DNA of 64,000 bases from an uncultured Mucilaginibacter sp. (lineage in GTDB: Bacteria > Bacteroidota > Bacteroidia > Sphingobacteriales > Sphingobacteriaceae): contig NZ_CAITNG010000013.1 of the NCBI RefSeq assembly GCF_903893715.1, positions 1 to 64,000 of the forward strand, written 5' to 3'. Under the pieces are notes generated by a model that was not told where the DNA came from, searched no databases, and worked only from the letters and a program-made list of their open reading frames with translations. A program made the position numbers and the translations under genes. Each line of letters begins with the position of its first letter. The first letter of the stretch is position 1. This document shows positions 1 through 64,000 of the stretch, in pieces.

Positions 1-662
1 CCATCACCAATAAATGTTTTATCCTGCCCTAATTCAATTGTTAAAAATTTGTTAGGGGCATAACCGGCAAGGCTGGTAACGTACGACCAATCGTTAGTGT
101 TTTTTATCGTCGACTGGCCTATAAGCGTCCGGTCTTGCCCCTCGCCGGGGATGATTTTTAAGGTATTGATGTAGTTCTGTTCATAGTTGGCAAAAGCCCC
201 CTGGTTTTCGTACCCGCTTGTATAAAAAAAGAATTTTTTGCCAATAGTTCCGCCTGCCTGATACCCCCGGGTATTTAAATTAGGTGCGGTACCCGCCGTA
301 AACTCGCGGCCTATCTGCAGATCGGTAATATAATCAAAGTAAAAAGTGTAATCCTTGTTTTTTACGTCAACCAGGTGCTGATCAAACAGTATGCGGTGTA
401 GCCAGCTTCTTTTTGTTGCGTGTTGTTCTGTACTCAACAACGAATCATAAACTGTTCTTATATCACCGGAGTCGGGAATCAAAAACGGTTTGACCGAAGT
501 GTGCAAAGCTGTATTAGGAGAATATAACCCCGTATTAAGTTTTTGATAGAATTGGTACGAATAAGGTTGATACACCAATTGTGAATAGCCTTGAAACGTA
601 AGAGCAAACACAAAAAAACAAATGATCGATAATGTGCCTTTTTTAAAACAGGTATTTATCAT
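1..662 (-). CDS. RemB/Wzi-like outer-membrane protein (3' end outside window)
   Basis: This reading frame starts at an ATG at 662 and stays open to the window edge, giving about 220 N-terminal residues. A signal peptide is visible (hydrophobic run SIICFFVFALTF ending at GYSQ). The rest is rich in aromatic residues, as expected for an outer-membrane beta-barrel. The last visible stretch, ELGQDKTFIGDG, resembles the conserved FIGDG segment of the gliding-motility protein RemB and of Wzi-like capsule-assembly barrels. The family name is from memory of that motif, so it is tentative. It is divergent from the sugar-dehydratase gene at 749, and a -7 promoter box at 715-722 faces it. Its position beside polysaccharide genes fits a role in surface-polysaccharide attachment or export. 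Confidence 0.55.
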   Translation of the reverse strand, partial: MINTCFKKGTLSIICFFVFALTFQGYSQLVYQPYSYQFYQKLNTGLYSPNTALHTSVKPFLIPDSGDIRTVYDSLLSTEQHATKRSWLHRILFDQHLVDVKNKDYTFYFDYITDLQIGREFTAGTAPNLNTRGYQAGGTIGKKFFFYTSGYENQGAFANYEQNYINTLKIIPGEGQDRTLIGQSTIKNTNDWSYVTSLAGYAPNKFLTIELGQDKTFIGD

Positions 663-714
663 AGCATAATGTAAAATGACACAATAGAACAGCAAAGCCA
701 ATTGACTGTTCCGA

Positions 715-722
715 CAAAAATA
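715..722 (-). promoter_or_regulatory. -7 promoter box for the RemB-like gene
   Basis: Read on the minus strand this is TATTTTTG, a match to the Bacteroidota -7 consensus TAnnTTTG, 52 nt upstream of the ATG at 662. No convincing -33 TTG was found at the usual spacing. Confidence 0.4.
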
Positions 723-748
723 AACAATATAATTAACAGGTTGTTTTT

Positions 749-2137
749 GTGGCCGCCGACCTTAGTAAAGTTGATAAGGAAATCGAACAAATAAGGGTGT
801 ATTCGGTGGCCAGGATGGCCGAATTGATGGAAAAGCGCAACGTCGAAAAAATGATTATCACGAACGATAATCTTGAAGACGATGCAAAAAAATCGGCACT
901 CGACGAATGCTTGGCATTAAATATTCAGGTACTTACGGTGCCCCCTGCCGAGCAATGGATATATGGTAAGCTAAATATGCAACAGGTTAAAGACCTGAAG
1001 ATTGAAGATCTGCTGCAACGGAAGCCCATAACCATAGATACGACAACAATTTCTGAAGATATAAGGGGCCGACGTGTTTTGATAACCGGGGCTGCCGGAT
1101 CTATCGGCTCCGAAATAGTGAGGCAGGTAATGACTTACGGTCCGGCAATGGTTATTTTGTGTGATCAGGCCGAGTCGCCATTGCACGATATGCAATTGGA
1201 GGTACAAGAAAATTATCCCGATGTACCGAGCGTGATTTTTATCGCCGATATCAGGAATTATCAGCGTATGAAGGGCCTTTTCTTGAATTATCGTCCGGAA
1301 ATGGTGTTTCATGCAGCTGCCTATAAGCATGTGCCTATGATGGAGGATAACCCATCGGAAGCCGTATTCACCAACGTTTTAGGTACTAAACATGTAGCCG
1401 ATTTATCCGTTGCTTTTGGCGCATCAAAGTTTGTGATGATATCGACTGATAAAGCCGTAAATCCGACAAATGTAATGGGCGCCACCAAACGGATAGCGGA
1501 AATTTATATACAATCATTAAAAAGCAAACATATAGCTAATAATGAGGTGATAAAGACCCGTTTTATTACAACTCGTTTTGGTAATGTTCTGGGCTCAAAC
1601 GGTTCGGTAATACCGCGTTTTAGGTCGCAGATACAAAAGGGCGGACCAATCACCGTTACACACCCTGAAATCATGCGTTATTTTATGACGATATCCGAAG
1701 CCGTTCAACTCGTGCTTGAAGCCGGCGTAATGGGTGTTGGCGGCGAGATTTACATATTTGATATGGGCAAACCGGTTAAGATATCAGATTTGGCAATGAA
1801 CATGATAAGATTAGCCGGGCTGGTGCCAGATAAGGATATCAAAATCACCTACACCGGTTTAAGGCCGGGCGAGAAGTTGCACGAAGAGCTGCTTAACCAG
1901 GAAGAGCTTACTTTACCTACGCACCACGAAAAAATAAAAATAGCCAAGGTGATTACCTACCCATATCAACAGGTTATTGACGATATTGACGAATTAATTG
2001 CATTGAACAAGCAAAACAACAATACCGCGTTGGTAGAAAAAATGAAGATGATTGTTCCCGAATTTGTAAGCAAAAACTCCCAGTTTGAATTGCTTGACAA
2101 AAAGAAAGATAGCATGATGGTTAAAACCACGGTATAG
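749..2137 (+). CDS. Nucleotide-sugar 4,6-dehydratase of the CapD/WbpM/FlaA1 family, 5'-truncated
   Basis: The C-terminal NAD-dependent epimerase/dehydratase domain is complete: Gly-rich loop TGAAGSIGSE at about residue 113, the VMISTDKAVNP segment, and the MGATKR lysine motif. Family members act on UDP-sugars for capsule or O-antigen synthesis. They are normally about 600-650 residues, with four N-terminal membrane helices and a first Rossmann-like domain. Here only 462 residues remain. The ORF opens with a GTG inside what should be the first Rossmann domain (the KEIEQIRVYS region), and an in-frame TAA lies at 734-736. The membrane anchor is therefore missing. The product could be a soluble dehydratase from a GTG start or a decayed remnant; I cannot tell which. 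It is followed after 128 bp by a UGM-like flavoprotein gene. Confidence 0.8.
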   Translation: MAADLSKVDKEIEQIRVYSVARMAELMEKRNVEKMIITNDNLEDDAKKSALDECLALNIQVLTVPPAEQWIYGKLNMQQVKDLKIEDLLQRKPITIDTTTISEDIRGRRVLITGAAGSIGSEIVRQVMTYGPAMVILCDQAESPLHDMQLEVQENYPDVPSVIFIADIRNYQRMKGLFLNYRPEMVFHAAAYKHVPMMEDNPSEAVFTNVLGTKHVADLSVAFGASKFVMISTDKAVNPTNVMGATKRIAEIYIQSLKSKHIANNEVIKTRFITTRFGNVLGSNGSVIPRFRSQIQKGGPITVTHPEIMRYFMTISEAVQLVLEAGVMGVGGEIYIFDMGKPVKISDLAMNMIRLAGLVPDKDIKITYTGLRPGEKLHEELLNQEELTLPTHHEKIKIAKVITYPYQQVIDDIDELIALNKQNNNTALVEKMKMIVPEFVSKNSQFELLDKKKDSMMVKTTV

Positions 2138-2265
2138 TTGAGGTGTTTTACATCTAACACTTGGAAACTAAAATCCTATATTTTTTATATATTGAGGGGT
2201 ATGTCAAGGGTATCTGTTATCATGTTTTTCAAATTTATAACCACCCCAATTAAGTTTAAATATTA

Positions 2266-3534
2266 ATGAAAAGAAAAGCCATTATAATCGGTTCGGGCAT
2301 TTCGGGCTTGAGCATCAGCCATTTGTTGGCCAAAGAATATGATGTGCAGGTTTTAGAGCGGTCGGCAATGATTGGTGGCTTGATAAAATGCGACCGCATT
2401 GATGGCAATTTGTTCCATAGAGTTGGCGGCCATGTTTTCAACAGCAAAAACCCCGAAGTAACACAATGGTTTTGGGAGCACTTTGACAAGGAAAAAGAGT
2501 TTTTGTTGGCCGTTAGGAATGCCAAAATACTTTTCTCAGGCCAGCTGATTGGTTATCCCATCGAAAATTTTCTGTATCAACTCCCTCCTCATTTGGTAAA
2601 GGATATTGTAAAAGAGTTGCTCGCCATCAGCAAAGCCGGGTATAAAACACCTGATGCGTATGGTGATTTCCAATCTTTTTTGATCGGGAATTTTGGTGAA
2701 ACCTTGTTCCGCTTGTATTTCGGCCCGTACAACACAAAAATATGGAATACCGACATCAGTAAAGTACCGTTGGAATGGTTGGACGGCAAATTGCCCATGC
2801 CCAATATTGATGACGTAATCATTAGTAATATTGTAAAACTCGAAGAAACTGAAATGGTGCACGCCCGGTTTTATTATCCCGTGAGGGATGGGTCGCAATT
2901 CATTGTTAATCGCCTGGCCGAAAATTTGAATATTGCAACATCCTCCAATGTGGAGTCAATAAAATATAAATCCGGTAGGGTATCCGTCAACAACGATCAG
3001 GATGCAGATGTATTGGTGTATTGTGGCGATGTAAGGATATTATCCTCAATAATTGAAACTGACAACGCAGAATTGAGTGATGCTTTGTATCAGGTTTCCA
3101 AACTACCCTCAAACGGAACATCAAATGTTTTGTGCCAAACGGACGACAATGACATATCGTGGCTATATCTTCCTGAAGAAAAATTTAAGGCGCATCGAAT
3201 CATATATACCGGCAACTTTAGCCCTTCTAATAACGAAGGCTCAAATAGAAAGACATGTGTGGTGGAGTTTTCGGGTAAACACAGTGAGGAAGATATGTTG
3301 AAGGAATTAGCGCTGTTGCCGGGAAATTTAAAGGCATTAGCATTTAATTACGAATCTAACTCATACATTATACAGCAAAAAGATACACGCAGTAAGATAG
3401 AGGTTTTAAAAAATCTACTTGCGGCAAACCATATTTACTTGTTAGGCAGGTTTGCCGAATGGGAGTATTACAATATGGACAAATGCATTGAAAGTGCCAT
3501 GGCATTAAGTAAAATACTGATAGAAAAAACCTGA
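2266..3534 (+). CDS. FAD-dependent oxidoreductase, UDP-galactopyranose mutase / protoporphyrinogen-oxidase-like
   Basis: The N-terminus has a dinucleotide-binding fold with IIGSGISGLS (GxGxxG, residues about 7-16) followed by an acidic residue in the LER segment. The GGLIKCDRIDG and RVGGHVFNSKNPEV segments are characteristic of flavoproteins of the amine-oxidase/UGM type. At 422 residues the length suits either UDP-galactopyranose mutases or PPO-like proteins found in LPS clusters. Lying between a nucleotide-sugar dehydratase and gmd, it most likely modifies a sugar for surface polysaccharide. A heme-pathway role is less likely here because no hem genes are nearby. The exact substrate cannot be read from the sequence. 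Confidence 0.65.
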   Translation: MKRKAIIIGSGISGLSISHLLAKEYDVQVLERSAMIGGLIKCDRIDGNLFHRVGGHVFNSKNPEVTQWFWEHFDKEKEFLLAVRNAKILFSGQLIGYPIENFLYQLPPHLVKDIVKELLAISKAGYKTPDAYGDFQSFLIGNFGETLFRLYFGPYNTKIWNTDISKVPLEWLDGKLPMPNIDDVIISNIVKLEETEMVHARFYYPVRDGSQFIVNRLAENLNIATSSNVESIKYKSGRVSVNNDQDADVLVYCGDVRILSSIIETDNAELSDALYQVSKLPSNGTSNVLCQTDDNDISWLYLPEEKFKAHRIIYTGNFSPSNNEGSNRKTCVVEFSGKHSEEDMLKELALLPGNLKALAFNYESNSYIIQQKDTRSKIEVLKNLLAANHIYLLGRFAEWEYYNMDKCIESAMALSKILIEKT

Positions 3535-3627
3535 TATATTACGCAACGCAATGGTTTAGTTGCTTTTTTTGTGTTATTTTGCAAGCGACAATTGTTGTGT
3601 TATAAAAAGACAGTTTATTAGAATAGG

Positions 3628-4740
3628 ATGAAAATAGCGTTAGTTACAGGGATTACCGGGCAAGATGGTGCCTATTTGGCGGAGTTGTTATTGGCTAAAG
3701 GGTATGAAGTACATGGTATTAAAAGGAGAAGCTCGTTGTTTAATACCGATCGTATAGATCATTTATACCAGGACCCACATGATAAACATGTAAAATTCAA
3801 GCTCCACTACGGCGATTTGTCGGACTCGACAAACTTAATCAGGATTATACAGCAGGTACAGCCTGATGAGATATATAACCTGGGTGCCATGTCGCACGTT
3901 AAGGTGAGTTTTGACACCCCCGAATATACCGCTAACGCTGACGGTATCGGTACGCTTCGATTATTGGAAGCCATCCGGATATTGGGCTTAGAGAAGAAAA
4001 CGCGGATATATCAGGCATCGACATCCGAATTGTACGGATTGGTACAGGCCGTGCCGCAATCGGAAACAACCCCATTTTACCCTCGTTCACCTTATGCCGT
4101 AGCAAAAATGTACGCTTACTGGATAACCGTGAACTACCGTGAGGCTTATGGCATATACGCCTGTAACGGTATATTATTTAACCATGAAAGCCCATTGCGC
4201 GGTGAAACTTTTGTTACCCGTAAAATTACACGTGCCGTGGCCAAAATAGCATTGGGACTACAAGACGAGTTGTACCTGGGTAATCTGGATGCACAACGCG
4301 ACTGGGGCCATGCCAAGGATTATGTAGAGGCAATGTACCTGATACTGCAGCAAGATGTAGCCGAAGATTACGTTATAGCCACAGGGGTTACCACACGCGT
4401 TCGAGAATTTGTGCGTATGTCGTTCAAAGAGGTAGGGATAGAAGTTGAATTTAAAGGCGAGGGTGCTGACGAGAAAGGATACGTGGTATCGTGTTCAAAT
4501 GCAAAGTACCAGTTGCCGGTGGGCAAGTTGGTTGTGGCTGTAGATAAACAGTATTTTCGCCCAACCGAGGTGGATTTGTTAATTGGCGACCCCACAAAAG
4601 CAAATACCAAACTGGGTTGGAAGCCAAAATACGACCTTGCTATGCTGGTGCACGAAATGGTGAAAGCAGATGTTGACCACTTTACTAAAGAAAAATTACT
4701 CAAAGAATACGGATACGATATAAAGAATCAATTCGAATAG
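3628..4740 (+). CDS. gmd: GDP-mannose 4,6-dehydratase
   Basis: Converts GDP-D-mannose to GDP-4-dehydro-6-deoxy-D-mannose, the first step to GDP-fucose, GDP-rhamnose or GDP-perosamine. It is an extended [15 protein letters not shown] cofactor loop at residues 8-19, STSELYG (catalytic Thr/Ser-Glu region), the [10 protein letters not shown] Tyr-x3-Lys pair, and [15 protein letters not shown], a Gmd hallmark. The length of 370 aa is normal. The start ATG at 3628 gives the expected N-terminus ([14 protein letters not shown]). The gene closes the polysaccharide cluster and is followed by a strong bidirectional terminator. No GDP-fucose synthase follows it inside the window; manA, which helps make the precursor, is at 62.6 kb. 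Confidence 0.95.
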
Positions 4741-4761
4741 TATTCCATTCGGAGATAGAAT

Positions 4762-4799
4762 AAAAAGAAAAACCCACCTTGTAGCGGGTTTTTCTTTTT
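4762..4799. terminator. Bidirectional terminator between gmd and apaG
   Basis: A perfect 14-bp inverted repeat (AAAAAGAAAAACCC at 4762-4775 and its complement at 4786-4799) with a 10-nt loop. The A-run and T-run on either side let it serve the convergent gmd and apaG transcripts. Confidence 0.8.
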
Positions 4800-4813
4800 A
4801 TATCGGATATCAC

Positions 4814-5200
4814 TTAATTCAATTTGTACGGTGCTATTAAATAGAACTCGGGTATTTTAACGTTGAACAAAAAGTCATCCATCAGCCTCAGCATCTGGTA
4901 TTCGCCTTTCATGCTGCCGGTGTCGGTTTTTAAGTTGCAGCCCGAAACATATTCATGCGAAGCGCCGGGTTCGATAATTGGTTGCACGCCAACAACACCT
5001 TCGCCTTCAACCTCGCGTTTGGTGCCGTTCGAATCAAAGATGGTCCAATGGCGGCGTAACAACTGCACTGCAAAATTGCCGACGTTTTCGATGTTGATTT
5101 TATAGGCAAACATAAAATGATCGTTGGCAGGGTTTGAGTATTCCGGCTGGTAAATGGTTTCTACAGATACCTTAACACCTTCAGTAATTGTATTGATCAT
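4814..5200 (-). CDS. apaG: ApaG-domain protein (Co2+/Mg2+ efflux protein ApaG family)
   Basis: A 128-residue single-domain protein with the ApaG/DUF525 hallmarks: AYKINIENVGNFAVQLLRRHW, then EGEGVVGVQPIIEPG and YVSGCNLKTDTGSMKGEY. The fold is an Ig-like beta sandwich. The E. coli and Salmonella gene is linked to Co/Mg homeostasis, but the biochemical role is not established. I start it at MINTITEGVKV (5200), the usual family N-terminus, not at an ATG seven codons upstream. It is convergent with gmd. Confidence 0.88.
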   Translation of the reverse strand: MINTITEGVKVSVETIYQPEYSNPANDHFMFAYKINIENVGNFAVQLLRRHWTIFDSNGTKREVEGEGVVGVQPIIEPGASHEYVSGCNLKTDTGSMKGEYQMLRLMDDFLFNVKIPEFYLIAPYKLN

Positions 5201-5329
5201 ATCATGAAACTTATAATTCAAACATAAATAAAAAATTCACTTTAGTGAAACTTCCGCATCATATAAAGATCATTTTGTTCAATAATGTTTCAACGTTTTT
5301 ATTGAGGTATAAATTATCGCGGTAATAAT

Positions 5330-6322
5330 TTAAGCAGTTTCTAATGAAAACTTTTCCTGCACGCTTTGTAAAAGCTCGTATATCTCGCCAATGTTTTCGG
5401 ATGATACCAGTTTCATGCGGGTTTCTTTAAAATTTTCGAGACCTTTAAAGTAGTTCGAATAATGCCTGCGCATTTCAAAAATCCCTGTTTTGGGACCCTT
5501 CCACTCAATTGATTTTTCAAGATGTGTGCGGCATACTTCAACTCGTTCTGCAATAGTGGGTTTATCCATATGCTCACCGGTCTCAAAAAAGTGTTTGATT
5601 TCGCGAAAAATCCAAGGGTAACCAATAGCGGCCCTACCTATCATCATCCCATCAACGCCGTATTCCAAGCGCCAGTTGGCAGCCTTTTCGGGCGAATCGA
5701 TATCGCCGTTACCAAATATAGGTATCTGTATCCGGGGGTTCTTTTTTATCTCGCTTATCAAGCTCCAATCGGCAACGCCTTTATACATTTGTGCACGCGT
5801 GCGGCCATGTATGGTCAACGCCTTTATGCCAACGTCCTGCAGGCGCTCGGCAACTTCATATACATTTTTCGTATTGTCGTCCCAACCTAAACGGGTTTTT
5901 ACTGTGACCGGCAAGTGTGTCGATTCGACAACAGCCTTCGTCATGGCAACCATTTTATCAATATCCTGCAACAAACTTGCACCGGCACCGCGGCAGGCCA
6001 CGTTTTTTACCGGGCAACCGTAGTTGATGTCCATTAGGTCCGGGTTGGCTTGGGTTGAAATTTCGGTTGCCCTGCGCATTGAATCGATATCGCTGCCAAA
6101 TATTTGTATCCCTATTGGGCGTTCATATTCAAAAATGTCCAGTTTTTTCAGGCTTTTGGCGGCGTCGCGTATCAAGCCTTCGGATGAGATAAACTCGGTA
6201 TACATCATGTCGGCACCGTTTTGTTTGCATACAAAACGGAAGGGCGGATCGCTCACATCCTCCATCGGCGCAAGCAACAAAGGGAATTTCCCTAAATCAA
6301 TATTTCCTATTTGAACAGACAT
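5330..6322 (-). CDS. dusB: tRNA-dihydrouridine synthase
   Basis: An FMN-dependent TIM-barrel enzyme that reduces uridine to dihydrouridine in the tRNA D-loop. Family motifs are clear: LAPMEDVSDPPFRFVC near the N-terminus, MDINYGCPVKNVACRGAG containing the catalytic Cys, VKTRLGWDD, IHGRTRAQMYKG, and the FMN phosphate-binding GNGDI and DGMMIGRAA segments. The start is the ATG at 6322 (MSVQIGNIDLG), which gives 330 aa; the open frame upstream lacks homology and would run into the divergent gene. A -7 promoter box lies 19 nt upstream. It is divergent from the CPBP protease gene with a short shared promoter region. Confidence 0.93.
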   Translation of the reverse strand: MSVQIGNIDLGKFPLLLAPMEDVSDPPFRFVCKQNGADMMYTEFISSEGLIRDAAKSLKKLDIFEYERPIGIQIFGSDIDSMRRATEISTQANPDLMDINYGCPVKNVACRGAGASLLQDIDKMVAMTKAVVESTHLPVTVKTRLGWDDNTKNVYEVAERLQDVGIKALTIHGRTRAQMYKGVADWSLISEIKKNPRIQIPIFGNGDIDSPEKAANWRLEYGVDGMMIGRAAIGYPWIFREIKHFFETGEHMDKPTIAERVEVCRTHLEKSIEWKGPKTGIFEMRRHYSNYFKGLENFKETRMKLVSSENIGEIYELLQSVQEKFSLETA

Positions 6323-6340
6323 GAGTATCTTTAAACGCTG

Positions 6341-6348
6341 CAAAAATA
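6341..6348 (-). promoter_or_regulatory. -7 promoter box for dusB
   Basis: TATTTTTG on the minus strand (CAAAAATA on plus), matching TAnnTTTG, in the 41-bp gap between divergent dusB and the CPBP gene. Confidence 0.45.
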
Positions 6349-6363
6349 CAAATATTAACTTAT

Positions 6364-7323
6364 ATGACAGTAGAGGCCCCGAGCAAGATGCACCCGAGCA
6401 TGCAATTTTTAGTTTTGATAGGCATAAGCCTGGGTATGATGATAGCTGGCACATTGATTGGAATGGCGTTGGTTACCGTTCTTTATGGTTTGGGCACCAT
6501 AAACCAGATAATGGCATTTGATACTACTGCACCAAACGTAACCACCTCGATTTGGATATTGCAGATAGCGAGCACAACCATCCCGTTATTCATTGCGCCG
6601 GTTGTTTTTGCACGATACGTGGTAAACGAGCCAAAGGCTTATCTTAAACCTGCTATCAAAATTGCTCCTGCTTTTTTTGGGTTGGTGCTTTTGGTGATGT
6701 TGGTTTCGATGCCCTTTATGGAGTTTTTGATCGACATGAACCAGAAAATGGTGTTGCCGCATTCGTTAAAGTGGCTGCAGCAATGGATGCGTGATAAGGA
6801 AGATGCTGCCACGACCGAAATGCAGGCCCTATTGCAAATGAAAACATTTGGCAGCATGTTATTTGCCGTTTTGGAAATTGGGTTATTAACTGCCATAGCC
6901 GAAGAGTTTTTGTTTAGGGGATGCGTTCAAAGTATTTTTACCAGTTGGACCAAAAATCACCATTGGGGTATATGGATAGCCGCCATTATTTTCAGCGCGT
7001 TCCACATGGAATTTTTTGGCTTTTTGCCCCGGATGGTATTAGGCGTTTTTTTTGGATATTTTGTTTACTGGAGCGGCAGCATTTGGACGGGTGTATTGGC
7101 CCATTTTATAAACAATGGTACCGATGTGGTGCTCACTTATCTGTTTCAGCAAAAAATTATTAGTTTCGACCCCGACTCGAGCCATTATAATTACATTATT
7201 GGAACATTAAGCTTGATTTTTACCGTATTTTTGTTTTTTGTTTACCAAAAGGTATCAGTAACTAAAAATAAGTTAGTTGAGCAAAATGGAAAGGGACTGG
7301 GTAAAAATCTACACTTCGAGTGA
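6364..7323 (+). CDS. CPBP (CAAX/Abi) family intramembrane metalloprotease
   Basis: A polytopic membrane protein of 319 aa with the three family signatures: AEEFLFRG at about residue 180 (the paired Glu and Arg), FSAFHMEFFGFLPR (His about 212), and LAHFINNGTDVV (His and Asn). These residues form the metal site of CAAX-type glutamic/metallo proteases. Hydrophobic segments lie at about 14-42, 58-85, 98-122, 162-183, 200-260 and 280-300. The substrate is unknown; bacterial members are linked to peptide processing and self-immunity. It leads a compact run with DUF2007, cdsA and psd, overlapping the next gene, so co-transcription with phospholipid genes is likely. Confidence 0.88.
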   Translation: MTVEAPSKMHPSMQFLVLIGISLGMMIAGTLIGMALVTVLYGLGTINQIMAFDTTAPNVTTSIWILQIASTTIPLFIAPVVFARYVVNEPKAYLKPAIKIAPAFFGLVLLVMLVSMPFMEFLIDMNQKMVLPHSLKWLQQWMRDKEDAATTEMQALLQMKTFGSMLFAVLEIGLLTAIAEEFLFRGCVQSIFTSWTKNHHWGIWIAAIIFSAFHMEFFGFLPRMVLGVFFGYFVYWSGSIWTGVLAHFINNGTDVVLTYLFQQKIISFDPDSSHYNYIIGTLSLIFTVFLFFVYQKVSVTKNKLVEQNGKGLGKNLHFE

Positions 7324-7501
7324 TTACTACCGTTCGGAGATTGTAAAGCAAGTGCTTTTTGAGCACCAGATAGCCAGTGTGTTATTTAACAAACAAGATT
7401 TGTCGCACCGTTCCTTTGGAAACATCGAGGTATATATACATCAGGAAGATTTTAGTAAAGCCATTGAGCTTATCATCCTGAACCAAACGCTTAATTTATG
7501 A
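7286..7501 (+). CDS. DUF2007 domain protein
   Basis: A 71-residue protein whose motif order fits DUF2007: WVKIYTSSDYYRSEIVKQVL at the start (position inferred), then a segment about which ligand is unknown, and the IEVYIHQEDFSKAIEL end. The family resembles a small ferredoxin-like signal-transducing fold; no function is established. The ATG at 7286 is preferred over a TTG three codons upstream. It overlaps the end of the CPBP gene and its stop overlaps the cdsA start by 4 bp (ATGA), so it is translationally coupled on both sides. Confidence 0.75.
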   Translation: MERDWVKIYTSSDYYRSEIVKQVLFEHQIASVLFNKQDLSHRSFGNIEVYIHQEDFSKAIELIILNQTLNL

Positions 7502-8304
7502 AAACTCGTGCCATAACCGGCTTCTTTTTTGTTGTTATTATGCTGGCATCGGTGCTAACCGGGCCATATATTTTCACTGCTTTTTTTACATTGCTTAGCT
7601 TTTTGTGCTTAAATGAATTTTACAAAATCGTCAAATCGGAGACAATAAACCCCAACAGGGTTGCCGGTTTAATCGGCGGCGGGTGCATATTCGCCGGGAT
7701 AGGACTACATTATATACTCCATATCGATTCGAAATGGTTATTGGTTATCATACCGGTTTTGGGCAGCATTTTTATAGCCGAATTGTATAAACACTCCGAA
7801 ACGCCTTTTGTAAACATAGCCTACACTATTTTGGGGCTGGTATACGCCATCGCTCCATTCAGTTTCTTTTTCGGTTTGGCATTTATTACGGGCGAAGTTT
7901 ATAATAACCATTTTCCGCTGGTCTTTTTGCTGCTCCTTTGGTCGAACGATACGGGGGCCTATGTTGTGGGCCTGTTATTCGGCAAAACCAAGTTGTTCGA
8001 AAGGCACTCGCCAAAGAAGACTTGGGAAGGCTTTATAGGCGGATTATTGTTTACCGTTGCCATCAGTATCCTTATCTCCTACTACTTTAAAGATATAGAA
8101 TGGCGGCAATGGGCATCAATGGCCATCCTTATATCATGCTTTGGCACCATGGGCGACCTGGTAGAATCGATGCTAAAAAGAAGCGTACATGCCAAGGATT
8201 CGGGCAGTTTGTTGCCGGGGCATGGCGGCCTGTTGGATAGGTTCGACGGCTTGTTTTTATCGGCCCCTATCGTTTTTGCTTACCTTTACTTAATTACAAA
8301 TTAG
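7498..8304 (+). CDS. cdsA: Phosphatidate cytidylyltransferase
   Basis: Makes CDP-diacylglycerol from phosphatidate and CTP, the branch point to phosphatidylethanolamine and cardiolipin. It is an integral membrane protein (268 aa, about eight hydrophobic segments). The C-terminal CDS signature is intact: SMLKRSVHAKDSG directly followed by SLLPGHGG and LLDRFDG, with the SPKKTWEG motif before it. It overlaps the DUF2007 gene by 4 bp and is followed 24 bp later by psd. The two enzymes flank the phosphatidylserine step of the same pathway; the PS synthase itself is not in the window. Confidence 0.94.
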   Translation: MKTRAITGFFFVVIMLASVLTGPYIFTAFFTLLSFLCLNEFYKIVKSETINPNRVAGLIGGGCIFAGIGLHYILHIDSKWLLVIIPVLGSIFIAELYKHSETPFVNIAYTILGLVYAIAPFSFFFGLAFITGEVYNNHFPLVFLLLLWSNDTGAYVVGLLFGKTKLFERHSPKKTWEGFIGGLLFTVAISILISYYFKDIEWRQWASMAILISCFGTMGDLVESMLKRSVHAKDSGSLLPGHGGLLDRFDGLFLSAPIVFAYLYLITN

Positions 8305-8312
8305 TAATTTTG
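8305..8312 (+). promoter_or_regulatory. -7 promoter box for psd
   Basis: TAATTTTG, starting immediately after the cdsA stop and 24 nt before the psd ATG, matches the Bacteroidota -7 consensus. It suggests that psd can be transcribed independently of the upstream operon. Confidence 0.4.
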
Positions 8313-8328
8313 CACTAAATTCAATTAC

Positions 8329-8991
8329 ATGACTATCCATAAAGAAGGTTATACCTCTATCGCGCTATGCATATTGTTCATTTTTGTATTAAATGCGTTG
8401 CTGCAGTTTTATTGTCCGCAGTACGTATTTTTAAAATGGGCAATTTATATATTGTCGTTTGCGCTTTTTGTTATCATCCTCCAGTTTTTCAGGAGCCCTG
8501 CAATCAATATTACTACCAAAGATAAACAGGTACTTTGCCCGGCCGATGGCAAAGTTGTGGTAATAGAAGAGGTTGAGGAAACAGAGTTTTTAAAAGACAA
8601 ACGCATACAAATTTCGGTTTTCATGTCGCCCATTAACGTACATATCAACCGTAACCCAATTGGTGGTATGGTAAAATATTTTTGTTACCACCCGGGCAAA
8701 TATCTGGTAGCGTGGCACCCAAAGTCATCAACCGAAAATGAGCGTACTACCATCGCCATCGAAAACAGCAAAGGGACAATCGTTTTGTTCCGCCAGATAG
8801 CCGGTGCATTGGCGCGCCGCATTGTTTGGTATGTTAAGGAAGGCGATGTGGTTAAACAGGGCGAACAATTTGGCTTTATCAAATTTGGGTCGCGGGTAGA
8901 TATTTTTTTACCGCTGGGCACCAAGGTAAACGTTGGCTTGGACGAAGTTGTTAAAGGCGGTATTACCGTTTTAGCAGAGCTAAAAGCCTGA
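8329..8991 (+). CDS. psd: Phosphatidylserine decarboxylase proenzyme (short, archaetidylserine-type)
   Basis: Decarboxylates phosphatidylserine to phosphatidylethanolamine at the membrane. The enzyme is made as a proenzyme that cleaves itself to form a pyruvoyl group. The cleavage motif appears as KFGSRVDIFLP, with the Gly-Ser bond at about residues 187-188. Other conserved stretches are CPADGKVVVIEE, FMSPINVHINRNP and YHPGKYLVAW. The 220-aa length and paired N-terminal hydrophobic segment (about 10-50) match the short Psd class common in Bacteroidota. It ends 2 bp before the convergent M1 peptidase gene. Confidence 0.94.
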   Translation: MTIHKEGYTSIALCILFIFVLNALLQFYCPQYVFLKWAIYILSFALFVIILQFFRSPAINITTKDKQVLCPADGKVVVIEEVEETEFLKDKRIQISVFMSPINVHINRNPIGGMVKYFCYHPGKYLVAWHPKSSTENERTTIAIENSKGTIVLFRQIAGALARRIVWYVKEGDVVKQGEQFGFIKFGSRVDIFLPLGTKVNVGLDEVVKGGITVLAELKA

Positions 8992-8993
8992 TA

Positions 8994-10868
8994 CTATTTG
9001 GTAATGATATATACGTTATCCTTCTTGTTTACATCTGCATCGTAAGTGCCGCCTAATTCAATTTTCAAAACGGTTTTATCCGCAACAAAATCAACGGCAA
9101 TGGCTTTATTGCCGTTCTTCCAGCATGATACATCACGATGAATTTTTTTTGTGGTGCCGTTGACGTAATGTATAGTCAGGTCAACCGGCACCATTTTCGT
9201 GCCGATATTGGTAATAATTACCTGATATTCCTTGTGGTTTTTTGCTGTTACCTTGGTTATCGCCTGGTCGGGCGTGCCACGGTCTAAAAACCAGTTTTTC
9301 CAAAACCAATTGAGGTTGATGCCCGATCCGGTATTCATACAATTAAAAAAATCGTAGGGCATGGGATGCTTACCGTGCCATTGTTCGATGTAATAATGCA
9401 ACGCTTTGGTAAATAAGGCATCGCCCAGCATATCTTTTACATACAGGTAACCCAAGCCCGGCTTAGGGTAGCTGTTGGTTATAAAGCTGGTACCCGCCAG
9501 CTGTGGGGTAAGGGTAATGATGGGTACATCATCTTCCTTTCCGGCATCGCTTTCGTAAGTGTCGACAGCAAAATCATCAACTATAGCAGGGTTTATAATG
9601 GGCGTTATCACCCATTCGCCAATGGTGGCCCAACCCTCGTCCATCCAGCCGTATTTTGTTTCGTTAGTGCCCATGTAAAACGGAAACATGCTGTGAAATA
9701 TCTCATGGTCGGTCAGTTCAATAGCGTCGGCCACTTTTTCGAGCGGGTTATCGTTGCACATCATGGGGTATTCCATTTGGTCCAATCCATCAAAAACGGT
9801 TTCGTGCGGGTAAGGGTAGGGCCATTTAGGGAAGGTGAAGCTCATCGCCTCCACCGTTTTACGGGCGTACCCCGCCACTTCGTAAAAATCTTTATGGATA
9901 GGGTTAAAAACCGCATCGGTGCGCGTGCGGCGGCCAGTAACCGAATCGACAACCAAACTTGCCGCTTTCCATATATAATGATCGCTTAAAGCAAAAGCCA
10001 TATCTGGAACATTATCGGCTTCAAACTTCCAGGTGTTGAATGCTTTTTTTTGGGTGACGCTGCCGTTGCTCAAGTCGGCAGGGGTAATGATGTCGGTTAC
10101 CGTATCCGTCTTTTCGGCCAGTTGTATGCGTTTAATGATTTTATCGGTATATACTTCTTCCGGGTTTTTTAAATCGCCGGTAGCCCAAATGGCATACGTG
10201 CCGGGTACGGTAATTTCGGCATTGAAATGGCAAAAATCATTATAAAACTCTTCGTTGCCTAAATAGGGGTATTTGTTCCAACCGTCGATGTCATCATAAA
10301 CTGCTATGCGAGGAAAAAAGTAAGCGATGAAATAGGTGCCTGAGTCAACCTGACCTGTGCGTACATGCGATGTGCGGTTGAGCGTATATGTATAATCAAT
10401 GGTTACGTGTAGCTTTCCTTGCGGCAAAAGAGGCTTAATATCGGCCCTCATATTGGTACCATCGATGGATAGCTTTGATAAATCCTGATTGTTTTGGTCG
10501 ATGCTCATTTTATTGAGCTTTACGCCATCTGTCAAATCAGCTGCTTCGACTTTGAAATTGCGCAACGAGCTTTTCTCGAAGAAATTGGGGTATAATTTAA
10601 AAACCAATTGTTTTAGAGTATCGGGGCTATTGTTGGTGTAGTCAATATCAACCGTTCCGTTCAGGATGCGTGTAGTTGGCTCAAAATTTATTTTAATGTT
10701 GTAGCTGGCCGAATTTTGCCAGTACAGTTTACCGGGCGCGCCGCTGTATGAGCGCGTGCCTTTATTATACGCGGCCTCAATATTTAACGGGCCTATTAAG
10801 GTTGTTTGGGCGAAACCTGCGACCGATACAAGCAGCAGTATAAAAAGAATTTTGTGTTTTAACATCAT
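8994..10868 (-). CDS. Secreted M1 family metallopeptidase
   Basis: A zinc aminopeptidase-like protein (624 aa) with a signal peptide (ILFILLLVSVAGFAQ). The gluzincin motif HEIFH lies at about residue 386, followed after exactly 18 residues by the Glu of DEGWATIGEW, the third zinc ligand. DGLDQMEYPMM replaces the canonical GxMEN exopeptidase loop. The N-terminal NIKINFEPTTRILNGTVDIDY is the beta-sandwich domain of M1 enzymes. A paralogue with the same YWQN...Y N-terminal pattern and active-site spacing lies at 24758-27361. The product probably acts in the periplasm or outside the cell on peptides. Confidence 0.9.
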   Translation of the reverse strand: MMLKHKILFILLLVSVAGFAQTTLIGPLNIEAAYNKGTRSYSGAPGKLYWQNSASYNIKINFEPTTRILNGTVDIDYTNNSPDTLKQLVFKLYPNFFEKSSLRNFKVEAADLTDGVKLNKMSIDQNNQDLSKLSIDGTNMRADIKPLLPQGKLHVTIDYTYTLNRTSHVRTGQVDSGTYFIAYFFPRIAVYDDIDGWNKYPYLGNEEFYNDFCHFNAEITVPGTYAIWATGDLKNPEEVYTDKIIKRIQLAEKTDTVTDIITPADLSNGSVTQKKAFNTWKFEADNVPDMAFALSDHYIWKAASLVVDSVTGRRTRTDAVFNPIHKDFYEVAGYARKTVEAMSFTFPKWPYPYPHETVFDGLDQMEYPMMCNDNPLEKVADAIELTDHEIFHSMFPFYMGTNETKYGWMDEGWATIGEWVITPIINPAIVDDFAVDTYESDAGKEDDVPIITLTPQLAGTSFITNSYPKPGLGYLYVKDMLGDALFTKALHYYIEQWHGKHPMPYDFFNCMNTGSGINLNWFWKNWFLDRGTPDQAITKVTAKNHKEYQVIITNIGTKMVPVDLTIHYVNGTTKKIHRDVSCWKNGNKAIAVDFVADKTVLKIELGGTYDADVNKKDNVYIITK

Positions 10869-10950
10869 GAATAAATGGAACCCGAAGTCAATATAATGAA
10901 TATTTTGATTTTTTGTTTGATGTAGTGATAACAGAGGAAGGCAATGGCAT

Positions 10951-10976
10951 AAAAAAAGCGCTTGTTAAGCGCTTTT
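10951..10976 (-). terminator. Terminator of the glutathione peroxidase gene
   Basis: Perfect 10-bp stem (AAAAGCGCTT at 10954-10963, complement at 10967-10976) with a 3-nt loop. On the minus strand it ends in a run of seven T, 5 bp past the gpx stop. Confidence 0.75.
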
Positions 10977-10981
10977 CGTTT

Positions 10982-11491
10982 TTAAAGTTCTTTGGTTATT
11001 TGCGGGTCGAGCGGCTCAACTGTTGAGCGATAACGGTGTATCAATTTGCCGTTTTCGTCAATCAGGAATTTTTCGAAGTTCCATTTTATTTCGCCTGTAA
11101 AATCGGGGTTGGCCTCTGCGGTAAGATATTTAAACAACGGGTCGATGTCGTCGCCTTTTACACTTATTTTTTGGCTTAGCGGGAAGGTTACGCCGAAGTT
11201 TTTTGTACAAAACTCTTTTATCATGGGGTTTGTGCCCGGCTCCTGACCGCCAAAATTGTTTGCCGGGAAACCTACCACAACCAATTTATCTTTGTACTTG
11301 TCGGCTAATTTTTGCAATTGCTCATATTGGTAGGTATAACCACATTTTGAAGCGGTATTTACAACCAGTACTTTTTTGCCTTTGTATTTTGCCAAACTGA
11401 AATCCACCCCATCGATAGATTTTAGTTTGAAATCGTAAACCGATGCCGGCACCACAAATAACATAATGAACAGGACAACAAGTGTTTTCAT
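10982..11491 (-). CDS. Glutathione peroxidase family protein (thiol peroxidase), exported
   Basis: Reduces peroxides; bacterial Cys-type members usually draw electrons from thioredoxin. The catalytic tetrad is visible: Cys50 in NTASKCGYT, Gln83 in NNFGGQEPG, Trp137 and Asn138 in [10 protein letters not shown] second Cys (IKEFC, about 95) could be the resolving residue. An N-terminal hydrophobic segment ([15 protein letters not shown]) suggests export, so it may protect the periplasm. The 169-aa length is normal. The gene stands alone with its own terminator. Confidence 0.92.
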
Positions 11492-11562
11492 TTTTTAAGT
11501 TTTTTTAATTGAAACAATTTTACTGATTTTTGACGGAATCACTATAAAAAACTAACTGGTAG

Positions 11563-11990
11563 CTAAAATTTTACCTTGTCAAGATAAAAGTCCTCTTTCT
11601 GTGTCATCAAAGCTTTGTCTTTTTTGCTTTTATCCTTATAACCAAGCAAGTGCAAAACACCATGAATCATTACCCGTTGCAGTTCGTGTGTGGCATCTAT
11701 CCCAAAGGTCAGCGCGTTTTCGCGGATACGGTCGACGGAAATAAATATATCGCCGGCAATACTTTTTTCGATTTCGGAGTTGTCGAACGTAATGATATCG
11801 GTATAGGTATCGTGGTCCAGGTACTGCTGGTTGAGCCCTATGAGGTACACATCCGAGCAAAAAATATAATTGATTTCGCTTAACGAGGCCCCTTCGTTAA
11901 CAATGGTCTCGTTTATCCATTGGCGAAGGGCTGTTTTGTTTTTAGGTTTAAACTTTATATCCTCTTCAAAAAAAAGACAGGTATGCGCAT
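11563..11990 (-). CDS. ybeY: Endoribonuclease YbeY, with an apparent 5' frameshift
   Basis: A zinc-dependent RNase for 16S rRNA maturation and ribosome quality control. The metal-site region MIHGVLHLLGYKDKSKKD is present near the C-terminus. The expected start is the ATG at 11988-11990, 2 nt after the stop of the upstream gene, reading MRIPVFF. From there the frame ends after 11 codons. The conserved body (FFEEDIKFKPKNKT onward) lies in another frame, reached by adding one T to the T8 tract at 11968-11975 (A8 on plus). Without a frameshift the body is open only from ATGs inside the upstream gene (for example, MRLSCILRYRN). This is either an indel error, slippage at the homopolymer, or a genuine use of an overlapping start. 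ybeY is generally important for fitness, so I favour error or slippage over loss. Confidence 0.82.
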
Positions 11991-11992
11991 TC

Positions 11993-12427
11993 CTATATCT
12001 TAAAATGCAGCTCAACCTCATTACCGGCAGCATTAAAAATACATTGATCTGCCAGTTGTTTGATGATGAATACACCACGACCGGTCAGGTTCTCGAGGTT
12101 TTCGGCTGCGGTAGGGTCGGGCAAGTGGTTATAATCAAAGCCCGTGCCTTCGTCGGTAACAGTCCATATAATGCGTTTGTTGTCAACTTCGGCATTAACA
12201 ATAACTTTTTTATCGGCTTGTAATTTATTACCGTGTACAATAGCATTTATAAAAACCTCGTTTAAGCAGGTCATCATATTGGCAAAAGTGTCATCGGCAA
12301 TGCTATACTTGTCGGCTAAGTCTTCAATCAGCTTTTCAAGCGCGTTAAGGCTTTCCATTTTTGATGGCAGTTGCAAAGTAAACAGTGCCCCCGTATCTAT
12401 TTTGGCTTCTTCCATGTTATTTGCCAT
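11993..12427 (-). CDS. RsbW-like ATP-binding protein (HATPase_c, anti-sigma factor type)
   Basis: A stand-alone GHKL ATPase domain of about 144 aa. The N box NEVFINAIVHGN, G1 box DEGTGFD and G2 box GRGVFIIKQLAD are all intact. Such proteins are serine kinases or anti-sigma factors (RsbW/SpoIIAB type) in partner-switching. No anti-anti-sigma STAS protein or PP2C phosphatase is encoded nearby. The start is ambiguous between ATGs at 12439, 12427 and 12415; 12427 overlaps the end of the upstream DUF4175 gene by 11 bp. The order DUF4175 - RsbW-like - ybeY is tightly packed, so it is one transcription unit. Confidence 0.85.
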   Translation of the reverse strand: MANNMEEAKIDTGALFTLQLPSKMESLNALEKLIEDLADKYSIADDTFANMMTCLNEVFINAIVHGNKLQADKKVIVNAEVDNKRIIWTVTDEGTGFDYNHLPDPTAAENLENLTGRGVFIIKQLADQCIFNAAGNEVELHFKI

Positions 12428-15400
12428 TAATTTGATCAAAATATATCTTCACTTTAGATTTATAATAGTAGTTCAAGGCCGGGGGTACGGTCTGTATCTG
12501 TTCTGTTTGTTTGTTTTTCATTACCTGGTAGTTTTGCAGAGCTTTTATGTAACCCGGAGGGATGTCTTTGCCGGCGTTGCTTTCGCGTTGCTTATCCTGC
12601 TCCTGCTCTTGTTCAGCCTTTTCAGCTTCCAATAGCCGGGTTTGTATTTGCTGTTGCCTTTTCAAAGTCTCATCCAATATTCGTCTGTTTACGAGATCTT
12701 TTTCAGTTTGTTCCATTTGTTTCGCAATATTATCCAAATCGCCCGCGTTTTTTCCCCCGCTTTTCATCTGCTCATTGTTAAATTGCTGCAATTGTTGCCT
12801 TATTTGTTGCTGCTCGCGGGCCATTTTAGCCAGCTGCTCGCTCATGCCTTCCTGTCCTTGCCGTTGTGCCGATTTGCCCTGATTGCCTTGTTGTTGCAAC
12901 TGGTCGCGCATTTTTTGCATGTTCTGGTTCAACTGTTGTTGCATTTTGCGCAATTGCGACATGGACGATGATTTCTTTTTGCCCTTGCCACTTTTGGCAT
13001 TCTTCATCGAATTTTGCATATTTTCCAAAGCCTCTGCCAACATTAGTGCCAAATTGTTCATGGAGGTCATGGCATATTGCTGATTTCGGTTGGCTTCGCC
13101 CGTACGTCTGTCGCCCAAACTGGCTATAGCCTGGTCGATATTGGTGTTTATGGTTGCAACTTCTTTGTTTACTGTTGATTGTATTTGTGGAACACGTTTA
13201 CTCAACGAATATAAACTATCTTCCACATTTTTCATATTATCCTTGATATCTTTTTGTTTTTCTGTCCAGCTGATGTAACTCGGATCGTTCGGACTGATGC
13301 CACGAAGCGTTTGCATAGTTTTTTCTTCATCAAATGAACTGTTTACCAGATTTTTAATCAGCTCGCGCAGCTCCTGCACATTTATCTCAGCCGCGTTCTC
13401 TTCACTGTCCTGCTCGTCTTGCTGCATCTTTTCGGCCATCTGTTTCATCTCCTGGCTTGCATCCTGTTGCTCTTTGGATGCATCTTGTTTGTTGTTTTTG
13501 CTTAGCTTGTCCGAGCTTTTGTTCATCTTGTCGTCAATACTCTGCTCCTGTTTTTTTGGGTTATCGAAGTTGTTTTTCTGGTCGAGGTCTTCGTTTTTCT
13601 TTTGCAGTTCATCCAAAGCTTTTTCTACATCTTTAAAATCCTGGTTCAGTTTATCCTGTTGTTGCTGCAAATCTTTCGCGTCGCTGTTTGGTTGTTTGCT
13701 CTGGTCGGATAGTTTTTTTTGGTCTTCGGCCAGCTTGTTCAGCTTGTCAATATTCTGGTTGAGTTTTTGGTCGAACTCCAGTTGTTTATACAACTCCAGC
13801 ATGCGGTCGAGCTCTTTTTTCAACGTTTTGCTGTCGGTCTGCATTTTTTGTAATTGGTCCTGAGCTGGGTCTTTTTGGCTCTGGTCCAGTAATTGTTGCA
13901 GGTTTTTTAACAGTTCGCGGGTCTTTGGGTCCAGTACATTGTCGAACAGGTCTTTTATCTGTTTCTCTTTTTCCATTATCTGCGCGTCTTCCTGCTTGTT
14001 CTCCTGCCTGTTGTATAAGTTTTGTTTGTTTTCTTTCTGTATATCCTGTACCAGGTCTTCCAGTTCCTTGCGTTTTTGGAGCAGGTCTTCTATTTGTTTT
14101 TTTTCATCGAACGAAAGCGAATTTTTGTTCAACAACATTTGGTTAAGTTTTTGCGCATCGCGCTCAACTTCTCCGGATAGCTTAATGGCCGACTGCATTT
14201 TCTCTTTAACAGATTGTGTACCGGCATCAAGGGCTTTGTTCAGTTCCTGTTCAGTTGGCATCCGCAAAGCGCGTTCGGGGGTACGCGCGGTTTTGGGGCC
14301 GGTTACACCATTGTTATCGGCAACCTCAAAGTAATAAGTAACCTCATCGCCGGGTTTAACGCCAAGTTCTTTCAAGTCCCAAAAATAGAAAAATCCGGTT
14401 TGTGTGGTGCTCAAATCGGCTTTCACGGTCTTGGTTATCATTGCCGGCTTTTGGTTATTATGAGCATCCACCTTATAGTGAAACGTGAGTGACGAAAAAC
14501 CATGGTCATCCTGGATATTACCATTAAAATATAATGCCTTGGAACTGATGGAATCTTGTTTTTCCTCAACCGAGATCGTAGGTGGCTGATCGGCTATTAC
14601 ATTGAGGCGATACGATGCCGAATCGCCGTTGGTTACCGCGCGGTTAACGGCTTTGAGCGTATAGGTTGTTGGCAACAACACGCGTTCGTTATGTACAAAA
14701 ATATTATCAGCCGGTTTAAGGTAATCCGCATGATTGTTCATTTCGAATAAAACGGCATCAGCATTTTGGGTGTGCAATTGCCAATGCACGGTAGTACCTT
14801 CGGGGATGTTCAGGTCGCCGGCGTTGTTTACATGCTCTGCTGCTTTATGCAGATAGGCAGGGTATTGCAAATCCACATCAAAATGTAACAGCGATGGTTT
14901 GAGGTTAACGCTTATCTCATACTCCTGCGATTCGAAATCATTACCGCTCAGTTTAAAACGGACATTTTGCTGCAGGTTGGAGAAGATATAATGAAACTTG
15001 CCAATATTCTCCTTGTCGAGCTTAAACGTATTGTTGCCGGTTTCGAGATATACGTCGTTCGGAAACTTATCGCCGGTGAGTTTAAGGTCCAATTTAAAAT
15101 CGTCGCCCTGCACAGCTGCCAATTTTGCGTTGGTAACAACGAATTGGAACGGTGCTTTTGGTGCGAAGTATTGGTTGTGTTTGATCAGCCTTTCGGTACT
15201 ATCGGTCAATACCGAAGGAACGGTAAAAGCCAATAACACAATTATTGCCAATGGCGCGATTGCCCATTTCAGATACTTTGTATTTTCTTTGATACGAATG
15301 GCCGAAGGGAAGCTTACAGGCTTTAACGCCCCGATTTTTTGGTCGATACTGGCCTCGATAAGGCTGCGTTGGCCGGGTGTTTCGTCGGCTAGACGTTTTA

Positions 15401-15749
15401 GCTGGAGGGTATTGAGCAGTTTATCCTGTATGTCGGTAAAATGAGTTCCAATAATTTCGGCAGCTTCGTCGTGCGATATGACACTGCCCAACCTGAAATA
15501 AGCCAACAGCGGCGGGAAAACCAACCAAAAAAATACACCGAGATTGAGCAAAATATAGCCAAAAAAGAGGCAACTGCGCAATATGATGCTAAAATTGCCA
15601 AAATACTCGCTTAATACAGTAAGTATGTAAGCAGTAAAAATAGTCGCACCCAAAAAAATAGCACCTCTGAGCAGTTTATTGAGATAATACCTGCGTATAA
15701 AGGTGTCGATCTTTTGAATCAGCAGCTCATAATTACTGTTTGCGGACAT
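12417..15749 (-). CDS. DUF4175 family membrane protein with long Gln-rich coiled coil
   Basis: A conserved large Bacteroidota protein of unknown function, 1110 aa from the ATG at 15749 (a TTG lies two codons upstream). Hydrophobic segments at about 27-48, 57-86 and 162-183 anchor it. A beta-rich extracytoplasmic region follows to about 500. The second half is highly charged and Gln/Lys/Glu-rich (for example, KEKQIKDLFDN, QQQQDKLNQD, MQQQLNQNMQKM), consistent with very long coiled coils. The strongly skewed codon content produces many long antisense frames that are not genes. It is first in an operon with an RsbW-like ATPase and ybeY. Confidence 0.85.
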   Translation of the reverse strand: MSANSNYELLIQKIDTFIRRYYLNKLLRGAIFLGATIFTAYILTVLSEYFGNFSIILRSCLFFGYILLNLGVFFWLVFPPLLAYFRLGSVISHDEAAEIIGTHFTDIQDKLLNTLQLKRLADETPGQRSLIEASIDQKIGALKPVSFPSAIRIKENTKYLKWAIAPLAIIVLLAFTVPSVLTDSTERLIKHNQYFAPKAPFQFVVTNAKLAAVQGDDFKLDLKLTGDKFPNDVYLETGNNTFKLDKENIGKFHYIFSNLQQNVRFKLSGNDFESQEYEISVNLKPSLLHFDVDLQYPAYLHKAAEHVNNAGDLNIPEGTTVHWQLHTQNADAVLFEMNNHADYLKPADNIFVHNERVLLPTTYTLKAVNRAVTNGDSASYRLNVIADQPPTISVEEKQDSISSKALYFNGNIQDDHGFSSLTFHYKVDAHNNQKPAMITKTVKADLSTTQTGFFYFWDLKELGVKPGDEVTYYFEVADNNGVTGPKTARTPERALRMPTEQELNKALDAGTQSVKEKMQSAIKLSGEVERDAQKLNQMLLNKNSLSFDEKKQIEDLLQKRKELEDLVQDIQKENKQNLYNRQENKQEDAQIMEKEKQIKDLFDNVLDPKTRELLKNLQQLLDQSQKDPAQDQLQKMQTDSKTLKKELDRMLELYKQLEFDQKLNQNIDKLNKLAEDQKKLSDQSKQPNSDAKDLQQQQDKLNQDFKDVEKALDELQKKNEDLDQKNNFDNPKKQEQSIDDKMNKSSDKLSKNNKQDASKEQQDASQEMKQMAEKMQQDEQDSEENAAEINVQELRELIKNLVNSSFDEEKTMQTLRGISPNDPSYISWTEKQKDIKDNMKNVEDSLYSLSKRVPQIQSTVNKEVATINTNIDQAIASLGDRRTGEANRNQQYAMTSMNNLALMLAEALENMQNSMKNAKSGKGKKKSSSMSQLRKMQQQLNQNMQKMRDQLQQQGNQGKSAQRQGQEGMSEQLAKMAREQQQIRQQLQQFNNEQMKSGGKNAGDLDNIAKQMEQTEKDLVNRRILDETLKRQQQIQTRLLEAEKAEQEQEQDKQRESNAGKDIPPGYIKALQNYQVMKNKQTEQIQTVPPALNYYYKSKVKIYFDQINGK

Positions 15750-15865
15750 AGGCAAGTTTAGTATGCTAATATAATAAAGTTTGTTTAAAACGATAATAAT
15801 TGTCGCATATTTCTATCAACACCAAGAAGATTTTATTTGTATATTTTTTGATGTGCTATTTTTTA

Positions 15866-15873
15866 TAAATTTG
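15866..15873 (+). promoter_or_regulatory. -7 promoter box upstream of the tRNA-Pro tandem
   Basis: TAAATTTG matches TAnnTTTG and lies 9 nt before the degenerate tRNA-Pro copy. It may drive the intact tRNA-Pro as well; the only box closer to that gene is the weaker TATATTTA at 15961. Confidence 0.4.
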
Positions 15874-15882
15874 TTGCCCTTT

Positions 15883-15943
15883 CGGGATGTGGCGTAGCCC
15901 GGTATCGCGTCCCGACTTTGGTCGGGAGGGCCGTGTTTGCAGG
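15883..15943 (+). pseudogene. Degenerate tandem copy of tRNA-Pro (5' half only)
   Basis: Positions 15883-15909 match 26 of 27 bases of the intact tRNA-Pro 90 nt downstream (acceptor 5' strand and D arm). The similarity then stops. The anticodon arm is replaced by a perfect 7-bp hairpin (TCCCGAC, loop TTTG, GTCGGGA at 15910-15927), and no T arm or 3' acceptor strand can be formed. Confidence 0.7.
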
Positions 15944-15972
15944 TCATTTTGATAGGGTTTTATATTTAATTT

Positions 15973-16046
15973 CGGGATGTAGCGTAGCCCGGTATCGCGC
16001 CAGCATGGGGTGCTGGAGGTCGTGGGTTCGAATCCCGCCATCCCGA
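15973..16046 (+). tRNA. tRNA-Pro (anticodon GGG)
   Basis: Full cloverleaf: acceptor CGGGATG (15973-15979) pairs with CATCCCG (16039-16045), discriminator A at 16046. The anticodon stem CCAGC/GCTGG encloses loop ATGGGGT, giving GGG at the anticodon. The T arm GTGGG-TTCGAAT-CCCGC is intact. CCA is not encoded. A hairpin terminator follows at 16057-16088. Confidence 0.93.
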
Positions 16047-16056
16047 CTTGAATCGG

Positions 16057-16088
16057 AAAAAGCTTTAACAATGGTTAAGGCTTTTTTT
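16057..16088 (+). terminator. Terminator of tRNA-Pro
   Basis: Stem AAAAAGCTTTAAC pairing with GTTAAGGCTTTTT around a 4-nt loop (AATG), ending in T7. Confidence 0.75.
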
Positions 16089-16222
16089 AATTTTGGAGCT
16101 TTTGAATATTCAATTCAAAAATGAAACCCGTTTCGTGGCTTTTTGTAATTTATCCTGACCATTTCTGTAAAAAACCGTATTTTTATGCATCTTATCAATG
16201 CAAAAAACAAAAGGGCAATAAC

Positions 16223-17692
16223 ATGCAAACCATTCATAATAAAGAAATTGGGACTAAACAAAAAGCGCTTGCAATTAACCTGGACCCCAAGATTTATGGC
16301 TCGTTTGCCGAAATTGGTGCCGGGCAGGACGTTGCGGCCAATTTTTTTAAAGCCGGGGCATCATCGGGTACTATTGCCAAAACCATGTCGGCTTATGATA
16401 TGACCTTTTCGGATGCCATATACGGCGCGCAACAAGTGCGCCGGTATGTAAGCGAGAACCGATTGAAATCAATGCTCGACCATGAGTATGGCTTATTGAT
16501 AGAGCGCCTGGCCGAACAACGCGGCGATACGACCACTTTCTTTTCGTTTGCGGATACACTTTCGGCACTTAATTACCATAAAACCAATGAGGGGCATGGC
16601 TGGATGGGGGTGCGTTTTCAACTCACACCCAACGGCGAGTATAACGATGTAGTGCTGCACGTAAAACTGCTGGACAACGACAATAATTTGCAACAACAGG
16701 CAGTAGGTATTCTGGGCGTAAACCTGATGTATGCCTGTTTTTACTATCACGAAAATCCGCCGGTATTTTTGCTTTCGCTGATAGACGACTTATCGAAAGA
16801 CCGCATACAAATCGATATGATACGTTTTGAGGGTCCCGATTTTACCAAGGTAGATAACCGCTTGATGAGCCTTCATCTGGTAAAATACGGATTTACCGAT
16901 GCGGCGGTATTTGGCCCCGATGGCAAGAACCAGCAACCCAGCGAAGTGCTGTACAAAAAGCATATTGTTGTGATACGCGGGCGTTTCCGTCCTATTATCA
17001 ACGTGCATTTGGATATGCTGAGCACGGGTGTTAAACAGTTTTTGCAGGAACCTGAGGTTGACAGCGCCAATGTGGTAGTGATTACCGAGTTAACCCTGCA
17101 GGCATTAAAGGAACGCGATGCCAACCCAACTGACGAGATAGATGAAAAAGATTTCCTTGACAGGGTAGATATCCTTTGCTCACTGGGGCAAACGGTATTG
17201 ATTTCAAACTTTCATGAGTATTACAAACTGGTGTCCTACTTATCCAAAATAACAAGATTAAAAATGGGTGTGGTATTAGGTTATCCTAATCTGGAGTATA
17301 TTTTTTCGGAAGAGCATTATCAGGATTTGCAGGGTGGCATTTTGGAGTCGTTCGCGACGCTGTTCAGCCGAAATGTGAAGCTGTTTATCTACCCCACCCT
17401 TCGCGATGGGGTGATATGGAACTGTCTGAGGTTTCATCCGCCGGCACACCTGATTGATTTGTATCGTTACCTTATTGCCAACAATAAAATTGAAGACATC
17501 AGGCATTATAACGAGCAGAACCTGAGCATACAAACCGATAAAGTATTAGAACTGATAAAGCAAGGCGCCGAGGGTTGGGAGGCATACGTGCCTGCCGAGG
17601 TTGCTACCATGATAAAAGACCGTTGTCTGTTTGGTTACCCGTGCGAGGTTGAACCGGTAAAAGAAGTTGCTTCGGCTGCCAACAAGGCTTAA
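16223..17692 (+). CDS. Conserved Bacteroidota protein of unknown function, 489 aa
   Basis: The start is taken at ATG 16223 (MQTIHNKEIGTKQKALAINL). An upstream in-frame ATG would add 34 residues without family character. Distinctive conserved-looking stretches are SFAEIGAGQDVAANFFKAGG-like (about 25-45), AKTMSAYDMTFSDAIYG, and SFADTLSALNYHKTNEGHGW. I recall this family as widespread in Bacteroidota and sometimes labelled nicotinate-nucleotide adenylyltransferase. No HxGH nucleotidyltransferase motif is visible here, so I do not endorse that name. It has no signal peptide or membrane segment, so it is likely cytoplasmic. It converges with chrA, overlapping it by 4 bp. Confidence 0.75.
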   Translation: MQTIHNKEIGTKQKALAINLDPKIYGSFAEIGAGQDVAANFFKAGASSGTIAKTMSAYDMTFSDAIYGAQQVRRYVSENRLKSMLDHEYGLLIERLAEQRGDTTTFFSFADTLSALNYHKTNEGHGWMGVRFQLTPNGEYNDVVLHVKLLDNDNNLQQQAVGILGVNLMYACFYYHENPPVFLLSLIDDLSKDRIQIDMIRFEGPDFTKVDNRLMSLHLVKYGFTDAAVFGPDGKNQQPSEVLYKKHIVVIRGRFRPIINVHLDMLSTGVKQFLQEPEVDSANVVVITELTLQALKERDANPTDEIDEKDFLDRVDILCSLGQTVLISNFHEYYKLVSYLSKITRLKMGVVLGYPNLEYIFSEEHYQDLQGGILESFATLFSRNVKLFIYPTLRDGVIWNCLRFHPPAHLIDLYRYLIANNKIEDIRHYNEQNLSIQTDKVLELIKQGAEGWEAYVPAEVATMIKDRCLFGYPCEVEPVKEVASAANKA

Positions 17693-18816
17693 CCCATTAG
17701 CAATAAATACCCGGCTACGGACCCACCTAAAATAATAAACGCACTATTCAATTTGTTAAACCTGAATAGGATTACCGCGCTACAAAGCGCTATCAAAATT
17801 TCGCGCCAGTTAGTGAGACTATCTTTGCCCAACTGATAGCAAACAACCAGTATCAAGGCTATTGAGGCTACATTGACCGCGTTTAAAAACGCTGCGAACA
17901 ATGTTGAGCCGCGCATGATGCGCACCACCGGATTTAGCAAAGCAACAAACAGGAACGAGGGTAAAAATATACCAATGGTAGAAATTATAGCGCCGCTTAT
18001 GCCATTTACCTGATAGCCGATAAAAGTAACCGATGAGAACACAGGCCCGGGCGTAAATTGGCCAACTACAATGGCATCTATCAGTTGCCGGTGCGATATG
18101 ATGCCTTTGCTAACCAATTCCGAATCGAGCAGAGCGAACAGTACATAACCACTGCCGTAAAGAATGGCGCCGATTTTTAAAAAAGAGAGGAACAAACTAA
18201 TGTTCTTCGGACTGAAAAACTCAGTATTATTTGCTAGAAAAAGTGGCAGCAGTGTCATTGGTGAGCCTTTCATTTTGATACGGATGGCCGCGAGCCCCAT
18301 AGCCACAAAGCCGGCCCCAAACAATACCAATATCTGCGAAAAGCCTAACAAACATAAAACGATGGCCGTGGCGCCGATGACGCCTAATTCAACGGTTTGC
18401 AGGGACTTTTTTGCCAATGGGTAAATAGCCGCTATAATTACCGCAATGACCGCGGGTTTTACGCCGTAAACGAAAGGTTGTATTTGGGGTAATTGCCCAT
18501 AAAGTTTGTACAACCATGCTATGCAGCCGGTAATCAACACGGCAGGCAAAATAAAACACAGCCCGGCGATAATCAACCCGCGCCATCCGCCACGTTCCTG
18601 GCCAATATGGATGGCCATTTCGGTGCTGTTTGGGCCGGGTATCAAACTGGTTGCGCCCACCAGGTCGAGGAAGTGTTGATCGCTCATCCATTCCCGCTTT
18701 ACCACGGCTTCCTGACGCATCATGGCGATATGTGCTGCGGGGCCGCCAAAGGCCGTAAAGCCTAATCGTAAAAAGAAAACAGCAAGTTCTTTCAGGTTTT
18801 TTTTCTCGTCCGGCAT
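17689..18816 (-). CDS. chrA: Chromate transporter, ChrA family
   Basis: A polytopic membrane protein of 375 aa with the two-repeat organisation of long-chain CHR transporters. Each half starts with a related motif: FFLRLGFTAFGGPAAHIAMM with GATSLIPGPNSTEMAIHIG in the first, and FLKIGAILYGSGYV with VVGQFTPGPVFSSVTFIGY in the second. The family exports chromate by proton antiport; many chromosomal members have no proven role in resistance. No chrB or other metal genes adjoin it. The start at 18816 (MPDEKKNLKELAVFF) fits the family. Confidence 0.9.
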   Translation of the reverse strand: MPDEKKNLKELAVFFLRLGFTAFGGPAAHIAMMRQEAVVKREWMSDQHFLDLVGATSLIPGPNSTEMAIHIGQERGGWRGLIIAGLCFILPAVLITGCIAWLYKLYGQLPQIQPFVYGVKPAVIAVIIAAIYPLAKKSLQTVELGVIGATAIVLCLLGFSQILVLFGAGFVAMGLAAIRIKMKGSPMTLLPLFLANNTEFFSPKNISLFLSFLKIGAILYGSGYVLFALLDSELVSKGIISHRQLIDAIVVGQFTPGPVFSSVTFIGYQVNGISGAIISTIGIFLPSFLFVALLNPVVRIMRGSTLFAAFLNAVNVASIALILVVCYQLGKDSLTNWREILIALCSAVILFRFNKLNSAFIILGGSVAGYLLLMG

Positions 18817-19057
18817 ATTTTGCCCGTTATGTTAAATGGGTAGGTTATCGTTATTTACTAAAATGGAGGCAATATCGTAAAAAATGATGCAACAATTTAA
18901 AGTTAACAATAAGGTTTTGTTACCAAATGTTACGAAAAAATAAAAAGGTTGCTTTTAAGAATGTTAACCTGTTAAAATGAAAAGATTTATTTGTTGACTA
19001 ACTACGTTTATCATATAAAGAAATTATATTTATAGCATTATTATTATAAAGGAAGAA

Positions 19058-22000
19058 ATGCGTTTAACCTTGCTGATTTTTTTGGGGTTGTTAATTAGTG
19101 TAGGAGTTATAGCGCAGGCGCCAAATATTTCTTCATTTAGCCCTTCTTCAGGCCCCGTGGGAACTCTGGTTACCATTAATGGAACTAATTTAAATAGCCC
19201 GACTGCATTTTCGATTGGCGGGGCGACAGCAATTGTGATATCGAATACCGGCACCCAATTGGTAGGCATGGTAATGCCCGGAGCGGTAACAGGAAATGTA
19301 TCCTTAACTACAGCCGGGGGTGCCGGTTCCGCCGCAGGAGCTTTTTCGGTAGTAGCAACTTCATATCCGGCTATACAGCAAGGCGGCAAGCTATTGGGTA
19401 CAAATAACATAAGGGCCGGATTAGGTTATTCAGTGGCTTTAAGCGCTGATGGGAACACAGCGGTTTTAGGCGGCTTTACCGACAATAGCAATCAAGGAGC
19501 GGTTTGGGTATACGTGCGCAGTGGTGGGATATGGACGCAGCAAGGGAGCAAACTTGTAGGTACCGGTTCGGCAGCTCAGGCCGAACAGGGTACATCTGTT
19601 GCGATAAGTGCCGATGGTAATACAGTTGTTGTTGGCGGCTATATGGATACGCCACCAGGAGGAGCGTGGGTGTTTTCGCGGAGCGGTACCACATGGACAC
19701 AACAGGCTAAGCTAATTGGCACCGGGTACACGGGTGCCGGAGCAAGCCAAGGGGCATCAGTATCGATAAGTGCTGACGGGAATACTGCGATAGTTGGAGG
19801 ACCCGGCGATAATAGCAACCAAGGTGCGGTATGGGTATTTACGCGAAGCAATAGTGTATGGTCGCAAAAAGGTAATAAACTTGTAGGCGCCGGAAATTCT
19901 GGCGCGGCTTTTCAGGGCAATGCGGTTGCCATCAGTGGCGACGGCAATACCATTTGTGCTGCCGGATATGTCGATAACTCGAGCCAGGGTGCCGTTTGGA
20001 TTTATACATTAAATGCGGGAAGCTGGACACAGCAAGGAAGTAAGTTGGTAGGGACCGGAAATGTAGGAGCGGCAAACCAAGGCGTTTCGGTGGCTCTAAG
20101 CGCTGATGGAAATACAGCTTTGGTTGGAGGGTATATCGATAATAATCATCTTGGCGCCGCATGGGTGTTCAGCCGTAGTGGTACTATTTGGGCACAACAG
20201 GGCAATAAATTGGTGGGTACAGGTAGTAGTGGGTCGATAGTGCAACAAGGTTTTTCGGTTAGTTTAAGTGCTGATGGAAATATCGCCATTGTTGGCGGGC
20301 ACTATGATAATAACAATCAGGGATCTGTTTGGGTGTACAGCCGTGCCGGCATTTCTTGGACACAGCAAGGAAACAAACTAGTAGGGACGGGCGGCACAGC
20401 AACAGCCTTGCAAGGCGAGTCGGTTGCTGTTAGTGCAGATGGAAATACATTGATAGTGGGTGGCACGGGCGACAACGTAAATACAGGTGCAGCTTGGGCC
20501 TTTACGGATGCACTTTCGCCTATTGTCACAACTCAGCCCGCTACAGCGGTTACGGCTACTGGCGCTACTTTAAACGGCATCGTTAACGATAATGGAAGCA
20601 TTACGACCGTAAGCATTGAGTACGGCACTGCCTCAAATCTTGCGGGGTCGACGATTGCAACGCTAAGCTCGGGTGTAAGTCCGATTGCCTCTGGTACAGG
20701 CAATGTAAGTTTTACGAGTGTACTGACGGGCTTAATACCAAATACCAATTATTATTTCAGGATAAATGGGGTAAACGGAAGTGGTACCGCAAACGGGGCA
20801 ATACTGAGTTTTACTACACAGTCGGGAGTGCCAACAATAACATCTTTCAGCCCGTCATCATCTGTTTCCGGGTCAACAATAACCATTACAGGAACAAACC
20901 TGCTTGGTGTAACCTCGGTCAGTATTGGCGGGGTGATGGCAACATCGTATACCATTGTTTCGGCCACAACCATTACGGCGGTAGTGGGGATAGGGGCAAT
21001 GTCTGGGAATGTATCGGTAACCGGGCCGGGTGGTGCGGTTTCATCACCGGGCTTTGTATTGTTGACTGCGCCAAATATATATTATCAAACGCCGCAAAAT
21101 TACATAACCGGTGCAGCCATAACGCCTTTATTGCCTGTTAATACAGGTGGAGCGGTGCCTGCAACAATTTATGGGCAGGTGAGCACTTTTGCGGGGAGCG
21201 GCGCATCTGCGTTTATAAATGGGACAGGTAATGCCGCAAGTTTTGATCACCCTTATGGTGCGGCAATCGATGCTTCTGGTAGCCTTTACGTAGCCGATTG
21301 TTTCAATCATGCAATTAGAAAGATCAGCTCCTTGGCTTTTGTTAGTACGCTTGCAGGAAGTGGGTTCCCTGGGACAGGCAATTTTGTTGGTACATCGGCT
21401 AGTTTTAATTATCCGGGAGGCGTAGTTGTTGACGGTACAGGAAATGTTTATGTGGGTGACCAAACCAATAATTTAATCAGGAAAATTACGCCGACTGGTG
21501 CTGTTAGTACATTTGCGGGTAATGGCTTGCAAGGCTCTAACAACGGAAGCGCAGGGATCGCGAGTTTTAGCAGCCCGGCGGGTTTGGTATTCGACGCAGC
21601 TGGCAATTTGTATGTAGCCGATAGAATGAACAATATGGTGAGGAAAATCACACCTTCGGGCGTTGTCAGTACTTTTGCCGGAAGTGGTGTAACATCAGCT
21701 GTAAATGGAACGGGTACGGCAGCCGGTTTTTATGGCTGTTCAGGCTTGGCTATTGATCAGGCGGGTAATTTATATGTCGCAGATCAAGACAATCATATGA
21801 TCAGGAAGATAACCTCCACGGGGGTTGTTACGACTGTTGCCGGAAGTGGAAGTATTGGCAATGCTAACGGGTTAGCAACATCTGCAAGTTTTAACCAACC
21901 TTTTGGGGTTGCTGTGGATGTTAGCGGTAATATTTTCGTCGCTGATGAGTTTAACAACCTAATTCGGAAAATTACACCTGTTGGCTTGGTGAGTACACTG

Positions 22001-23596
22001 GCAGGTAACGGCTCAGCTTCATCAATAGACGCAGTAGGTTTATCGGCAAGCTTTAACTATCCATCAGGCGTTACGTTAGATGGTTTGGGTAATATGTATA
22101 TTACTGAAACCGTAGGAAACAAAATCAGGAAGATAATATTGACCGGCTACACCATCGATAAGACACTACCAACCGGATTGAGCTTTAGCCCAACAACTGG
22201 CATTATCAGCGGGACGCCTACCGTAGCTTCGCCGGCAACGGTTTATACCATTACGGGCTACAACGCAGCTGGCAGCAGTGTTACTACGGTAACCATTGCC
22301 GTGGCCAGTCCAAAAACTATTACTTTTACCGGAGGTAATTCGACCACAATCACTAAGAACTACGGAGACCCGGACTTTTTGCCAAACGCTACGGCAAGTT
22401 CGGGTTTGCCTGTTACTTATACCAGCAGCAACCCGGCGGTAGCTACTGTTACGGCTGGAGGAAATATACATGTAGTGGGCGTGGGTACTACAGTTATCAC
22501 CGCAACGCAACCCGGCAATTCAACCTATTTGCCTGCTGTATCGGTTATCCAAACAGTTACGGTATTGCCTGTGCCGCTAACTATTTCGGCACCCGTAAGT
22601 GTGAGCAGGGCTTATGGTACGCCCAATCCTGTTTTTATCGTAACCTACACAGGTTTTGTTAACGGAGAATCATTTGCGAACCTGACTATACAACCAACCA
22701 TTAGTACCACAGCAACCGTCAGTTCGTTACCGGGCACTTATCCTATTACTGTTACAGGTGCGGTTGATCCTAATTACACTATTTCTTATGTACCGGGCGT
22801 GCTTACTGTTATTGCAGCGCAACGAGCGCTCACCTTTGGCCCGATATCTAACCTAACCTATGGTGGCCCCGATGTTGACCCGGGAGCAACGGTGGATTCG
22901 GGCGACCCTGTGATGTACACCAGTTCCAACCCGGCAGTAGCCATTATAGTGAATGGAAAGATACATATTGTGGGCGCCGGTACTGATACCATCACGGCTA
23001 CTGTGCCCAACAAGCCGGGCTATGTCAATGTAGCGCCCGTGTCGCAAAAACTGATCATCAATAGAGCAATGCAAATTATTACGTTCGCGCCGATTGCAAC
23101 GCAAACTATGGGCAGCCCCGATATTATGCTAATTGTTACTTCCGATTCAGGATTGCCGGTAACGCTCAGCTCATCAGATCCTACTATTGCTGTAATAAAT
23201 GGTTCGATGTTAAAAATAACAGGCGTTGGCACGGCTACCATTACGGCTACCCAGCCGGGTAACGCAAATTACCTGCCTGCTACCGCGACGCAAACCATTA
23301 CTATTATTACGATGGGAACCATTACCGTAGCAAGCAATATTGTGCCCAACGCGTTTACGCCCAATGGCGATGGTGTTAATGATAATTGGGATATTCCTTT
23401 TTTAATTAATTATCCAAATTGTTCAGTAAAAGTATTCTCGCGCAGGGGGCAAATGGTATTTTCCTCTGTAGGCTACCCCACACCTTGGGATGGAAAGTAC
23501 AATGGTACGGTATTGCCTGTGGGAGCATATTACTACATCATTGATACAAAGGATGTATTAGGTATTTTATCCGGCACTGTTAACCTGATTAAATAG
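19058..23596 (+). CDS. Giant secreted multidomain protein with two beta-propellers and a gliding-motility-type C-terminal domain
   Basis: 1512 aa, cell-surface or secreted through the type IX system. Order: signal peptide (LLIFLGLLISVGVIAQ); IPT/TIG domain (about 24-105); seven repeats of about 55 aa containing SADGNT-VGG-D-QGA-WV (about 126-485), likely a seven-bladed propeller; a fibronectin-like module (about 490-590); a second IPT/TIG (about 593-675); six NHL repeats with VSTFAGSG...GNLYVAD..N..IRKI (about 707-1028), likely a six-bladed propeller; an Ig-like GLSFSPTTGIISGTP module; three Big-like modules (TYTSSNPAVATV) around an MBG-like module; and a CHU_C/type B sorting domain (NAFTPNGDGVNDNW...GAYYYIIDTKD) at about 1427-1512. 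The following gene, 2 bp later, is a PorP/SprF protein, the usual partner of such cargo. A start with purine-rich AAAGGAAG upstream supports the ATG at 19058. Confidence 0.92.
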   Translation: MRLTLLIFLGLLISVGVIAQAPNISSFSPSSGPVGTLVTINGTNLNSPTAFSIGGATAIVISNTGTQLVGMVMPGAVTGNVSLTTAGGAGSAAGAFSVVATSYPAIQQGGKLLGTNNIRAGLGYSVALSADGNTAVLGGFTDNSNQGAVWVYVRSGGIWTQQGSKLVGTGSAAQAEQGTSVAISADGNTVVVGGYMDTPPGGAWVFSRSGTTWTQQAKLIGTGYTGAGASQGASVSISADGNTAIVGGPGDNSNQGAVWVFTRSNSVWSQKGNKLVGAGNSGAAFQGNAVAISGDGNTICAAGYVDNSSQGAVWIYTLNAGSWTQQGSKLVGTGNVGAANQGVSVALSADGNTALVGGYIDNNHLGAAWVFSRSGTIWAQQGNKLVGTGSSGSIVQQGFSVSLSADGNIAIVGGHYDNNNQGSVWVYSRAGISWTQQGNKLVGTGGTATALQGESVAVSADGNTLIVGGTGDNVNTGAAWAFTDALSPIVTTQPATAVTATGATLNGIVNDNGSITTVSIEYGTASNLAGSTIATLSSGVSPIASGTGNVSFTSVLTGLIPNTNYYFRINGVNGSGTANGAILSFTTQSGVPTITSFSPSSSVSGSTITITGTNLLGVTSVSIGGVMATSYTIVSATTITAVVGIGAMSGNVSVTGPGGAVSSPGFVLLTAPNIYYQTPQNYITGAAITPLLPVNTGGAVPATIYGQVSTFAGSGASAFINGTGNAASFDHPYGAAIDASGSLYVADCFNHAIRKISSLAFVSTLAGSGFPGTGNFVGTSASFNYPGGVVVDGTGNVYVGDQTNNLIRKITPTGAVSTFAGNGLQGSNNGSAGIASFSSPAGLVFDAAGNLYVADRMNNMVRKITPSGVVSTFAGSGVTSAVNGTGTAAGFYGCSGLAIDQAGNLYVADQDNHMIRKITSTGVVTTVAGSGSIGNANGLATSASFNQPFGVAVDVSGNIFVADEFNNLIRKITPVGLVSTLAGNGSASSIDAVGLSASFNYPSGVTLDGLGNMYITETVGNKIRKIILTGYTIDKTLPTGLSFSPTTGIISGTPTVASPATVYTITGYNAAGSSVTTVTIAVASPKTITFTGGNSTTITKNYGDPDFLPNATASSGLPVTYTSSNPAVATVTAGGNIHVVGVGTTVITATQPGNSTYLPAVSVIQTVTVLPVPLTISAPVSVSRAYGTPNPVFIVTYTGFVNGESFANLTIQPTISTTATVSSLPGTYPITVTGAVDPNYTISYVPGVLTVIAAQRALTFGPISNLTYGGPDVDPGATVDSGDPVMYTSSNPAVAIIVNGKIHIVGAGTDTITATVPNKPGYVNVAPVSQKLIINRAMQIITFAPIATQTMGSPDIMLIVTSDSGLPVTLSSSDPTIAVINGSMLKITGVGTATITATQPGNANYLPATATQTITIITMGTITVASNIVPNAFTPNGDGVNDNWDIPFLINYPNCSVKVFSRRGQMVFSSVGYPTPWDGKYNGTVLPVGAYYYIIDTKDVLGILSGTVNLIK
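19434..20505 (+). repeat. Seven in-frame coding repeats (FG-GAP/Kelch-like propeller)
   Basis: Seven successive units of about 160-170 bp each encode SADGNT (or SGDGNT, SADGNI), then a GG, DN-NQGA-WV-SRSG and TQQG-KLVGTG. The units differ at the DNA level, so the array is old. Confidence 0.8.
21175..22140 (+). repeat. Six NHL repeats in coding sequence
   Basis: Six units of about 160 bp encode VST-AGSG, GTG-ASF--P-G, D-GN-YVAD--NN-IRKI. The spacing and motif match NHL beta-propeller blades. Confidence 0.85.
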
Positions 23597-23597
23597 T

Positions 23598-24599
23598 ATG
23601 AAGAAAGTATTGATCCTGTTCTTTTTACTATCTGCATGGCGGTTGAGCGCGCAGCAACTGCCACAGTATACCCAATATACCTTTAACGAAGGTTTGATAA
23701 ACCCTGCCGTTACAGGCATAGAAAGTTATTGGGACGTTAAAACAGGTTACCGTAGTCAATGGTCGGGCTTGCAGGGGGCGCCAACTACCGCCTATGTTAC
23801 GCTGAGCGTGCCCTTGAACAAGAACTTTACACTGAACGATTATACCCAAATGCTAACCAATAGCCAAAACCCGATGGGCCGGCCCGACGATTACAGTGCT
23901 TCGGCCAGCCATAGCGGGTTAGGGTTCAGTGTGGTAAGCGATAAGACGGGCGAGTTTAAGCAGACCCACATTGATGCCAGTTATGCCTACCATATACGTG
24001 TTACCAATAAATTCAACTTTGCCGCGGGTGCTTCGTTTGGCATCAACAACATCAACCTGAATATTAGTCAGCTTGTTTTGGTGAACCCGCTGGACCCTGC
24101 CATAAGCCAGGGCAGCAACAACCAATATATACCAGAAGCGGGGCTTGGCGTGTGGGCGTACGGTCCGTCGTTTTTTATTGGCGCGTCGGCACAGCAATTG
24201 ATACCACGCACCATAAGTTTCACAGGCAACCCGGTATATAACCAAGGCGCGACTTACGCCCAATATTTTTTTACCGCAGGCGTAAAGATTTATATGGACG
24301 ATGATGTTACCTTATTACCATCGATGATGATAAAACCGAAGGACCCTGATCCGCTAACCTATGACGCAAACGTTAAAATGGCTTTTCGGGATAACTTTTG
24401 GATAGGGGGTGCTTATCGCAAGAGCGATGCTATTTCGGGGAGCTTTGGTTTTAATATCGGCTCTTTCCTGACGGTTGGTTATGCTTATGATCATACCACA
24501 TCGGACCTGAGCACAGTGACTAACGGTACACACGAGATTATGATAGGCCTGTTTTTGAACAACAATTACAATACCACCAGTCCGCGTCATACCTGGTAA
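23598..24599 (+). CDS. Type IX secretion system membrane protein, PorP/SprF family
   Basis: A 333-aa outer-membrane protein with a signal peptide ([16 protein letters not shown]) and the family opening [21 protein letters not shown]. Further family segments are [17 protein letters not shown] and [12 protein letters not shown], and the C-terminus consists of barrel strands. PorP/SprF proteins are thought to anchor or help secrete a specific CHU_C cargo. Here the gene begins 2 bp after such a cargo gene, so the two are almost certainly co-expressed and functionally paired. Confidence 0.93.
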
Positions 24600-24757
24600 T
24601 AAAAACGCATTGTAACATTTTAGCATATTACGACGTCAAACACGCAAACCTTTCATATTCACTATTTCGTCAAAATACACGATCAATCAATACGCATATT
24701 TCCAAACCATCCAAATCTTTTATAACTTGCTTTAAAAACACAAAAACTGACCGAATT

Positions 24758-27361
24758 ATGAAGTATTTTAAAATTGTTTTATCGCTTTTATTAGTTGCCA
24801 ACGTATTTAGCGTTAGCGCCCAGAAAGCCGAAGAAGAAAAGGTCAAATACGACCAGCATAAAGTATTTACGCCATTGTTTTATCCCGATAAGGGCAATGA
24901 GTACCGTGCAGCATCGGGCGCGCCGGGTGCCAAGTACTGGCAAAACCGTGCCGATTACAAACTTAATGTAACCTTAGACACGGCGAAACACCGCGTTACG
25001 GGTTCAACGCTGATCAGCTACACCAATAACAGCCCCGATGGGCTCACTTTTTTATGGTTGCAGGTTGACCAAAATATTTATCGGCAGGATTCGCGTGGCG
25101 AGGCTACAAGCCCGGTAACCGGCGGCCGTTTTACCAACCGTAAATTTACCGAAGGCGATGAAATAAAGTCGGTTTATGTGATAAAAAATGGCAAGCAGGT
25201 TAAGGTAGATTATGTGATAACCGATACCCGCATGCAGATAAAACTGAACGATACCTTAAAGGCCGGCGGAAGCAAGCTACAAATATTGATCGACTATGCA
25301 TTTGATGTGCCGGAATATGGTACCGACCGAATGGGTCGCTCGTTGACCAAAAATGGTTGGATATACGAGATAGCCCAATGGTACCCGCGCATGGAAGTGT
25401 ATGACGATGTTACCGGCTGGAACGTGATCCCGTACATGGGCGCATCGGAGTTTTATCTGGAGTATGGCGACATAGATTATACCATTACCGCTCCGGCCAA
25501 TATGGTGGTGGCGGGGTCGGGCGCTTTATTGAACCCTGCCGAAGTGCTCACTCCAACCGTTATGAGCCGTTTAGCCGCCGCTAAAAACAGTGATAAAACC
25601 GTGATGATTAAAGACTCGGCCGATGTATTGAACCCTAACTTTTATCCTAAAAAGGGAAGTTTGACCTGGCACTTTCTTTGCAAAAATACGCGCGACGTAG
25701 CATGGGCCGCATCCAAAGCCTTTATGTGGGATGCCGCAAGGATCAACCTGCCAAGCGGAAAGAAAGCGCTTGCCCAATCGATTTACCCGGTAGAGGTGCG
25801 GAGCAACAACTCGTGGGGACGATCGACCGAATATGTTAAAGGCTGCATCGAACTATACTCGGACGAGTGGTACGAATATACTTATCCCGTGGCTACCAAC
25901 GTGGCCGGCATAGTAGGCGGTATGGAATACCCCGGTATTGTTTTTTGCGGGGCCGACAACCAGAACGGCGCTTTATGGGAGGTTACCAACCACGAGTTTG
26001 GCCACAATTGGTTCCCGATGATTGTTGGTTCGAACGAGCGCAAATATGCCTGGATGGACGAAGGCTTTAACACTTTTATCAATAAAGTGGATACCAAAGT
26101 GTTCAATAAAGGCGAATATTATACCCCGGCCGATGCTGAAAAAGAAGCACCCGGCATGTTTGCACCCGATGCAGATGCCATTATGAATACCCCTGATGTA
26201 ATACAAGCTAACTTTTTAGGCTACGCGGCCTACGAAAAACCTTCGCTTGGCTTGACGATATTGCGTGAGCAAATATTGGGAGAGCAACGTTTTGACTATG
26301 CTTTCCGTACCTATATTAAACGCTGGGCATTTAAACACCCAACACCCTGGGACTTTTTCCACTCGATGGATAACGCCGCAGGCGAAGACCTGAGCTGGTT
26401 TTGGCACGAATGGTTTTTTACCACATGGAAACTGGACCAATCGGTAAAAGCCATTAGTTACATCACCAACGACCCAACTAAAGGTTCGCTCATCACTGTA
26501 GAGAACTTAGGCGAAATGGCTATGCCGGTAACCGTATTCATCAAAGAAGAAAATGGCAACACGGGTACCGTTAAATTGCCGGCTGAAGTTTGGCAGCGCG
26601 GCGGTAAATGGACGTTTACTTACAAATCGTCGTCAAAAATATTATACGCCGTTACCGACCCCGACCATGTATTACCCGATGTTAACCCCGATAACAATGC
26701 CTTTAGCGGCGTATCAGTCGCAAAAGGTGTTACAGCGGCCACCGTGGTTAAAAATTATCTCGACGCCGTTGGTGGCGAAGATAAGTTAAAAGCCATCAAC
26801 GACATCTCTATCAGGTCGGAGGGTGCTGTACAAGGCCTTACCGTGGTAAGGGCAACTAAATACAAAGGAGCCGACAAGTTTTTAGGCGATGTGAGCGTAC
26901 CATCGTACAACAACCTGGTGGTTATGCACATGGTGATAAACGGCGACAGTATAACAGCCAAACAATTGAACAACCCGGCGCCCGTTAGCCCTGAGTCGAA
27001 AGGTGCTCTTAAGGCTCTTTATAAATTGTTTCCGGAGATTGATTTCAATAAATCGGGGTATAGCATGGTGTTAGACCCATCGCTGCAAGTGATCAACAAC
27101 CAATTGGCTTATCTGATTTCGGTAACCACGCCCGAAGGCGTTAAGGCAAAATACTATTACGACCAAAAAACAGGTTTAAAGGTGAAGGAATCATTCGAAA
27201 TGCCATCCAAAACAACCATCGAATTAAGCGACTACCGCACAATTGACGGCGGCGTTAAAATACCTTATACCGAAAAAACAGTCGTGGTAGGTCAGCCTAT
27301 AGAGTTCAATGTTAAAAGCGCATCGGTAAATACCGGCTTATCAAACGACGTTTTCAAATAA
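24758..27361 (+). CDS. Secreted M1 family metallopeptidase with C-terminal LolA-like extension
   Basis: 867 aa with a signal peptide ([17 protein letters not shown]). The zinc site is HEFGHNW at about residue 412 plus, 18 residues on, the Glu of [16 protein letters not shown] stands in for the GxMEN loop. After the catalytic part (to about 640) comes a region starting near residue 665 ([20 protein letters not shown]) and running to the end. It reads like the lipoprotein-carrier/LolA-type beta sheets seen in other Bacteroidota secreted proteins ([16 protein letters not shown]). It is related to the shorter peptidase at 8994-10868, which lacks this extension. A strong terminator follows. Confidence 0.9.
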
Positions 27362-27388
27362 TCGGGAAAATCAATTTCCGATAACCTT

Positions 27389-27433
27389 AGCCGGCATCAT
27401 TCCTGAAAATAGGAAATGGTGCCGGCTTTTTTA
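27389..27433 (+). terminator. Terminator after the M1 peptidase
   Basis: Long stem built on AGCCGGCA (27389-27396) pairing with TGCCGGCT (27420-27427), extended inward with a few mismatches, then a T-run. Confidence 0.8.
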
Positions 27434-27516
27434 TGATAACAATCACCCTTTTTGTTTTTTATTTAAATAGTTTACTGATTTGATACTACAATACAAATTA
27501 TAGGCGTTTAAAATGT

Positions 27517-27524
27517 TACATTTG
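27517..27524 (+). promoter_or_regulatory. -7 promoter box of the START-domain gene
   Basis: TACATTTG matches TAnnTTTG. Transcription from here would begin near 27530, so the mRNA would carry a leader of about 140 nt containing the small ORF at 27547. Confidence 0.45.
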
Positions 27525-27546
27525 TTTGACAAAACACCACATTTAA

Positions 27547-27666
27547 ATGACCGTTATCATGCGCCGCATCAGCATATACAACAACCCGCAAAACTCGAGC
27601 AGCGCCAGCCTTTTATACGGAGCATCAGGTTTCAATATTTATAAACTTACCTTCAACCAGCCATAG
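27547..27666 (+). CDS. Possible 39-residue upstream ORF
   Basis: From the first ATG after the -7 box the frame is open for 39 codons (begins MTVIMRRISIYNN, ends TFNQP) and stops at TAG 27664-27666, 2 nt before the ATG of the START-domain gene. It has no recognised domain. The spacing would allow translational coupling, but the ORF could equally be chance. Confidence 0.25.
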   Translation: MTVIMRRISIYNNPQNSSSASLLYGASGFNIYKLTFNQP

Positions 27667-27668
27667 CC

Positions 27669-28310
27669 ATGACTTCAAAATTGCTGTTGTTGACAAGCAC
27701 CTTGTTATTATGTGTTTCTACTATGTTTGCCCAAGGTAATTGGGAACTTAAGAAGGACGATAACGGTATACAGGTTTATTCGCGCAAACCGCTTACCGGT
27801 AATTTAAAAGAACTACGCGTTGTAACTACTTTGGATGCTACCGAAAACCAGTTGATTGCAGCTTTACAAGACGTAGGCAATTATACAGAATGGGTATATG
27901 GCAACAAAAAATCGGCGCTCATTAAGCGGGTGGACGCTCAAACAATCATTTATTTTTCGGAAGCGCATTTGTGCTGGCCTATTAAGGACCGTGATTTAAT
28001 CGTACAGCTGACGGTAGACCAAAACCCCGAAACCAAGGTGCTGAACATGCAAGCCAAAAGCCTGCCTACCTATATGCCCGCTAAAGCCGGCTTTATACGT
28101 ATCCCTTATTCGTTGGCTAATTGGGTGGTAACCCCGGTAGGTGATAGTAAGATAAAGGTGGACTATACCTTTAGCATTGACCCCGGAGGCTCCATACCTG
28201 CATGGTTGGTAAACGCGACCTTGGCCATTGGGCCATACAACTCTTTCGTCAAACTGCGCGAACTGCTCAAAAAAGCACAGCCCGCAATTTTGGCTGCAGG
28301 GAAGAAATAG
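27669..28310 (+). CDS. Secreted START-domain (lipid-binding) protein
   Basis: 213 aa with a signal peptide (LLLLTSTLLLCVSTMFAQ). The mature part matches the START/StAR lipid-transfer pattern: WELKKDDNGIQVYSRK, then LKELRVVTTLDA, the WVYGNKKSALIKRV stretch, WPIKDRDLIVQ and the terminal helix region IDPGGSIPAWLVN. START domains hold a hydrophobic ligand, which is unknown here. A paralogue with the same landmarks lies at 33218-33859. The role is likely periplasmic or outer-envelope lipid handling. Confidence 0.85.
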   Translation: MTSKLLLLTSTLLLCVSTMFAQGNWELKKDDNGIQVYSRKPLTGNLKELRVVTTLDATENQLIAALQDVGNYTEWVYGNKKSALIKRVDAQTIIYFSEAHLCWPIKDRDLIVQLTVDQNPETKVLNMQAKSLPTYMPAKAGFIRIPYSLANWVVTPVGDSKIKVDYTFSIDPGGSIPAWLVNATLAIGPYNSFVKLRELLKKAQPAILAAGKK

Positions 28311-28317
28311 GCACGGT

Positions 28318-28851
28318 TTACTCATTTACAGTACTCCGCCCTATAAAAGTTTCGATACGCCTTCTGAAGATTATCAATAACACCGAAAGTACAATCTTGC
28401 CAATTACCAGTAAAAGGTTTGAGTATGTATAATAATCGGTGCCTTTGCTTAGCAGGGCCGGCATCATTTGCATTCTCATGATGTTAGTTAGTTGCTGAAA
28501 CAGGTTGGGTATATCCCAAATCAACGTACAGCCGGCTATAACAACAATGGCGATACTAATAATAGCTTTACCATTAATATTGAGGGGCAAAGTTTCTTCG
28601 TCAAAATCCTTTTCCAATTTTAATAAGCCGATTACCCAACTCGTTTTAAAAATAAGTACAAAGGAAAGCAGTATGTAGGCGATTAAAGCAATTAAGGCAC
28701 CAATTACGACGAAAAACATACTCCATATTTTAAATTGCGAAGTATAAATAATCGAAATTGAATAGACGGTAGAAATAGCGCCGATTATATTTTGAATAAA
28801 TACAATCCCGATAACTTTCAGAATGATGTTGAACAGGCTTTTAACGGTCAT
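28318..28851 (-). CDS. Small integral membrane protein of unknown function
   Basis: 177 aa with four hydrophobic segments (about 5-30, 42-70, 92-112, 143-163) and a basic C-terminus (FRRRIETFIGRS). No domain was recognised; the layout resembles DUF2975-type four-helix membrane proteins, but key residues could not be matched. It converges with the START-domain gene (7-bp gap) and follows the conserved gene at 28896-29381 on the same strand, probably as one unit. Confidence 0.6.
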   Translation of the reverse strand: MTVKSLFNIILKVIGIVFIQNIIGAISTVYSISIIYTSQFKIWSMFFVVIGALIALIAYILLSFVLIFKTSWVIGLLKLEKDFDEETLPLNINGKAIISIAIVVIAGCTLIWDIPNLFQQLTNIMRMQMMPALLSKGTDYYTYSNLLLVIGKIVLSVLLIIFRRRIETFIGRSTVNE

Positions 28852-28895
28852 GATTTGGTTGGATGGGTTGGTAAGGCTTTGATAAAGGTATCAAA

Positions 28896-29381
28896 TTAAG
28901 CCGTAACCAAACTACCGAACACCGGCGTGTGCCAACTATCCTTAAAAGGCACCTCCCATTTTGTTTCCAAATCGGCTAAGGTACTTACAAGGTTATTGAA
29001 AACAATAGTTTCAGGTGTAACTGTACCTTTTTTGATGAGTTCTTCAAACTCGTTACGAGCAACGGATGAAATGCCATCAACTGTACGGTAGGCTATGTTA
29101 AATCTGTCGAACAGGTTGATGTTGAACTCCTGCTCCAGCAATTTCATCATATTAACCGACTTATCGATAGAGCATCCGCTGGCACCGGCCTGGCTTTCAT
29201 CTACAACTAAAATAATAAAGCGGTTATATCTTACTATGGCTTTGGCCTTTAGCTGGTGGTTGTGCGCCGTCCAGCCAATGGTAAACTTGTCGAGAATGGT
29301 TTCAATGCTTTTTACTTCAAAATCGTTTAGCTCGCGATTTGACTGGTACACCCAAATACGCGAATTTTCTGAAAAGTTCAT
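28896..29381 (-). CDS. Conserved Bacteroidota protein of about 161 aa, unknown function
   Basis: Begins MNFSENSRIWVYQSNRELND (ATG 29381; another ATG lies two codons upstream). Conserved-looking features are WTAHNHQLKA, FIILVVDESQAGASGCSIDK and FNRFNIAYR-like segments. I recall this family being labelled ABC transporter ATPase in databases. There is no Walker A, signature or Walker B motif, so that name is not supported. It has no signal or membrane segment. A TAAATTTG box lies only 4 nt upstream of the ATG, which would make the message nearly leaderless. Confidence 0.7.
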   Translation of the reverse strand: MNFSENSRIWVYQSNRELNDFEVKSIETILDKFTIGWTAHNHQLKAKAIVRYNRFIILVVDESQAGASGCSIDKSVNMMKLLEQEFNINLFDRFNIAYRTVDGISSVARNEFEELIKKGTVTPETIVFNNLVSTLADLETKWEVPFKDSWHTPVFGSLVTA

Positions 29382-29427
29382 ATGCAAATTTATGAATTAT
29401 TAATTAAGCTTAGTATATTGCAGTTAC

Positions 29428-29922
29428 ATGTTGATATCAATGGTTGAAAGATATAAACGTGCAGCAAATATACTGACCCTAATGATATGCTTGCTGCCGT
29501 TGTTCTGCTTTAAAAAAGCGGCCGATACCGCATTGCTTGCCGCCTGGGCCAACCGTTGTTTAACTGAGAGCTTTGACCCTCGTAGCGATGCAAAACTAAA
29601 AAAATGGGAAATAAGCGTTACCCCCGATTTTTTTGTACGCCTGCGTAAAACCTATGCCAAAGGCAAACAGGAATACTACTCGTTTAGTCTGGGCAGGTTT
29701 AGGGATATGAATTATTGGGGGACTGCCAAAGCAGGCAGGCTCGATTTATTGACCGTGGACGACGACATTATCAGTCAAACTTATAACGACCGAAAAGGAG
29801 ATATGGATAAGATGGTTAATTTAATGAGCCTGCCCGTAAAAAACATGCAAGCCGAACGCCTGGACAGCCTGCGCAATATATTAATGCGGCTAAAGGACGA
29901 AGCCAATAGCCCTGCCCAATAA
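29428..29922 (+). CDS. Hypothetical exported protein
   Basis: 164 aa. One N-terminal hydrophobic segment (ILTLMICLLPLFCF) suggests export or anchoring. The rest is soluble with a basic, aromatic middle (FFVRLRKTYAKGKQEYYSF). No recognisable domain. The start could be 29428 or the in-frame ATG four codons later. It is divergent from the 28896-29381 gene and convergent with the Fe-S protein gene. Confidence 0.6.
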   Translation: MLISMVERYKRAANILTLMICLLPLFCFKKAADTALLAAWANRCLTESFDPRSDAKLKKWEISVTPDFFVRLRKTYAKGKQEYYSFSLGRFRDMNYWGTAKAGRLDLLTVDDDIISQTYNDRKGDMDKMVNLMSLPVKNMQAERLDSLRNILMRLKDEANSPAQ

Positions 29923-29951
29923 AAAAGCCCCCCGATAACCAACCGGGAGGC
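29921..29951 (-). terminator. Terminator of the Fe-S protein operon
   Basis: A 10-bp stem (29927-29936 with 29942-29951; two G-T pairs) with a run of six T on the minus strand, 30 bp after the stop at 29983. Confidence 0.65.
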
Positions 29952-29982
29952 CACTCAAAAATCCAAATCAAACAAAAAATCT

Positions 29983-30774
29983 TTACAAGCCGTTGGCGCG
30001 GGCCGTTATTTCGGCAATGTCCAGTACCTGTATCTCTTTTTCTTTTTCAAAATATTTTACGCCGTCGCTCAACATGGTCATGCAGAATGGGCATGCTGCG
30101 GCCACAACCTGCGCATGGGTTTCTATTGCGTCGCCAATCCGTTCGATGTTGATATCCTTGGTGCCTTTTACGGGTTCTTTAAACATTTGCCCGCCACCCG
30201 CACCGCAGCACAAGCCATTGCTTTTGCAGCGCTTCATTTCCACCAGTTCGGTATCCAATATTTCGAGTGCTTTGCGCGGAGCTTCGTACACGCCATTTGC
30301 ACGACCGAGATAACATGGGTCGTGATAGGTTATTTTTTTGCCTTTAAAACTTTCGCCGCCTTCGGCTTTCAGTTTGCCCTCATCAATCAGTTGCTGGATA
30401 AGCTGGGTATGATGTATTACTTCGTAAGTACCGCCCAAACCCGGATATTCGTTTTTTATGGTGTTGAAGCAATGCGGGCAGCCGGTAACTATTTTTTTGA
30501 CGTTATAGCCATTAAGCACCTGGATATTAGCCATGGCCTGCATCTGGAACAAAAACTCGTTTCCGGAGCGTTTGGCAGGGTCGCCGGTGCAGCTTTCCTC
30601 GGTGCCTAAAACAGCGTAGCTCAGGCCTACATGCTGCAGTATTTTACAGATGTCGCGGGTTATTTTTTGGGCGCGCTCGTCAAAACTGCCGGCACATCCC
30701 ACCCAAAACAGTATTTCGGGTTGTTTGCCCGCGGCGACTAATTCGGCCATCGTTGGTACTGTTAATTCGTTCAT
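29983..30774 (-). CDS. CCG-domain Fe-S protein (heterodisulfide reductase B / EtfD C-terminal type)
   Basis: Two cysteine-rich CCG domains are visible. The first has FWVGCAGSFDERAQ, ESCTGDP and VTGCPHCFNT. The second has YHDPCYLGR, NGLCCGAGGG and AACPFCMTM. Such domains bind a [4Fe-4S] or non-cubane cluster in HdrB, GlpC, LutA and the ETF:menaquinone oxidoreductase. It is the second gene after the membrane ferredoxin gene, 46-61 bp downstream. Together they look like one split EtfD/EMO-type complex that passes electrons from ETF to menaquinone. The start is MNELTVPTMAELV (30774), or a Met five codons earlier. Confidence 0.85.
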   Translation of the reverse strand: MNELTVPTMAELVAAGKQPEILFWVGCAGSFDERAQKITRDICKILQHVGLSYAVLGTEESCTGDPAKRSGNEFLFQMQAMANIQVLNGYNVKKIVTGCPHCFNTIKNEYPGLGGTYEVIHHTQLIQQLIDEGKLKAEGGESFKGKKITYHDPCYLGRANGVYEAPRKALEILDTELVEMKRCKSNGLCCGAGGGQMFKEPVKGTKDINIERIGDAIETHAQVVAAACPFCMTMLSDGVKYFEKEKEIQVLDIAEITARANGL

Positions 30775-30835
30775 TGGTTCATTTGTCATTAGTTCATTGG
30801 TAATGCCAATATCTTTGCTCTTTTATCCTTGTTCC

Positions 30836-32134
30836 TTATTCAGTTTTCGCCCAATTCAACCTATCGGCATTGCTGTATTTCCAGGGGGCGCCGTTATTTT
30901 CTACGTTGCCGAACATGTTGTTGAGGCTGGCAGGGGCCTGGCTTTCTTCCATTACGATGAATTGACGAAGCTCCACAATAATTTCGAGGGGGTTGATGTT
31001 TACCGGGCAAGCCTCGGCGCAGGCATTACAAGTGGTACAGGCCCATATCTCCTCGCGGCTGATATAATTATCCAAAAGTGATTTATCGTCCTTGAAATCC
31101 TTTCCCTGCGCGTCGATGCCTTTGCCTACTTCGGTAATGCGGTCGCGGGTATCCATCATAATTTTGCGCGGCGAAAGCAGCTTACCCGTTTGGTTGGCCG
31201 GGCAAGCCGATGTGCAACGCCCGCACTCGGTGCAGGTATAGGCCTCCATCAGGTTTTTCCAGGTGAGGTCGGTAACATCTTTGGCACCGAAGCGGCTTAT
31301 TTCAGCGGCGGGCGGAGTGAACGACGGGTCGAGCATGGCCTTTACCTCGTTGGTAACCGATGGCATATTTTCGAACTTGCCCTTAGGGTTCAGGTTGGAA
31401 TAATAGGTATTTGGGAAAGCCAGCAAAATATGGAAATGCTTGGAGTATGGCAGGTAATTTAAAAAGGCCAAAATACCGACGATATGGAACCACCAGCATC
31501 CACGCTCTATCATTTCGAGGGCGTTGGCACTATCGGGCAACAAAAGAGCAAGAAAACTGCTGATCGGGAAGCCGCCGGCATGGATATAATGCCCAACGCC
31601 AAGGGCCTGTAGCTTACCGTCGGCGGCGTTCATGGTGAGAAAGGCTGTCATGAGCAGTATCTCGATGATGAGGATATAATTAGCGTCGGATTTGGGCCAG
31701 GTAGTCATTTCCACCCCGCTGAAACGTTTGAGATGGACTATGTTCCTTCTGCTTAAAAAGCCGATACAGGCTATCAACACCAACAATGCCAATACCTCAA
31801 ACGAACCGATGAGCACATTATACAAACCGCCTAATGGTGCCGAAAAAATGCGGTGCGTACCAAATACACCGTCGATGAGTATCTCCAACACTTCGATATT
31901 GATGATGATAAAGCCGACATAAATAAAAAAGTGCAGTATGGCGGCTACCGGGCGTTTTACCATTTTTGTTTGGCCGAGGGCTATTTTGGCCATGGTTTTC
32001 CAGCGCAGGGCAGGGTTGTCGCTGCGGTCGGCGGGGCGGCCCAGCAGTATGTTGCGCCTTATTTTGCCAACGTTTTTACTGAACAGATAAATGGCGGCAG
32101 CCAGTATGATGATGAACAAGGCTTGTGATATCAT
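30836..32134 (-). CDS. Membrane-bound [4Fe-4S] ferredoxin-type protein (ETF:menaquinone oxidoreductase-like)
   Basis: 432 aa: about six hydrophobic segments in residues 1-245 (NarI-like cytochrome-b-type membrane part), then a cytoplasmic ferredoxin domain with two cluster motifs, CTECGRCTSACPA at about 299 and CTTCNACAEACPV at about 363. This is the N-terminal two-thirds of EtfD-type proteins; the missing CCG part is encoded by the next gene. The inferred role is feeding electrons from fatty-acid or amino-acid oxidation (via EtfAB, not in this window) to the quinone pool. A glycolate- or lactate-type oxidoreductase is the alternative. Confidence 0.85.
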   Translation of the reverse strand: MISQALFIIILAAAIYLFSKNVGKIRRNILLGRPADRSDNPALRWKTMAKIALGQTKMVKRPVAAILHFFIYVGFIIINIEVLEILIDGVFGTHRIFSAPLGGLYNVLIGSFEVLALLVLIACIGFLSRRNIVHLKRFSGVEMTTWPKSDANYILIIEILLMTAFLTMNAADGKLQALGVGHYIHAGGFPISSFLALLLPDSANALEMIERGCWWFHIVGILAFLNYLPYSKHFHILLAFPNTYYSNLNPKGKFENMPSVTNEVKAMLDPSFTPPAAEISRFGAKDVTDLTWKNLMEAYTCTECGRCTSACPANQTGKLLSPRKIMMDTRDRITEVGKGIDAQGKDFKDDKSLLDNYISREEIWACTTCNACAEACPVNINPLEIIVELRQFIVMEESQAPASLNNMFGNVENNGAPWKYSNADRLNWAKTE

Positions 32135-32280
32135 TATGCATGCATAGTATTTAAAATCTAAATTAGATAAATGAATGGAAATGCAAAAGGTTTTTTAAAA
32201 TTAGATTTTGTTGAAAAAGGGTCGTTTTGGGCGGTAGAGGTTATTTTTGAAAAAAAGTTTCGATAAATAAAAAAACACGC

Positions 32281-32288
32281 TACATTTG
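32281..32288 (+). promoter_or_regulatory. -7 promoter box of tRNA-Phe
   Basis: TACATTTG, exact TAnnTTTG, ending 17 nt before the tRNA. Confidence 0.55.
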
Positions 32289-32305
32289 CAGTCCCCAATC
32301 GGGAT

Positions 32306-32378
32306 GGTATCATAGCTCAGTTGGTAGAGCAAAGGACTGAAAATCCTTGTGTCGCTGGTTCGATCCCAGCTGATACCA
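32306..32378 (+). tRNA. tRNA-Phe (anticodon GAA)
   Basis: Acceptor GGTATCA (32306-32312) pairs with TGATACC (32371-32377), discriminator A. Anticodon stem AAGGA/TCCTT with loop CTGAAAA gives GAA. T arm GCTGG-TTCGATC-CCAGC. CCA is not encoded as such. Followed by a terminator. Confidence 0.95.
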
Positions 32379-32390
32379 CAAAACAAGTCA

Positions 32391-32424
32391 AAAGCCTTTA
32401 GTCGTGAGTCTAAGGGCTTTTTTG
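32391..32424 (+). terminator. Terminator of tRNA-Phe
   Basis: An 11-bp stem (32391-32401 with 32410-32420, one G-T pair) with an 8-nt loop and a T-run. Confidence 0.75.
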
Positions 32425-32544
32425 TTTTATGTAGTCGCACACTACATGCATCTTTGTTCGAAGTTGTAAGCTTAGAATAGCGGGTTCCTATAGGTCCGGT
32501 TTATAAAATCGAACGACTCGGGTAGGCTATTAAATGCGTTTAGT

Positions 32545-32552
32545 TATCTTTG
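32545..32552 (+). promoter_or_regulatory. -7 promoter box of the PhnA-like gene
   Basis: TATCTTTG matches TAnnTTTG, 15 nt before the ATG at 32568. Confidence 0.5.
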
Positions 32553-32567
32553 CAAAAATTTAATATC

Positions 32568-32903
32568 ATGGAACTCGCCCCTTGCCCGCTGTGCAAATCA
32601 ACATATACCTATGAAATGAACGACCTGCTGGTTTGCCCGGAATGTGGCCACGAATGGAAGGCGGAAGTAGAGATAGCGGCTGCCGATGGCTTTGTGGTAA
32701 AAGATAGCAACGGTAATGTGCTGCAAAACGGCGATTCGGTAGTTACCATAAAAAACCTGCCGGTAAAAGGCACATCGCAAAGTATTAAGGCCGGTACCAA
32801 GGTGCGGAATATCCGTCTGGTTGACAGCGACCATAATATCGACTGCAAGATAGACGGCTTTGGCGCCATGGCGCTAAAATCGGAGTTTGTAAAAAAAGCA
32901 TAG
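32568..32903 (+). CDS. Zinc-ribbon PhnA/YjdM family protein
   Basis: 111 aa. An N-terminal zinc ribbon ([13 protein letters not shown]...VCPECGHEW: two CxxC pairs) is followed by the PhnA C-terminal domain ([51 protein letters not shown]). Despite the old name alkylphosphonate-uptake protein, the family has no proven role in phosphonate use. The ATG at 32568 puts the ribbon at the N-terminus as in relatives. It is a stand-alone gene with its own promoter box and terminator. Confidence 0.92.
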
Positions 32904-32932
32904 AATAAGTAAAAAGTCAAAATTAAAAAGTC

Positions 32933-32965
32933 AAAAGCCTTCGGATCAACTCTGAAGGCTTTTTT
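32933..32965 (+). terminator. Terminator of the PhnA-like gene
   Basis: A perfect 10-bp stem (AAAAGCCTTC at 32933-32942, complement at 32954-32963), 11-nt loop, T-run. Confidence 0.8.
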
Positions 32966-33217
32966 GTTTGGATACTGCGATGATAGGACCGACGATAGGA
33001 AAAAAATGAAACATGATTTTCATTGAAATCTGTAAATTTTTAAAAGGGGCATTTATCAGGTGAATATCATAAGCTTGCTCATTTGTCAAACGAGAAACAT
33101 TAATCAATCGATTGAATAATTTTGACATTTAGATGAATAGCTGAGTATAATCTGTGATGTTAATTTGTGTCGTGTTAGGCTTATAGCAAGCTCACAAACA
33201 ATTAACATTTGTATAAG

Positions 33218-33859
33218 ATGTATAGAACATTATTAGTAGCGTTAATGCTGGTGTTGAAAGCGGTGGTAGTAGCTGCTCAATGCGATTGGAAACTAAGTAC
33301 TGAAAGGGAAGGGATAAAGATCTATACCGGCGGGGTACCGGGTTCAACAATTAAAGCAATTAAAGTGGAAGCGATGTTCAATGCAACAGCTGCCCAGTTG
33401 GTGGCACTGATCATGGATGTGAATACCTCGCCCGATTGGGTCTATCATACTAAATCGAGTAAACTTATAAAACAGGTTTCTGCGTCCGAGCTTTATTATT
33501 ATTCGGAAGTGAGTTTGCCCTGGCCCGCGGCCAACAGGGATTTTGTAGCACATTTGATTGTTACACAAAATCCTGATACCAAAGTAATAACTATTGACGG
33601 GCCGGCGGTAGCAGGTTTTATACCTGTAAAAGAGGGTATTGTAAGGATTATTGATTCAAAAGGCAAATGGATAATTACACCAATAGGTACCAATCAGATC
33701 AAAGTTGAATATAGCATCCATGTTGATCCCGGAGGATCACTACCTTCCTGGCTGGTCAATATGTTCGCTACCGAAGGGCCGCTCAAAATTTTCGCAGGTA
33801 TAAAAGTACAATTGCAAAAGTCGGCGTACAAAAACATCGAGTTTGCATTTGCCCATTAA
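33218..33859 (+). CDS. Secreted START-domain (lipid-binding) protein, paralogue
   Basis: 213 aa with a signal peptide (LLVALMLVLKAVVVAAQ). It shares the landmarks of the 27669-28310 protein in the same order: WKLSTEREGIKIYTGG, IKVEAMFNATAAQL, WVYHTKSSKLIKQV, WPAANRDFVAHL and HVDPGGSLPSWLVN. The start is ATG 33218; a TTG three codons upstream is less likely. A possible -7 box (TAATTTTG) lies at 33117-33124. The two START genes are 5 kb apart, so they are dispersed and not tandem copies. Confidence 0.83.
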   Translation: MYRTLLVALMLVLKAVVVAAQCDWKLSTEREGIKIYTGGVPGSTIKAIKVEAMFNATAAQLVALIMDVNTSPDWVYHTKSSKLIKQVSASELYYYSEVSLPWPAANRDFVAHLIVTQNPDTKVITIDGPAVAGFIPVKEGIVRIIDSKGKWIITPIGTNQIKVEYSIHVDPGGSLPSWLVNMFATEGPLKIFAGIKVQLQKSAYKNIEFAFAH

Positions 33860-33927
33860 TATTGAATATCAGTAATTTTAACTTAAATACCATCGCCGGC
33901 CCGATATTATCGTAACGGTGAAGGTTG

Positions 33928-34116
33928 TTATTCAAACTGCAATTCCCATTTATCTTCTCCGCAGTCGACTATGCGGAATATCGTTTTTTCGGTGGTTTGG
34001 CTGCCGTCTGGCGAGCTTAAGCGTACTGTTTCGTGATCGTGAAATTCTTCTGCTGCTTTAGGCACCATAATGGCGCGCATGGTATGCGGGTCGCCGGGGA
34101 CTGTTAAGGTTTTCAT
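33928..34116 (-). CDS. Small conserved-looking hypothetical protein, 62 aa
   Basis: Reads MKTLTVPGDPHTMRAIMVPK from ATG 34116 (ten codons inside a longer frame) and ends KWELQFE. Acidic and soluble; no known domain. Convergent with the START-domain gene. Codon use looks coding, but there is no direct support for expression. Confidence 0.5.
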   Translation of the reverse strand: MKTLTVPGDPHTMRAIMVPKAAEEFHDHETVRLSSPDGSQTTEKTIFRIVDCGEDKWELQFE

Positions 34117-34146
34117 TGTATGGAGGTTTTGATGATAGGCTAACAA

Positions 34147-34521
34147 TACAGATCAAAATAAGTTTCTATTGTTTTTGGCCGGGTGATTTTTGGTTCGGAC
34201 AGGGTCTGTAGTCGGAGAAACAAGCATCTTCGTCCGAAGTTTGAAAATTTCGGACAGCAGGCGGACAAAGTTGAAACTTGGACACGCAGTGATTTTACTA
34301 TTAAGAAAAAAAAATGCTTTTATTTTAGTAAGTGAAACTTATTTCGATAAATAAGCTTTATATAGTACGTGATCAGTAACCACTGTATCTTTTGAACTTC
34401 AAATCGGTTTATCCACACCGTTCATAGGGTTGAAGAAAGTCAGAAAACCACGCATTTCGACAACCATCAGTATCCAATACTTTACCACAGTACATTTTTA
34501 AAAAAAGTTCAGGAGTAAATT
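34147..34521. other. Intergenic region without a recognisable gene
   Basis: About 375 bp, AT-rich towards its right end. I see no ORF of note, tRNA or strong hairpin. Its last bases carry AGGAG at 34511-34515, an unusually clear Shine-Dalgarno for this phylum, in front of the GH130 gene. It probably holds the promoter and leader of the GH130-GT4 operon. Confidence 0.5.
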
Positions 34522-35562
34522 ATGATAGCAATTAAAAAAGAAGGCTTAGTGCTTTGCAAAACTGCACTTGATTTTGAAAACGAAGGCGTATTAAACCCTG
34601 CCGCCATACGCGAAGGTGAATTTGTACACCTTTTTTACAGGGCAGTGAGCAAAGGTAACCACTCCAGCATAGGCTATTGTAAATTAGAGGGGCCTTTAAC
34701 CGTTGTTGAACGATGGGATAAACCGATATTAAGTCCGGAATTTGCTTATGAATCGCAGGGGATGGAAGACGCGCGCATTGTAAAGATCGAAGACCTGTAC
34801 TATCTCACTTATACTGCTTATGATGGCGTGAACGCGTTAGGGGCATTGGCAGTATCGAAAGACCTAAAACATTTTGATAAAAAAGGAATAATAGTACCCC
34901 AGATAACCTACCACGAGTTTAGCCAACTGGCGGAATTTGATGACCCCATTAACGAAAAATATACCCGGCTTAACAATAACAGCGGGGCCAGTAAAAAGGA
35001 TGGCAAAAAGATGTTGCTGTGGGATAAAAATGTGATCTTTTTTCCAAGAAAAATAAATAACAAATTATGTTTTCTGCACCGCATCAGGCCCGAAATTCAA
35101 CTTATTGTATCGACAAATAATTTTGATGAACTGACACCCGAATTTTGGCGAAACTATTTTTTAAACTTCAAAAAATTTATAGTGCTTAAACCTAAATATG
35201 AGCACGAAGTAAGTTATATAGGAGGGGGCTGTCCCCCGATAGAGACACAATACGGATGGCTGTTGATTTACCATGGCGTACACGATAGTGTGACAGGTTA
35301 TGTTTACTCGGCTTGCGCGGCATTGCTGGATCTTGCAGATCCTGTAAAAGAAATCGCCCGCCTGCCATACCCTTTATTTAAACCCGACCAGGAGTGGGAA
35401 CTGAGGGGCGAAGTGAACAACGTATGTTTCCCAACAGGTACCGCCTTGTTTGACGACACACTTTATATTTACTATGGCGCTGCCGATGAGCAGATTGCCT
35501 GTGCATCGGTGAGTTTATCGGGCTTGTTGAGAGAATTGCTGCTTAATCCAAAACCGAAATGA
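34522..35562 (+). CDS. GH130 family mannoside phosphorylase / hydrolase
   Basis: A five-bladed propeller glycosidase family that phosphorolyses or hydrolyses beta-mannosides. Family hallmarks: ENEGVLNPAAIREGEF at the start, SQGMEDARIVKIEDLYYLTY (with the catalytic Asp region), the GGGCPPIET and IYHGVHD stretches, and YYGAADEQIACASV at the C-terminus. 346 aa is the typical length. It has no signal peptide, so it acts in the cytoplasm. The start is supported by AGGAG 7 nt upstream. It overlaps the GT4 gene by 4 bp (ATGA). The acceptor sugar cannot be told from sequence. Confidence 0.9.
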   Translation: MIAIKKEGLVLCKTALDFENEGVLNPAAIREGEFVHLFYRAVSKGNHSSIGYCKLEGPLTVVERWDKPILSPEFAYESQGMEDARIVKIEDLYYLTYTAYDGVNALGALAVSKDLKHFDKKGIIVPQITYHEFSQLAEFDDPINEKYTRLNNNSGASKKDGKKMLLWDKNVIFFPRKINNKLCFLHRIRPEIQLIVSTNNFDELTPEFWRNYFLNFKKFIVLKPKYEHEVSYIGGGCPPIETQYGWLLIYHGVHDSVTGYVYSACAALLDLADPVKEIARLPYPLFKPDQEWELRGEVNNVCFPTGTALFDDTLYIYYGAADEQIACASVSLSGLLRELLLNPKPK

Positions 35563-37937
35563 TCAACGAGTTTCAAACACAGCGCACGAATATTAAGCTG
35601 GTTGACGGCCGGGAAAAAGAACACCTGCATATCGTCCGGCCTAAGCGGATCAAACCCGGTGCCCGTGCCAATAAATTGCCCGGTATTTTATTCATTACTT
35701 CCTATCCGCCACGCGAGTGTGGCATAGCCACTTATTCGCAGGATTTGATAAAGGCGCTCAACAATAAATACAGCGGTTCGTTTAATATACAAATTTGCGC
35801 GGTGGGGTCGGATGATGAGCAGCATACTTACATAAACGAAATAAAATATACCCTGAATACCGATGACCAGGATGATTTTGTAAAATTAGCCGATAACATA
35901 GCCCGCGACCCCGGTATAGACATGGTGGTAGTTCAGCATGAATTTGGCTTTTTTCAAAAGAGCGAGGATGCTTTTCACCAATTTTTAAATTGGCTGACCA
36001 AACCCGTCATCATTGTCTTTCATACGGTGTTGCCTAAGCCAAACCAGATTTTACAACTCAACGTAAAAAAAATAGCAGCTATTGCAAGCTCTATTATTGT
36101 GATGACCAATTCTTCCAAAAAGATACTGATCGGTGATTACGGTGTACCAAAGGAAAAGATGACCTTTATTCCGCACGGTACACACCTGGTGCCGTATTTA
36201 AACAAAGAATTGCTCAAAATTAAATACAACCTATCGGGAAAGACGGTACTATCCACCTTTGGCCTGCTCAGCTCGGGCAAAAGTATCGAAACCACTTTGA
36301 AAGCGCTGCCGGCAATCGTTAAAAACCATCCCGATGTATTATTCCTTATCATAGGTAAAACACACCCTACCGTGGTAAAACATGACGGTGAAAAATACCG
36401 TAACCTGCTCGAAGAAATAGTGGAAGTGCTACATTTACAAGCACACGTGCAATTTGTCAACTCCTTTTTGCCGTTGCCCATACTTTTGGAGTATTTGCAG
36501 CTAACGGATATTTATTTGTTCACTTCGAAAAACCCGAACCAGGCGGTAAGCGGCACGTTTTCGTATGCCATGAGCAGCGGTTGCCCTGTTGTTTCGACAC
36601 CAATCCCCCATGCGGTGGAAATATTAAAAGATGGTACAGGGATCATTATTGATTTTGAGAACGCGCGGCAATTGAGCAATGCGGTTATCGGCCTGTTGAA
36701 CGACGAACAGTTAAGAAAAGACATCAGCTCGAATGGTTTGCACCGTATGGCATCAACCGCGTGGGAAAACGCTGCCATAGCCCATGCCACCTTGTTTGAA
36801 AAGATTGGCGGGGGCAAGATGATATTACAAAGCAATATACCCGATTTGAACCTTGACCATATAAAAAAACTGACCACCGATTTCGGTATGATCCAATTCT
36901 CGAAGGTCAATCATCCGGATATGGAGTCGGGTTATACCTTAGATGATAATGCAAGGGCAATGGTAGCTATGTGCCAGCATTTTGAACTGATGCATGATGA
37001 TGCCGACATGATATACATCGACATCTACTTAAATTTTATAAGATATTGCCTGCAGCCCAATGGTGATTTTTTGAATTATGTAGACGAACAACAAAGATTT
37101 ACCGCACAAAATTATACCACAAACCTGGAGGATTCGAACGGCAGGGCGATATGGGCGTTGGGGTATTTGCTTTCGACCGGAAAGCTGCTGCCTGCCGGAT
37201 TAATTGCAACCGCCGAATTTGTTATGCAAAAGGCTTTGCTCAATGTAAATAAGATCCATTCGACACGTGCGATGGCTTTTATCATCAAAGGCCTTTACTA
37301 CGCTACCTTACGGGATAACGACACCGGCCATATACCCTTGATAAAAGAACTTGCAAACCGATTGGTGCAAATGTACAGGCATGAGGCAGGCCCGCAATGG
37401 CTTTGGTTTGAAAGCTACCTTACCTACGCGAACAGTACACTGCCCGAGGCCATGCTATGTGCAGGCCTGGCCACCGGCGACCCGATTTATATGGAGATCG
37501 CGAAAACTTCGTTCGACTTTTTATTATCAAAAACGTTTACCGAAAATGGTATTAAAGTAATTTCGAACAAGGGGTGGTTGCATAAAGAAAACGAGTTTAT
37601 ACAAAAAACACCCGGCGGCGAGCAACCCATTGATATTGCTTACGCGATTATGGCGCTGGGTAAATTTTACGATGCGTTTAAAGATGAGGGTTACCGCAGT
37701 AAAATAAACATGGCTTTTGATTGGTTTTTGGGAAATAACCATTTGCAGCAAATTATTTATAACCCCTGCACGGGCGGATGCTATGACGGTTTGGAAGAAA
37801 ACAATGTGAACCTTAACCAGGGTGCCGAGTCGACCGTTAGTTACCTGATGGCGAGATTGACTATTGAAAAGCTATTACGAACCGAACAACAAAATACCGG
37901 CCACATCAAAACCCGACATTTGGTTAATATCCGATAG
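35559..37937 (+). CDS. Two-domain glycosyltransferase (GT4 plus C-terminal alpha-helical toroid-like domain)
   Basis: 792 aa. Residues about 45-425 form a GT-B GT4 transferase: ITSYPPRECGIATYSQDL near the N-terminus, FIPHGTHLVPY, LSTFGLLSSGKSIETTLKAL, LFLIIGKTHP, and the nucleotide-sugar end VSGTFSYAMSSGCPVVSTP. Residues about 435-785 are a separate helical domain with YTLDDNARAMVAM, NLEDSNGRAIWALG, WLWFESYLTYANS, and NQGAESTVSYLMA. This resembles the (alpha/alpha)6 barrels of glycoside hydrolases and cellobiose-type enzymes. It is translationally coupled to the GH130 gene. A joint role in synthesis and turnover of a mannose-containing glycan is inferred. Confidence 0.85.
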   Translation: MINEFQTQRTNIKLVDGREKEHLHIVRPKRIKPGARANKLPGILFITSYPPRECGIATYSQDLIKALNNKYSGSFNIQICAVGSDDEQHTYINEIKYTLNTDDQDDFVKLADNIARDPGIDMVVVQHEFGFFQKSEDAFHQFLNWLTKPVIIVFHTVLPKPNQILQLNVKKIAAIASSIIVMTNSSKKILIGDYGVPKEKMTFIPHGTHLVPYLNKELLKIKYNLSGKTVLSTFGLLSSGKSIETTLKALPAIVKNHPDVLFLIIGKTHPTVVKHDGEKYRNLLEEIVEVLHLQAHVQFVNSFLPLPILLEYLQLTDIYLFTSKNPNQAVSGTFSYAMSSGCPVVSTPIPHAVEILKDGTGIIIDFENARQLSNAVIGLLNDEQLRKDISSNGLHRMASTAWENAAIAHATLFEKIGGGKMILQSNIPDLNLDHIKKLTTDFGMIQFSKVNHPDMESGYTLDDNARAMVAMCQHFELMHDDADMIYIDIYLNFIRYCLQPNGDFLNYVDEQQRFTAQNYTTNLEDSNGRAIWALGYLLSTGKLLPAGLIATAEFVMQKALLNVNKIHSTRAMAFIIKGLYYATLRDNDTGHIPLIKELANRLVQMYRHEAGPQWLWFESYLTYANSTLPEAMLCAGLATGDPIYMEIAKTSFDFLLSKTFTENGIKVISNKGWLHKENEFIQKTPGGEQPIDIAYAIMALGKFYDAFKDEGYRSKINMAFDWFLGNNHLQQIIYNPCTGGCYDGLEENNVNLNQGAESTVSYLMARLTIEKLLRTEQQNTGHIKTRHLVNIR

Positions 37938-37946
37938 TAAAAAACA

Positions 37947-37979
37947 GAAAGCTTTTAGTGTAAAGCTGAAGGCTTTTTT
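37947..37979 (+). terminator. Terminator of the GH130-GT4 operon
   Basis: Stem AAAGCTTTTAG (37948-37958) with CTGAAGGCTTT (37966-37976), a 7-nt loop and a T-run, 10 bp past the stop. Confidence 0.7.
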
Positions 37980-38064
37980 GTTTTATAGGCCCGGCTGCTC
38001 AAAAAACTGCTGTGCAAACCTTTTTTATCGCGCATTGTTATTTGTATATCAACGATAAGATAAA

Positions 38065-38238
38065 ATGAATACTGATATCATGACAACAAACCCATACAAC
38101 AATATTGTAGATGTTGCCGAATACTACCAGTTAGAGTATTGGGCAAATAAATTTGGGGTAAGCCCCGAAAGGCTAAAATCGGCCGTTAGGGCGGTTGGTG
38201 TTTCGGCCGACGCGATTGCGCTCTATTTGAAGAAATAA
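38065..38238 (+). CDS. DUF3606 small protein
   Basis: A 57-residue frame (starts MNTDIMTTNPYNN) with the DUF3606 pattern: YQLEYWANKFGVSPERLKSA followed by VRAVGVSADAIALYLKK. In this family the text is a helix-turn-helix-like EVxYWxxKFGVSxxxLxxAVxxVG. No function is established. An internal ATG at 38080 is an alternative start. It stands alone between a terminator and the DUF1684 gene. Confidence 0.75.
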   Translation: MNTDIMTTNPYNNIVDVAEYYQLEYWANKFGVSPERLKSAVRAVGVSADAIALYLKK

Positions 38239-38366
38239 AACTACGCCCTGATTGGCGTATATGCGTTTGACATTATAATTTTCAGATAACCCACGGATTT
38301 GAAATTATTTTAGTTTAATAAATATTGTACCTAAAGTGTATCTTGCCGGCATAATTTAATAGCCTG

Positions 38367-38969
38367 ATGAAAAAGTATTTTTTGGTTTTGATATGCTTGT
38401 TAAGCCTCAATAGTTTTGGGCAAAGTTTTAAAGCGAAGGTTGATACTTTCCGTAAAGGTTATATGGCCGACTTTTTAACTGACAAAAGTTCGCCGCTGAA
38501 TAAAGAGGACCTGCAATTTTTGCGTTTTTACGATGCCGACAGTACTTATCGAGTTGAAGCAAAAGCGGAAATCTTGGTAAATCCTTCCCCTTTTATCATG
38601 CCTGTGTTTGCCGGCACTGGGCGCCAATATGTCGCTTATGCGAGGTTAACATTTACTTTAAATGGAAAAGTGCAACAACTTACGGTCTATCGCAACTTGG
38701 CATTGGCGAAAATATCGGAATACCGCGACTACTTGTTTTTGCCATTTACCGATGCCACCAATGGCAAAGACACCTATCACGGCGGCCGTTATATCGATAT
38801 GCACGAAAGCGACTTTAAAACAAACAGCGTAGTGATTGATTTTAACAGATCCTATAACCCTTACTGCGCCTTTAGCGGACGGTACTCATGCCCCAAACCG
38901 CCAGACGAAAACCACCTTGATATTGCCGTTGAAGCTGGTGAAAAACTGTTTGCAGGGGAGAAAAAGTAG
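38367..38969 (+). CDS. Secreted DUF1684 domain protein
   Basis: 200 aa with a signal peptide (FLVLICLLSLNSFGQ). The DUF1684 landmarks are present: LNKEDLQFLRFYDADSTYRV, then LTVYRNLALAKISEYRDYLF, and the C-terminal YHGGRYIDMHESDF with DFNRSYNPYCAFSGRYSCP and PPDENHLDIAVEAGEK. The family is common in Bacteroidota and actinobacteria; its role is unknown. It has no operon partners. Confidence 0.88.
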   Translation: MKKYFLVLICLLSLNSFGQSFKAKVDTFRKGYMADFLTDKSSPLNKEDLQFLRFYDADSTYRVEAKAEILVNPSPFIMPVFAGTGRQYVAYARLTFTLNGKVQQLTVYRNLALAKISEYRDYLFLPFTDATNGKDTYHGGRYIDMHESDFKTNSVVIDFNRSYNPYCAFSGRYSCPKPPDENHLDIAVEAGEKLFAGEKK

Positions 38970-39148
38970 TAATAATAAAATAAGTTGGGTGTTTGATGCG
39001 CTTGGCATTGTAAATGGCACATGTGCTCAGCAAGCAAAGGTACAGCGTGCCAGCTTTCTTTAGTGGCTGATAGTTCATAGAAAAGACCAGAGTAAAGCCA
39101 TTATAATCCCTTTAATAATAGCGGATTTTACATGAGTCGTGGCGTTTG

Positions 39149-40672
39149 TTAACGCTGGTACTTCATGAACTTATCCGCCCATTGGATGAAGTACTTTACG
39201 TTAGGGGCATCAGTATGACCGCCGTCGTGTTGGCGCCAGGCCAGTTGGCCGTCGAGCAGGCCGGTGTTTACGGGCGGCATCTTTTCGGTATGGTAATCGT
39301 TGGATACGCCGAGGTCTTTCGCGCCAAGCAGCTTGAACACAGGGCCGGCGGCTATGGTGGCCATATAACTGCCCTGGTGGTCGAGCCATTTGGCGTCGCC
39401 TTGCTCGGGAACGCCGTAGCTGATAAAGGTAAGCCGCGGGGCGCACATGGCGATGAGTTCGTGCGAATCGACGGGTAGGTCGGCAGCGGTTTTAGCGCCA
39501 AAGGTCGCGTCGGATGCGCCGTACTTCATAAAGTTGCCCGCCATCCAATAATACTCTCCGCCGGTAAGGCTCTCCACGGCTTCGCCCCAGTTGCGGCGGT
39601 TCAATTTGGCACCACCTTCGCCCGACGAACCTACCAGCACCATACCAAAGCGCTGCTCAAAAGCCATGGTAACCAATGCTGCTTTGCCGTAGCGCGATAC
39701 ACCCTCTATGCCCACGTGCCTGGCATCAACCATTGGTTCAGTTTCTAAATAATCTAATCCACGTGCGGCGCCCCATGCCCAGGCGCGTAGTGCACCCCAA
39801 TCGTCGGGTTTGCGGGGTTGGCCCTTGTTTACCAGCCCAATAATGCCTTTGGTGAGGCCGGCGCCGTTATCGGCCTGGAAACTGGTTGGGTCTATCATTA
39901 CATAACCCCAGCCGGCGGCTATGAGTTGCTGTACCGTAGGCGGGTCGCCGGCAGGTCGCGGCGCGCCAAAACCAAAAGGTGAAGCTGCCGCCACCAGGGG
40001 CGCGTAAGCGGGGTAGCGCTCAAATATGGGTTTGAGTTCGGGATGGTCTTTTTCAAGCAGGTCTTTGATGGCATTATTGATCTTTTCGAGACTTTCGGCA
40101 TCGGGCTGCGCAGGAGCGGGCAGGGCACTTCGGCCGAACATCATGAGCACGGGCACCGGGCCTTTGGCGTTGGCGGGCAGAACGAGCGTCATGGCGATAT
40201 TGACATCGAGCAGGGGGTAGGCCGAGTTATCGACATGGCCTATCAGCTGTTTGGCGATTACAGGGGTGAAGCCAAAAAATTCACGGTCAGTAACCTTAAC
40301 CGCCCAGGTTACCTTGGGCACGTTTTTGGGGATGCGTCCATATACTTCGCGCTCCATGTCTTCCACAATTTCGGGACGGCGCTGGTCCCACCACATAGCA
40401 GGCGTGGTAACCTTTTGATCGTTTTTGAGCGTGAGCACATCGGGCAGGTTTGGGTAAGGGTTGGCCAGGGCTTCGTTATAGTTGGCATGGTTGGCATCGG
40501 CCTCGTTACCACTCGGGCCGGGCCTGAGGGCTTTGATGCCGAGCTGGTCCATCATGTTTTTATGGTCTTGTTCGGCCGTAAAATTTACAGGTTGCGGGTA
40601 TTGGGCTGTTGTGGTTTGCGCGTGGGCTTTTATAAACAAGCATGTTAAAATAACGAGGGCTATCTTTTTCAT
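39149..40672 (-). CDS. Secreted CE15 glucuronoyl esterase-like protein
   Basis: About 507 aa with a signal peptide (IALVILTCLFIKAHAQ). An alpha/beta hydrolase of the CE15 type: WWDQRRPEIVEDMEREVYGR, PVPVLMMFG, and the nucleophile motif GVSRYGKAAL (Ser in GxSRxGK). These are followed by SSGEGGAKLNRRNWGE, the acid residue region, and HDGGHTDAPN, which holds the His. CE15 enzymes cleave the ester between lignin and glucuronoxylan. The start is ATG 40672 (MKKIAL), not the Met six codons upstream. It is a plant-biomass function with no adjacent xylanase or SusCD genes. Confidence 0.88.
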   Translation of the reverse strand: MKKIALVILTCLFIKAHAQTTTAQYPQPVNFTAEQDHKNMMDQLGIKALRPGPSGNEADANHANYNEALANPYPNLPDVLTLKNDQKVTTPAMWWDQRRPEIVEDMEREVYGRIPKNVPKVTWAVKVTDREFFGFTPVIAKQLIGHVDNSAYPLLDVNIAMTLVLPANAKGPVPVLMMFGRSALPAPAQPDAESLEKINNAIKDLLEKDHPELKPIFERYPAYAPLVAAASPFGFGAPRPAGDPPTVQQLIAAGWGYVMIDPTSFQADNGAGLTKGIIGLVNKGQPRKPDDWGALRAWAWGAARGLDYLETEPMVDARHVGIEGVSRYGKAALVTMAFEQRFGMVLVGSSGEGGAKLNRRNWGEAVESLTGGEYYWMAGNFMKYGASDATFGAKTAADLPVDSHELIAMCAPRLTFISYGVPEQGDAKWLDHQGSYMATIAAGPVFKLLGAKDLGVSNDYHTEKMPPVNTGLLDGQLAWRQHDGGHTDAPNVKYFIQWADKFMKYQR

Positions 40673-40893
40673 TTGCAGGCGGTATGACAATTGGTTGAGG
40701 TAAATATCAGGTAAAAAACTTGAGATTGCAATCGATTGCTAAACTTTTTTCAGGATTGATTTACAGACAGAAGCAACGCAATAAACAAGGTTTTGCAACA
40801 GTCGCGACATCATATCCTGATATGACCGTCATCATTATTTAACCGGCTGAAATTCACCAGCTTTATATGCGTAAGAGCTTAAATTATATAACG

Positions 40894-41742
40894 ATGAAAA
40901 CATTACTTTGCTCAACAGATTTTTCGGCCGGTGCCAATCATGCTGTTCAATATGGTTATAATTTAGCCAGGCATATCAATGCCAATGTGGTGTTGTGCAA
41001 TGCCTTTATAGTTCCGTCGGAAGTTCCACAAGCCGGTATGGTTGTTTGGCCTGCCGACGATTACGATAAGATTTTAAAAGATGACGAAAAGGAGCTGAAC
41101 GATCTGAAAAAAAGGCTGGAACACAGCAATACCGAGGGATTTAAGCCGGCTATCGAACTGGTGAACGAGATAGGGAGCGCAATAGAAGTTATCGTAAACA
41201 CCCTCGCCGAAAAAAAGGCAGATATGGTGGTAACCGGTACACATCATCAGGGAGTGGATTTCCTGTTGTTAGGCAACCATACCAAACATTTGATCGACAA
41301 TGTAAATGCCCCTTTATTGCTGGTGCCGCCCCATGTGCACATAAAAACGCCACAAAAAATAGCTTTTGCTACCGACTTTAAATTCCCGGAAAGGGACTTG
41401 GAATTGATTTACAGCCTAATCCCCATGGCTAAGCTGTTAAAGGCGGAGATTTACATTACCCACGTGTACAACGAAAAGAACCATAAAGACAACTTTAAGG
41501 TTTGGATATCACAATTTTTGGCCGAACTGTCGGCTAAGGCAGATTATCCGTTTATATTTTCGAAAGTAATCAAAAGCGCTCACTCGGTAACCGGGTTTGA
41601 AAAGCTTTGCGCCGAAGGCGAGATGGATATGCTGGTAATGGTGCACAGGCCCCATGGTTTTTTCGAAAACCTTTTTAAAGGCAGCCACACCCAAAAAATG
41701 GCAGAACGTATCTGTATCCCCTTGTTGGTATTTCCTTCATAG
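40894..41742 (+). CDS. Universal stress protein, two UspA domains
   Basis: 282 aa from ATG 40894 (MKTLLCSTDFSAGANHAVQY). The first UspA domain ends with the ATP-loop pattern GTHHQGVDFLLLGNHTKHL..APLLLVP. The second has LVMVHRPHGFFENLFKGSHT and ICIPLLVFPS. Tandem Usp proteins of this kind are frequent in Bacteroidota. It is 41 bp upstream of ackA and on the same strand, so it is probably the first gene of the usp-ackA-xfp operon and may link the shunt to stress or oxygen limitation. Confidence 0.88.
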   Translation: MKTLLCSTDFSAGANHAVQYGYNLARHINANVVLCNAFIVPSEVPQAGMVVWPADDYDKILKDDEKELNDLKKRLEHSNTEGFKPAIELVNEIGSAIEVIVNTLAEKKADMVVTGTHHQGVDFLLLGNHTKHLIDNVNAPLLLVPPHVHIKTPQKIAFATDFKFPERDLELIYSLIPMAKLLKAEIYITHVYNEKNHKDNFKVWISQFLAELSAKADYPFIFSKVIKSAHSVTGFEKLCAEGEMDMLVMVHRPHGFFENLFKGSHTQKMAERICIPLLVFPS

Positions 41743-41783
41743 GATATTTAGACGCCTGGTTACAATTATTAAAAGTGTTAAAC

Positions 41784-42992
41784 ATGGAAATTTCAAGATA
41801 TATTTTAGCACTCAATTGTGGTTCGTCGAGCTTGAAGTTTGGCTTGTTCAATGCGCAGAGTTTGGAGCAAACGCTGTCGGGAAAGGTTGCCTCAAAAGGA
41901 TTGGTGGGATGGGATTTCAAAATAACCGGGCGTGATGGAGAAGTACTTGTAAACTATCCAATAGCCGGTCAGGATAGTTATGCTGCTGTTGATGAAGTTA
42001 TCAACTGGTTTCAAAGCAACAAGCGACTTTATCCGCTTGCTGCCATTGGCCATCGCATGGTGCAGGGCGGACCAGATCATAGAAAGCCGGAGCTCATCGG
42101 CGAGGCGTTGTTGAAAAGCCTCGACCAACTGGTCTATCTCGCACCAAACCATTTGCCAACCGAAATAGCGGTTGTTAAAACCGTGATAAAATCATTCCCG
42201 GGTATACCGCAGGTAGCATGTTTCGATACTTTTTTTCATGCCGGATTACCGCCTTGCGCTAAATATTATGCCTTACCCAATGAATACAGGGCCCAGGGTT
42301 TAATCAGATATGGGTTTCATGGTCTTTCGTACGAATACATCATGAAGAGCCTGTGGCGGATAAATGCATCACTATCCCGAAAGAAAATAATTATTGCCCA
42401 TCTGGGAAATGGTGCCAGTATGGTTGCTGTGAAAAACGGGGTAAGCATCGATACCACCATGGGGATAAGCCCGGTTGGCGGATTAGTGATGAGCACACGT
42501 TCGGGGGATATTGACCCCGGTGTTGCCCTCTTTCTGCTGAAACAAAACAAGCTTAGTGTGGAACAATTAGATGACCTGCTCAGCAAACAATCGGGGTTAA
42601 AAGCTATTGCCGGCACCGGCGACATGGAAATTTTACTAAAAGACGAGCATACAGATGCAAAGGCCCGGGAGGCTGTTACGGCATTTTGTTATCAGGCAAA
42701 AAAACAAATAGGTGCGCTGGCCGCTGCAATGGGCGGACTTGACGCGCTGGTGTTTACCGGCGGCATCGGCGAAAACTCATCAATCATACGAAAATACATC
42801 TGCCATGGGCTCGATTTTTTGGGCATCAGCATTAACAAAGTGGCGAACGAAGACGGGCACCAGGTGATTTCGGAAGTTGAGGGTAAGGTGAAGGTATGCG
42901 TGCTTGCGACCAACGAGGAGCGGATGATTGCCACGCATAGCCAAACTTTTATAAAAGAACAAAACATACATCAACACCACCATGAAAGATAA
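41784..42992 (+). CDS. ackA: Acetate kinase
   Basis: Interconverts acetyl phosphate + ADP and acetate + ATP. Motifs: [14 protein letters not shown] (residues about 8-21), [31 protein letters not shown], and [14 protein letters not shown] (phosphate 2 loop). The C-terminal adenosine region reads [11 protein letters not shown]. 402 aa is the family size. The start is ATG 41784, three codons after a GTG. It overlaps the xfp start by 11 bp, which ties acetyl phosphate production by phosphoketolase to ATP generation. Confidence 0.95.
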
Positions 42993-45333
42993 AACCAACG
43001 TAGAAAACCTGCACAGGTACTGGCAGGCCGCTAATTATCTGGCCGTGGGGCAGATATATTTACAGAACAACGCGCTGTTAAAAGAGCCGCTAAAACCCGA
43101 ACATATCAAACCCCGTTTGCTGGGCCATTGGGGCACATCGCCGGGATTAAACCTGGTATATGTGCACCTTAACCGGTTGATTGCCGATACAGGAGCCGAT
43201 ATATTGTATATATGCGGACCGGGGCATGGCGCGCCTGCCATAGTTGCCAATACTTACCTGGAAGCTACGTACTCGGAAATATACCCGCAAGTTCCGCAAA
43301 GCGAAGATGGGATGAAGGGACTGTTCAGGCAATTTTCAACGCCGGGCGGTGTACCAAGCCATACCAGCGCCCATACCCCCGGTTCGATACATGAAGGTGG
43401 CGAACTGGGCTACTCGTTAGTACATGCTTATGGAGCAGTATTGGATAACCCGGACCTGATTGCCGCCTGTGTGATTGGCGATGGCGAGGCTGAAACCGGA
43501 CCGCTGGAAGGGAGCTGGAAATCCATTGCTTTTATAAACCCGAAAACGGACGGCGCGGTGTTGCCGATACTCCACTTAAATGGTTATAAAATATCGGGGC
43601 CAACCGTATTAGCGCGAATGGCAGACGACAATTTGAGGTCGCTGTTTAATGGTTACGGGTACGAGGTGTTTTTTGTTGAAGGCGATGAGCCAATGGCCGT
43701 GCACGAGCAAATGATTACCACATTGAACGAGGTTTATCAAAAAATAAAACTGATACAACAAAGGGCACGCACAGGCGGGCCAACGGGTGGCATGAAATGG
43801 CCAATGATGATTTTGCGCACACCGAAAGGATGGACAGGGCCAAAAGAGTGGAAAGGTGTGCCGATTGAAGGAACTTTCCGCGCGCACCAGGTGCCCTTAA
43901 CAGGGGTACGTGAAGACCCCGAAAAGCTGAAATACCTGGAACAGTGGATGCGCAGTTATCAGCCTGAAAAATTGTTTGACGAAAGCGGCAAACTGGTGCC
44001 CGAACTTGCCGCGCTGGCTCCGCAAGGCATTAAACGTATGAGTGCATCGCCCTATGCTAACGGTGGCTTATTATTAAAAGAGCTGGCCTTGCCCGACTTT
44101 AAAAGTTATGCGCTTGAAATAGCGGCACCCGGTGTAGTGGAGGCCGAAAGCACCCGAAATTTAGGGAAATACCTGCGCGATATTTTTTCGCTTAACGCGG
44201 AAGCCAAAAACTTCAGGCTTTTTTGCCCGGATGAAACCACGTCGAACAGGCTGGAGGCTGTTTTTGAAGTGACCAACCGTCGTTTTATGGAAACCATCAT
44301 TGCAAAAGACGAAAAACTGGCAACCGATGGCCGGGTAATGGAGGTATTGAGTGAGCACCTTTGCGAAGGCTGGCTGGAGGCTTATTTGCTTACCGGCAGG
44401 CATGGTATTTTTCCCTGCTATGAGGCTTTTGTTACCATTGTCGACTCGATGGTGAGCCAGTATGCCAAATGGATCAAGACCTCGCGCGAGCTGCCATGGC
44501 GCAAACCCCTGGCATCGCTCAATTATCTACTCACCTCGCATGTGTGGAGGCAGGACAATAATGGTTACAGCCACCAGGGGCCGGGTTTTATTGATACTGT
44601 TGTGAATAAAAAAAGCGCGGTAGCCAGGATATATTTACCCCCGGACGCCAACACGCTATTGGCCGTTACCGACCATTGCCTGCGCAGCAAAGACTATGTA
44701 AACGTGATTGTGGCAGGCAAGCAACCCGAGCTGCAATGGCTCACTATGGATGAAGCGGTTGCACACTGTGCCCGGGGTGCTTCGGTTTGGGAATGGGCAA
44801 GTACGGACAAGGGACAAGACCCCGATGTGGTATTGGGCTGTGCAGGAGATGTGCCTACGCTCGAAACAGTTGCCGCCGCAATGTTGTTGAGGGAACATTT
44901 TCCGGATTTGAAAGTACGGTTGGTCAATGTGGTCGATTTGATGTCGTTATCGCCTCAGGCCTATCATCCGCATGGTATGAGCGAAGAATTGTTCAGGGAG
45001 CTGTTTACCGACGCCGCACCGGTAATTTTTGCTTTCCATGGGTATGTGCGTATCATTCACGATCTGGTGCATGGCCGGCCCGACCCGGCACGTTTCCACG
45101 TAAGGGGGTACCAGGAAGAAGGTACGACGACTACACCGTTCGACATGGTGGTGTTGAACCAAATGAGCAGGTACCATTTGGCGATGGAGGCTGTAAAAAG
45201 GGTTGCACGGTTACACCAGGAAGCGGGTGGTTTCCTGTCCTTTTGCGAAACCAAATTAAAGGAACATGAGGACTATATCTGTACATACCTGGATGATATG
45301 CCCGAAATAAAAAACTGGAAATGGGTTAATTAA
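42982..45333 (+). CDS. xfp: Phosphoketolase (xylulose-5-P / fructose-6-P)
   Basis: A thiamin-diphosphate enzyme that splits xylulose-5-P (or fructose-6-P) with phosphate into acetyl phosphate and glyceraldehyde-3-P (or erythrose-4-P). Landmarks: [53 protein letters not shown], and the TPP motif [14 protein letters not shown]. Further on are [13 protein letters not shown] and [20 protein letters not shown]. 783 aa is near the 790-825 normal length. It is translated with ackA by overlap, giving a complete acetyl-P to acetate module. Confidence 0.95.
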
Positions 45334-45456
45334 GAAATAGTTACGGGCTTGCCTATAGTTTAAAAGCATGGGATTTGATTTTGTAGATGCTTTGCTTTTC
45401 AATTTTAAAACCCGATAAATCTTGCTATATTGGTCTACTTGTTAATCCAAACTATT

Positions 45457-46377
45457 TTGAAACAGACGACCAAAGCATTAAACAGCGTCGCGATAATTGT
45501 GTCGCTATGCGGACTGATAAATTTATCGGCATACGGCCAAAAACTGAACGCCGTGCAGGACGGCAGCGTATGGGCACCGCTCGGGGTGAAAATAGACGGC
45601 AAGTTAAACGAATGGGGCGACACGTTTCAGGCGTATAACAACGCCACGGATATTTTTTATACCATGGCCAACGATGATGCGAATTTGTATTTGGTCATCA
45701 AATCGACTAACCAGGCCAACAACAACAAGATATTGGGCGGCGGGATAGATATTACCATCAACACTGCCGGAAAAAAGAAAGATAAGGATGCCTTTGTAAT
45801 AGGTTTTCCTTTTGTTGATGTGGCGGCTCTGCGCAGCCAGATAATGGGCATGCGAAACAGCATGCGCGGTGGTCAGGGCGGACCACCTGATTCGGCAGCG
45901 ATTGCTACTATGCGCAAAAACGCAGTGAGTGCCGCCAAACAAATTAAATTATGGGGTTTTGTAAAGGATGTACCCGACAGCCTGATATCCATTTACAACG
46001 AATATGGTATTAAGGCCCGTGCCGATTTTGACAATAAAGGTAATTTGGTAGTAGAGTTGGCCATGCCGCTTAAATACCTACACCTATCCACCGAAGGCGA
46101 TGCTTCATTTGCTTATAACATCAAGTTACCGGGCATACAGATACAAGCGATATTCCCTGAAGCGGCAGCCTTTGCAGGAGGAGGGCCACCGGGTGGTGGA
46201 GGAGGTGGTTTTGGTGGTGGAGGAGGTGGTTTTGGTGGTGGTGGAGGCGGTGGTGGTGGCGGAATGCCCCAGGGCGGTAATATACCCCGCGGCATGGCTG
46301 ATTTTGCCAGTATGCTAAGCCCTACCGATTTTTGGGGCAAATATACGTTGGCTAAGAATGTGAAGGTGCTAAAGTAA
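45457..46377 (+). CDS. Secreted CBM9-like/DOMON-type protein with Gly-rich tail
   Basis: No ATG precedes the signal peptide. The best start is a TTG at 45457 (then KQTTKALNSVAIIVSLCG), leading to SAYGQ. The frame is also open further upstream from a TTG at 45430. The mature N-terminus (VKIDGKLNEWGD, then FYTMANDDANLYLVIKS) has the pattern of CBM9-like carbohydrate- or heme-binding domains. Near residue 240 a glycine-rich stretch of about 25 residues, coded by tandem GGTGGT repeats, precedes a short C-terminal segment. The function is not established. It converges with the TPR gene (2 bp). Confidence 0.65.
   Translation: MKQTTKALNSVAIIVSLCGLINLSAYGQKLNAVQDGSVWAPLGVKIDGKLNEWGDTFQAYNNATDIFYTMANDDANLYLVIKSTNQANNNKILGGGIDITINTAGKKKDKDAFVIGFPFVDVAALRSQIMGMRNSMRGGQGGPPDSAAIATMRKNAVSAAKQIKLWGFVKDVPDSLISIYNEYGIKARADFDNKGNLVVELAMPLKYLHLSTEGDASFAYNIKLPGIQIQAIFPEAAAFAGGGPPGGGGGGFGGGGGGFGGGGGGGGGGMPQGGNIPRGMADFASMLSPTDFWGKYTLAKNVKVLK
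46192..46263 (+). repeat. Coding tandem repeat of Gly codons
   Basis: Two exact 21-bp units (46192-46212, 46213-46233; GGTGGTGGAGGAGGTGGTTT plus T) followed by imperfect GGT/GGA/GGC codons. A candidate for length change by slippage. Confidence 0.7.
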
Positions 46378-46379
46378 GA

Positions 46380-47417
46380 CTACAGTCCTCTATCTGTATT
46401 TTTAATCCAATCATTCAAAGCTGCTGCCTGCGCGGCGTTGTCTTTTAACCATTTGGCGCTATCGCCTTTGGTATCGCTCAGCATCATAGTACGGGTAAAG
46501 GCGGGCATATTGTCGGTTTGTGATAGCTTATAAAAGTATTCAACAAAAAACTTATCAAAAAAGCTCCTGTCGGTTTTCTTTGCAGATAGTTCTCCCGCAA
46601 ACGAGAAAATGCTTTTCAATTCGTATTCCAGCAGGTCGGCGCCGGCCAGATTTTTTGTTTTTGCCGATGCGGTAACCAACTGTATGCCCAGGTTAAAGGT
46701 ATTGCTCTCTTTATCCTCGTCGCTTGGGATGGTGATGGTTGTTTTGCCTGCGGCATCCGTCAGTACGCCGCCTTGTATAATGTGCTGTATATTGCCATAA
46801 GCTTCTGCGGCACGGGCGCCTGTTGGCTCCAACAGCAAAAAGCTGCAAAAGCCCAATAAGGCATTGGCCCGTTTGTTTTGATGAAAGGTAACGAGAGCGT
46901 ACAAACGTTGGCTGCTGGCGTTTGCAGGGTTGCGCCTAATGGCTTCAATGGCGCATTCTTCAGCCTCCAGGTATTGTTGGTTCCTAAAGTAAGCGATGCC
47001 GAAATTATAATATATCTGAGGGTAATTGGGGTCGATCTTGATGGCCTCGCGGTACATGGCCACAGCGTTTTTAGTGTCGCGGGCTTCATCATAAATACTG
47101 GCCCATAATGAGTACGCCGCTGCACCAATGTTACCCGTTGTGGCTTTTACAGCTTTTTGGAGGTAGGGTACAGCGTCTTGTGATTTCTTACCCATGTAAA
47201 GCGAGTAGGCCATTTCGTAGTTGGCGTAGGCGTTTTCGGGGTCGGTTTTTAATACCTCGTTGTATTTGGCCATGGCATCGGCATATTTACCTTGATTGTA
47301 TAAGGCTATCCCTTGTTTTACCAAATCGCTGGCTGGGCTGCCATCCTGGGCTTTTGCCGATAACACGGCGATACAAAGCACACCTATTCCCAGGATTAAA
47401 TTACGTAGGTTTTTCAT
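46380..47417 (-). CDS. Secreted TPR-repeat protein
   Basis: 345 aa with a signal peptide (LILGIGVLCIAVLSAKAQ). TPR motifs run from about residue 30 to 190 (for example, GIALYNQGKYADAMAKYNEV, PQIYYNFGIAYFRNQQYLEA). A C-terminal helical region has no known domain. It probably serves as a periplasmic scaffold. It is last in a same-strand run XRE/cupin - LolA-like - TPR with short gaps (27 and 43 bp), so probably one operon. Confidence 0.8.
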   Translation of the reverse strand: MKNLRNLILGIGVLCIAVLSAKAQDGSPASDLVKQGIALYNQGKYADAMAKYNEVLKTDPENAYANYEMAYSLYMGKKSQDAVPYLQKAVKATTGNIGAAAYSLWASIYDEARDTKNAVAMYREAIKIDPNYPQIYYNFGIAYFRNQQYLEAEECAIEAIRRNPANASSQRLYALVTFHQNKRANALLGFCSFLLLEPTGARAAEAYGNIQHIIQGGVLTDAAGKTTITIPSDEDKESNTFNLGIQLVTASAKTKNLAGADLLEYELKSIFSFAGELSAKKTDRSFFDKFFVEYFYKLSQTDNMPAFTRTMMLSDTKGDSAKWLKDNAAQAAALNDWIKNTDRGL

Positions 47418-47460
47418 GCAATAAAATTACAAAAATGCTGCGGAAGCGGGTTACAAATTG

Positions 47461-48198
47461 CTATTGCGATGGTAATTTTACATAGTGGTAGGGGTCGAAC
47501 AGGTGTTCATCCAATCCCGCTAAGGCTTTGCAGTCGAAATAACTTTCTACCTGCAACAGTTTACCGTCGATGTAAAAGTGGACTTTGGTTTCGGTCCAGC
47601 CGGCATCCAATTTAAGGTGGTCGTCGAACAAGGCCTCTTCTTTGCCTGTTTTGTTGTATTCTATCATACGCACCAGGTACAGGTCGGTTTTATCTACCCA
47701 AATCTGGTTTATTTTCTCCGTGTTATCGTTGGCGCCAATCACATAAACAGGTTTTCCTTTCCAGGTATCCTCGTGGGCTTTTGTAAGGTCGTACCCCAAT
47801 ACTTTAAACTTCTCCATTGTTTTTTCGATGGGGTAGGAATACATGCCGCCCAATAAAAATATGAGGTCGTTACCCTGTCCGGAAGATGCTTTTAATTCGC
47901 CGCCTCCAATTCTATATGTTGAGTCGTTGCGAAAAATGATGGTGTTATTGTTGGCGAAAGGTTCAATATCGATACGTAACTTATCGGGATACAACATCAA
48001 CTCACGCCAGGTTTGGGTACTTTTCAGCGAATCGTTGCGGTAGCGCTCGGTGGTTTGCCTGAAGGTAAGCGCACGATGCCATTTACCGGCATATTTGGCA
48101 TACATTATCCTTAATACACCTTCGCCTGTGTTTTTCATGTTGAACGAAAGCATTAGAAATGCAGCAATAATAGCGTAGCCAATGATTTTGATTTTCAT
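47461..48198 (-). CDS. LolA-like outer-membrane lipoprotein-sorting-type protein
   Basis: 245 aa with an N-terminal signal or anchor (IIGYAIIAAFLMLSF). The fold suggested by the pattern WHRALTFRQTTERY, YPDKLRIDIEPF, YVIGANDNTEKINQIWVDK and TDLYLVRMIEYNKTGKEE is the half-barrel of LolA/LolB-type proteins. Classic LolA moves lipoproteins to the outer membrane, but many paralogues carry other hydrophobic loads. It lies between the regulator and the TPR protein, which suggests one envelope-related operon. Confidence 0.65.
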   Translation of the reverse strand: MKIKIIGYAIIAAFLMLSFNMKNTGEGVLRIMYAKYAGKWHRALTFRQTTERYRNDSLKSTQTWRELMLYPDKLRIDIEPFANNNTIIFRNDSTYRIGGGELKASSGQGNDLIFLLGGMYSYPIEKTMEKFKVLGYDLTKAHEDTWKGKPVYVIGANDNTEKINQIWVDKTDLYLVRMIEYNKTGKEEALFDDHLKLDAGWTETKVHFYIDGKLLQVESYFDCKALAGLDEHLFDPYHYVKLPSQ

Positions 48199-48225
48199 GG
48201 TTTGGATTTTGGTTTCTGGTTCATT

Positions 48226-48810
48226 TTATACAAACACATCAATATAGTGCACGGTTGCCGAAACGGGTGTAATACCATGTTTTTGCAGTGAGTTAAAATA
48301 CAGGCTGTCGCCGGTTTTTAACATGTACTCGGTATCACCCACTTTCATGGCCATTTCGCCCTCGATAATAAATATGAACTCCTCACCCTCATGTGATAGC
48401 TGGTGCGGTACCACCTCGCCCTTTTTGGCTGTAAACAAAAAGGGTTGCATTTTTTTCTTGTGAAAACCTGAGGCGAATGGAAAAATAGAGTAGCCTTTTT
48501 CGGTAAGGGTTAGTTTGCTTATAGATTCCTGTTGCGGCGTAAATATGGCCCTGGTACCGGCTTCCTGCTCGAGCAGGTTTGATATATTGGTGCCCAGTGC
48601 CCGGGCTATTTTAACGATGGCAGCAACAGAAGGTACGGTGCGGTTGTTTTCGATTTTCGAAATCATGCTTTTTGACAGCTCACTTTGGTCGGCTATCTCC
48701 TGCAAGGTTCGGTTTTGGGTTTTGCGCAAAATCCGGATGCGGTCGCCAAGGTGAAGGAAATTTTTTGCCTGTATCTTTTCTTCTATTAATAGGTGGGTAT
48801 CGTCGGGCAT
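48226..48810 (-). CDS. XRE family transcriptional regulator with C-terminal cupin
   Basis: 194 aa. HTH_3 domain at about 20-75 (IRILRKTQNRTLQEIADQSE, SMISKIENNRTVPSVAAIVK), then a cupin_2 barrel at about 110-190 (GEVVPHQLSHEGEEFIFIIEGE, GDSLYFNSLQKHGI). The HxxxEE and His residues of the cupin metal or ligand site are present. This class (PuuR/MmsR-like) senses a small molecule through the cupin. It is the first gene of the operon with the LolA-like and TPR genes, which it may regulate. Confidence 0.88.
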   Translation of the reverse strand: MPDDTHLLIEEKIQAKNFLHLGDRIRILRKTQNRTLQEIADQSELSKSMISKIENNRTVPSVAAIVKIARALGTNISNLLEQEAGTRAIFTPQQESISKLTLTEKGYSIFPFASGFHKKKMQPFLFTAKKGEVVPHQLSHEGEEFIFIIEGEMAMKVGDTEYMLKTGDSLYFNSLQKHGITPVSATVHYIDVFV

Positions 48811-49026
48811 AACAATCTCAGTTTTTCATGGCAAAGATGAACAAGGTTTATCTTTTATTTCCAAATATAACTATTTACCTAATGGGTTGAAAAACCATTG
48901 CGCCCTACCGGCGTTAGCTTTACTTAAGCGGTCAAGCGGTTGTGGTACTAAATTTACAATTTCATACATTAGTCCTGAAAAAGGGCAAGCACATAAACCA
49001 ACCATTATAACGTCGTACCCTCAATT

Positions 49027-50478
49027 ATGAACTGGATACTTGTTGCCGAAATAGGCTATACCATCATCATCTTTTTTGTGTGCCTGCATATTATTTATAA
49101 TACCGCATCCACAACAAAAACGCTCGCTTATATACTGGTGGCGATATTCATCCCGGTTATTGGCGCGACGATATACTTTGTGGTGGGCACCAACTACCGC
49201 AAAAACAAGCTGTATAGCAAAAAAATTCTGAACGATGGTAACCTGTTGAACGAAGTAAGGGAAAAAATAAACCTTGATTCGGAAAAAGCCTGGGACACTG
49301 CGGAACCCGAGGTGCAGAAACATAAAAAACTGGCCCGTTTTTTATTGAAGGACAGCGACAGCCCGCTTACTTCAAATAACGAAGTTGAATTATTGCTGAA
49401 TGGGGAAGATAAATTCCCGGTGGTGATTGAAGCGTTGAAGAACGCCAAACACCATATACACATTGAATATTATATTTTTGAGGACGAGGAGATCGGGAAT
49501 CAAATAGCTAATATTTTGATGCAAAAAGCTGCCGAAGGTGTACAGGTCCGTTTTATTTACGATGATTTTGGCAGCCGCTCTATCCGAAAAAAAATTGTGC
49601 CGCAATTAATTGAAGCGGGGGTTGAGGCTTACCCGTTTTACCGGATATATTTTATGGCCCTGGCCAACCGGGTTAATTATCGCAACCACCGTAAAATAAT
49701 TGTTGTTGATGGCTGTATCGGCTTTACAGGCGGTATCAACGTGGCCGACCGCTACATTAACAGTCCGGATAAACCGGAACAACTGTATTGGCGTGATACC
49801 CATGTAAAAATTACCGGGCCGGGTGTTTATTACCTGCAATACCTGTTTATATGCGATTGGAACTTTTGCGCGGGGCAGGAGTTGCCCATTAACAAGGATT
49901 ATTTTTGTACCAAACCAAGCCCTAAAGGCAGGGCGCTTGTGCAAATTGCCGCCAGCGGGCCGGACTCGGATACGCCGACCATTATGTTTTCGTTGCTGCA
50001 GACCATAGGTATAGCCGAAAATGAGTTGCTGATTACCACCCCCTATTTTATACCCGGCGAAAGTATACTGGATGCTTTGAACGTAGCCGCCATAAGCGGG
50101 GTTAAGGTGAAGCTTTTGGTGCCCAAAAAATCAGATTCAGCGTTTGTGGGCGCGGCTGCCCGGTCATATTATGCCGAACTGCTCGATTCGGGCGTTGAGG
50201 TGTATTTGTACGAAAAAGGATTTGTACATGCCAAAACGTTGGTTTCCGATGGGCAACTGGCCATCATCGGCACAGCCAATATGGACCATAGGAGCTTTGA
50301 ACTAAACTTTGAAGTGAACAGCATGATATACGATGAGGGTATAGCAAAACAACTGCGCGATGCTTTTTATAATGACTTAAAAGATGCAGTTAAAATTGAC
50401 CCCGAACGCTGGAACAAACGCCGCATTTATAAACAACTCCCCGAAAGAATAGCCCGCCTGCTATCGCCGCTGCTTTAA
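49027..50478 (+). CDS. cls: Cardiolipin synthase (ClsA type)
   Basis: Makes cardiolipin from two phosphatidylglycerols. Two N-terminal membrane helices (about 6-24, 34-55; the second ends PVIGATIYFVVG) precede two phospholipase-D domains with the HKD motifs HRKIIVVDGCIGFTGG (about 221) and HAKTLVSDGQLAIIGTANMD (about 401). Between them is the DTHVKITGPGVYYLQYLF stretch. 483 aa is normal for ClsA. It stands alone, upstream of a TPR gene with its own promoter box. Confidence 0.94.
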   Translation: MNWILVAEIGYTIIIFFVCLHIIYNTASTTKTLAYILVAIFIPVIGATIYFVVGTNYRKNKLYSKKILNDGNLLNEVREKINLDSEKAWDTAEPEVQKHKKLARFLLKDSDSPLTSNNEVELLLNGEDKFPVVIEALKNAKHHIHIEYYIFEDEEIGNQIANILMQKAAEGVQVRFIYDDFGSRSIRKKIVPQLIEAGVEAYPFYRIYFMALANRVNYRNHRKIIVVDGCIGFTGGINVADRYINSPDKPEQLYWRDTHVKITGPGVYYLQYLFICDWNFCAGQELPINKDYFCTKPSPKGRALVQIAASGPDSDTPTIMFSLLQTIGIAENELLITTPYFIPGESILDALNVAAISGVKVKLLVPKKSDSAFVGAAARSYYAELLDSGVEVYLYEKGFVHAKTLVSDGQLAIIGTANMDHRSFELNFEVNSMIYDEGIAKQLRDAFYNDLKDAVKIDPERWNKRRIYKQLPERIARLLSPLL

Positions 50479-50560
50479 TGCGTTGGCGGATAATCAAATC
50501 CGAAATTTTACGTTAAATTTAAGTGCGATTTTTATTGATTTAATAATAATAGAAATTATA

Positions 50561-50568
50561 TACCTTTG
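50561..50568 (+). promoter_or_regulatory. -7 promoter box of the TPR gene
   Basis: TACCTTTG matches TAnnTTTG. A TTG lies about 23 nt upstream, near but not at the usual -33 spacing. The predicted leader is about 65 nt. Confidence 0.5.
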
Positions 50569-50643
50569 CATTAGTACTTGTAATCAACACAATAGTTAAT
50601 CGGGCCAATTTTTTAAACCGGAGCTGAATTTTTTATTTAACAC

Positions 50644-52089
50644 ATGCTGCACTCACTAAAACCGGTGTACGGGATAGTTATCCTCCTTACATTCACCTTT
50701 GCGGGTGCGGTGCATGCCCAAAATGTGCCCCCGGATGGCAATGGGCCACTTGTAGGCAGCGCTATCGACAAGGAAAACCAAGCTGATTATAAAGGAGCTG
50801 TTGACGATTGCAACAAGGCGATTGCTGCCAACCCGGCCAACGCGCAGGCCTATATGGTGCGTGGCTTGGCCTATTACGACCTTGAGCGCTACAAAGAGGC
50901 CATTGTTGATTACGATAAAGCCATCAGGCTTTTGCCCGGAAATGCTTTTTACCACATTAGCAGGGGCGATGCTTATAAAAAACTAAAGGAATACCAAAAC
51001 GCCATAAACGATTACGATAAAGCGATTGCTGTTAACGTGAACTATATTAACGCCTATGTTAACCGCGCCAATGCCGAAAGTGAACTGGGCCGCTTTGACG
51101 AGGCCATTGAGGATACCAAAAAAGTAATAGAACTTGACCCTAAAAATTGCACGGCGTATAATAACCTGGGTTACGAAAAGATGAAACTCGGGCAATACGG
51201 TGATGCCTTTGCCGATTTTAACAAAGCTTTGGCTATTAACCCGCGCAACGAATATGCCTGCATCAACACCGGATCGGTTAACTATTGGTTGGGCAATTAT
51301 GAGGATGCCATCCGCGAATACAAAAAAGCCATTGAGTTTTTCCCGAAATCGCCGAAAGGTTATACCAACCGGGGCATGGCCGAATTTAAATTGGGCATGT
51401 ATGAAGAAGCCTTGACGGATTATACCACTTCGTTAACGCTGGATGCCAAAAGCGCCTATACGCTGCTTAACCTGGGCGAGTTGAAATTGACCCTGCGCGA
51501 TTATAAAGAGGCTGTAAAGGCATTGTGCACTTCCATATCGATTGATTCTACAGATGCGAGGGCATATAACAGCTTGGGATACGCTTATTTTTTATCGAAA
51601 AACTATAACCACGCCATAGCCAGTTACAACAAAGCCATTGCGAAAGGCGGGATAGGTTATAAACCCTACTACCAATATTTTGACGAAGCCATGTATGGGT
51701 TGAGGAAACACCCGGTAAGCCAGTTTACCAATTTGGAATGGATATCGCCGGTGGAGGATGTGAACAAATTGTACAAAGGCACCATACAGTTATCGGGCAA
51801 ACCACAATTGGCCATCCGCGTAAAAATATCGTCGACCAAGCCCATCAGCAAGCAAAACATCCAGTTAATGGTTAACGACCAGCCAATGAACGCTGGTGAC
51901 AAGATGAGCATACTCGACTCGAAAGAATTACCGAAAAATGTACAGACCGGCAATTTTGAATACGAATACCATGCCGTGATACAGGTTTCGCCCGGACAAA
52001 ATGTATTGAAAGTGGTTTACGGCAATAAACATACACCCGAACTGAACATCGTTTACAACACCCAAATAAGCGAAGCTTTTTTAAACTGA
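50644..52089 (+). CDS. Secreted TPR-repeat protein with C-terminal beta domain
   Basis: 481 aa with a signal peptide (IVILLTFTFAGAVHAQ). About nine TPR units run from about residue 40 to 335 (for example, AYMVRGLAYYDLERYKEAIV, AYNNLGYEKMKLGQYGDAFA). After them a beta-rich region (about 360-480: GTIQLSGKPQLAIRVKISS, QVSPGQNVLKVVYGN) looks like an Ig-type domain. It probably acts as a periplasmic protein-interaction scaffold. No pathway can be assigned. Confidence 0.8.
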   Translation: MLHSLKPVYGIVILLTFTFAGAVHAQNVPPDGNGPLVGSAIDKENQADYKGAVDDCNKAIAANPANAQAYMVRGLAYYDLERYKEAIVDYDKAIRLLPGNAFYHISRGDAYKKLKEYQNAINDYDKAIAVNVNYINAYVNRANAESELGRFDEAIEDTKKVIELDPKNCTAYNNLGYEKMKLGQYGDAFADFNKALAINPRNEYACINTGSVNYWLGNYEDAIREYKKAIEFFPKSPKGYTNRGMAEFKLGMYEEALTDYTTSLTLDAKSAYTLLNLGELKLTLRDYKEAVKALCTSISIDSTDARAYNSLGYAYFLSKNYNHAIASYNKAIAKGGIGYKPYYQYFDEAMYGLRKHPVSQFTNLEWISPVEDVNKLYKGTIQLSGKPQLAIRVKISSTKPISKQNIQLMVNDQPMNAGDKMSILDSKELPKNVQTGNFEYEYHAVIQVSPGQNVLKVVYGNKHTPELNIVYNTQISEAFLN

Positions 52090-52164
52090 GATACAATATC
52101 TGCGGTTGCTAAAAAAAACACATCATTTATTTAAACTATAAGGCAAATACTTTGTTGGCATGGT

Positions 52165-52476
52165 ATGAAAGCAAGCGTGTACCTGCTGCGTATAGGTCCT
52201 GATTTACTGTCGCCCGAGCTCATTTATTCGAGGGATAGTGGTTTGAGGCTCAATGTATATAGGTTGGCCGACATGCCTTTCGTGCCCGACCATAACGAAA
52301 TACAACTGTTTGGCTACTTAGACGGTTGCTTGTTGGCATTTGAAACCGTAAATGTTACTGCCGACGAAGCCTTGGAAGTAATATCGGCTATACAGTGGTA
52401 TGCCGGCCACATGGGCTTCCCTGAGATGGAAATATTACCCGAAGACCCGCGCATTGACCACGAAGTCGCTGTTTAG
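52165..52476 (+). CDS. Hypothetical protein, 103 aa
   Basis: Reads MKASVYLLRIGPDLLSPELI and ends DHEVAV. Soluble and acidic, no signal peptide, no recognised domain. Its stop overlaps that of the convergent response regulator by 4 bp. Confidence 0.55.
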   Translation: MKASVYLLRIGPDLLSPELIYSRDSGLRLNVYRLADMPFVPDHNEIQLFGYLDGCLLAFETVNVTADEALEVISAIQWYAGHMGFPEMEILPEDPRIDHEVAV

Positions 52477-52841
52477 GCCGCATCCAATTGGTGCTCTATC
52501 TTGGTGAGCAGCGTAATCACATCAAAAGGTTTTGCAATAAAATCATCGGGCGGGGCAGCGCTATGTAAACATTCGGACAGGTTATGCGTGGCCGAAATAA
52601 GGATAATAGGGATATTTTCGGTGCCGGCTTTTTGTTTAATGTTTCGGCAAATGTCGCGCCCGTCCATTTCGGCAAGCATTACGTCGAGCAAGATCAGGTC
52701 GGGATGAAATGCCTGTATTTTTTCAAACACCTCGTCCCCCCTGTTCAATGTACTCACTTCGTAGCCGCTGTATTCCAAAACATCGCGCAGTGCCGATAGG
52801 ATATGCACATCATCATCAAGTACTAATATTCTCTTACACAT
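52473..52841 (-). CDS. Single-domain response regulator
   Basis: 122 aa, just a receiver domain. The acidic pocket (LDDD near residue 8-11), the phosphorylated Asp in ILLDVMLAEMDG (about 52), Ser in LISATH and Lys in FIAKPFD are all present. There is no output domain, so it acts through a partner. No histidine kinase is adjacent. Two consecutive ATGs make the start 52844 or 52841. Confidence 0.9.
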   Translation of the reverse strand: MCKRILVLDDDVHILSALRDVLEYSGYEVSTLNRGDEVFEKIQAFHPDLILLDVMLAEMDGRDICRNIKQKAGTENIPIILISATHNLSECLHSAAPPDDFIAKPFDVITLLTKIEHQLDAA

Positions 52842-52995
52842 CATTCTTTCTCACTTAAATTAGTAATATATACAAGGCAACTAATGTGCCACGATAAAAA
52901 AATTCTTAATGCTTAAAGCAAAACAGGGCTTTTTAGGCCCTATCATTTGATTAATTGGTTAATCGGTTATATTTGGGGCATATTACCTTACCGCA

Positions 52996-53487
52996 ATGAA
53001 GCTAATTGTGACCTGTTTTTTTATCGTTTTTGCTACAACCTGTTTTGCTCAGACATCGGCAGATAGTCTGTCGGCATCGGCAAAATCGTTAGGATACGAA
53101 CAATATAAGGGCTTTTATGATGGTGTTGATATCAACAACCTGGACCGTATAGCTATACTTAACCATTATCCTTCGCCAAAAAAAGTAATCATCCTGAAAA
53201 AGGAATTGGCACTTACTGCTGACCAAGCAACGCAAATAACCGCCATGAACAAGGAGTTGGCACGCAAAATGAAGGAGATGGGGAGTCTGATCATCAAAAA
53301 CGAGAATACGTTGAACGAACTTTTCAGGACGAAACAAATTACCGATGGCGCTTTGATTTTTTATGCCAACCGCTATGGCGGCGATATTGGCGAATTGCGC
53401 AATGCCATGCTGCAAACGTATTTAAAAACGAAAGACCTGCTGACACCCGAACAATTAAAAAAGTACGAGCAATTACAACAACCATAA
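52996..53487 (+). CDS. Secreted CpxP/Spy-like protein
   Basis: 163 aa with a signal peptide (LIVTCFFIVFATTCFAQ). The mature part is helical with two LTxxQ-type motifs, LTADQATQITAMNKEL and LLTPEQLKKYEQL, the signature of Spy/CpxP periplasmic chaperones and sensors. Only the motif supports this, so the function is inferred. It is located upstream of accA, which has its own -7 box. Confidence 0.6.
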   Translation: MKLIVTCFFIVFATTCFAQTSADSLSASAKSLGYEQYKGFYDGVDINNLDRIAILNHYPSPKKVIILKKELALTADQATQITAMNKELARKMKEMGSLIIKNENTLNELFRTKQITDGALIFYANRYGGDIGELRNAMLQTYLKTKDLLTPEQLKKYEQLQQP

Positions 53488-53503
53488 TACGGTTTGAATT
53501 ATT

Positions 53504-53511
53504 TACTTTTG
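53504..53511 (+). promoter_or_regulatory. -7 promoter box of accA
   Basis: TACTTTTG matches TAnnTTTG, 16 nt before the accA ATG. Confidence 0.45.
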
Positions 53512-53527
53512 GCCATTATTTGAAGAG

Positions 53528-54484
53528 ATGAAAATAACATTCGATTTTGAAAAGCCTTTAGCCGACCTGCAAACACAGATCGACAAGATAAAACAGGTAG
53601 AAGAGAAGACCAAGGTTGACATGAGCGCAACACTGGCCGAGCTGGAAGAGAAATTTGAAACGACCAAAAAGAAAATATTCAGCAACCTGACCGGTTGGCA
53701 GCGGGTACAGATATCGCGCCACCCCGAAAGACCCTATACCCTGCAGTATTTAGAGCTGATGTGCGATGATTTTATTGAGATGCATGGCGACCGTACAGTA
53801 GGCGACGATAAAGCCATTGTAGGGGGCTTTGGTAGCCTGAACGGCGAAACGGTAATGTTTATCGGTCATCAAAAAGGGATCAACACTAAAATGAGGCAGT
53901 ACCGAAACTTTGGTATGCCCAACCCCGAAGGTTACCGCAAGGCTTTACGCCTGATGAAAACAGCCGAGAAGTTTGGTAAACCTGTAGTTACGCTAATCGA
54001 TACTCCCGGTGCATTCCCTGGACTGGAAGCCGAAGAGCGCGGACAAGGCGAGGCTATTGCAAGGAACCTGTTGGAAATGTCGGTATTAAAAGTGCCTGTT
54101 ATTTGCGTCGTGATAGGCGAAGGCGCGTCGGGCGGTGCATTGGGCATTGGCATTGGCGACCGGGTACTGATGCTGGAGAACTCCTGGTACTCGGTGATAT
54201 CGCCGGAGAACTGCTCGACCATATTATGGAAGACCTGGGAAAACAAAGAAAAAGCCGCCGAAGTATTGAAACTGACCTCGGTTGATATGTTTAAAAACAA
54301 ACTGGTTGACGGCGTAATAAAAGAACCCCTTGGCGGCGCCCACCAGGACCCTATAGCCATGGCCGCTACGTTAAAAAAACAACTGTTGAAGGACCTGAAA
54401 ACGCTGAAAGAGAAAAATGTGGACGAACTGGTGAGCGAGCGTATAGAGAAATTTTGCAGTATGGGGGTGGTGGTTGAGGGATAG
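53528..54484 (+). CDS. accA: Acetyl-CoA carboxylase carboxyltransferase subunit alpha
   Basis: Part of the carboxyltransferase that moves CO2 from biotin to acetyl-CoA in fatty-acid synthesis. 318 aa, normal. Landmarks: [18 protein letters not shown] (N-terminal helix), [73 protein letters not shown] and the oxyanion-hole region [16 protein letters not shown]. accD is not adjacent. The downstream sequence carries a small inverted repeat that may act as terminator. Confidence 0.96.
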
Positions 54485-54506
54485 CCCCCTAACCCGCTAA
54501 AGGGGG
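54485..54506. repeat. Short palindromic intergenic repeat (CCCCCT...AGGGGG)
   Basis: CCCCCT (54485-54490), spacer AACCCGCTAA, AGGGGG (54501-54506), starting one base after the accA stop. I recall this CCCCCTAACCC...GGGGG sequence as a common dispersed repeat in Bacteroidota. It could stop accA transcription, though no T-run follows. Confidence 0.5.
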
Positions 54507-54593
54507 AATTGAGGCATGCATTTCCAGTAAGAATAAGCAACCGCCTATTTATTCAATCCATATTTTTTGTAGCTTTAGTTTTAATTATAAGCT

Positions 54594-54976
54594 ATGAAGG
54601 TACTTTTGGTGCTAATGATTCTTCTATCAATAGTGATTACTATTCCGTTGAATGGTGGAGACAAGGGTTGGTATTCTTTATACGGAGCTGAATTTACAGA
54701 TGCTTTTTACCTCATAAAAACAGGGCGAATAACAAGAATCAATTTAATAGAATGGATAGTATTGTTAATTGCACATGCGGGTGTGGTTTCCTTGCCTTTT
54801 TGACAAATAAAAGATTTTTCAAAGAGTTATTGATTTTTGTCCCCTTGTTTTTTGTGATGCTTTACGCAATTTGGAACTTAATTATCGCATTTTTATTGAT
54901 CCCTTTTTTGATTGTTTGGATTATTAGCCTGATAGTTTATTTCGTAAATAAGAAGAAAACCCAATTAGTGCTATGA
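54594..54976 (+). pseudogene. Small membrane-protein gene broken by a one-base frameshift
   Basis: Two overlapping frames together make one plausible protein of about 127 aa. The first (MKVLLVLMILLSIVITIPLN) stops at TGA 54801-54803 after VVSLPF. The second continues with LTNKRFFKELLIFVPLFFVM and ends KKKTQLVL. Adding one T to the T5 tract at 54797-54801 joins them. The product would have three or four hydrophobic segments. The end overlaps the next gene's ATG by 4 bp, which supports it having been a real coupled gene. The region is AT-rich compared with its neighbours. No domain was recognised. Confidence 0.6.
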
Positions 54977-55344
54977 TACCCATTAACTTATGGTTACATC
55001 TGGTATTAGAAAACATTCAAACAATATCAGACCTGGACTACCAATACGAAAATTGGGTAAAGGGGAGCAATGCCAATATACAGGACAGTTATATTGAAAC
55101 GATGTCAAGGCTTTTTGATGATTCGGACGTCAATAATTTCATTGCAAACTATGCTGTAAAGGCTGGATTAACATATTTGCAAACTATCGAACTAAAAAAA
55201 ATTATAGATGCGATTGACCATTATGACGGCTCGAAACTAACACATGAGCAATTATTAAAAGACCCGCAATGGATAAAAATAACCGACATGGCAAAAGAGA
55301 CTTTAAAAATTATGCCGAAAGATTCGGTGGATATAAAGCAATAA
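54973..55344 (+). CDS. Hypothetical protein coupled to the broken membrane gene
   Basis: 123 aa, soluble, no signal peptide (MIPINLWLHLVLENIQTISD; ends DSVDIKQ). No recognised domain. The ATGA overlap with the preceding frame and the shared AT-rich composition suggest a two-gene unit acquired together. A toxin/immunity or similar pair is possible, but nothing in the sequence shows it. Confidence 0.55.
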   Translation: MIPINLWLHLVLENIQTISDLDYQYENWVKGSNANIQDSYIETMSRLFDDSDVNNFIANYAVKAGLTYLQTIELKKIIDAIDHYDGSKLTHEQLLKDPQWIKITDMAKETLKIMPKDSVDIKQ

Positions 55345-55421
55345 CTGCTTTTAAGCATCAAATAACAAAAACTTGACCCCAACTTTTTTGAACTTTAGTT
55401 TTAAGTTTTGAAATTTCATCT

Positions 55422-55429
55422 TATATTTG
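55422..55429 (+). promoter_or_regulatory. -7 promoter box of tRNA-Gln
   Basis: TATATTTG, exact TAnnTTTG, ending 27 nt before the tRNA. Confidence 0.5.
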
Positions 55430-55456
55430 CACTCCATTTCGGAAACGGAAGGAGAT

Positions 55457-55527
55457 TGCCTGATAGTATAATGGTAGTACGACGGTTTTTGGTACCGTTT
55501 GTCTAGGTTCGAATCCTGGTCGGGCAA
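55457..55527 (+). tRNA. tRNA-Gln (anticodon TTG)
   Basis: Acceptor TGCCTGA (55457-55463) pairs with TCGGGCA (55520-55526, one G-T), discriminator A. Anticodon stem ACGGT/ACCGT with loop TTTTGGT gives TTG. T arm CTAGG-TTCGAAT-CCTGG. No encoded CCA. Confidence 0.92.
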
Positions 55528-55533
55528 CAATTT

Positions 55534-55579
55534 AATTTCGGATTTCGGATTTACAATTTCGAAGTCCGAAATTTTTTTT
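55534..55579 (+). terminator. Terminator-like hairpin after tRNA-Gln
   Basis: AATTTCGGA (55534-55542) pairs perfectly with TCCGAAATT (55565-55573) and is followed by T-rich sequence (T8 at 55572-55579). The stem is made of the TTTCGGAT-type repeat seen again at 58571-58610. Confidence 0.55.
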
Positions 55580-55639
55580 AATAGCGTAACATAAATCCGA
55601 CATCGTTATTTTGAAATTGGGGGTTGAATGAAAATTCAA

Positions 55640-55680
55640 AAATCCGAAATTGAAATTTCGAATTTCGAAATAAACACCCA
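55640..55680. repeat. TCCGAAAT-type intergenic repeat, copy 1
   Basis: Contains AAAAATCCGAAATTG, then AATTTCGAAAT and AAACACCCA. The same ordered elements recur at 58571-58620, upstream of the SDR gene's 3' end. Together with the hairpin at 55534 it fills the tRNA-Gln/prs gap. Confidence 0.5.
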
Positions 55681-55682
55681 CC

Positions 55683-56627
55683 ATGCCTTTACAATTCAAT
55701 CCTGTAAAATTATTTGCCGGTACCGCTACGCAACCACTGGCACATAAAATTGCGGATGCGTATGGCAGGGAGTTGGGCAGTGTTACTTTATCAAGGTTTA
55801 GCGACGGGGAGTTCCAGCCATCGTTTGATGAGTCGATACGGGGGAGCGATGTGTTTTTGATACAGAGCACCAACCAGCCGACCGACAATTTGATGGAACT
55901 GTTGATGATGATCGATGCCGCACGCAGGGCATCGGCACATTATGTTACAGCGGTTATCCCTTATTTTGGGCTTGCCCGGCAAGATCGTAAGGACAAGCCA
56001 CGTGTGGCCATAGGCTCGAAACTTGTGGCTAACTTATTAGTAGCAGCCGGCATCAACCGTATAATGACCATGGATTTGCACGCAGCGCAGATACAAGGTT
56101 TTTTTGATGTACCGGTTGACCATTTGGACGCCTCGGTAATATTTGTGCCTTATATAAAAAGCTTAAAGCTGGGCAATTTAACCATTGCATCGCCCGATAT
56201 GGGTGGCTCGTACAGGGCACGTGGTTTTGCCAAGTTTTTTAATGCCGAGGTGGTGATTTGCGATAAACGCCGTAAGCGTGCAAATGAGATTGAATCAATG
56301 ACGGTGATTGGTGATGTTACCGACCAGGATATAGTGCTGATAGATGACATTTGCGATACGGCAGGTACTTTAACAAAAGCTGCCGGTTTAATAATGGATA
56401 AGGGCGCGCGAAGTGTAAGGGCGGTTTGTACACATGCTGTATTATCGGGCAAGGCATACGAAACCATTGAAAACTCGGTATTGAGCGAACTGATTGTTAC
56501 CGATACTATACAGTTGAGGGAGCCAAGCAGCAAGATCAGGGTATTATCGACGGCTGACCTGTTTGCCCAGGCGATAACGAATGTTAACGAGCACGGGTCG
56601 ATCAGTAACTTGTTTAGGGTGGATTGA
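55683..56627 (+). CDS. prs: Ribose-phosphate pyrophosphokinase (PRPP synthetase)
   Basis: Makes PRPP from ribose-5-P and ATP for nucleotide, His and Trp synthesis. Landmarks: RFSDGEFQPSFDESIRG, STNQPTDNLMELLMMIDAAR, YFGLARQDRKDKPR (flexible loop), TMDLHAAQIQGFFDVPVDHL, SPDMGGSYRA and the PRPP-binding loop VLIDDICDTAGTL. 314 aa is normal. It is followed after 110 bp by rplY, the usual Bacteroidota neighbour. Confidence 0.97.
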   Translation: MPLQFNPVKLFAGTATQPLAHKIADAYGRELGSVTLSRFSDGEFQPSFDESIRGSDVFLIQSTNQPTDNLMELLMMIDAARRASAHYVTAVIPYFGLARQDRKDKPRVAIGSKLVANLLVAAGINRIMTMDLHAAQIQGFFDVPVDHLDASVIFVPYIKSLKLGNLTIASPDMGGSYRARGFAKFFNAEVVICDKRRKRANEIESMTVIGDVTDQDIVLIDDICDTAGTLTKAAGLIMDKGARSVRAVCTHAVLSGKAYETIENSVLSELIVTDTIQLREPSSKIRVLSTADLFAQAITNVNEHGSISNLFRVD

Positions 56628-56640
56628 TAGTCCATATACA

Positions 56641-56711
56641 ATGGTCGATAGACCATGGTAAATAAAAGAGAATACAAAAGATAGACTATGGCCCATGGCG
56701 TATAGTCTATC
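56641..56711 (+). promoter_or_regulatory. Two inverted repeats in the prs-rplY gap
   Basis: ATGGTC-GATA-GACCAT (56641-56656) and a perfect 10-bp repeat GATAGACTAT (56680-56689) / ATAGTCTATC (56702-56711). They share the GATAGAC word. They could be an attenuator, an autoregulatory hairpin ahead of the ribosomal-protein gene or a dispersed repeat. Confidence 0.4.
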
Positions 56712-56737
56712 GACTTAACAATAAATAAATAAAAACA

Positions 56738-57328
56738 ATGAAATCAATTACTATTAGCGGTTCTTTAAGAGAGAACGTAGGGAAAAGAGACGCCAAGCAA
56801 CTGCGTTATGATGGCCTTGTGCCTGCAGTGCTGTATGGTGGGGAAACACAAACCCACTTCGCGGTGTCCGTAGCTGATTTGAAACCGGTGGTTTATACTC
56901 CCGTTGTTCATTTCATCGACTTAGACATTGCCGGTAAAAAAACACAGGCAATTATTAAAGACATTCAGTTCCATCCGTTGACTGAAATGATCATCCATGT
57001 TGACTTTTTGAAACTGGATCCAAAAAAACCGGTAACTATTGAGATACCAGTGCGTTTGACAGGTACTTCGCCGGGTGTTAAAACCGGTGGTAAACTGGTA
57101 CAAAAATTACGTAAACTGCGTATCAAAGCTTTACCGCAAGACCATATCGATAACATCGATGTGAGCATCGAAACTTTAGAGGTTGGCAAATCGGTACGTG
57201 TTAGCGACTTAACAGTTAAAAACATGACCATTACCAATGCCATGGAAGATACCATTGTTTCGGTAACTACCTCACGTGCATTGCGTCAGGCTGAGCAGGA
57301 AGCTGCTGCCGCTGCAGGTAAAAAATAA
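56738..57328 (+). CDS. rplY: 50S ribosomal protein L25 (long CTC form)
   Basis: Binds 5S rRNA. 196 aa, the long form with an L25 core (MKSITISGSLRENVGKRDAK; VPAVLYGG) and a C-terminal CTC/TL5 domain (ITIEIPVRLTGTSPGVKTGGK-like segment; ETLEVGKSVRVSDL; NAMEDTIVSVTTSRA). It ends in an Ala-rich basic tail. It follows prs, the normal order in this phylum, and ends in a strong terminator. Confidence 0.96.
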   Translation: MKSITISGSLRENVGKRDAKQLRYDGLVPAVLYGGETQTHFAVSVADLKPVVYTPVVHFIDLDIAGKKTQAIIKDIQFHPLTEMIIHVDFLKLDPKKPVTIEIPVRLTGTSPGVKTGGKLVQKLRKLRIKALPQDHIDNIDVSIETLEVGKSVRVSDLTVKNMTITNAMEDTIVSVTTSRALRQAEQEAAAAAGKK

Positions 57329-57359
57329 TTTAGCGAAAGCTACATTGAATTTGAAAAGC

Positions 57360-57393
57360 CCCGTTCCGATAGTTATCGGACGGGTTTTTTTTT
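57360..57393 (+). terminator. Terminator of rplY
   Basis: CCCG (57360-57363) with CGGG (57381-57384) and inner stem TCCGATA (57365-57371) with TATCGGA (57374-57380), loop GT, one bulged T, followed by T9. Confidence 0.85.
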
Positions 57394-57408
57394 GTGACTA
57401 ACTTTTTC

Positions 57409-57437
57409 TGTCATTGCGAGCGAAGCGTGGCAATCTC
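57409..57437 (+). repeat. Left 29-bp inverted repeat of the GIY-YIG unit
   Basis: Reads TGTCATTGCGAGCGAAGCG and ends GGCAATCTC. The inner flank contains GGACAGG at 57441-57447. Confidence 0.8.
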
Positions 57438-57465
57438 TGCGGACAGGTAACCGACACGCAAGTCG

Positions 57466-57762
57466 TTAATCATACCATCCCCCACTTAAATCTGTCCATT
57501 CAGGATTGTCTTTATTTATTAAATCAATTTTCTTTTGCCGTGAACCAGCCTTCAATTGTTTTTCGCGATCAATGGCATCATGAATCCATTGGTATTCTTC
57601 GTAGTAGACTAACTTGTTATACCTATATTTCTTTGTAAAACCGGGATGTACGCCGTTTTTATGCTCCCAAACTCTACCTTGAAGGTCGCTTGTAACGCCT
57701 ACATATAATACCACCTTATTTATATTGGTGAGGATGTAAACACAATATTCATGCAGTTTCAT
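57466..57762 (-). CDS. GIY-YIG endonuclease domain protein (URI-type)
   Basis: 98 aa, a single GIY-YIG domain. The motif is seen as YCVYILTNINKVVLYVGVTS (Tyr, then YVGV), followed by the catalytic Arg region DLQGRVWEHKNG and the Glu-bearing LVYYEEYQWIHDAIDREKQL with KKIDLINKDNPEW. Such stand-alone proteins are very common and small; the activity of most is unknown. It sits inside a pair of near-identical inverted repeats, in the antisense orientation to rplY. It could be a domesticated repair nuclease or the motor of a mobile repeat. Confidence 0.88.
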   Translation of the reverse strand: MKLHEYCVYILTNINKVVLYVGVTSDLQGRVWEHKNGVHPGFTKKYRYNKLVYYEEYQWIHDAIDREKQLKAGSRQKKIDLINKDNPEWTDLSGGWYD

Positions 57763-57821
57763 AATGCAATATAGTGGGTTCGTTTTGCATTTCGGAAAGG
57801 CATGATGCCTGTCTATCCTTT

Positions 57822-57850
57822 GAGATTGCCGCGCTGCGCTCGCAATGACA
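57822..57850 (-). repeat. Right 29-bp inverted repeat of the GIY-YIG unit
   Basis: On the minus strand reads TGTCATTGCGAGCGCAGCG and ends GGCAATCTC, differing from the left copy at two positions. A small palindrome GGCATGATGCC lies 12-22 bp inside it. Confidence 0.8.
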
Positions 57851-57864
57851 TGGTGGTTATTTTT

Positions 57865-58191
57865 TCAACTTTCCGGCAAAAACGTCTCTGCCACCTCGTA
57901 CATGCCCGGTGCAAAGGTGGCTATTTTAAGGGCTTCATCAAGGTAGGGCGATGCCTGGGCGTTGTTACGCATGTTTTGGTAATCTTCCATACTGCGCCAT
58001 TGGGCATACATGGTTACTTTGGTGCCATCCAAACTGCGGTGCAGGCTGGAGGATATGAACCCGGTTATTTTTCGCACGCTATCGGCAGTGGCACGCGTTA
58101 ATAACTCAACCAGTTTTTGCTGGTTTACAGGATTGACAGAAAAAACATTAATAAGGGTGAGGTAGTGGTTTTCTGTGGAAATTGTTGTCAT
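57865..58191 (-). CDS. Antibiotic biosynthesis monooxygenase (ABM) domain protein
   Basis: 108 aa. The ABM ferredoxin-like fold is suggested by LINVFSVNPVNQQKLVELLT, VRKITGFISSSLHRSLDGTKV and YAQWRSMEDYQNMRNN. Cofactor-free monooxygenases of this fold oxidise quinone-type or heme substrates, but many single-domain members have other roles. It has no partner gene. It starts just outside the GIY-YIG unit. Confidence 0.85.
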   Translation of the reverse strand: MTTISTENHYLTLINVFSVNPVNQQKLVELLTRATADSVRKITGFISSSLHRSLDGTKVTMYAQWRSMEDYQNMRNNAQASPYLDEALKIATFAPGMYEVAETFLPES

Positions 58192-58293
58192 TGGTCGCTG
58201 TTTATTTTTTCAAATCTCAATAAATTTTCTTATATTGTGGGGAATGTGACTCAAGGTGAAAAAATCAAGAGTTAAGACAAAACAGTTCTTTGA

Positions 58294-58630
58294 GATACCC
58301 AAAAATATCCATGTGTTTTCGCAAAGCGCATGGAGGCCGGCGCAAAGCGTAAGAAAGAAAAGAGCGTTTCTATATTGAGCGGATACCCATAAATACCCAT
58401 GTGTTTTATAATATAGAACACTGAATATCCAATATTGAATGATGAAGTAAGGTCGATATTCGACATTCAAAATTCATTGTTCGATATTCGCGGATACCCA
58501 TAAATACCCATATTGATGGAAGATGGAAGACGTAAAAGGGAAGATGTAAAATGGAAGACGTTAAAGGGACAGAAAATCCGAAATCGGACATCCGAAATTC
58601 GAAATCAAAAAACACCCATAAATACCCATA
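58294..58630. repeat. Patchwork of short intergenic repeats
   Basis: About 340 bp without a credible gene. A TACCCATAAATACCCAT-type word recurs at 58383-58399, 58494-58510 and (ACACCCATAAATACCCAT) 58612-58629, with a diverged copy at 58296-58312. The first two are followed by GTGTTTT. Between them lie the TCGATATTCG-CATTCAAAATTCATTG and TCCGAAAT words typical of Bacteroidota intergenic repeats. The spurious frames here all derive from the repeats. Confidence 0.65.
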
Positions 58631-58634
58631 ACAC

Positions 58635-59339
58635 CTATGGCGTACTGAGGGCTACGGGGAGTATCTTGCCGTTGAAGAAGCGGTGGCCGGTGAGGGCAAA
58701 GTCGGCGATGTATTTGCCCATTTCAAAGGCCATAACCGGCGATTCGTAACCGGGGAAAGCCTTTTCGAGCATTTCGGTTTGGGCCGAGCCGAGGGCCAGG
58801 CAGTTTACTTTGATGTTCCGGTCGGCCAGTTCCTGCGCCAGGCACTCTGTAAGCGTGTGGAGGGCTGCTTTGCTGGCCGAGTAGGCCGATAGGCCGACAA
58901 ACTTAGCACTGCCCTGATAGCCACCCATGCTGCCGATATTGAGGATGTGCGACCCTTCGGCCATCATAGGCAATAACGCCTGGATGATGCGCACATGACC
59001 GAGGTAATTGCTTTGCAGCATCTCGACGAAGTCAGTCTCGTCTAATTGGGCAAAGGGTTTGTTGATGAGCACACCCGCATTGTTGATGAGGGCGTCGACT
59101 TTGCCATCGAAACGCGCCGCGATGAACTGTATAAGGTCGGCATAGTCGTCATGCACGATGTCGAAAGCTACAGGGTATAATTGGCAATCGGGGTTGAGTC
59201 CTTGTGCAATTTCGAGCAAACGGGAGAGTTTATCGGCCGAACGAGCCAATGCGATGACCCGGTGTTCGCCGGTGAGTATCAATTCGAGCGCGGCTTCAAA
59301 ACCTACACCGCTGCTGGCGCCTGTTATAATGATGTTCAT
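58635..59339 (-). CDS. SDR family oxidoreductase
   Basis: 234 aa, classical short-chain dehydrogenase: cofactor loop TGASSGVGFEA (about 6-16), NNAGVLINKPF, catalytic Ser in ILNIGSMGGYQG, and Tyr-x3-Lys in YSASKAALHTLTE. NADP preference is suggested by Ala-Arg-Ser after the second strand (ALARSADKLSRL). The substrate is unknown. It is 15 bp downstream of the J-domain/flippase gene on the same strand, so it is probably co-transcribed. Confidence 0.93.
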   Translation of the reverse strand: MNIIITGASSGVGFEAALELILTGEHRVIALARSADKLSRLLEIAQGLNPDCQLYPVAFDIVHDDYADLIQFIAARFDGKVDALINNAGVLINKPFAQLDETDFVEMLQSNYLGHVRIIQALLPMMAEGSHILNIGSMGGYQGSAKFVGLSAYSASKAALHTLTECLAQELADRNIKVNCLALGSAQTEMLEKAFPGYESPVMAFEMGKYIADFALTGHRFFNGKILPVALSTP

Positions 59340-59354
59340 TTTTGTTCTTTGAAA

Positions 59355-60494
59355 TCAATCCTCTTCCAATTTGTCGGCGCGGAATACGTAGTAGACACCC
59401 AATAGCGACACGATGGCCGATACGACATAGAACGACAGGCTTAATACTACGGCCAATTCACCGTTCATGTGGAACATTTCGGCAACCACGTATTTGAAAA
59501 TAAACTCGCGGAAGCCTAAACCACCCACGCTAAACGGTATAACAGCCGCCATTGACGACATCAGGAAGGCCGATAGATACGGCGCGAACTTGCCATCGTG
59601 GTGCAGGCCTATCATTACCAATAAAATGGTGAGTACCTGCAGGCTTTGTACGGCAATGGCTTTTATATGCGCCTCCCAAAAATGCTTGGTATAGTCGTGA
59701 AAAAACTTGTAAGCAACAAAGTAGTATACGGCGGTGCCAACAAGAAAAGCAGACCATGCCGTTATTGGCGTGATATGCAAAACCGCGAGTTGGGGAAGGA
59801 ATATCACCAAAACCGCGGTGATAAAGCCTATGGCCCAAAAGCCGCTCAACCGGTCGAACAAAATGGCCCAGAAAACTTTTTTAGCCGGTTTTTTATAGCG
59901 TTTGTTGAGGAGGTAAATCTTATAGCCATCGCCACCAATACCACCAGGCAAACACAGGTTGTAAAACATGCCCAGCATGTATAGCCGCAGGTTAAATTTC
60001 CAGTTGATATGCAGGTCGATGGATTTGAAAAAGCTCAACAGCCTTGAAGCCGATACAACGGTTGACGTGAAAAAGCAAACAACAGCGGCCAGCATCCACC
60101 AGGGGTTTGAGTTTGATATCAGGGTCTTTACCTGCTCGATTTTTATCTTGCTGAACACATAGTAAAGCAAAGCGGCGGTAATGATTATTTTGAGCAGCAG
60201 TTGGGTAATGTTCCAAAGCCTGCTTTTAAATGTTTTGGGCTTTTTTACTTCGGTTATCGAATCGATGTCTTCAAAAGGGAAAGATTCACTTGGGTCGAAC
60301 GGGCCGGGGAGTTCGCTGTCGTATATTGCGCGCTTTTGGGGGTCGTGGAGTGTATGATAAGCTAATCTAAAGGCTTCAATTTGTTCGGACGTATAGTGGT
60401 CATGGACGATGATCTTTGCATAGGCCGCGTCAATTTCGGCCTGACTGGCATCATTTTTTATTTCGAGCAGTTCGTAATGGTCTTTAGTTACCAT
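59355..60494 (-). CDS. J-domain-like N-terminus fused to a lysylphosphatidylglycerol synthase TM (flippase-like) domain
   Basis: 379 aa. Residues about 5-62 look like a DnaJ J domain (DHYELLEIKNDASQAEIDAAY; AFRLAYHTLHDPQKRAIYDS) but the essential His-Pro-Asp of the loop is absent (the position reads VHDHY). Residues about 85-375 are a multi-pass membrane domain of the LPG_synthase_TM/UPF0104 family: YMLGMFYNLCLPGGIGGDGYK, ILFDRLSGFWAIG and VIPFSVGGLGFREF. This family includes MprF-type flippases and glycolipid or polyprenyl transporters. The normal family has no J domain. The frame is continuous, so the fusion is in the sequence. Function: lipid or lipid-linked substrate flipping, inferred. 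Confidence 0.85.
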   Translation of the reverse strand: MVTKDHYELLEIKNDASQAEIDAAYAKIIVHDHYTSEQIEAFRLAYHTLHDPQKRAIYDSELPGPFDPSESFPFEDIDSITEVKKPKTFKSRLWNITQLLLKIIITAALLYYVFSKIKIEQVKTLISNSNPWWMLAAVVCFFTSTVVSASRLLSFFKSIDLHINWKFNLRLYMLGMFYNLCLPGGIGGDGYKIYLLNKRYKKPAKKVFWAILFDRLSGFWAIGFITAVLVIFLPQLAVLHITPITAWSAFLVGTAVYYFVAYKFFHDYTKHFWEAHIKAIAVQSLQVLTILLVMIGLHHDGKFAPYLSAFLMSSMAAVIPFSVGGLGFREFIFKYVVAEMFHMNGELAVVLSLSFYVVSAIVSLLGVYYVFRADKLEED

Positions 60495-60632
60495 GCTTGT
60501 TGGGGCATAAATAAAATAAAAGGCGGCGTTGCCTGTTGTTGCAAAGCTAATAAAAACCGCACACTCGTAAAGCTTTGTTTGGGTGTGCCATGTAAGATAA
60601 CGATTATGGCAAATGCTTTTGATATTAATTTA

Positions 60633-60640
60633 TAATTTTG
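60633..60640 (+). promoter_or_regulatory. -7 promoter box of the aguB operon
   Basis: TAATTTTG matches TAnnTTTG, 19 nt before the aguB ATG. Confidence 0.5.
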
Positions 60641-60659
60641 CGCAAAATACAATCGCGGT

Positions 60660-61529
60660 ATGGCTAAAGTAAATATTGGGTTGGTGCAAATGGAATGCAC
60701 CGGAAATAAGGCACAAAACCTAAGCAAAGCAATGACCAAGGTTAGAGAAGCTGCAAAAAAAGGCGCGCAAATTGTTTGCCTGCAAGAGCTGTTTACCTCG
60801 CTTTACTTTTGTGATGTGGAGGACTACGAGAACTTTAAACTGGCCGAAGCCATCCCGGGACCATCCACAGATGAGCTATCGACTTTAGCCGCTGAACTGA
60901 ACGTGGTGATCATCGCGTCGCTTTTCGAAAAAAGGGCGTCAGGTGTATACCATAATACTACTGCTGTTTTAGATGCGGACGGAGCGTATTTAGGCAAGTA
61001 CCGCAAAATGCATATACCGGACGATCCGGGTTTTTATGAGAAATTCTACTTCACCCCCGGCGACTTAGGTTATAAGGTTTTCAAAACCAAATATGCCACT
61101 GTTGGGGTGTTGATATGTTGGGACCAATGGTACCCGGAAGCCGCGCGCATTACCGCGCTAATGGGTGCCGAGGTATTGTTTTATCCAACAGCTATCGGTT
61201 GGGCCAATACGCAGGACGACGCTACCAATACCGAACAATATAATGCCTGGCAAACCATACAACGCAGCCATGCGGTAGCCAATGGTGTGCACGTGGTTAG
61301 CGTAAACAGGGTTGGCGAAGAAGCAGGGTTGAAATTTTGGGGAGGCTCATTTGTCGCCAATCCTTTCGGGACGGTGTTGTACCAGGCATCACACCATGAT
61401 GAGGATGTGATTGTTCAGGAAATAGATTTGGAGAAAACGGATTATTACAGGACGCATTGGCCGTTTTTGAGGGACCGCAGGATAGACAGTTATCAGCCCA
61501 TTACAAAAAGACTACTTGATGAAGACTGA
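60660..61529 (+). CDS. aguB: N-carbamoylputrescine amidase
   Basis: A nitrilase-superfamily enzyme that splits N-carbamoylputrescine into putrescine, CO2 and ammonia. The Glu-Lys-Cys triad is visible: Glu in CLQELFTSLYF (about 44), Lys in KYRKMHIPDDPG, and Cys in GVLICWDQWYPEAAR (about 158). FTPGDLGYKVF and the family end TDYYRTHWPFLRDRR support the assignment. 289 aa is normal. The downstream aguA overlaps by 11 bp; together they make putrescine from agmatine. The arginine decarboxylase is not in the window. Confidence 0.95.
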   Translation: MAKVNIGLVQMECTGNKAQNLSKAMTKVREAAKKGAQIVCLQELFTSLYFCDVEDYENFKLAEAIPGPSTDELSTLAAELNVVIIASLFEKRASGVYHNTTAVLDADGAYLGKYRKMHIPDDPGFYEKFYFTPGDLGYKVFKTKYATVGVLICWDQWYPEAARITALMGAEVLFYPTAIGWANTQDDATNTEQYNAWQTIQRSHAVANGVHVVSVNRVGEEAGLKFWGGSFVANPFGTVLYQASHHDEDVIVQEIDLEKTDYYRTHWPFLRDRRIDSYQPITKRLLDED

Positions 61530-62568
61530 TATGATGTATCCCGCTTCGCAAGGATTCAGCTTTCCCGCCGAATGGGCGAAGCATACGGCGACATGGTTGA
61601 GCTGGCCGCATAAAGAAGAGTCGTGGCCGGGAAAGATCGCTTCGATTTATAAACCTTATTGCGAGTTCATCAAGATTGTGGCCGAAGGTGAGTTGGTACG
61701 CATCAACATTGCCAATACCGATATGGAAGCTTTCGCGAAAAGCGAATTGATAAAAGCGGGGGTGGATATGTACCAAATCGAGTTCCATCATTTTGCAACC
61801 AATGATGCCTGGTGCCGCGATCATGGCCCGGCGTTTTTGGTCAATGGCGAAAAAGGCGAAAAAGTGATAGTTGATTGGGGTTACAATGCCTGGGGGAATA
61901 AATATCCACCCTTTGATTTGGACGATGTGATACCCACGAAAATTGGTGCCCATTTTGACTTACAAGTTTACCATCCGGGCATTGTGATGGAAGGTGGTTC
62001 AATTGATTTTAATGGCGCCGGGACAATACTTACCACTACTGCATGTTTGTTGAACAAAAACCGCAACCCGCACTTAAACCAGGACCAGATAGCAAGCTAC
62101 CTTAAAAACTATTATGGGGCTGAACAAATTTTGTGGCTTGGGGATGGTATAGTTGGGGATGATACCGATGGTCATATTGATGATATCACCCGTTTTGTGA
62201 ATGAGGATACTGTAGTTACCGTTGTTGAAGATAATGAAGAGGACGAGAACTACCATTTATTGCAGGAGAACCTTGAAACGCTCAAAACATTTAGGTTGCT
62301 CAATGGCAAGCCTTTGAATATAGTGGAATTGCCTATGCCATCGCCGGTTGTTTATGATGGGCAAAGGTTGCCGGCATCGTACGCAAACTTTTATATTGCC
62401 AACGCGGCTGTAGTGGTGCCAACTTATCGTGATAAGAATGACGAAAAAGCATTGGCTATACTACAGCAGTGCTTTCCCGACAGGAAGGTTGTAGGCATTG
62501 ATTCGACGGATATTATCTGGGGCTTGGGTAGCTTTCATTGTTTAAGCCAACAAGAACCCGAGATTTGA
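61519..62568 (+). CDS. aguA: Agmatine deiminase
   Basis: Hydrolyses agmatine to N-carbamoylputrescine and ammonia. A guanidine-modifying (PAD-superfamily) enzyme: FPAEWAKHTATWLSWPHKE at the N-terminus, NDAWCRDHGPAFLVN, the EGGSIDFNGAGTILTT motif, GDDTDGHIDDITRFV with the acidic and His residues, and the nucleophile Cys near the C-terminus in LGSFHCLSQQEPE. 349 aa. Possible starts are ATGs at 61519, 61531 and 61534; 61531 sits just after the aguB stop. It is translationally linked to aguB. Confidence 0.95.
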   Translation: MKTDMMYPASQGFSFPAEWAKHTATWLSWPHKEESWPGKIASIYKPYCEFIKIVAEGELVRINIANTDMEAFAKSELIKAGVDMYQIEFHHFATNDAWCRDHGPAFLVNGEKGEKVIVDWGYNAWGNKYPPFDLDDVIPTKIGAHFDLQVYHPGIVMEGGSIDFNGAGTILTTTACLLNKNRNPHLNQDQIASYLKNYYGAEQILWLGDGIVGDDTDGHIDDITRFVNEDTVVTVVEDNEEDENYHLLQENLETLKTFRLLNGKPLNIVELPMPSPVVYDGQRLPASYANFYIANAAVVVPTYRDKNDEKALAILQQCFPDRKVVGIDSTDIIWGLGSFHCLSQQEPEI

Positions 62569-62611
62569 AAAATGGGACGTTATTGATAAACCACTAACCA
62601 AAAAATACAAT

Positions 62612-63595
62612 ATGCCAACAGAATTGTACCCTTTGAAATTCAAGACTATTTTTAAAGACAAAATATGGGGCGGCAACAAAATCAACACCTATTTGGGTAA
62701 GGATTTTTCGCCGCTGCCCAATTGCGGCGAAACCTGGGAGATATCGGGAGTCCCTTCCGATGTATCTATCGTTGACGGGGGGGCTTTAGAGGGCCGCTCA
62801 TTGGCCGATCTGCTGGCAGAGTATAAAGATGAACTGGTCGGCAAAAAGGTTTACAATAGGTTTGGCAACATCTTTCCTTTACTGGTTAAATTTATTGATG
62901 CCAACGACTGGCTATCGATACAGGTTCACCCTGATGACGAACTGGCCAAAAAGCGCCATAACTCGTTTGGCAAAACGGAGATGTGGTATATTATCGAGTC
63001 GGACCCGGGTTCTACCCTGATAGCCGGCTTCAACAAGCAAACCAACGAAGCGGAATATATCGAAAAACTAAACAGCGGCCACTTAAATGATATATTGAAC
63101 GTGGAAACAGCCAATGCAGGCGATGTTTTCTTTTTACCCGCAGGGCGTGTCCATACCATTGGTAAAGGGCTATTATTGGCCGAGATACAGCAAACATCGG
63201 ATATTACCTACCGCATTTATGATTTTGACCGTGTTGACGATAAAGGCAATAAACGTGAACTGCATACCGAAGAAGCCCTTGCTGCGAATGACTACAACTT
63301 TTACCCTGAGTACAAAACAAACTATGAGCATGAGGTGAACCTGGATGTTCCCGTAGTATCGTGCCCATATTTTACTACCAATATGATGGAGTTTACGCAC
63401 GGCACAACGAAAGATTACAGCCATTTGGACTCTTTCGTGATATATGTTTGTGTGGGCGGAGAGTGTACTTTGTTGTATAACAATCAAAGCTATGCTTTAA
63501 AAATGGGTGAATGTATTTTATTGCCCAAAAGCATTAACGAGGTGGATATTAAAACCGAAAAAGGATTTAAATTATTGGAGAGCTATATCGATTAG
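62612..63595 (+). CDS. manA: Mannose-6-phosphate isomerase, type I
   Basis: Interconverts fructose-6-P and mannose-6-P, the entry to GDP-mannose (used by gmd at 3.6 kb). A zinc cupin: IWGGNKINTYLGKDF and NCGETWEISG near the N-terminus, zinc residues in LSIQVHPDDELA and in KTEMWYII, FFLPAGRVHTIGKGLLLAEIQ, and TYRIYDFDRVD. 327 aa is the short bacterial form. It starts 43 bp after aguA on the same strand and may share its transcript. Confidence 0.94.
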   Translation: MPTELYPLKFKTIFKDKIWGGNKINTYLGKDFSPLPNCGETWEISGVPSDVSIVDGGALEGRSLADLLAEYKDELVGKKVYNRFGNIFPLLVKFIDANDWLSIQVHPDDELAKKRHNSFGKTEMWYIIESDPGSTLIAGFNKQTNEAEYIEKLNSGHLNDILNVETANAGDVFFLPAGRVHTIGKGLLLAEIQQTSDITYRIYDFDRVDDKGNKRELHTEEALAANDYNFYPEYKTNYEHEVNLDVPVVSCPYFTTNMMEFTHGTTKDYSHLDSFVIYVCVGGECTLLYNNQSYALKMGECILLPKSINEVDIKTEKGFKLLESYID

Positions 63596-63607
63596 GTAAA
63601 AGCAATC

Positions 63608-63643
63608 AAAAAAGGCTCCTAAATTGAATTGGGAGCCTTTTTT
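63608..63643. terminator. Bidirectional terminator between manA and the response regulator
   Basis: Perfect 12-bp stem (AAAAAAGGCTCC at 63608-63619 and complement at 63632-63643), 12-nt loop, usable by both converging genes. Confidence 0.85.
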
Positions 63644-63650
63644 CTTTTTG

Positions 63651-64000
63651 TTAGGCCGCTACATTGAACAACTCAACAAGCGTGTCTTGCGAAATAGGTT
63701 TGATAACATAGTCGGTTACGTCCGAAATGCCCTTGGCCCTGTTGATATCGTCTTGATTAATGGAAGAACTCACCATGTAAATTGTGATTTTTTTACTCAA
63801 CTGTGGTTTAATTTTCACAAAACTTTCCATAAAGCCCCAACCATCCATAACGGGCATGTTGATGTCGAGAAAAATAATATCTGGTAACTGGTTCTGATTT
63901 TCAGGATTGATTAAAAAGTCGATGGCCTCTTTGCCATTATAAAATTCCATCAAATTGGGGCTCAGTTCTTTAATGGTGATTAATTTTTTAAGACCGTAAA
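63651..64000 (-). CDS. Response regulator receiver protein (5' end outside window)
   Basis: The minus frame is open to the window edge, giving 115 C-terminal residues. It reads YGLKKLITIKELSPNLMEFY and continues into the receiver core: phosphorylated Asp in IIFLDINMPVMDGWGFME, Ser/Thr in IYMVSSS, Lys in YVIKPIS. The N-terminal DD pair is cut off. The C-terminus (DTLVELFNVAA) ends at the receiver, so it is a single-domain regulator. There is no kinase in view. Confidence 0.88.
   Translation of the reverse strand, partial: YGLKKLITIKELSPNLMEFYNGKEAIDFLINPENQNQLPDIIFLDINMPVMDGWGFMESFVKIKPQLSKKITIYMVSSSINQDDINRAKGISDVTDYVIKPISQDTLVELFNVAA

Follow-up and report, generated by a model that had tools for sequence, protein, structure and literature searches.

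A GIY-YIG gene enclosed by REP-type repeats

The window, by which we mean the whole 64-kb stretch of DNA that was analysed, carries a compact 442-bp unit in the convergent gap between rplY and a gene for an ABM-domain protein. Inverted 29-mers form its two ends, matching at 27 of 29 positions, and the only gene that they enclose lies on the minus strand and encodes a 98-aa GIY-YIG protein; the repeat finder, the sequence and the ORF list agree on this layout, as the initial annotation had described it, and the spacers of 28 and 59 bp between gene and ends and the word GACAGG just inside both ends were the same on re-check. A terminator-like hairpin of rplY (57365-57380) lies on one side and the ABM gene (57865-58191) on the other. 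The features are as follows.

57409..57437, plus strand: outer end 1, a REP-type repeat with tag TGTC, stem start ATTGC and tail CTC (27/29 to the other end; DNA fold)
57442..57447, plus strand: subterminal GACAGG, akin to GGATAGGTAACCGACATGC of the solo copies (sequence comparison)
57466..57762, minus strand: single-domain GIY-YIG nuclease gene, 98 aa (PF01541, E 6.3e-15; conserved residues; AlphaFold model)
57808..57813, minus strand: subterminal GACAGG near the other end (sequence)
57822..57850, minus strand: outer end 2, inverted copy of the outer end 1 repeat (27/29; counted inward from the tag, its first 38 nt match the solo-element end at L012 exactly)
57409..57850, no strand: whole unit, 442 bp, read as an autonomous copy of the repeat family (flanking, solo-copy and tree comparisons)

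When folded as DNA, each end of the unit gives an unpaired TGTC tag, a stem ATTGC...GCAAT and a CTC tail, and this is the anatomy of a repetitive extragenic palindrome (REP), with its tag, palindromic stem and short tail. The count within the window is weak by itself, since the 11-mer GTCATTGCGAG has two matches there at up to one mismatch and 13 of 100 shuffles reach the same number.

Other repeated words lie in the same neighbourhood. Four AYACCCATAAATACCCAT-type words at up to three mismatches fall within 58295-58629 of the window (0 of 100 shuffles give four), and a stretch resembling this type of word lies directly outside three solo elements of the same genome (L002, L006 and L012). A palindromic CCATAGACCATGG-type word, found in the window at 56628-56720, also stands next to rplY in several of the genomes of the genus (L170, L173, L177 and L179).

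A conserved single-domain nuclease

The 98-aa protein matches PF01541 (GIY-YIG) at E 6.3e-15 and no second Pfam domain at E 0.001; its AlphaFold model has a mean pLDDT of 89.8. Y9, Y20 and R30 are present in 73 of 73 intact relatives and E67 in 72 of 73, positions which we take to be those of the catalytic Tyr, Tyr, Arg and Glu of GIY-YIG nucleases; H34 and N86 are also conserved (72-73 of the 73). Thirteen pairs of genes were tried for dN/dS, two of which gave no ratio; among the other 11, nine lay at 0.01-0.12, and the last two, at 0.23 and 0.34, had very low dS. Judged from the sequences, this comparison shows the gene to be under purifying selection, with its catalytic-type residues kept.

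By sequence profile and fold, the closest match is UPF0213 BH0048, which alone reaches E 0.001, and Slx1-Slx4 comes next. Because the nearest folds are UPF0213 and Slx1-Slx4, a cutter of branched DNA, the protein is likely to be a structure-specific nuclease, and its probable mechanism would be action on hairpins or cruciforms. The database label of relatives is 'GIY-YIG nuclease family protein', with 'excinuclease ABC subunit C' standing in some of the records; an ordinary UvrC or repair gene was considered as the identity of the 98-aa gene and rejected.

Association of the gene with the repeats

The sample for the genus consisted of the best-scoring protein matches among those listed for 149 genomes, whose surroundings were fetched. 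Four truncated rows were left out, and the 110 untruncated rows, the best-scoring part of the matches listed, represent 109 genes because the frameshifted gene at L156 makes up two rows. A side was counted as flanked when an inward-facing GTCATTGCGAG, with at most one mismatch, lay within 300 bp of the gene. Repeats are present on both sides in 86 of these 110 best-scoring rows, on one side in 19 and on neither in 5. Other genes are not flanked as often, an outcome that the initial annotation had set as a test of its proposal: a sister GIY-YIG family, present in 39 of 41 genomes searched, has the repeat on either side at 0 of 30 loci (3 of them shortened by contig ends), and both-sided ends occur at 0 of 29 rplY control loci.

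Estimated from repeat density in seven genomes, both-sided flanking is expected by chance at 4e-7 to 8e-5, rates that rest on a stricter pattern than that of the flanking test; with the looser word of the flanking test itself the expectation for three 400-kb stretches rich in repeats is 4e-4 to 5e-4. Chance flanking was rejected, an expectation of about 5e-4 or less standing against the frequency seen and the sister family having none. A flanking inverted repeat was also found without supervision, by comparison with dinucleotide shuffles generated by a simple custom segment-swap routine, at 22 of 25 loci of the window's clade, 0 of 30 of the sister family and 3 of 29 rplY loci.

The tag base follows the protein tree

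The base immediately outside GTCATT was read at both ends of 85 units from 63 genomes, a set that leaves out L156 and units without both ends. In the maximum-likelihood protein tree, the window's clade (support 100/99) holds 49 TT units and one TC unit, and the remaining 35 units comprise 33 CC, one CT and one TC. The tag labels change four times on this tree, against a mean of 29.1 when shuffled and with 0 of 200 shuffles as low; because the labels follow the tree in this way, the TGTC-tagged ends are, on this comparison, paired with one protein clade and the CGTC-tagged ends with the other. The tree tool itself cautions that alignment columns are few and bootstraps rough. Two loci that had been binned by score in the other clade, L114 and L116, were reassigned to the window's clade after the tree, and one outgroup row and L019, a second GIY-YIG gene of the window's own genome, fall inside the window's clade on long branches and are flagged as unsure; these last two have no tag and were left out of the tag-clade count.

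Solo elements and copy number

The 4.0-Mb genome has 17 copies of the 13-mer GTCATTGCGAGCG and 0 of its reversed control. Two of the copies are the unit's own ends, and 11 of the other 15 have an inverted partner at 95-140 bp end to end. A longer repeat pattern is present in 144 of the 149 genomes of the genus, with up to 460 copies and a reversed control of 0 in every row listed. Solo elements of roughly 80-140 bp have ends and subterminal sequences of the same kind as the gene-bearing units. After removal of the tag and the core GTCATTGCGAG, all seven T-tagged solos of the own genome still best match the ends of T-clade units and all eight C-tagged solos those of C-clade units, and for five of the seven T-tagged solos the window's unit is the top match among 170 unit ends. 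Over 1.2 Mb of sequence, made up of 400 kb per genome from three relatives, the T-tagged solo ends go to the T-clade in 40 of 46 cases (6 to the other clade) and the C-tagged ends to the C-clade in 30 of 43 (13 to the other), and for 32 of 90 solo ends the best match is a unit from their own genome group (share 0.07); these ends are interdependent, there being two per element and some being orthologous among the three genomes.

At one site of genome G053 (L093), a solo next to the unit has 43 nt of one end in common with it and agrees with it at 28 of 29 positions of the other. Since solos share both ends and inner sequence with the units, they look like internal-deletion derivatives of gene-bearing units. 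The comparison of solo and GIY-YIG-bearing copies that the initial annotation had proposed accordingly finds ends common to both, in the own genome (L012 included) and at L093.

T-tagged repeats have a median count of 33 in the 57 genomes with the window's clade, 7 in the 65 with the other clade only and 2 in the 27 with neither, the grouping being by best E-value only. The difference between the window's clade and the rest has p 1.4e-9, and other-clade genomes have more C-tagged repeats than genomes with neither (p 5e-4), in both cases by statistics that ignore relatedness. The initial annotation expected repeat numbers to go with GIY-YIG phylogeny, and this is borne out on average and in end sequence, with clear exceptions: G026 has 457 tagged ends and G003 has 88, both without a clade match, and G020, G048 and G085 have the window's clade and 0 exact T-tagged repeats. 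Candidate explanations for G026, with its many ends and no mobile-clade gene, are recent loss, an assembly gap or another enzyme.

Presence and absence at orthologous sites

Genome G111 contains a pair of units that are 89% alike across 454 bp, and the homology runs from CGTC to GACG between unrelated flanks. The G053 site is occupied by the unit in G032, by a solo element in G091, by a different element in G026 and by half an element among other repeats in G015; nothing is found there in G117 and G039. In Sphingobium, a single head-to-head palindrome in strains TomTYG64 and TomTYG74 stands where TomTYG46 and TomMM15 carry a gene-bearing unit. In Sinorhizobium, two successive units in strain Ak57, the first of them truncated, correspond to a single palindrome in C101, K101 and G897; the outgroup G813 keeps an apparent remnant of a unit, which favours loss over insertion. 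The palindromic arms provide short direct repeats through which recombination could delete a unit, so single palindromes may be deletion scars; the polarity may run either way. On a plasmid of Azospirillum lipoferum 4B (L348), a GIY-YIG unit with REP pairs around it separates sufB from sufC in the suf operon, and the three relatives read lack the gene. Closely successive units are also seen at L138 (G016) and L142 (G110), besides the pair of S. meliloti Ak57 (L338).

The initial annotation described the window's unit as inserted cleanly between the rplY terminator and the ABM gene. Its position there is confirmed and the clean insertion is not, since the 29 rplY loci read in other genomes (out of 58 with a match) all lack an ABM gene beside rplY within the stretch examined and so offer no matched empty site. 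All 29 lack the unit as well, which, with the presence and absence at orthologous sites elsewhere, speaks against a unit fixed in all relatives, the outcome that had been set against the proposal. Some units do stay at one locus across several species, as a resident gene would. A target-site duplication was found neither at L157/L162 nor in the comparison of 400 kb apiece from three related genomes, and sorting the three-genome comparison into full, partial, empty and other sites gave three 'empty' comparisons, none with a clean junction; the intergenic DNA at orthologous sites is remodelled around the element. A second palindromic family, GTCATTTCGAG...AGAAATC, occupies similar intergenic slots (L196, L199 and the G053, G032 and G015 stretches) and may have a GIY-YIG clade of its own.

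Related genes in other genera and phyla

A search of 395 Bacteroidota genomes gave a match in 140, and 5 of these belong to the window's genus. The view of the initial annotation that the enzyme serves the repeats of this phylum is well matched in the window's genus by the flanking counts above and less so in other genera, where 8 of 28 loci pass the shuffle test, against the 3/29 of rplY and 0/30 of the sister family. A first inverted-repeat test, whose null consisted of the flanks of other loci that themselves bear REPs, had given 2/27 for Bacteroidota and 5/16 for plasmid records.

At five Rhizobiales loci (L047-L049, L051 and L052) the inverted ends are of the CGTCATCCTCGGGC...GAGGATC type, a pattern with 3 to 15 copies in the genomes concerned; besides the gene-bearing pair there are several further inverted pairs of roughly 120-145 bp. 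From a plasmid collection, 16 loci drawn from 33 records were examined, and in 14 of the 16 the flanking inverted repeat exceeds all 60 shuffles. The passing loci include Aeromonas, Azospirillum, Sphingobium, Neisseria, Planktothrix and Spirosoma, not all of them with clear CGTC REPs; Photobacterium and Rhizobium tumorigenes are those among the 16 that fail. The repeats around the Neisseria gene resemble those that the text of Di Nocera et al. (PMC3733652), in the part available, equates with dRS3, and the Neisseria case is weak because such dRS3-like repeats crowd the vicinity of the gene. In several Pseudomonadota, CGTC-tagged REPs enclose related genes, which suggests a reach that may be wider than the phylum first proposed. 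On a plasmid of Planktothrix agardhii (L346), a related GIY-YIG gene stands between an MmeI-like restriction enzyme and the DISARM gene drmA.

Interpretation

We consider it probable that the 442-bp unit is an autonomous member of a REP/REPIN-like mobile family and that its single-domain Slx1/UPF0213-like GIY-YIG protein is the dedicated enzyme of that family, by a catalytic route that we infer. The flanking counts, the tag-clade code and the shared ends all support the autonomous element with related non-autonomous copies that was first suggested for this locus. Each end would form a hairpin when single-stranded or extruded, and the nuclease would recognise tag and stem (T/C-GTC-AT...) and nick the hairpin at its base, acting in cis on the unit that encodes it and in trans on solo elements; the freed ends could then be copied or joined into intergenic DNA by host replication and repair, with no target-site duplication. 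Recombination between the palindromic arms could delete a unit and leave a solo palindrome behind. Several findings weigh against this reading: neither a target-site duplication nor a clean junction was seen, intergenic sites are reshaped around the element, some genomes are rich in repeats yet have no match of the clade, other Bacteroidota genera show a weaker flanking signal, certain units keep their locus across species, and solo ends of the three-genome stretches follow the tag-clade match imperfectly.

Another reading is that of a homing-like parasite, in which REP palindromes pre-exist and spread otherwise, and the GIY-YIG gene inserts into them and duplicates the palindrome arms at its flanks. 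It would account for the single head-to-head palindromes at the gene's place in gene-less Sphingobium and Sinorhizobium strains, and the portions available of two papers describe REP-targeting insertion sequences (PMC1525189) and homing enzymes with GIY-YIG domains (PMC1564403). We nevertheless regard it as unlikely, given that solos and units have 38-43 nt in common, some of it internal to the REP boundary, much as internal-deletion derivatives would, that the remnant in the Sinorhizobium outgroup favours loss, and that the protein has no further domain in Pfam. Very unlikely, in our judgement, is a host-resident nuclease that processes or restrains REP hairpins in cruciform or replication repair, being retained close to these substrates without mobilising them. 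Such a gene would not be expected in several copies per genome (as seen among the matches listed), at unrelated sites with homology that stops at the repeats, or in decayed form (an in-frame stop in 6 of 30 loci among the matches listed), even if several units do keep one locus across species, the gene is under purifying selection, the fold is Slx1-like and prokaryotic stand-alone GIY-YIG proteins are placed in the Slx1 family in the available text of PMC1564403. Hitch-hiking of a small intergenic gene that came to lie between REPs by chance, for which one could cite the abundance of REPs in intergenic DNA and of these repeats in some genomes, is hardly credible beside both-sided flanking far above the computed chance among the best-scoring rows, its absence in the sister family and the tag-clade code.

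If the autonomous-element reading is right, the 98-aa protein is a cognate nuclease with which the spread of CGTC REPs, left open in 2013 in the accessible text of PMC3733652, becomes testable in vitro; the combination of REP and dedicated nuclease would have had at least two origins, one with an HUH enzyme and one with an unrelated GIY-YIG enzyme, and proteins labelled only 'GIY-YIG nuclease family protein' or 'excinuclease ABC subunit C' would gain a function. The comparison across many genomes points to this kind of gene as the dedicated enzyme so far lacking for a widespread class of palindromic repeats in bacteria. Whether stand-alone Slx1/UPF0213-like GIY-YIG nucleases mobilise the whole CGTC/TGTC REP superfamily across phyla by hairpin incision, Neisseria dRS3-type repeats included, and so make up a class of DNA mobilisation enzymes outside the known transposases, is a proposition to which we give even chances.

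Comparison with known systems

UPF0213 proteins (BH0048, 1zg2; EF2693, 1ywl) and Slx1 share the GIY-YIG domain with the window's protein and are its best profile and fold matches; we know of no link of either to repeats. In the part available of PMC1564403, eukaryotic Slx1 works with Slx4 and bears a RING finger, and orthodox Slx1 lacks the C-terminal Asn that the window's family retains as N86. The same text, in which prokaryotic stand-alone GIY-YIG proteins are classed with Slx1, raises the question of whether other GIY-YIG proteins are molecular parasites. Homing endonucleases such as I-TevI belong to the same nuclease superfamily and are used by selfish DNA, according to that text; they differ in that the window's unit, with 98 aa, one Pfam domain and an intergenic position, has no NUMOD-type extra DNA-binding domain and no intron or intein host, and it has terminal repeats of its own. 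A MITE with an autonomous parent would share its ends with that parent, as at L093, and would show target-site duplications, none of which were seen at L157/L162 or in the three-genome comparison.

The CGTC-tagged REPs surveyed by Di Nocera et al. (2013, PMC3733652) come nearest among repeats. As described in the part of the survey available, they include Neisseria dRS3 and Rickettsia RPE-4/RPE-6, are known from five phyla, with Bacteroidetes, S. meliloti and A. lipoferum among their hosts, and resemble the repeats described here in their tag (CGTC, often TGTC), AT-first stem and head-to-head dimers. The placement of the window's ends among them is partial. The survey text gives CGTC or its TGTC/CCTC variants as tags and complementary A/T as the first two stem residues, and both ends have TGTC followed, after the unpaired 4-nt tag, by ATTGC; it describes head-to-head dimers as predominant, and 11 of the 15 other own-genome copies are paired. 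Stem continuity, loop and tail do not fit, the survey text giving an 8-9 bp stem with a 4-5 nt loop and an unpaired tail that is CCA in most, not all, cases, against 8 pairs with an internal loop, a 3-nt loop and CTC in the window. The other difference is the gene: these REPs "apparently lack a dedicated transposase" and stand without an associated transposase gene in the text available, in whose main part 'GIY' has no occurrence, whereas a GIY-YIG gene lies between such repeats here. The main text of RepRanger 2025 (PMC12306157), as far as available, likewise has no occurrence of GIY or endonuclease, and among the matches listed in a REP-targeted literature search no paper joins GIY-YIG to REPs by title or start of abstract, a search whose scope excluded bioRxiv and most subscription journals and which does not establish priority.

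The closest analogue in organisation is the RAYT/REPIN system with its REPtrons, which in the accessible text of PMC3733652 combines a small nuclease gene between REPs, as in 86 of 110 rows here, with short non-autonomous REP pairs in the same genome and repeat-specific enzymes. It differs in both enzyme and tag: RAYTs are HUH/Y1 tyrosine transposases of the IS200/IS605 type, whereas PF01541 is the only domain found in the window's protein and its fold matches are GIY-YIG proteins, in place of a transposase with an HUH motif and a catalytic Tyr; and the RAYT tag is GTAG, whereas the ends here carry TGTC (the window) or CGTC. The family thus parallels RAYT-REPIN with an unrelated enzyme, and works like a REPtron while not being one.
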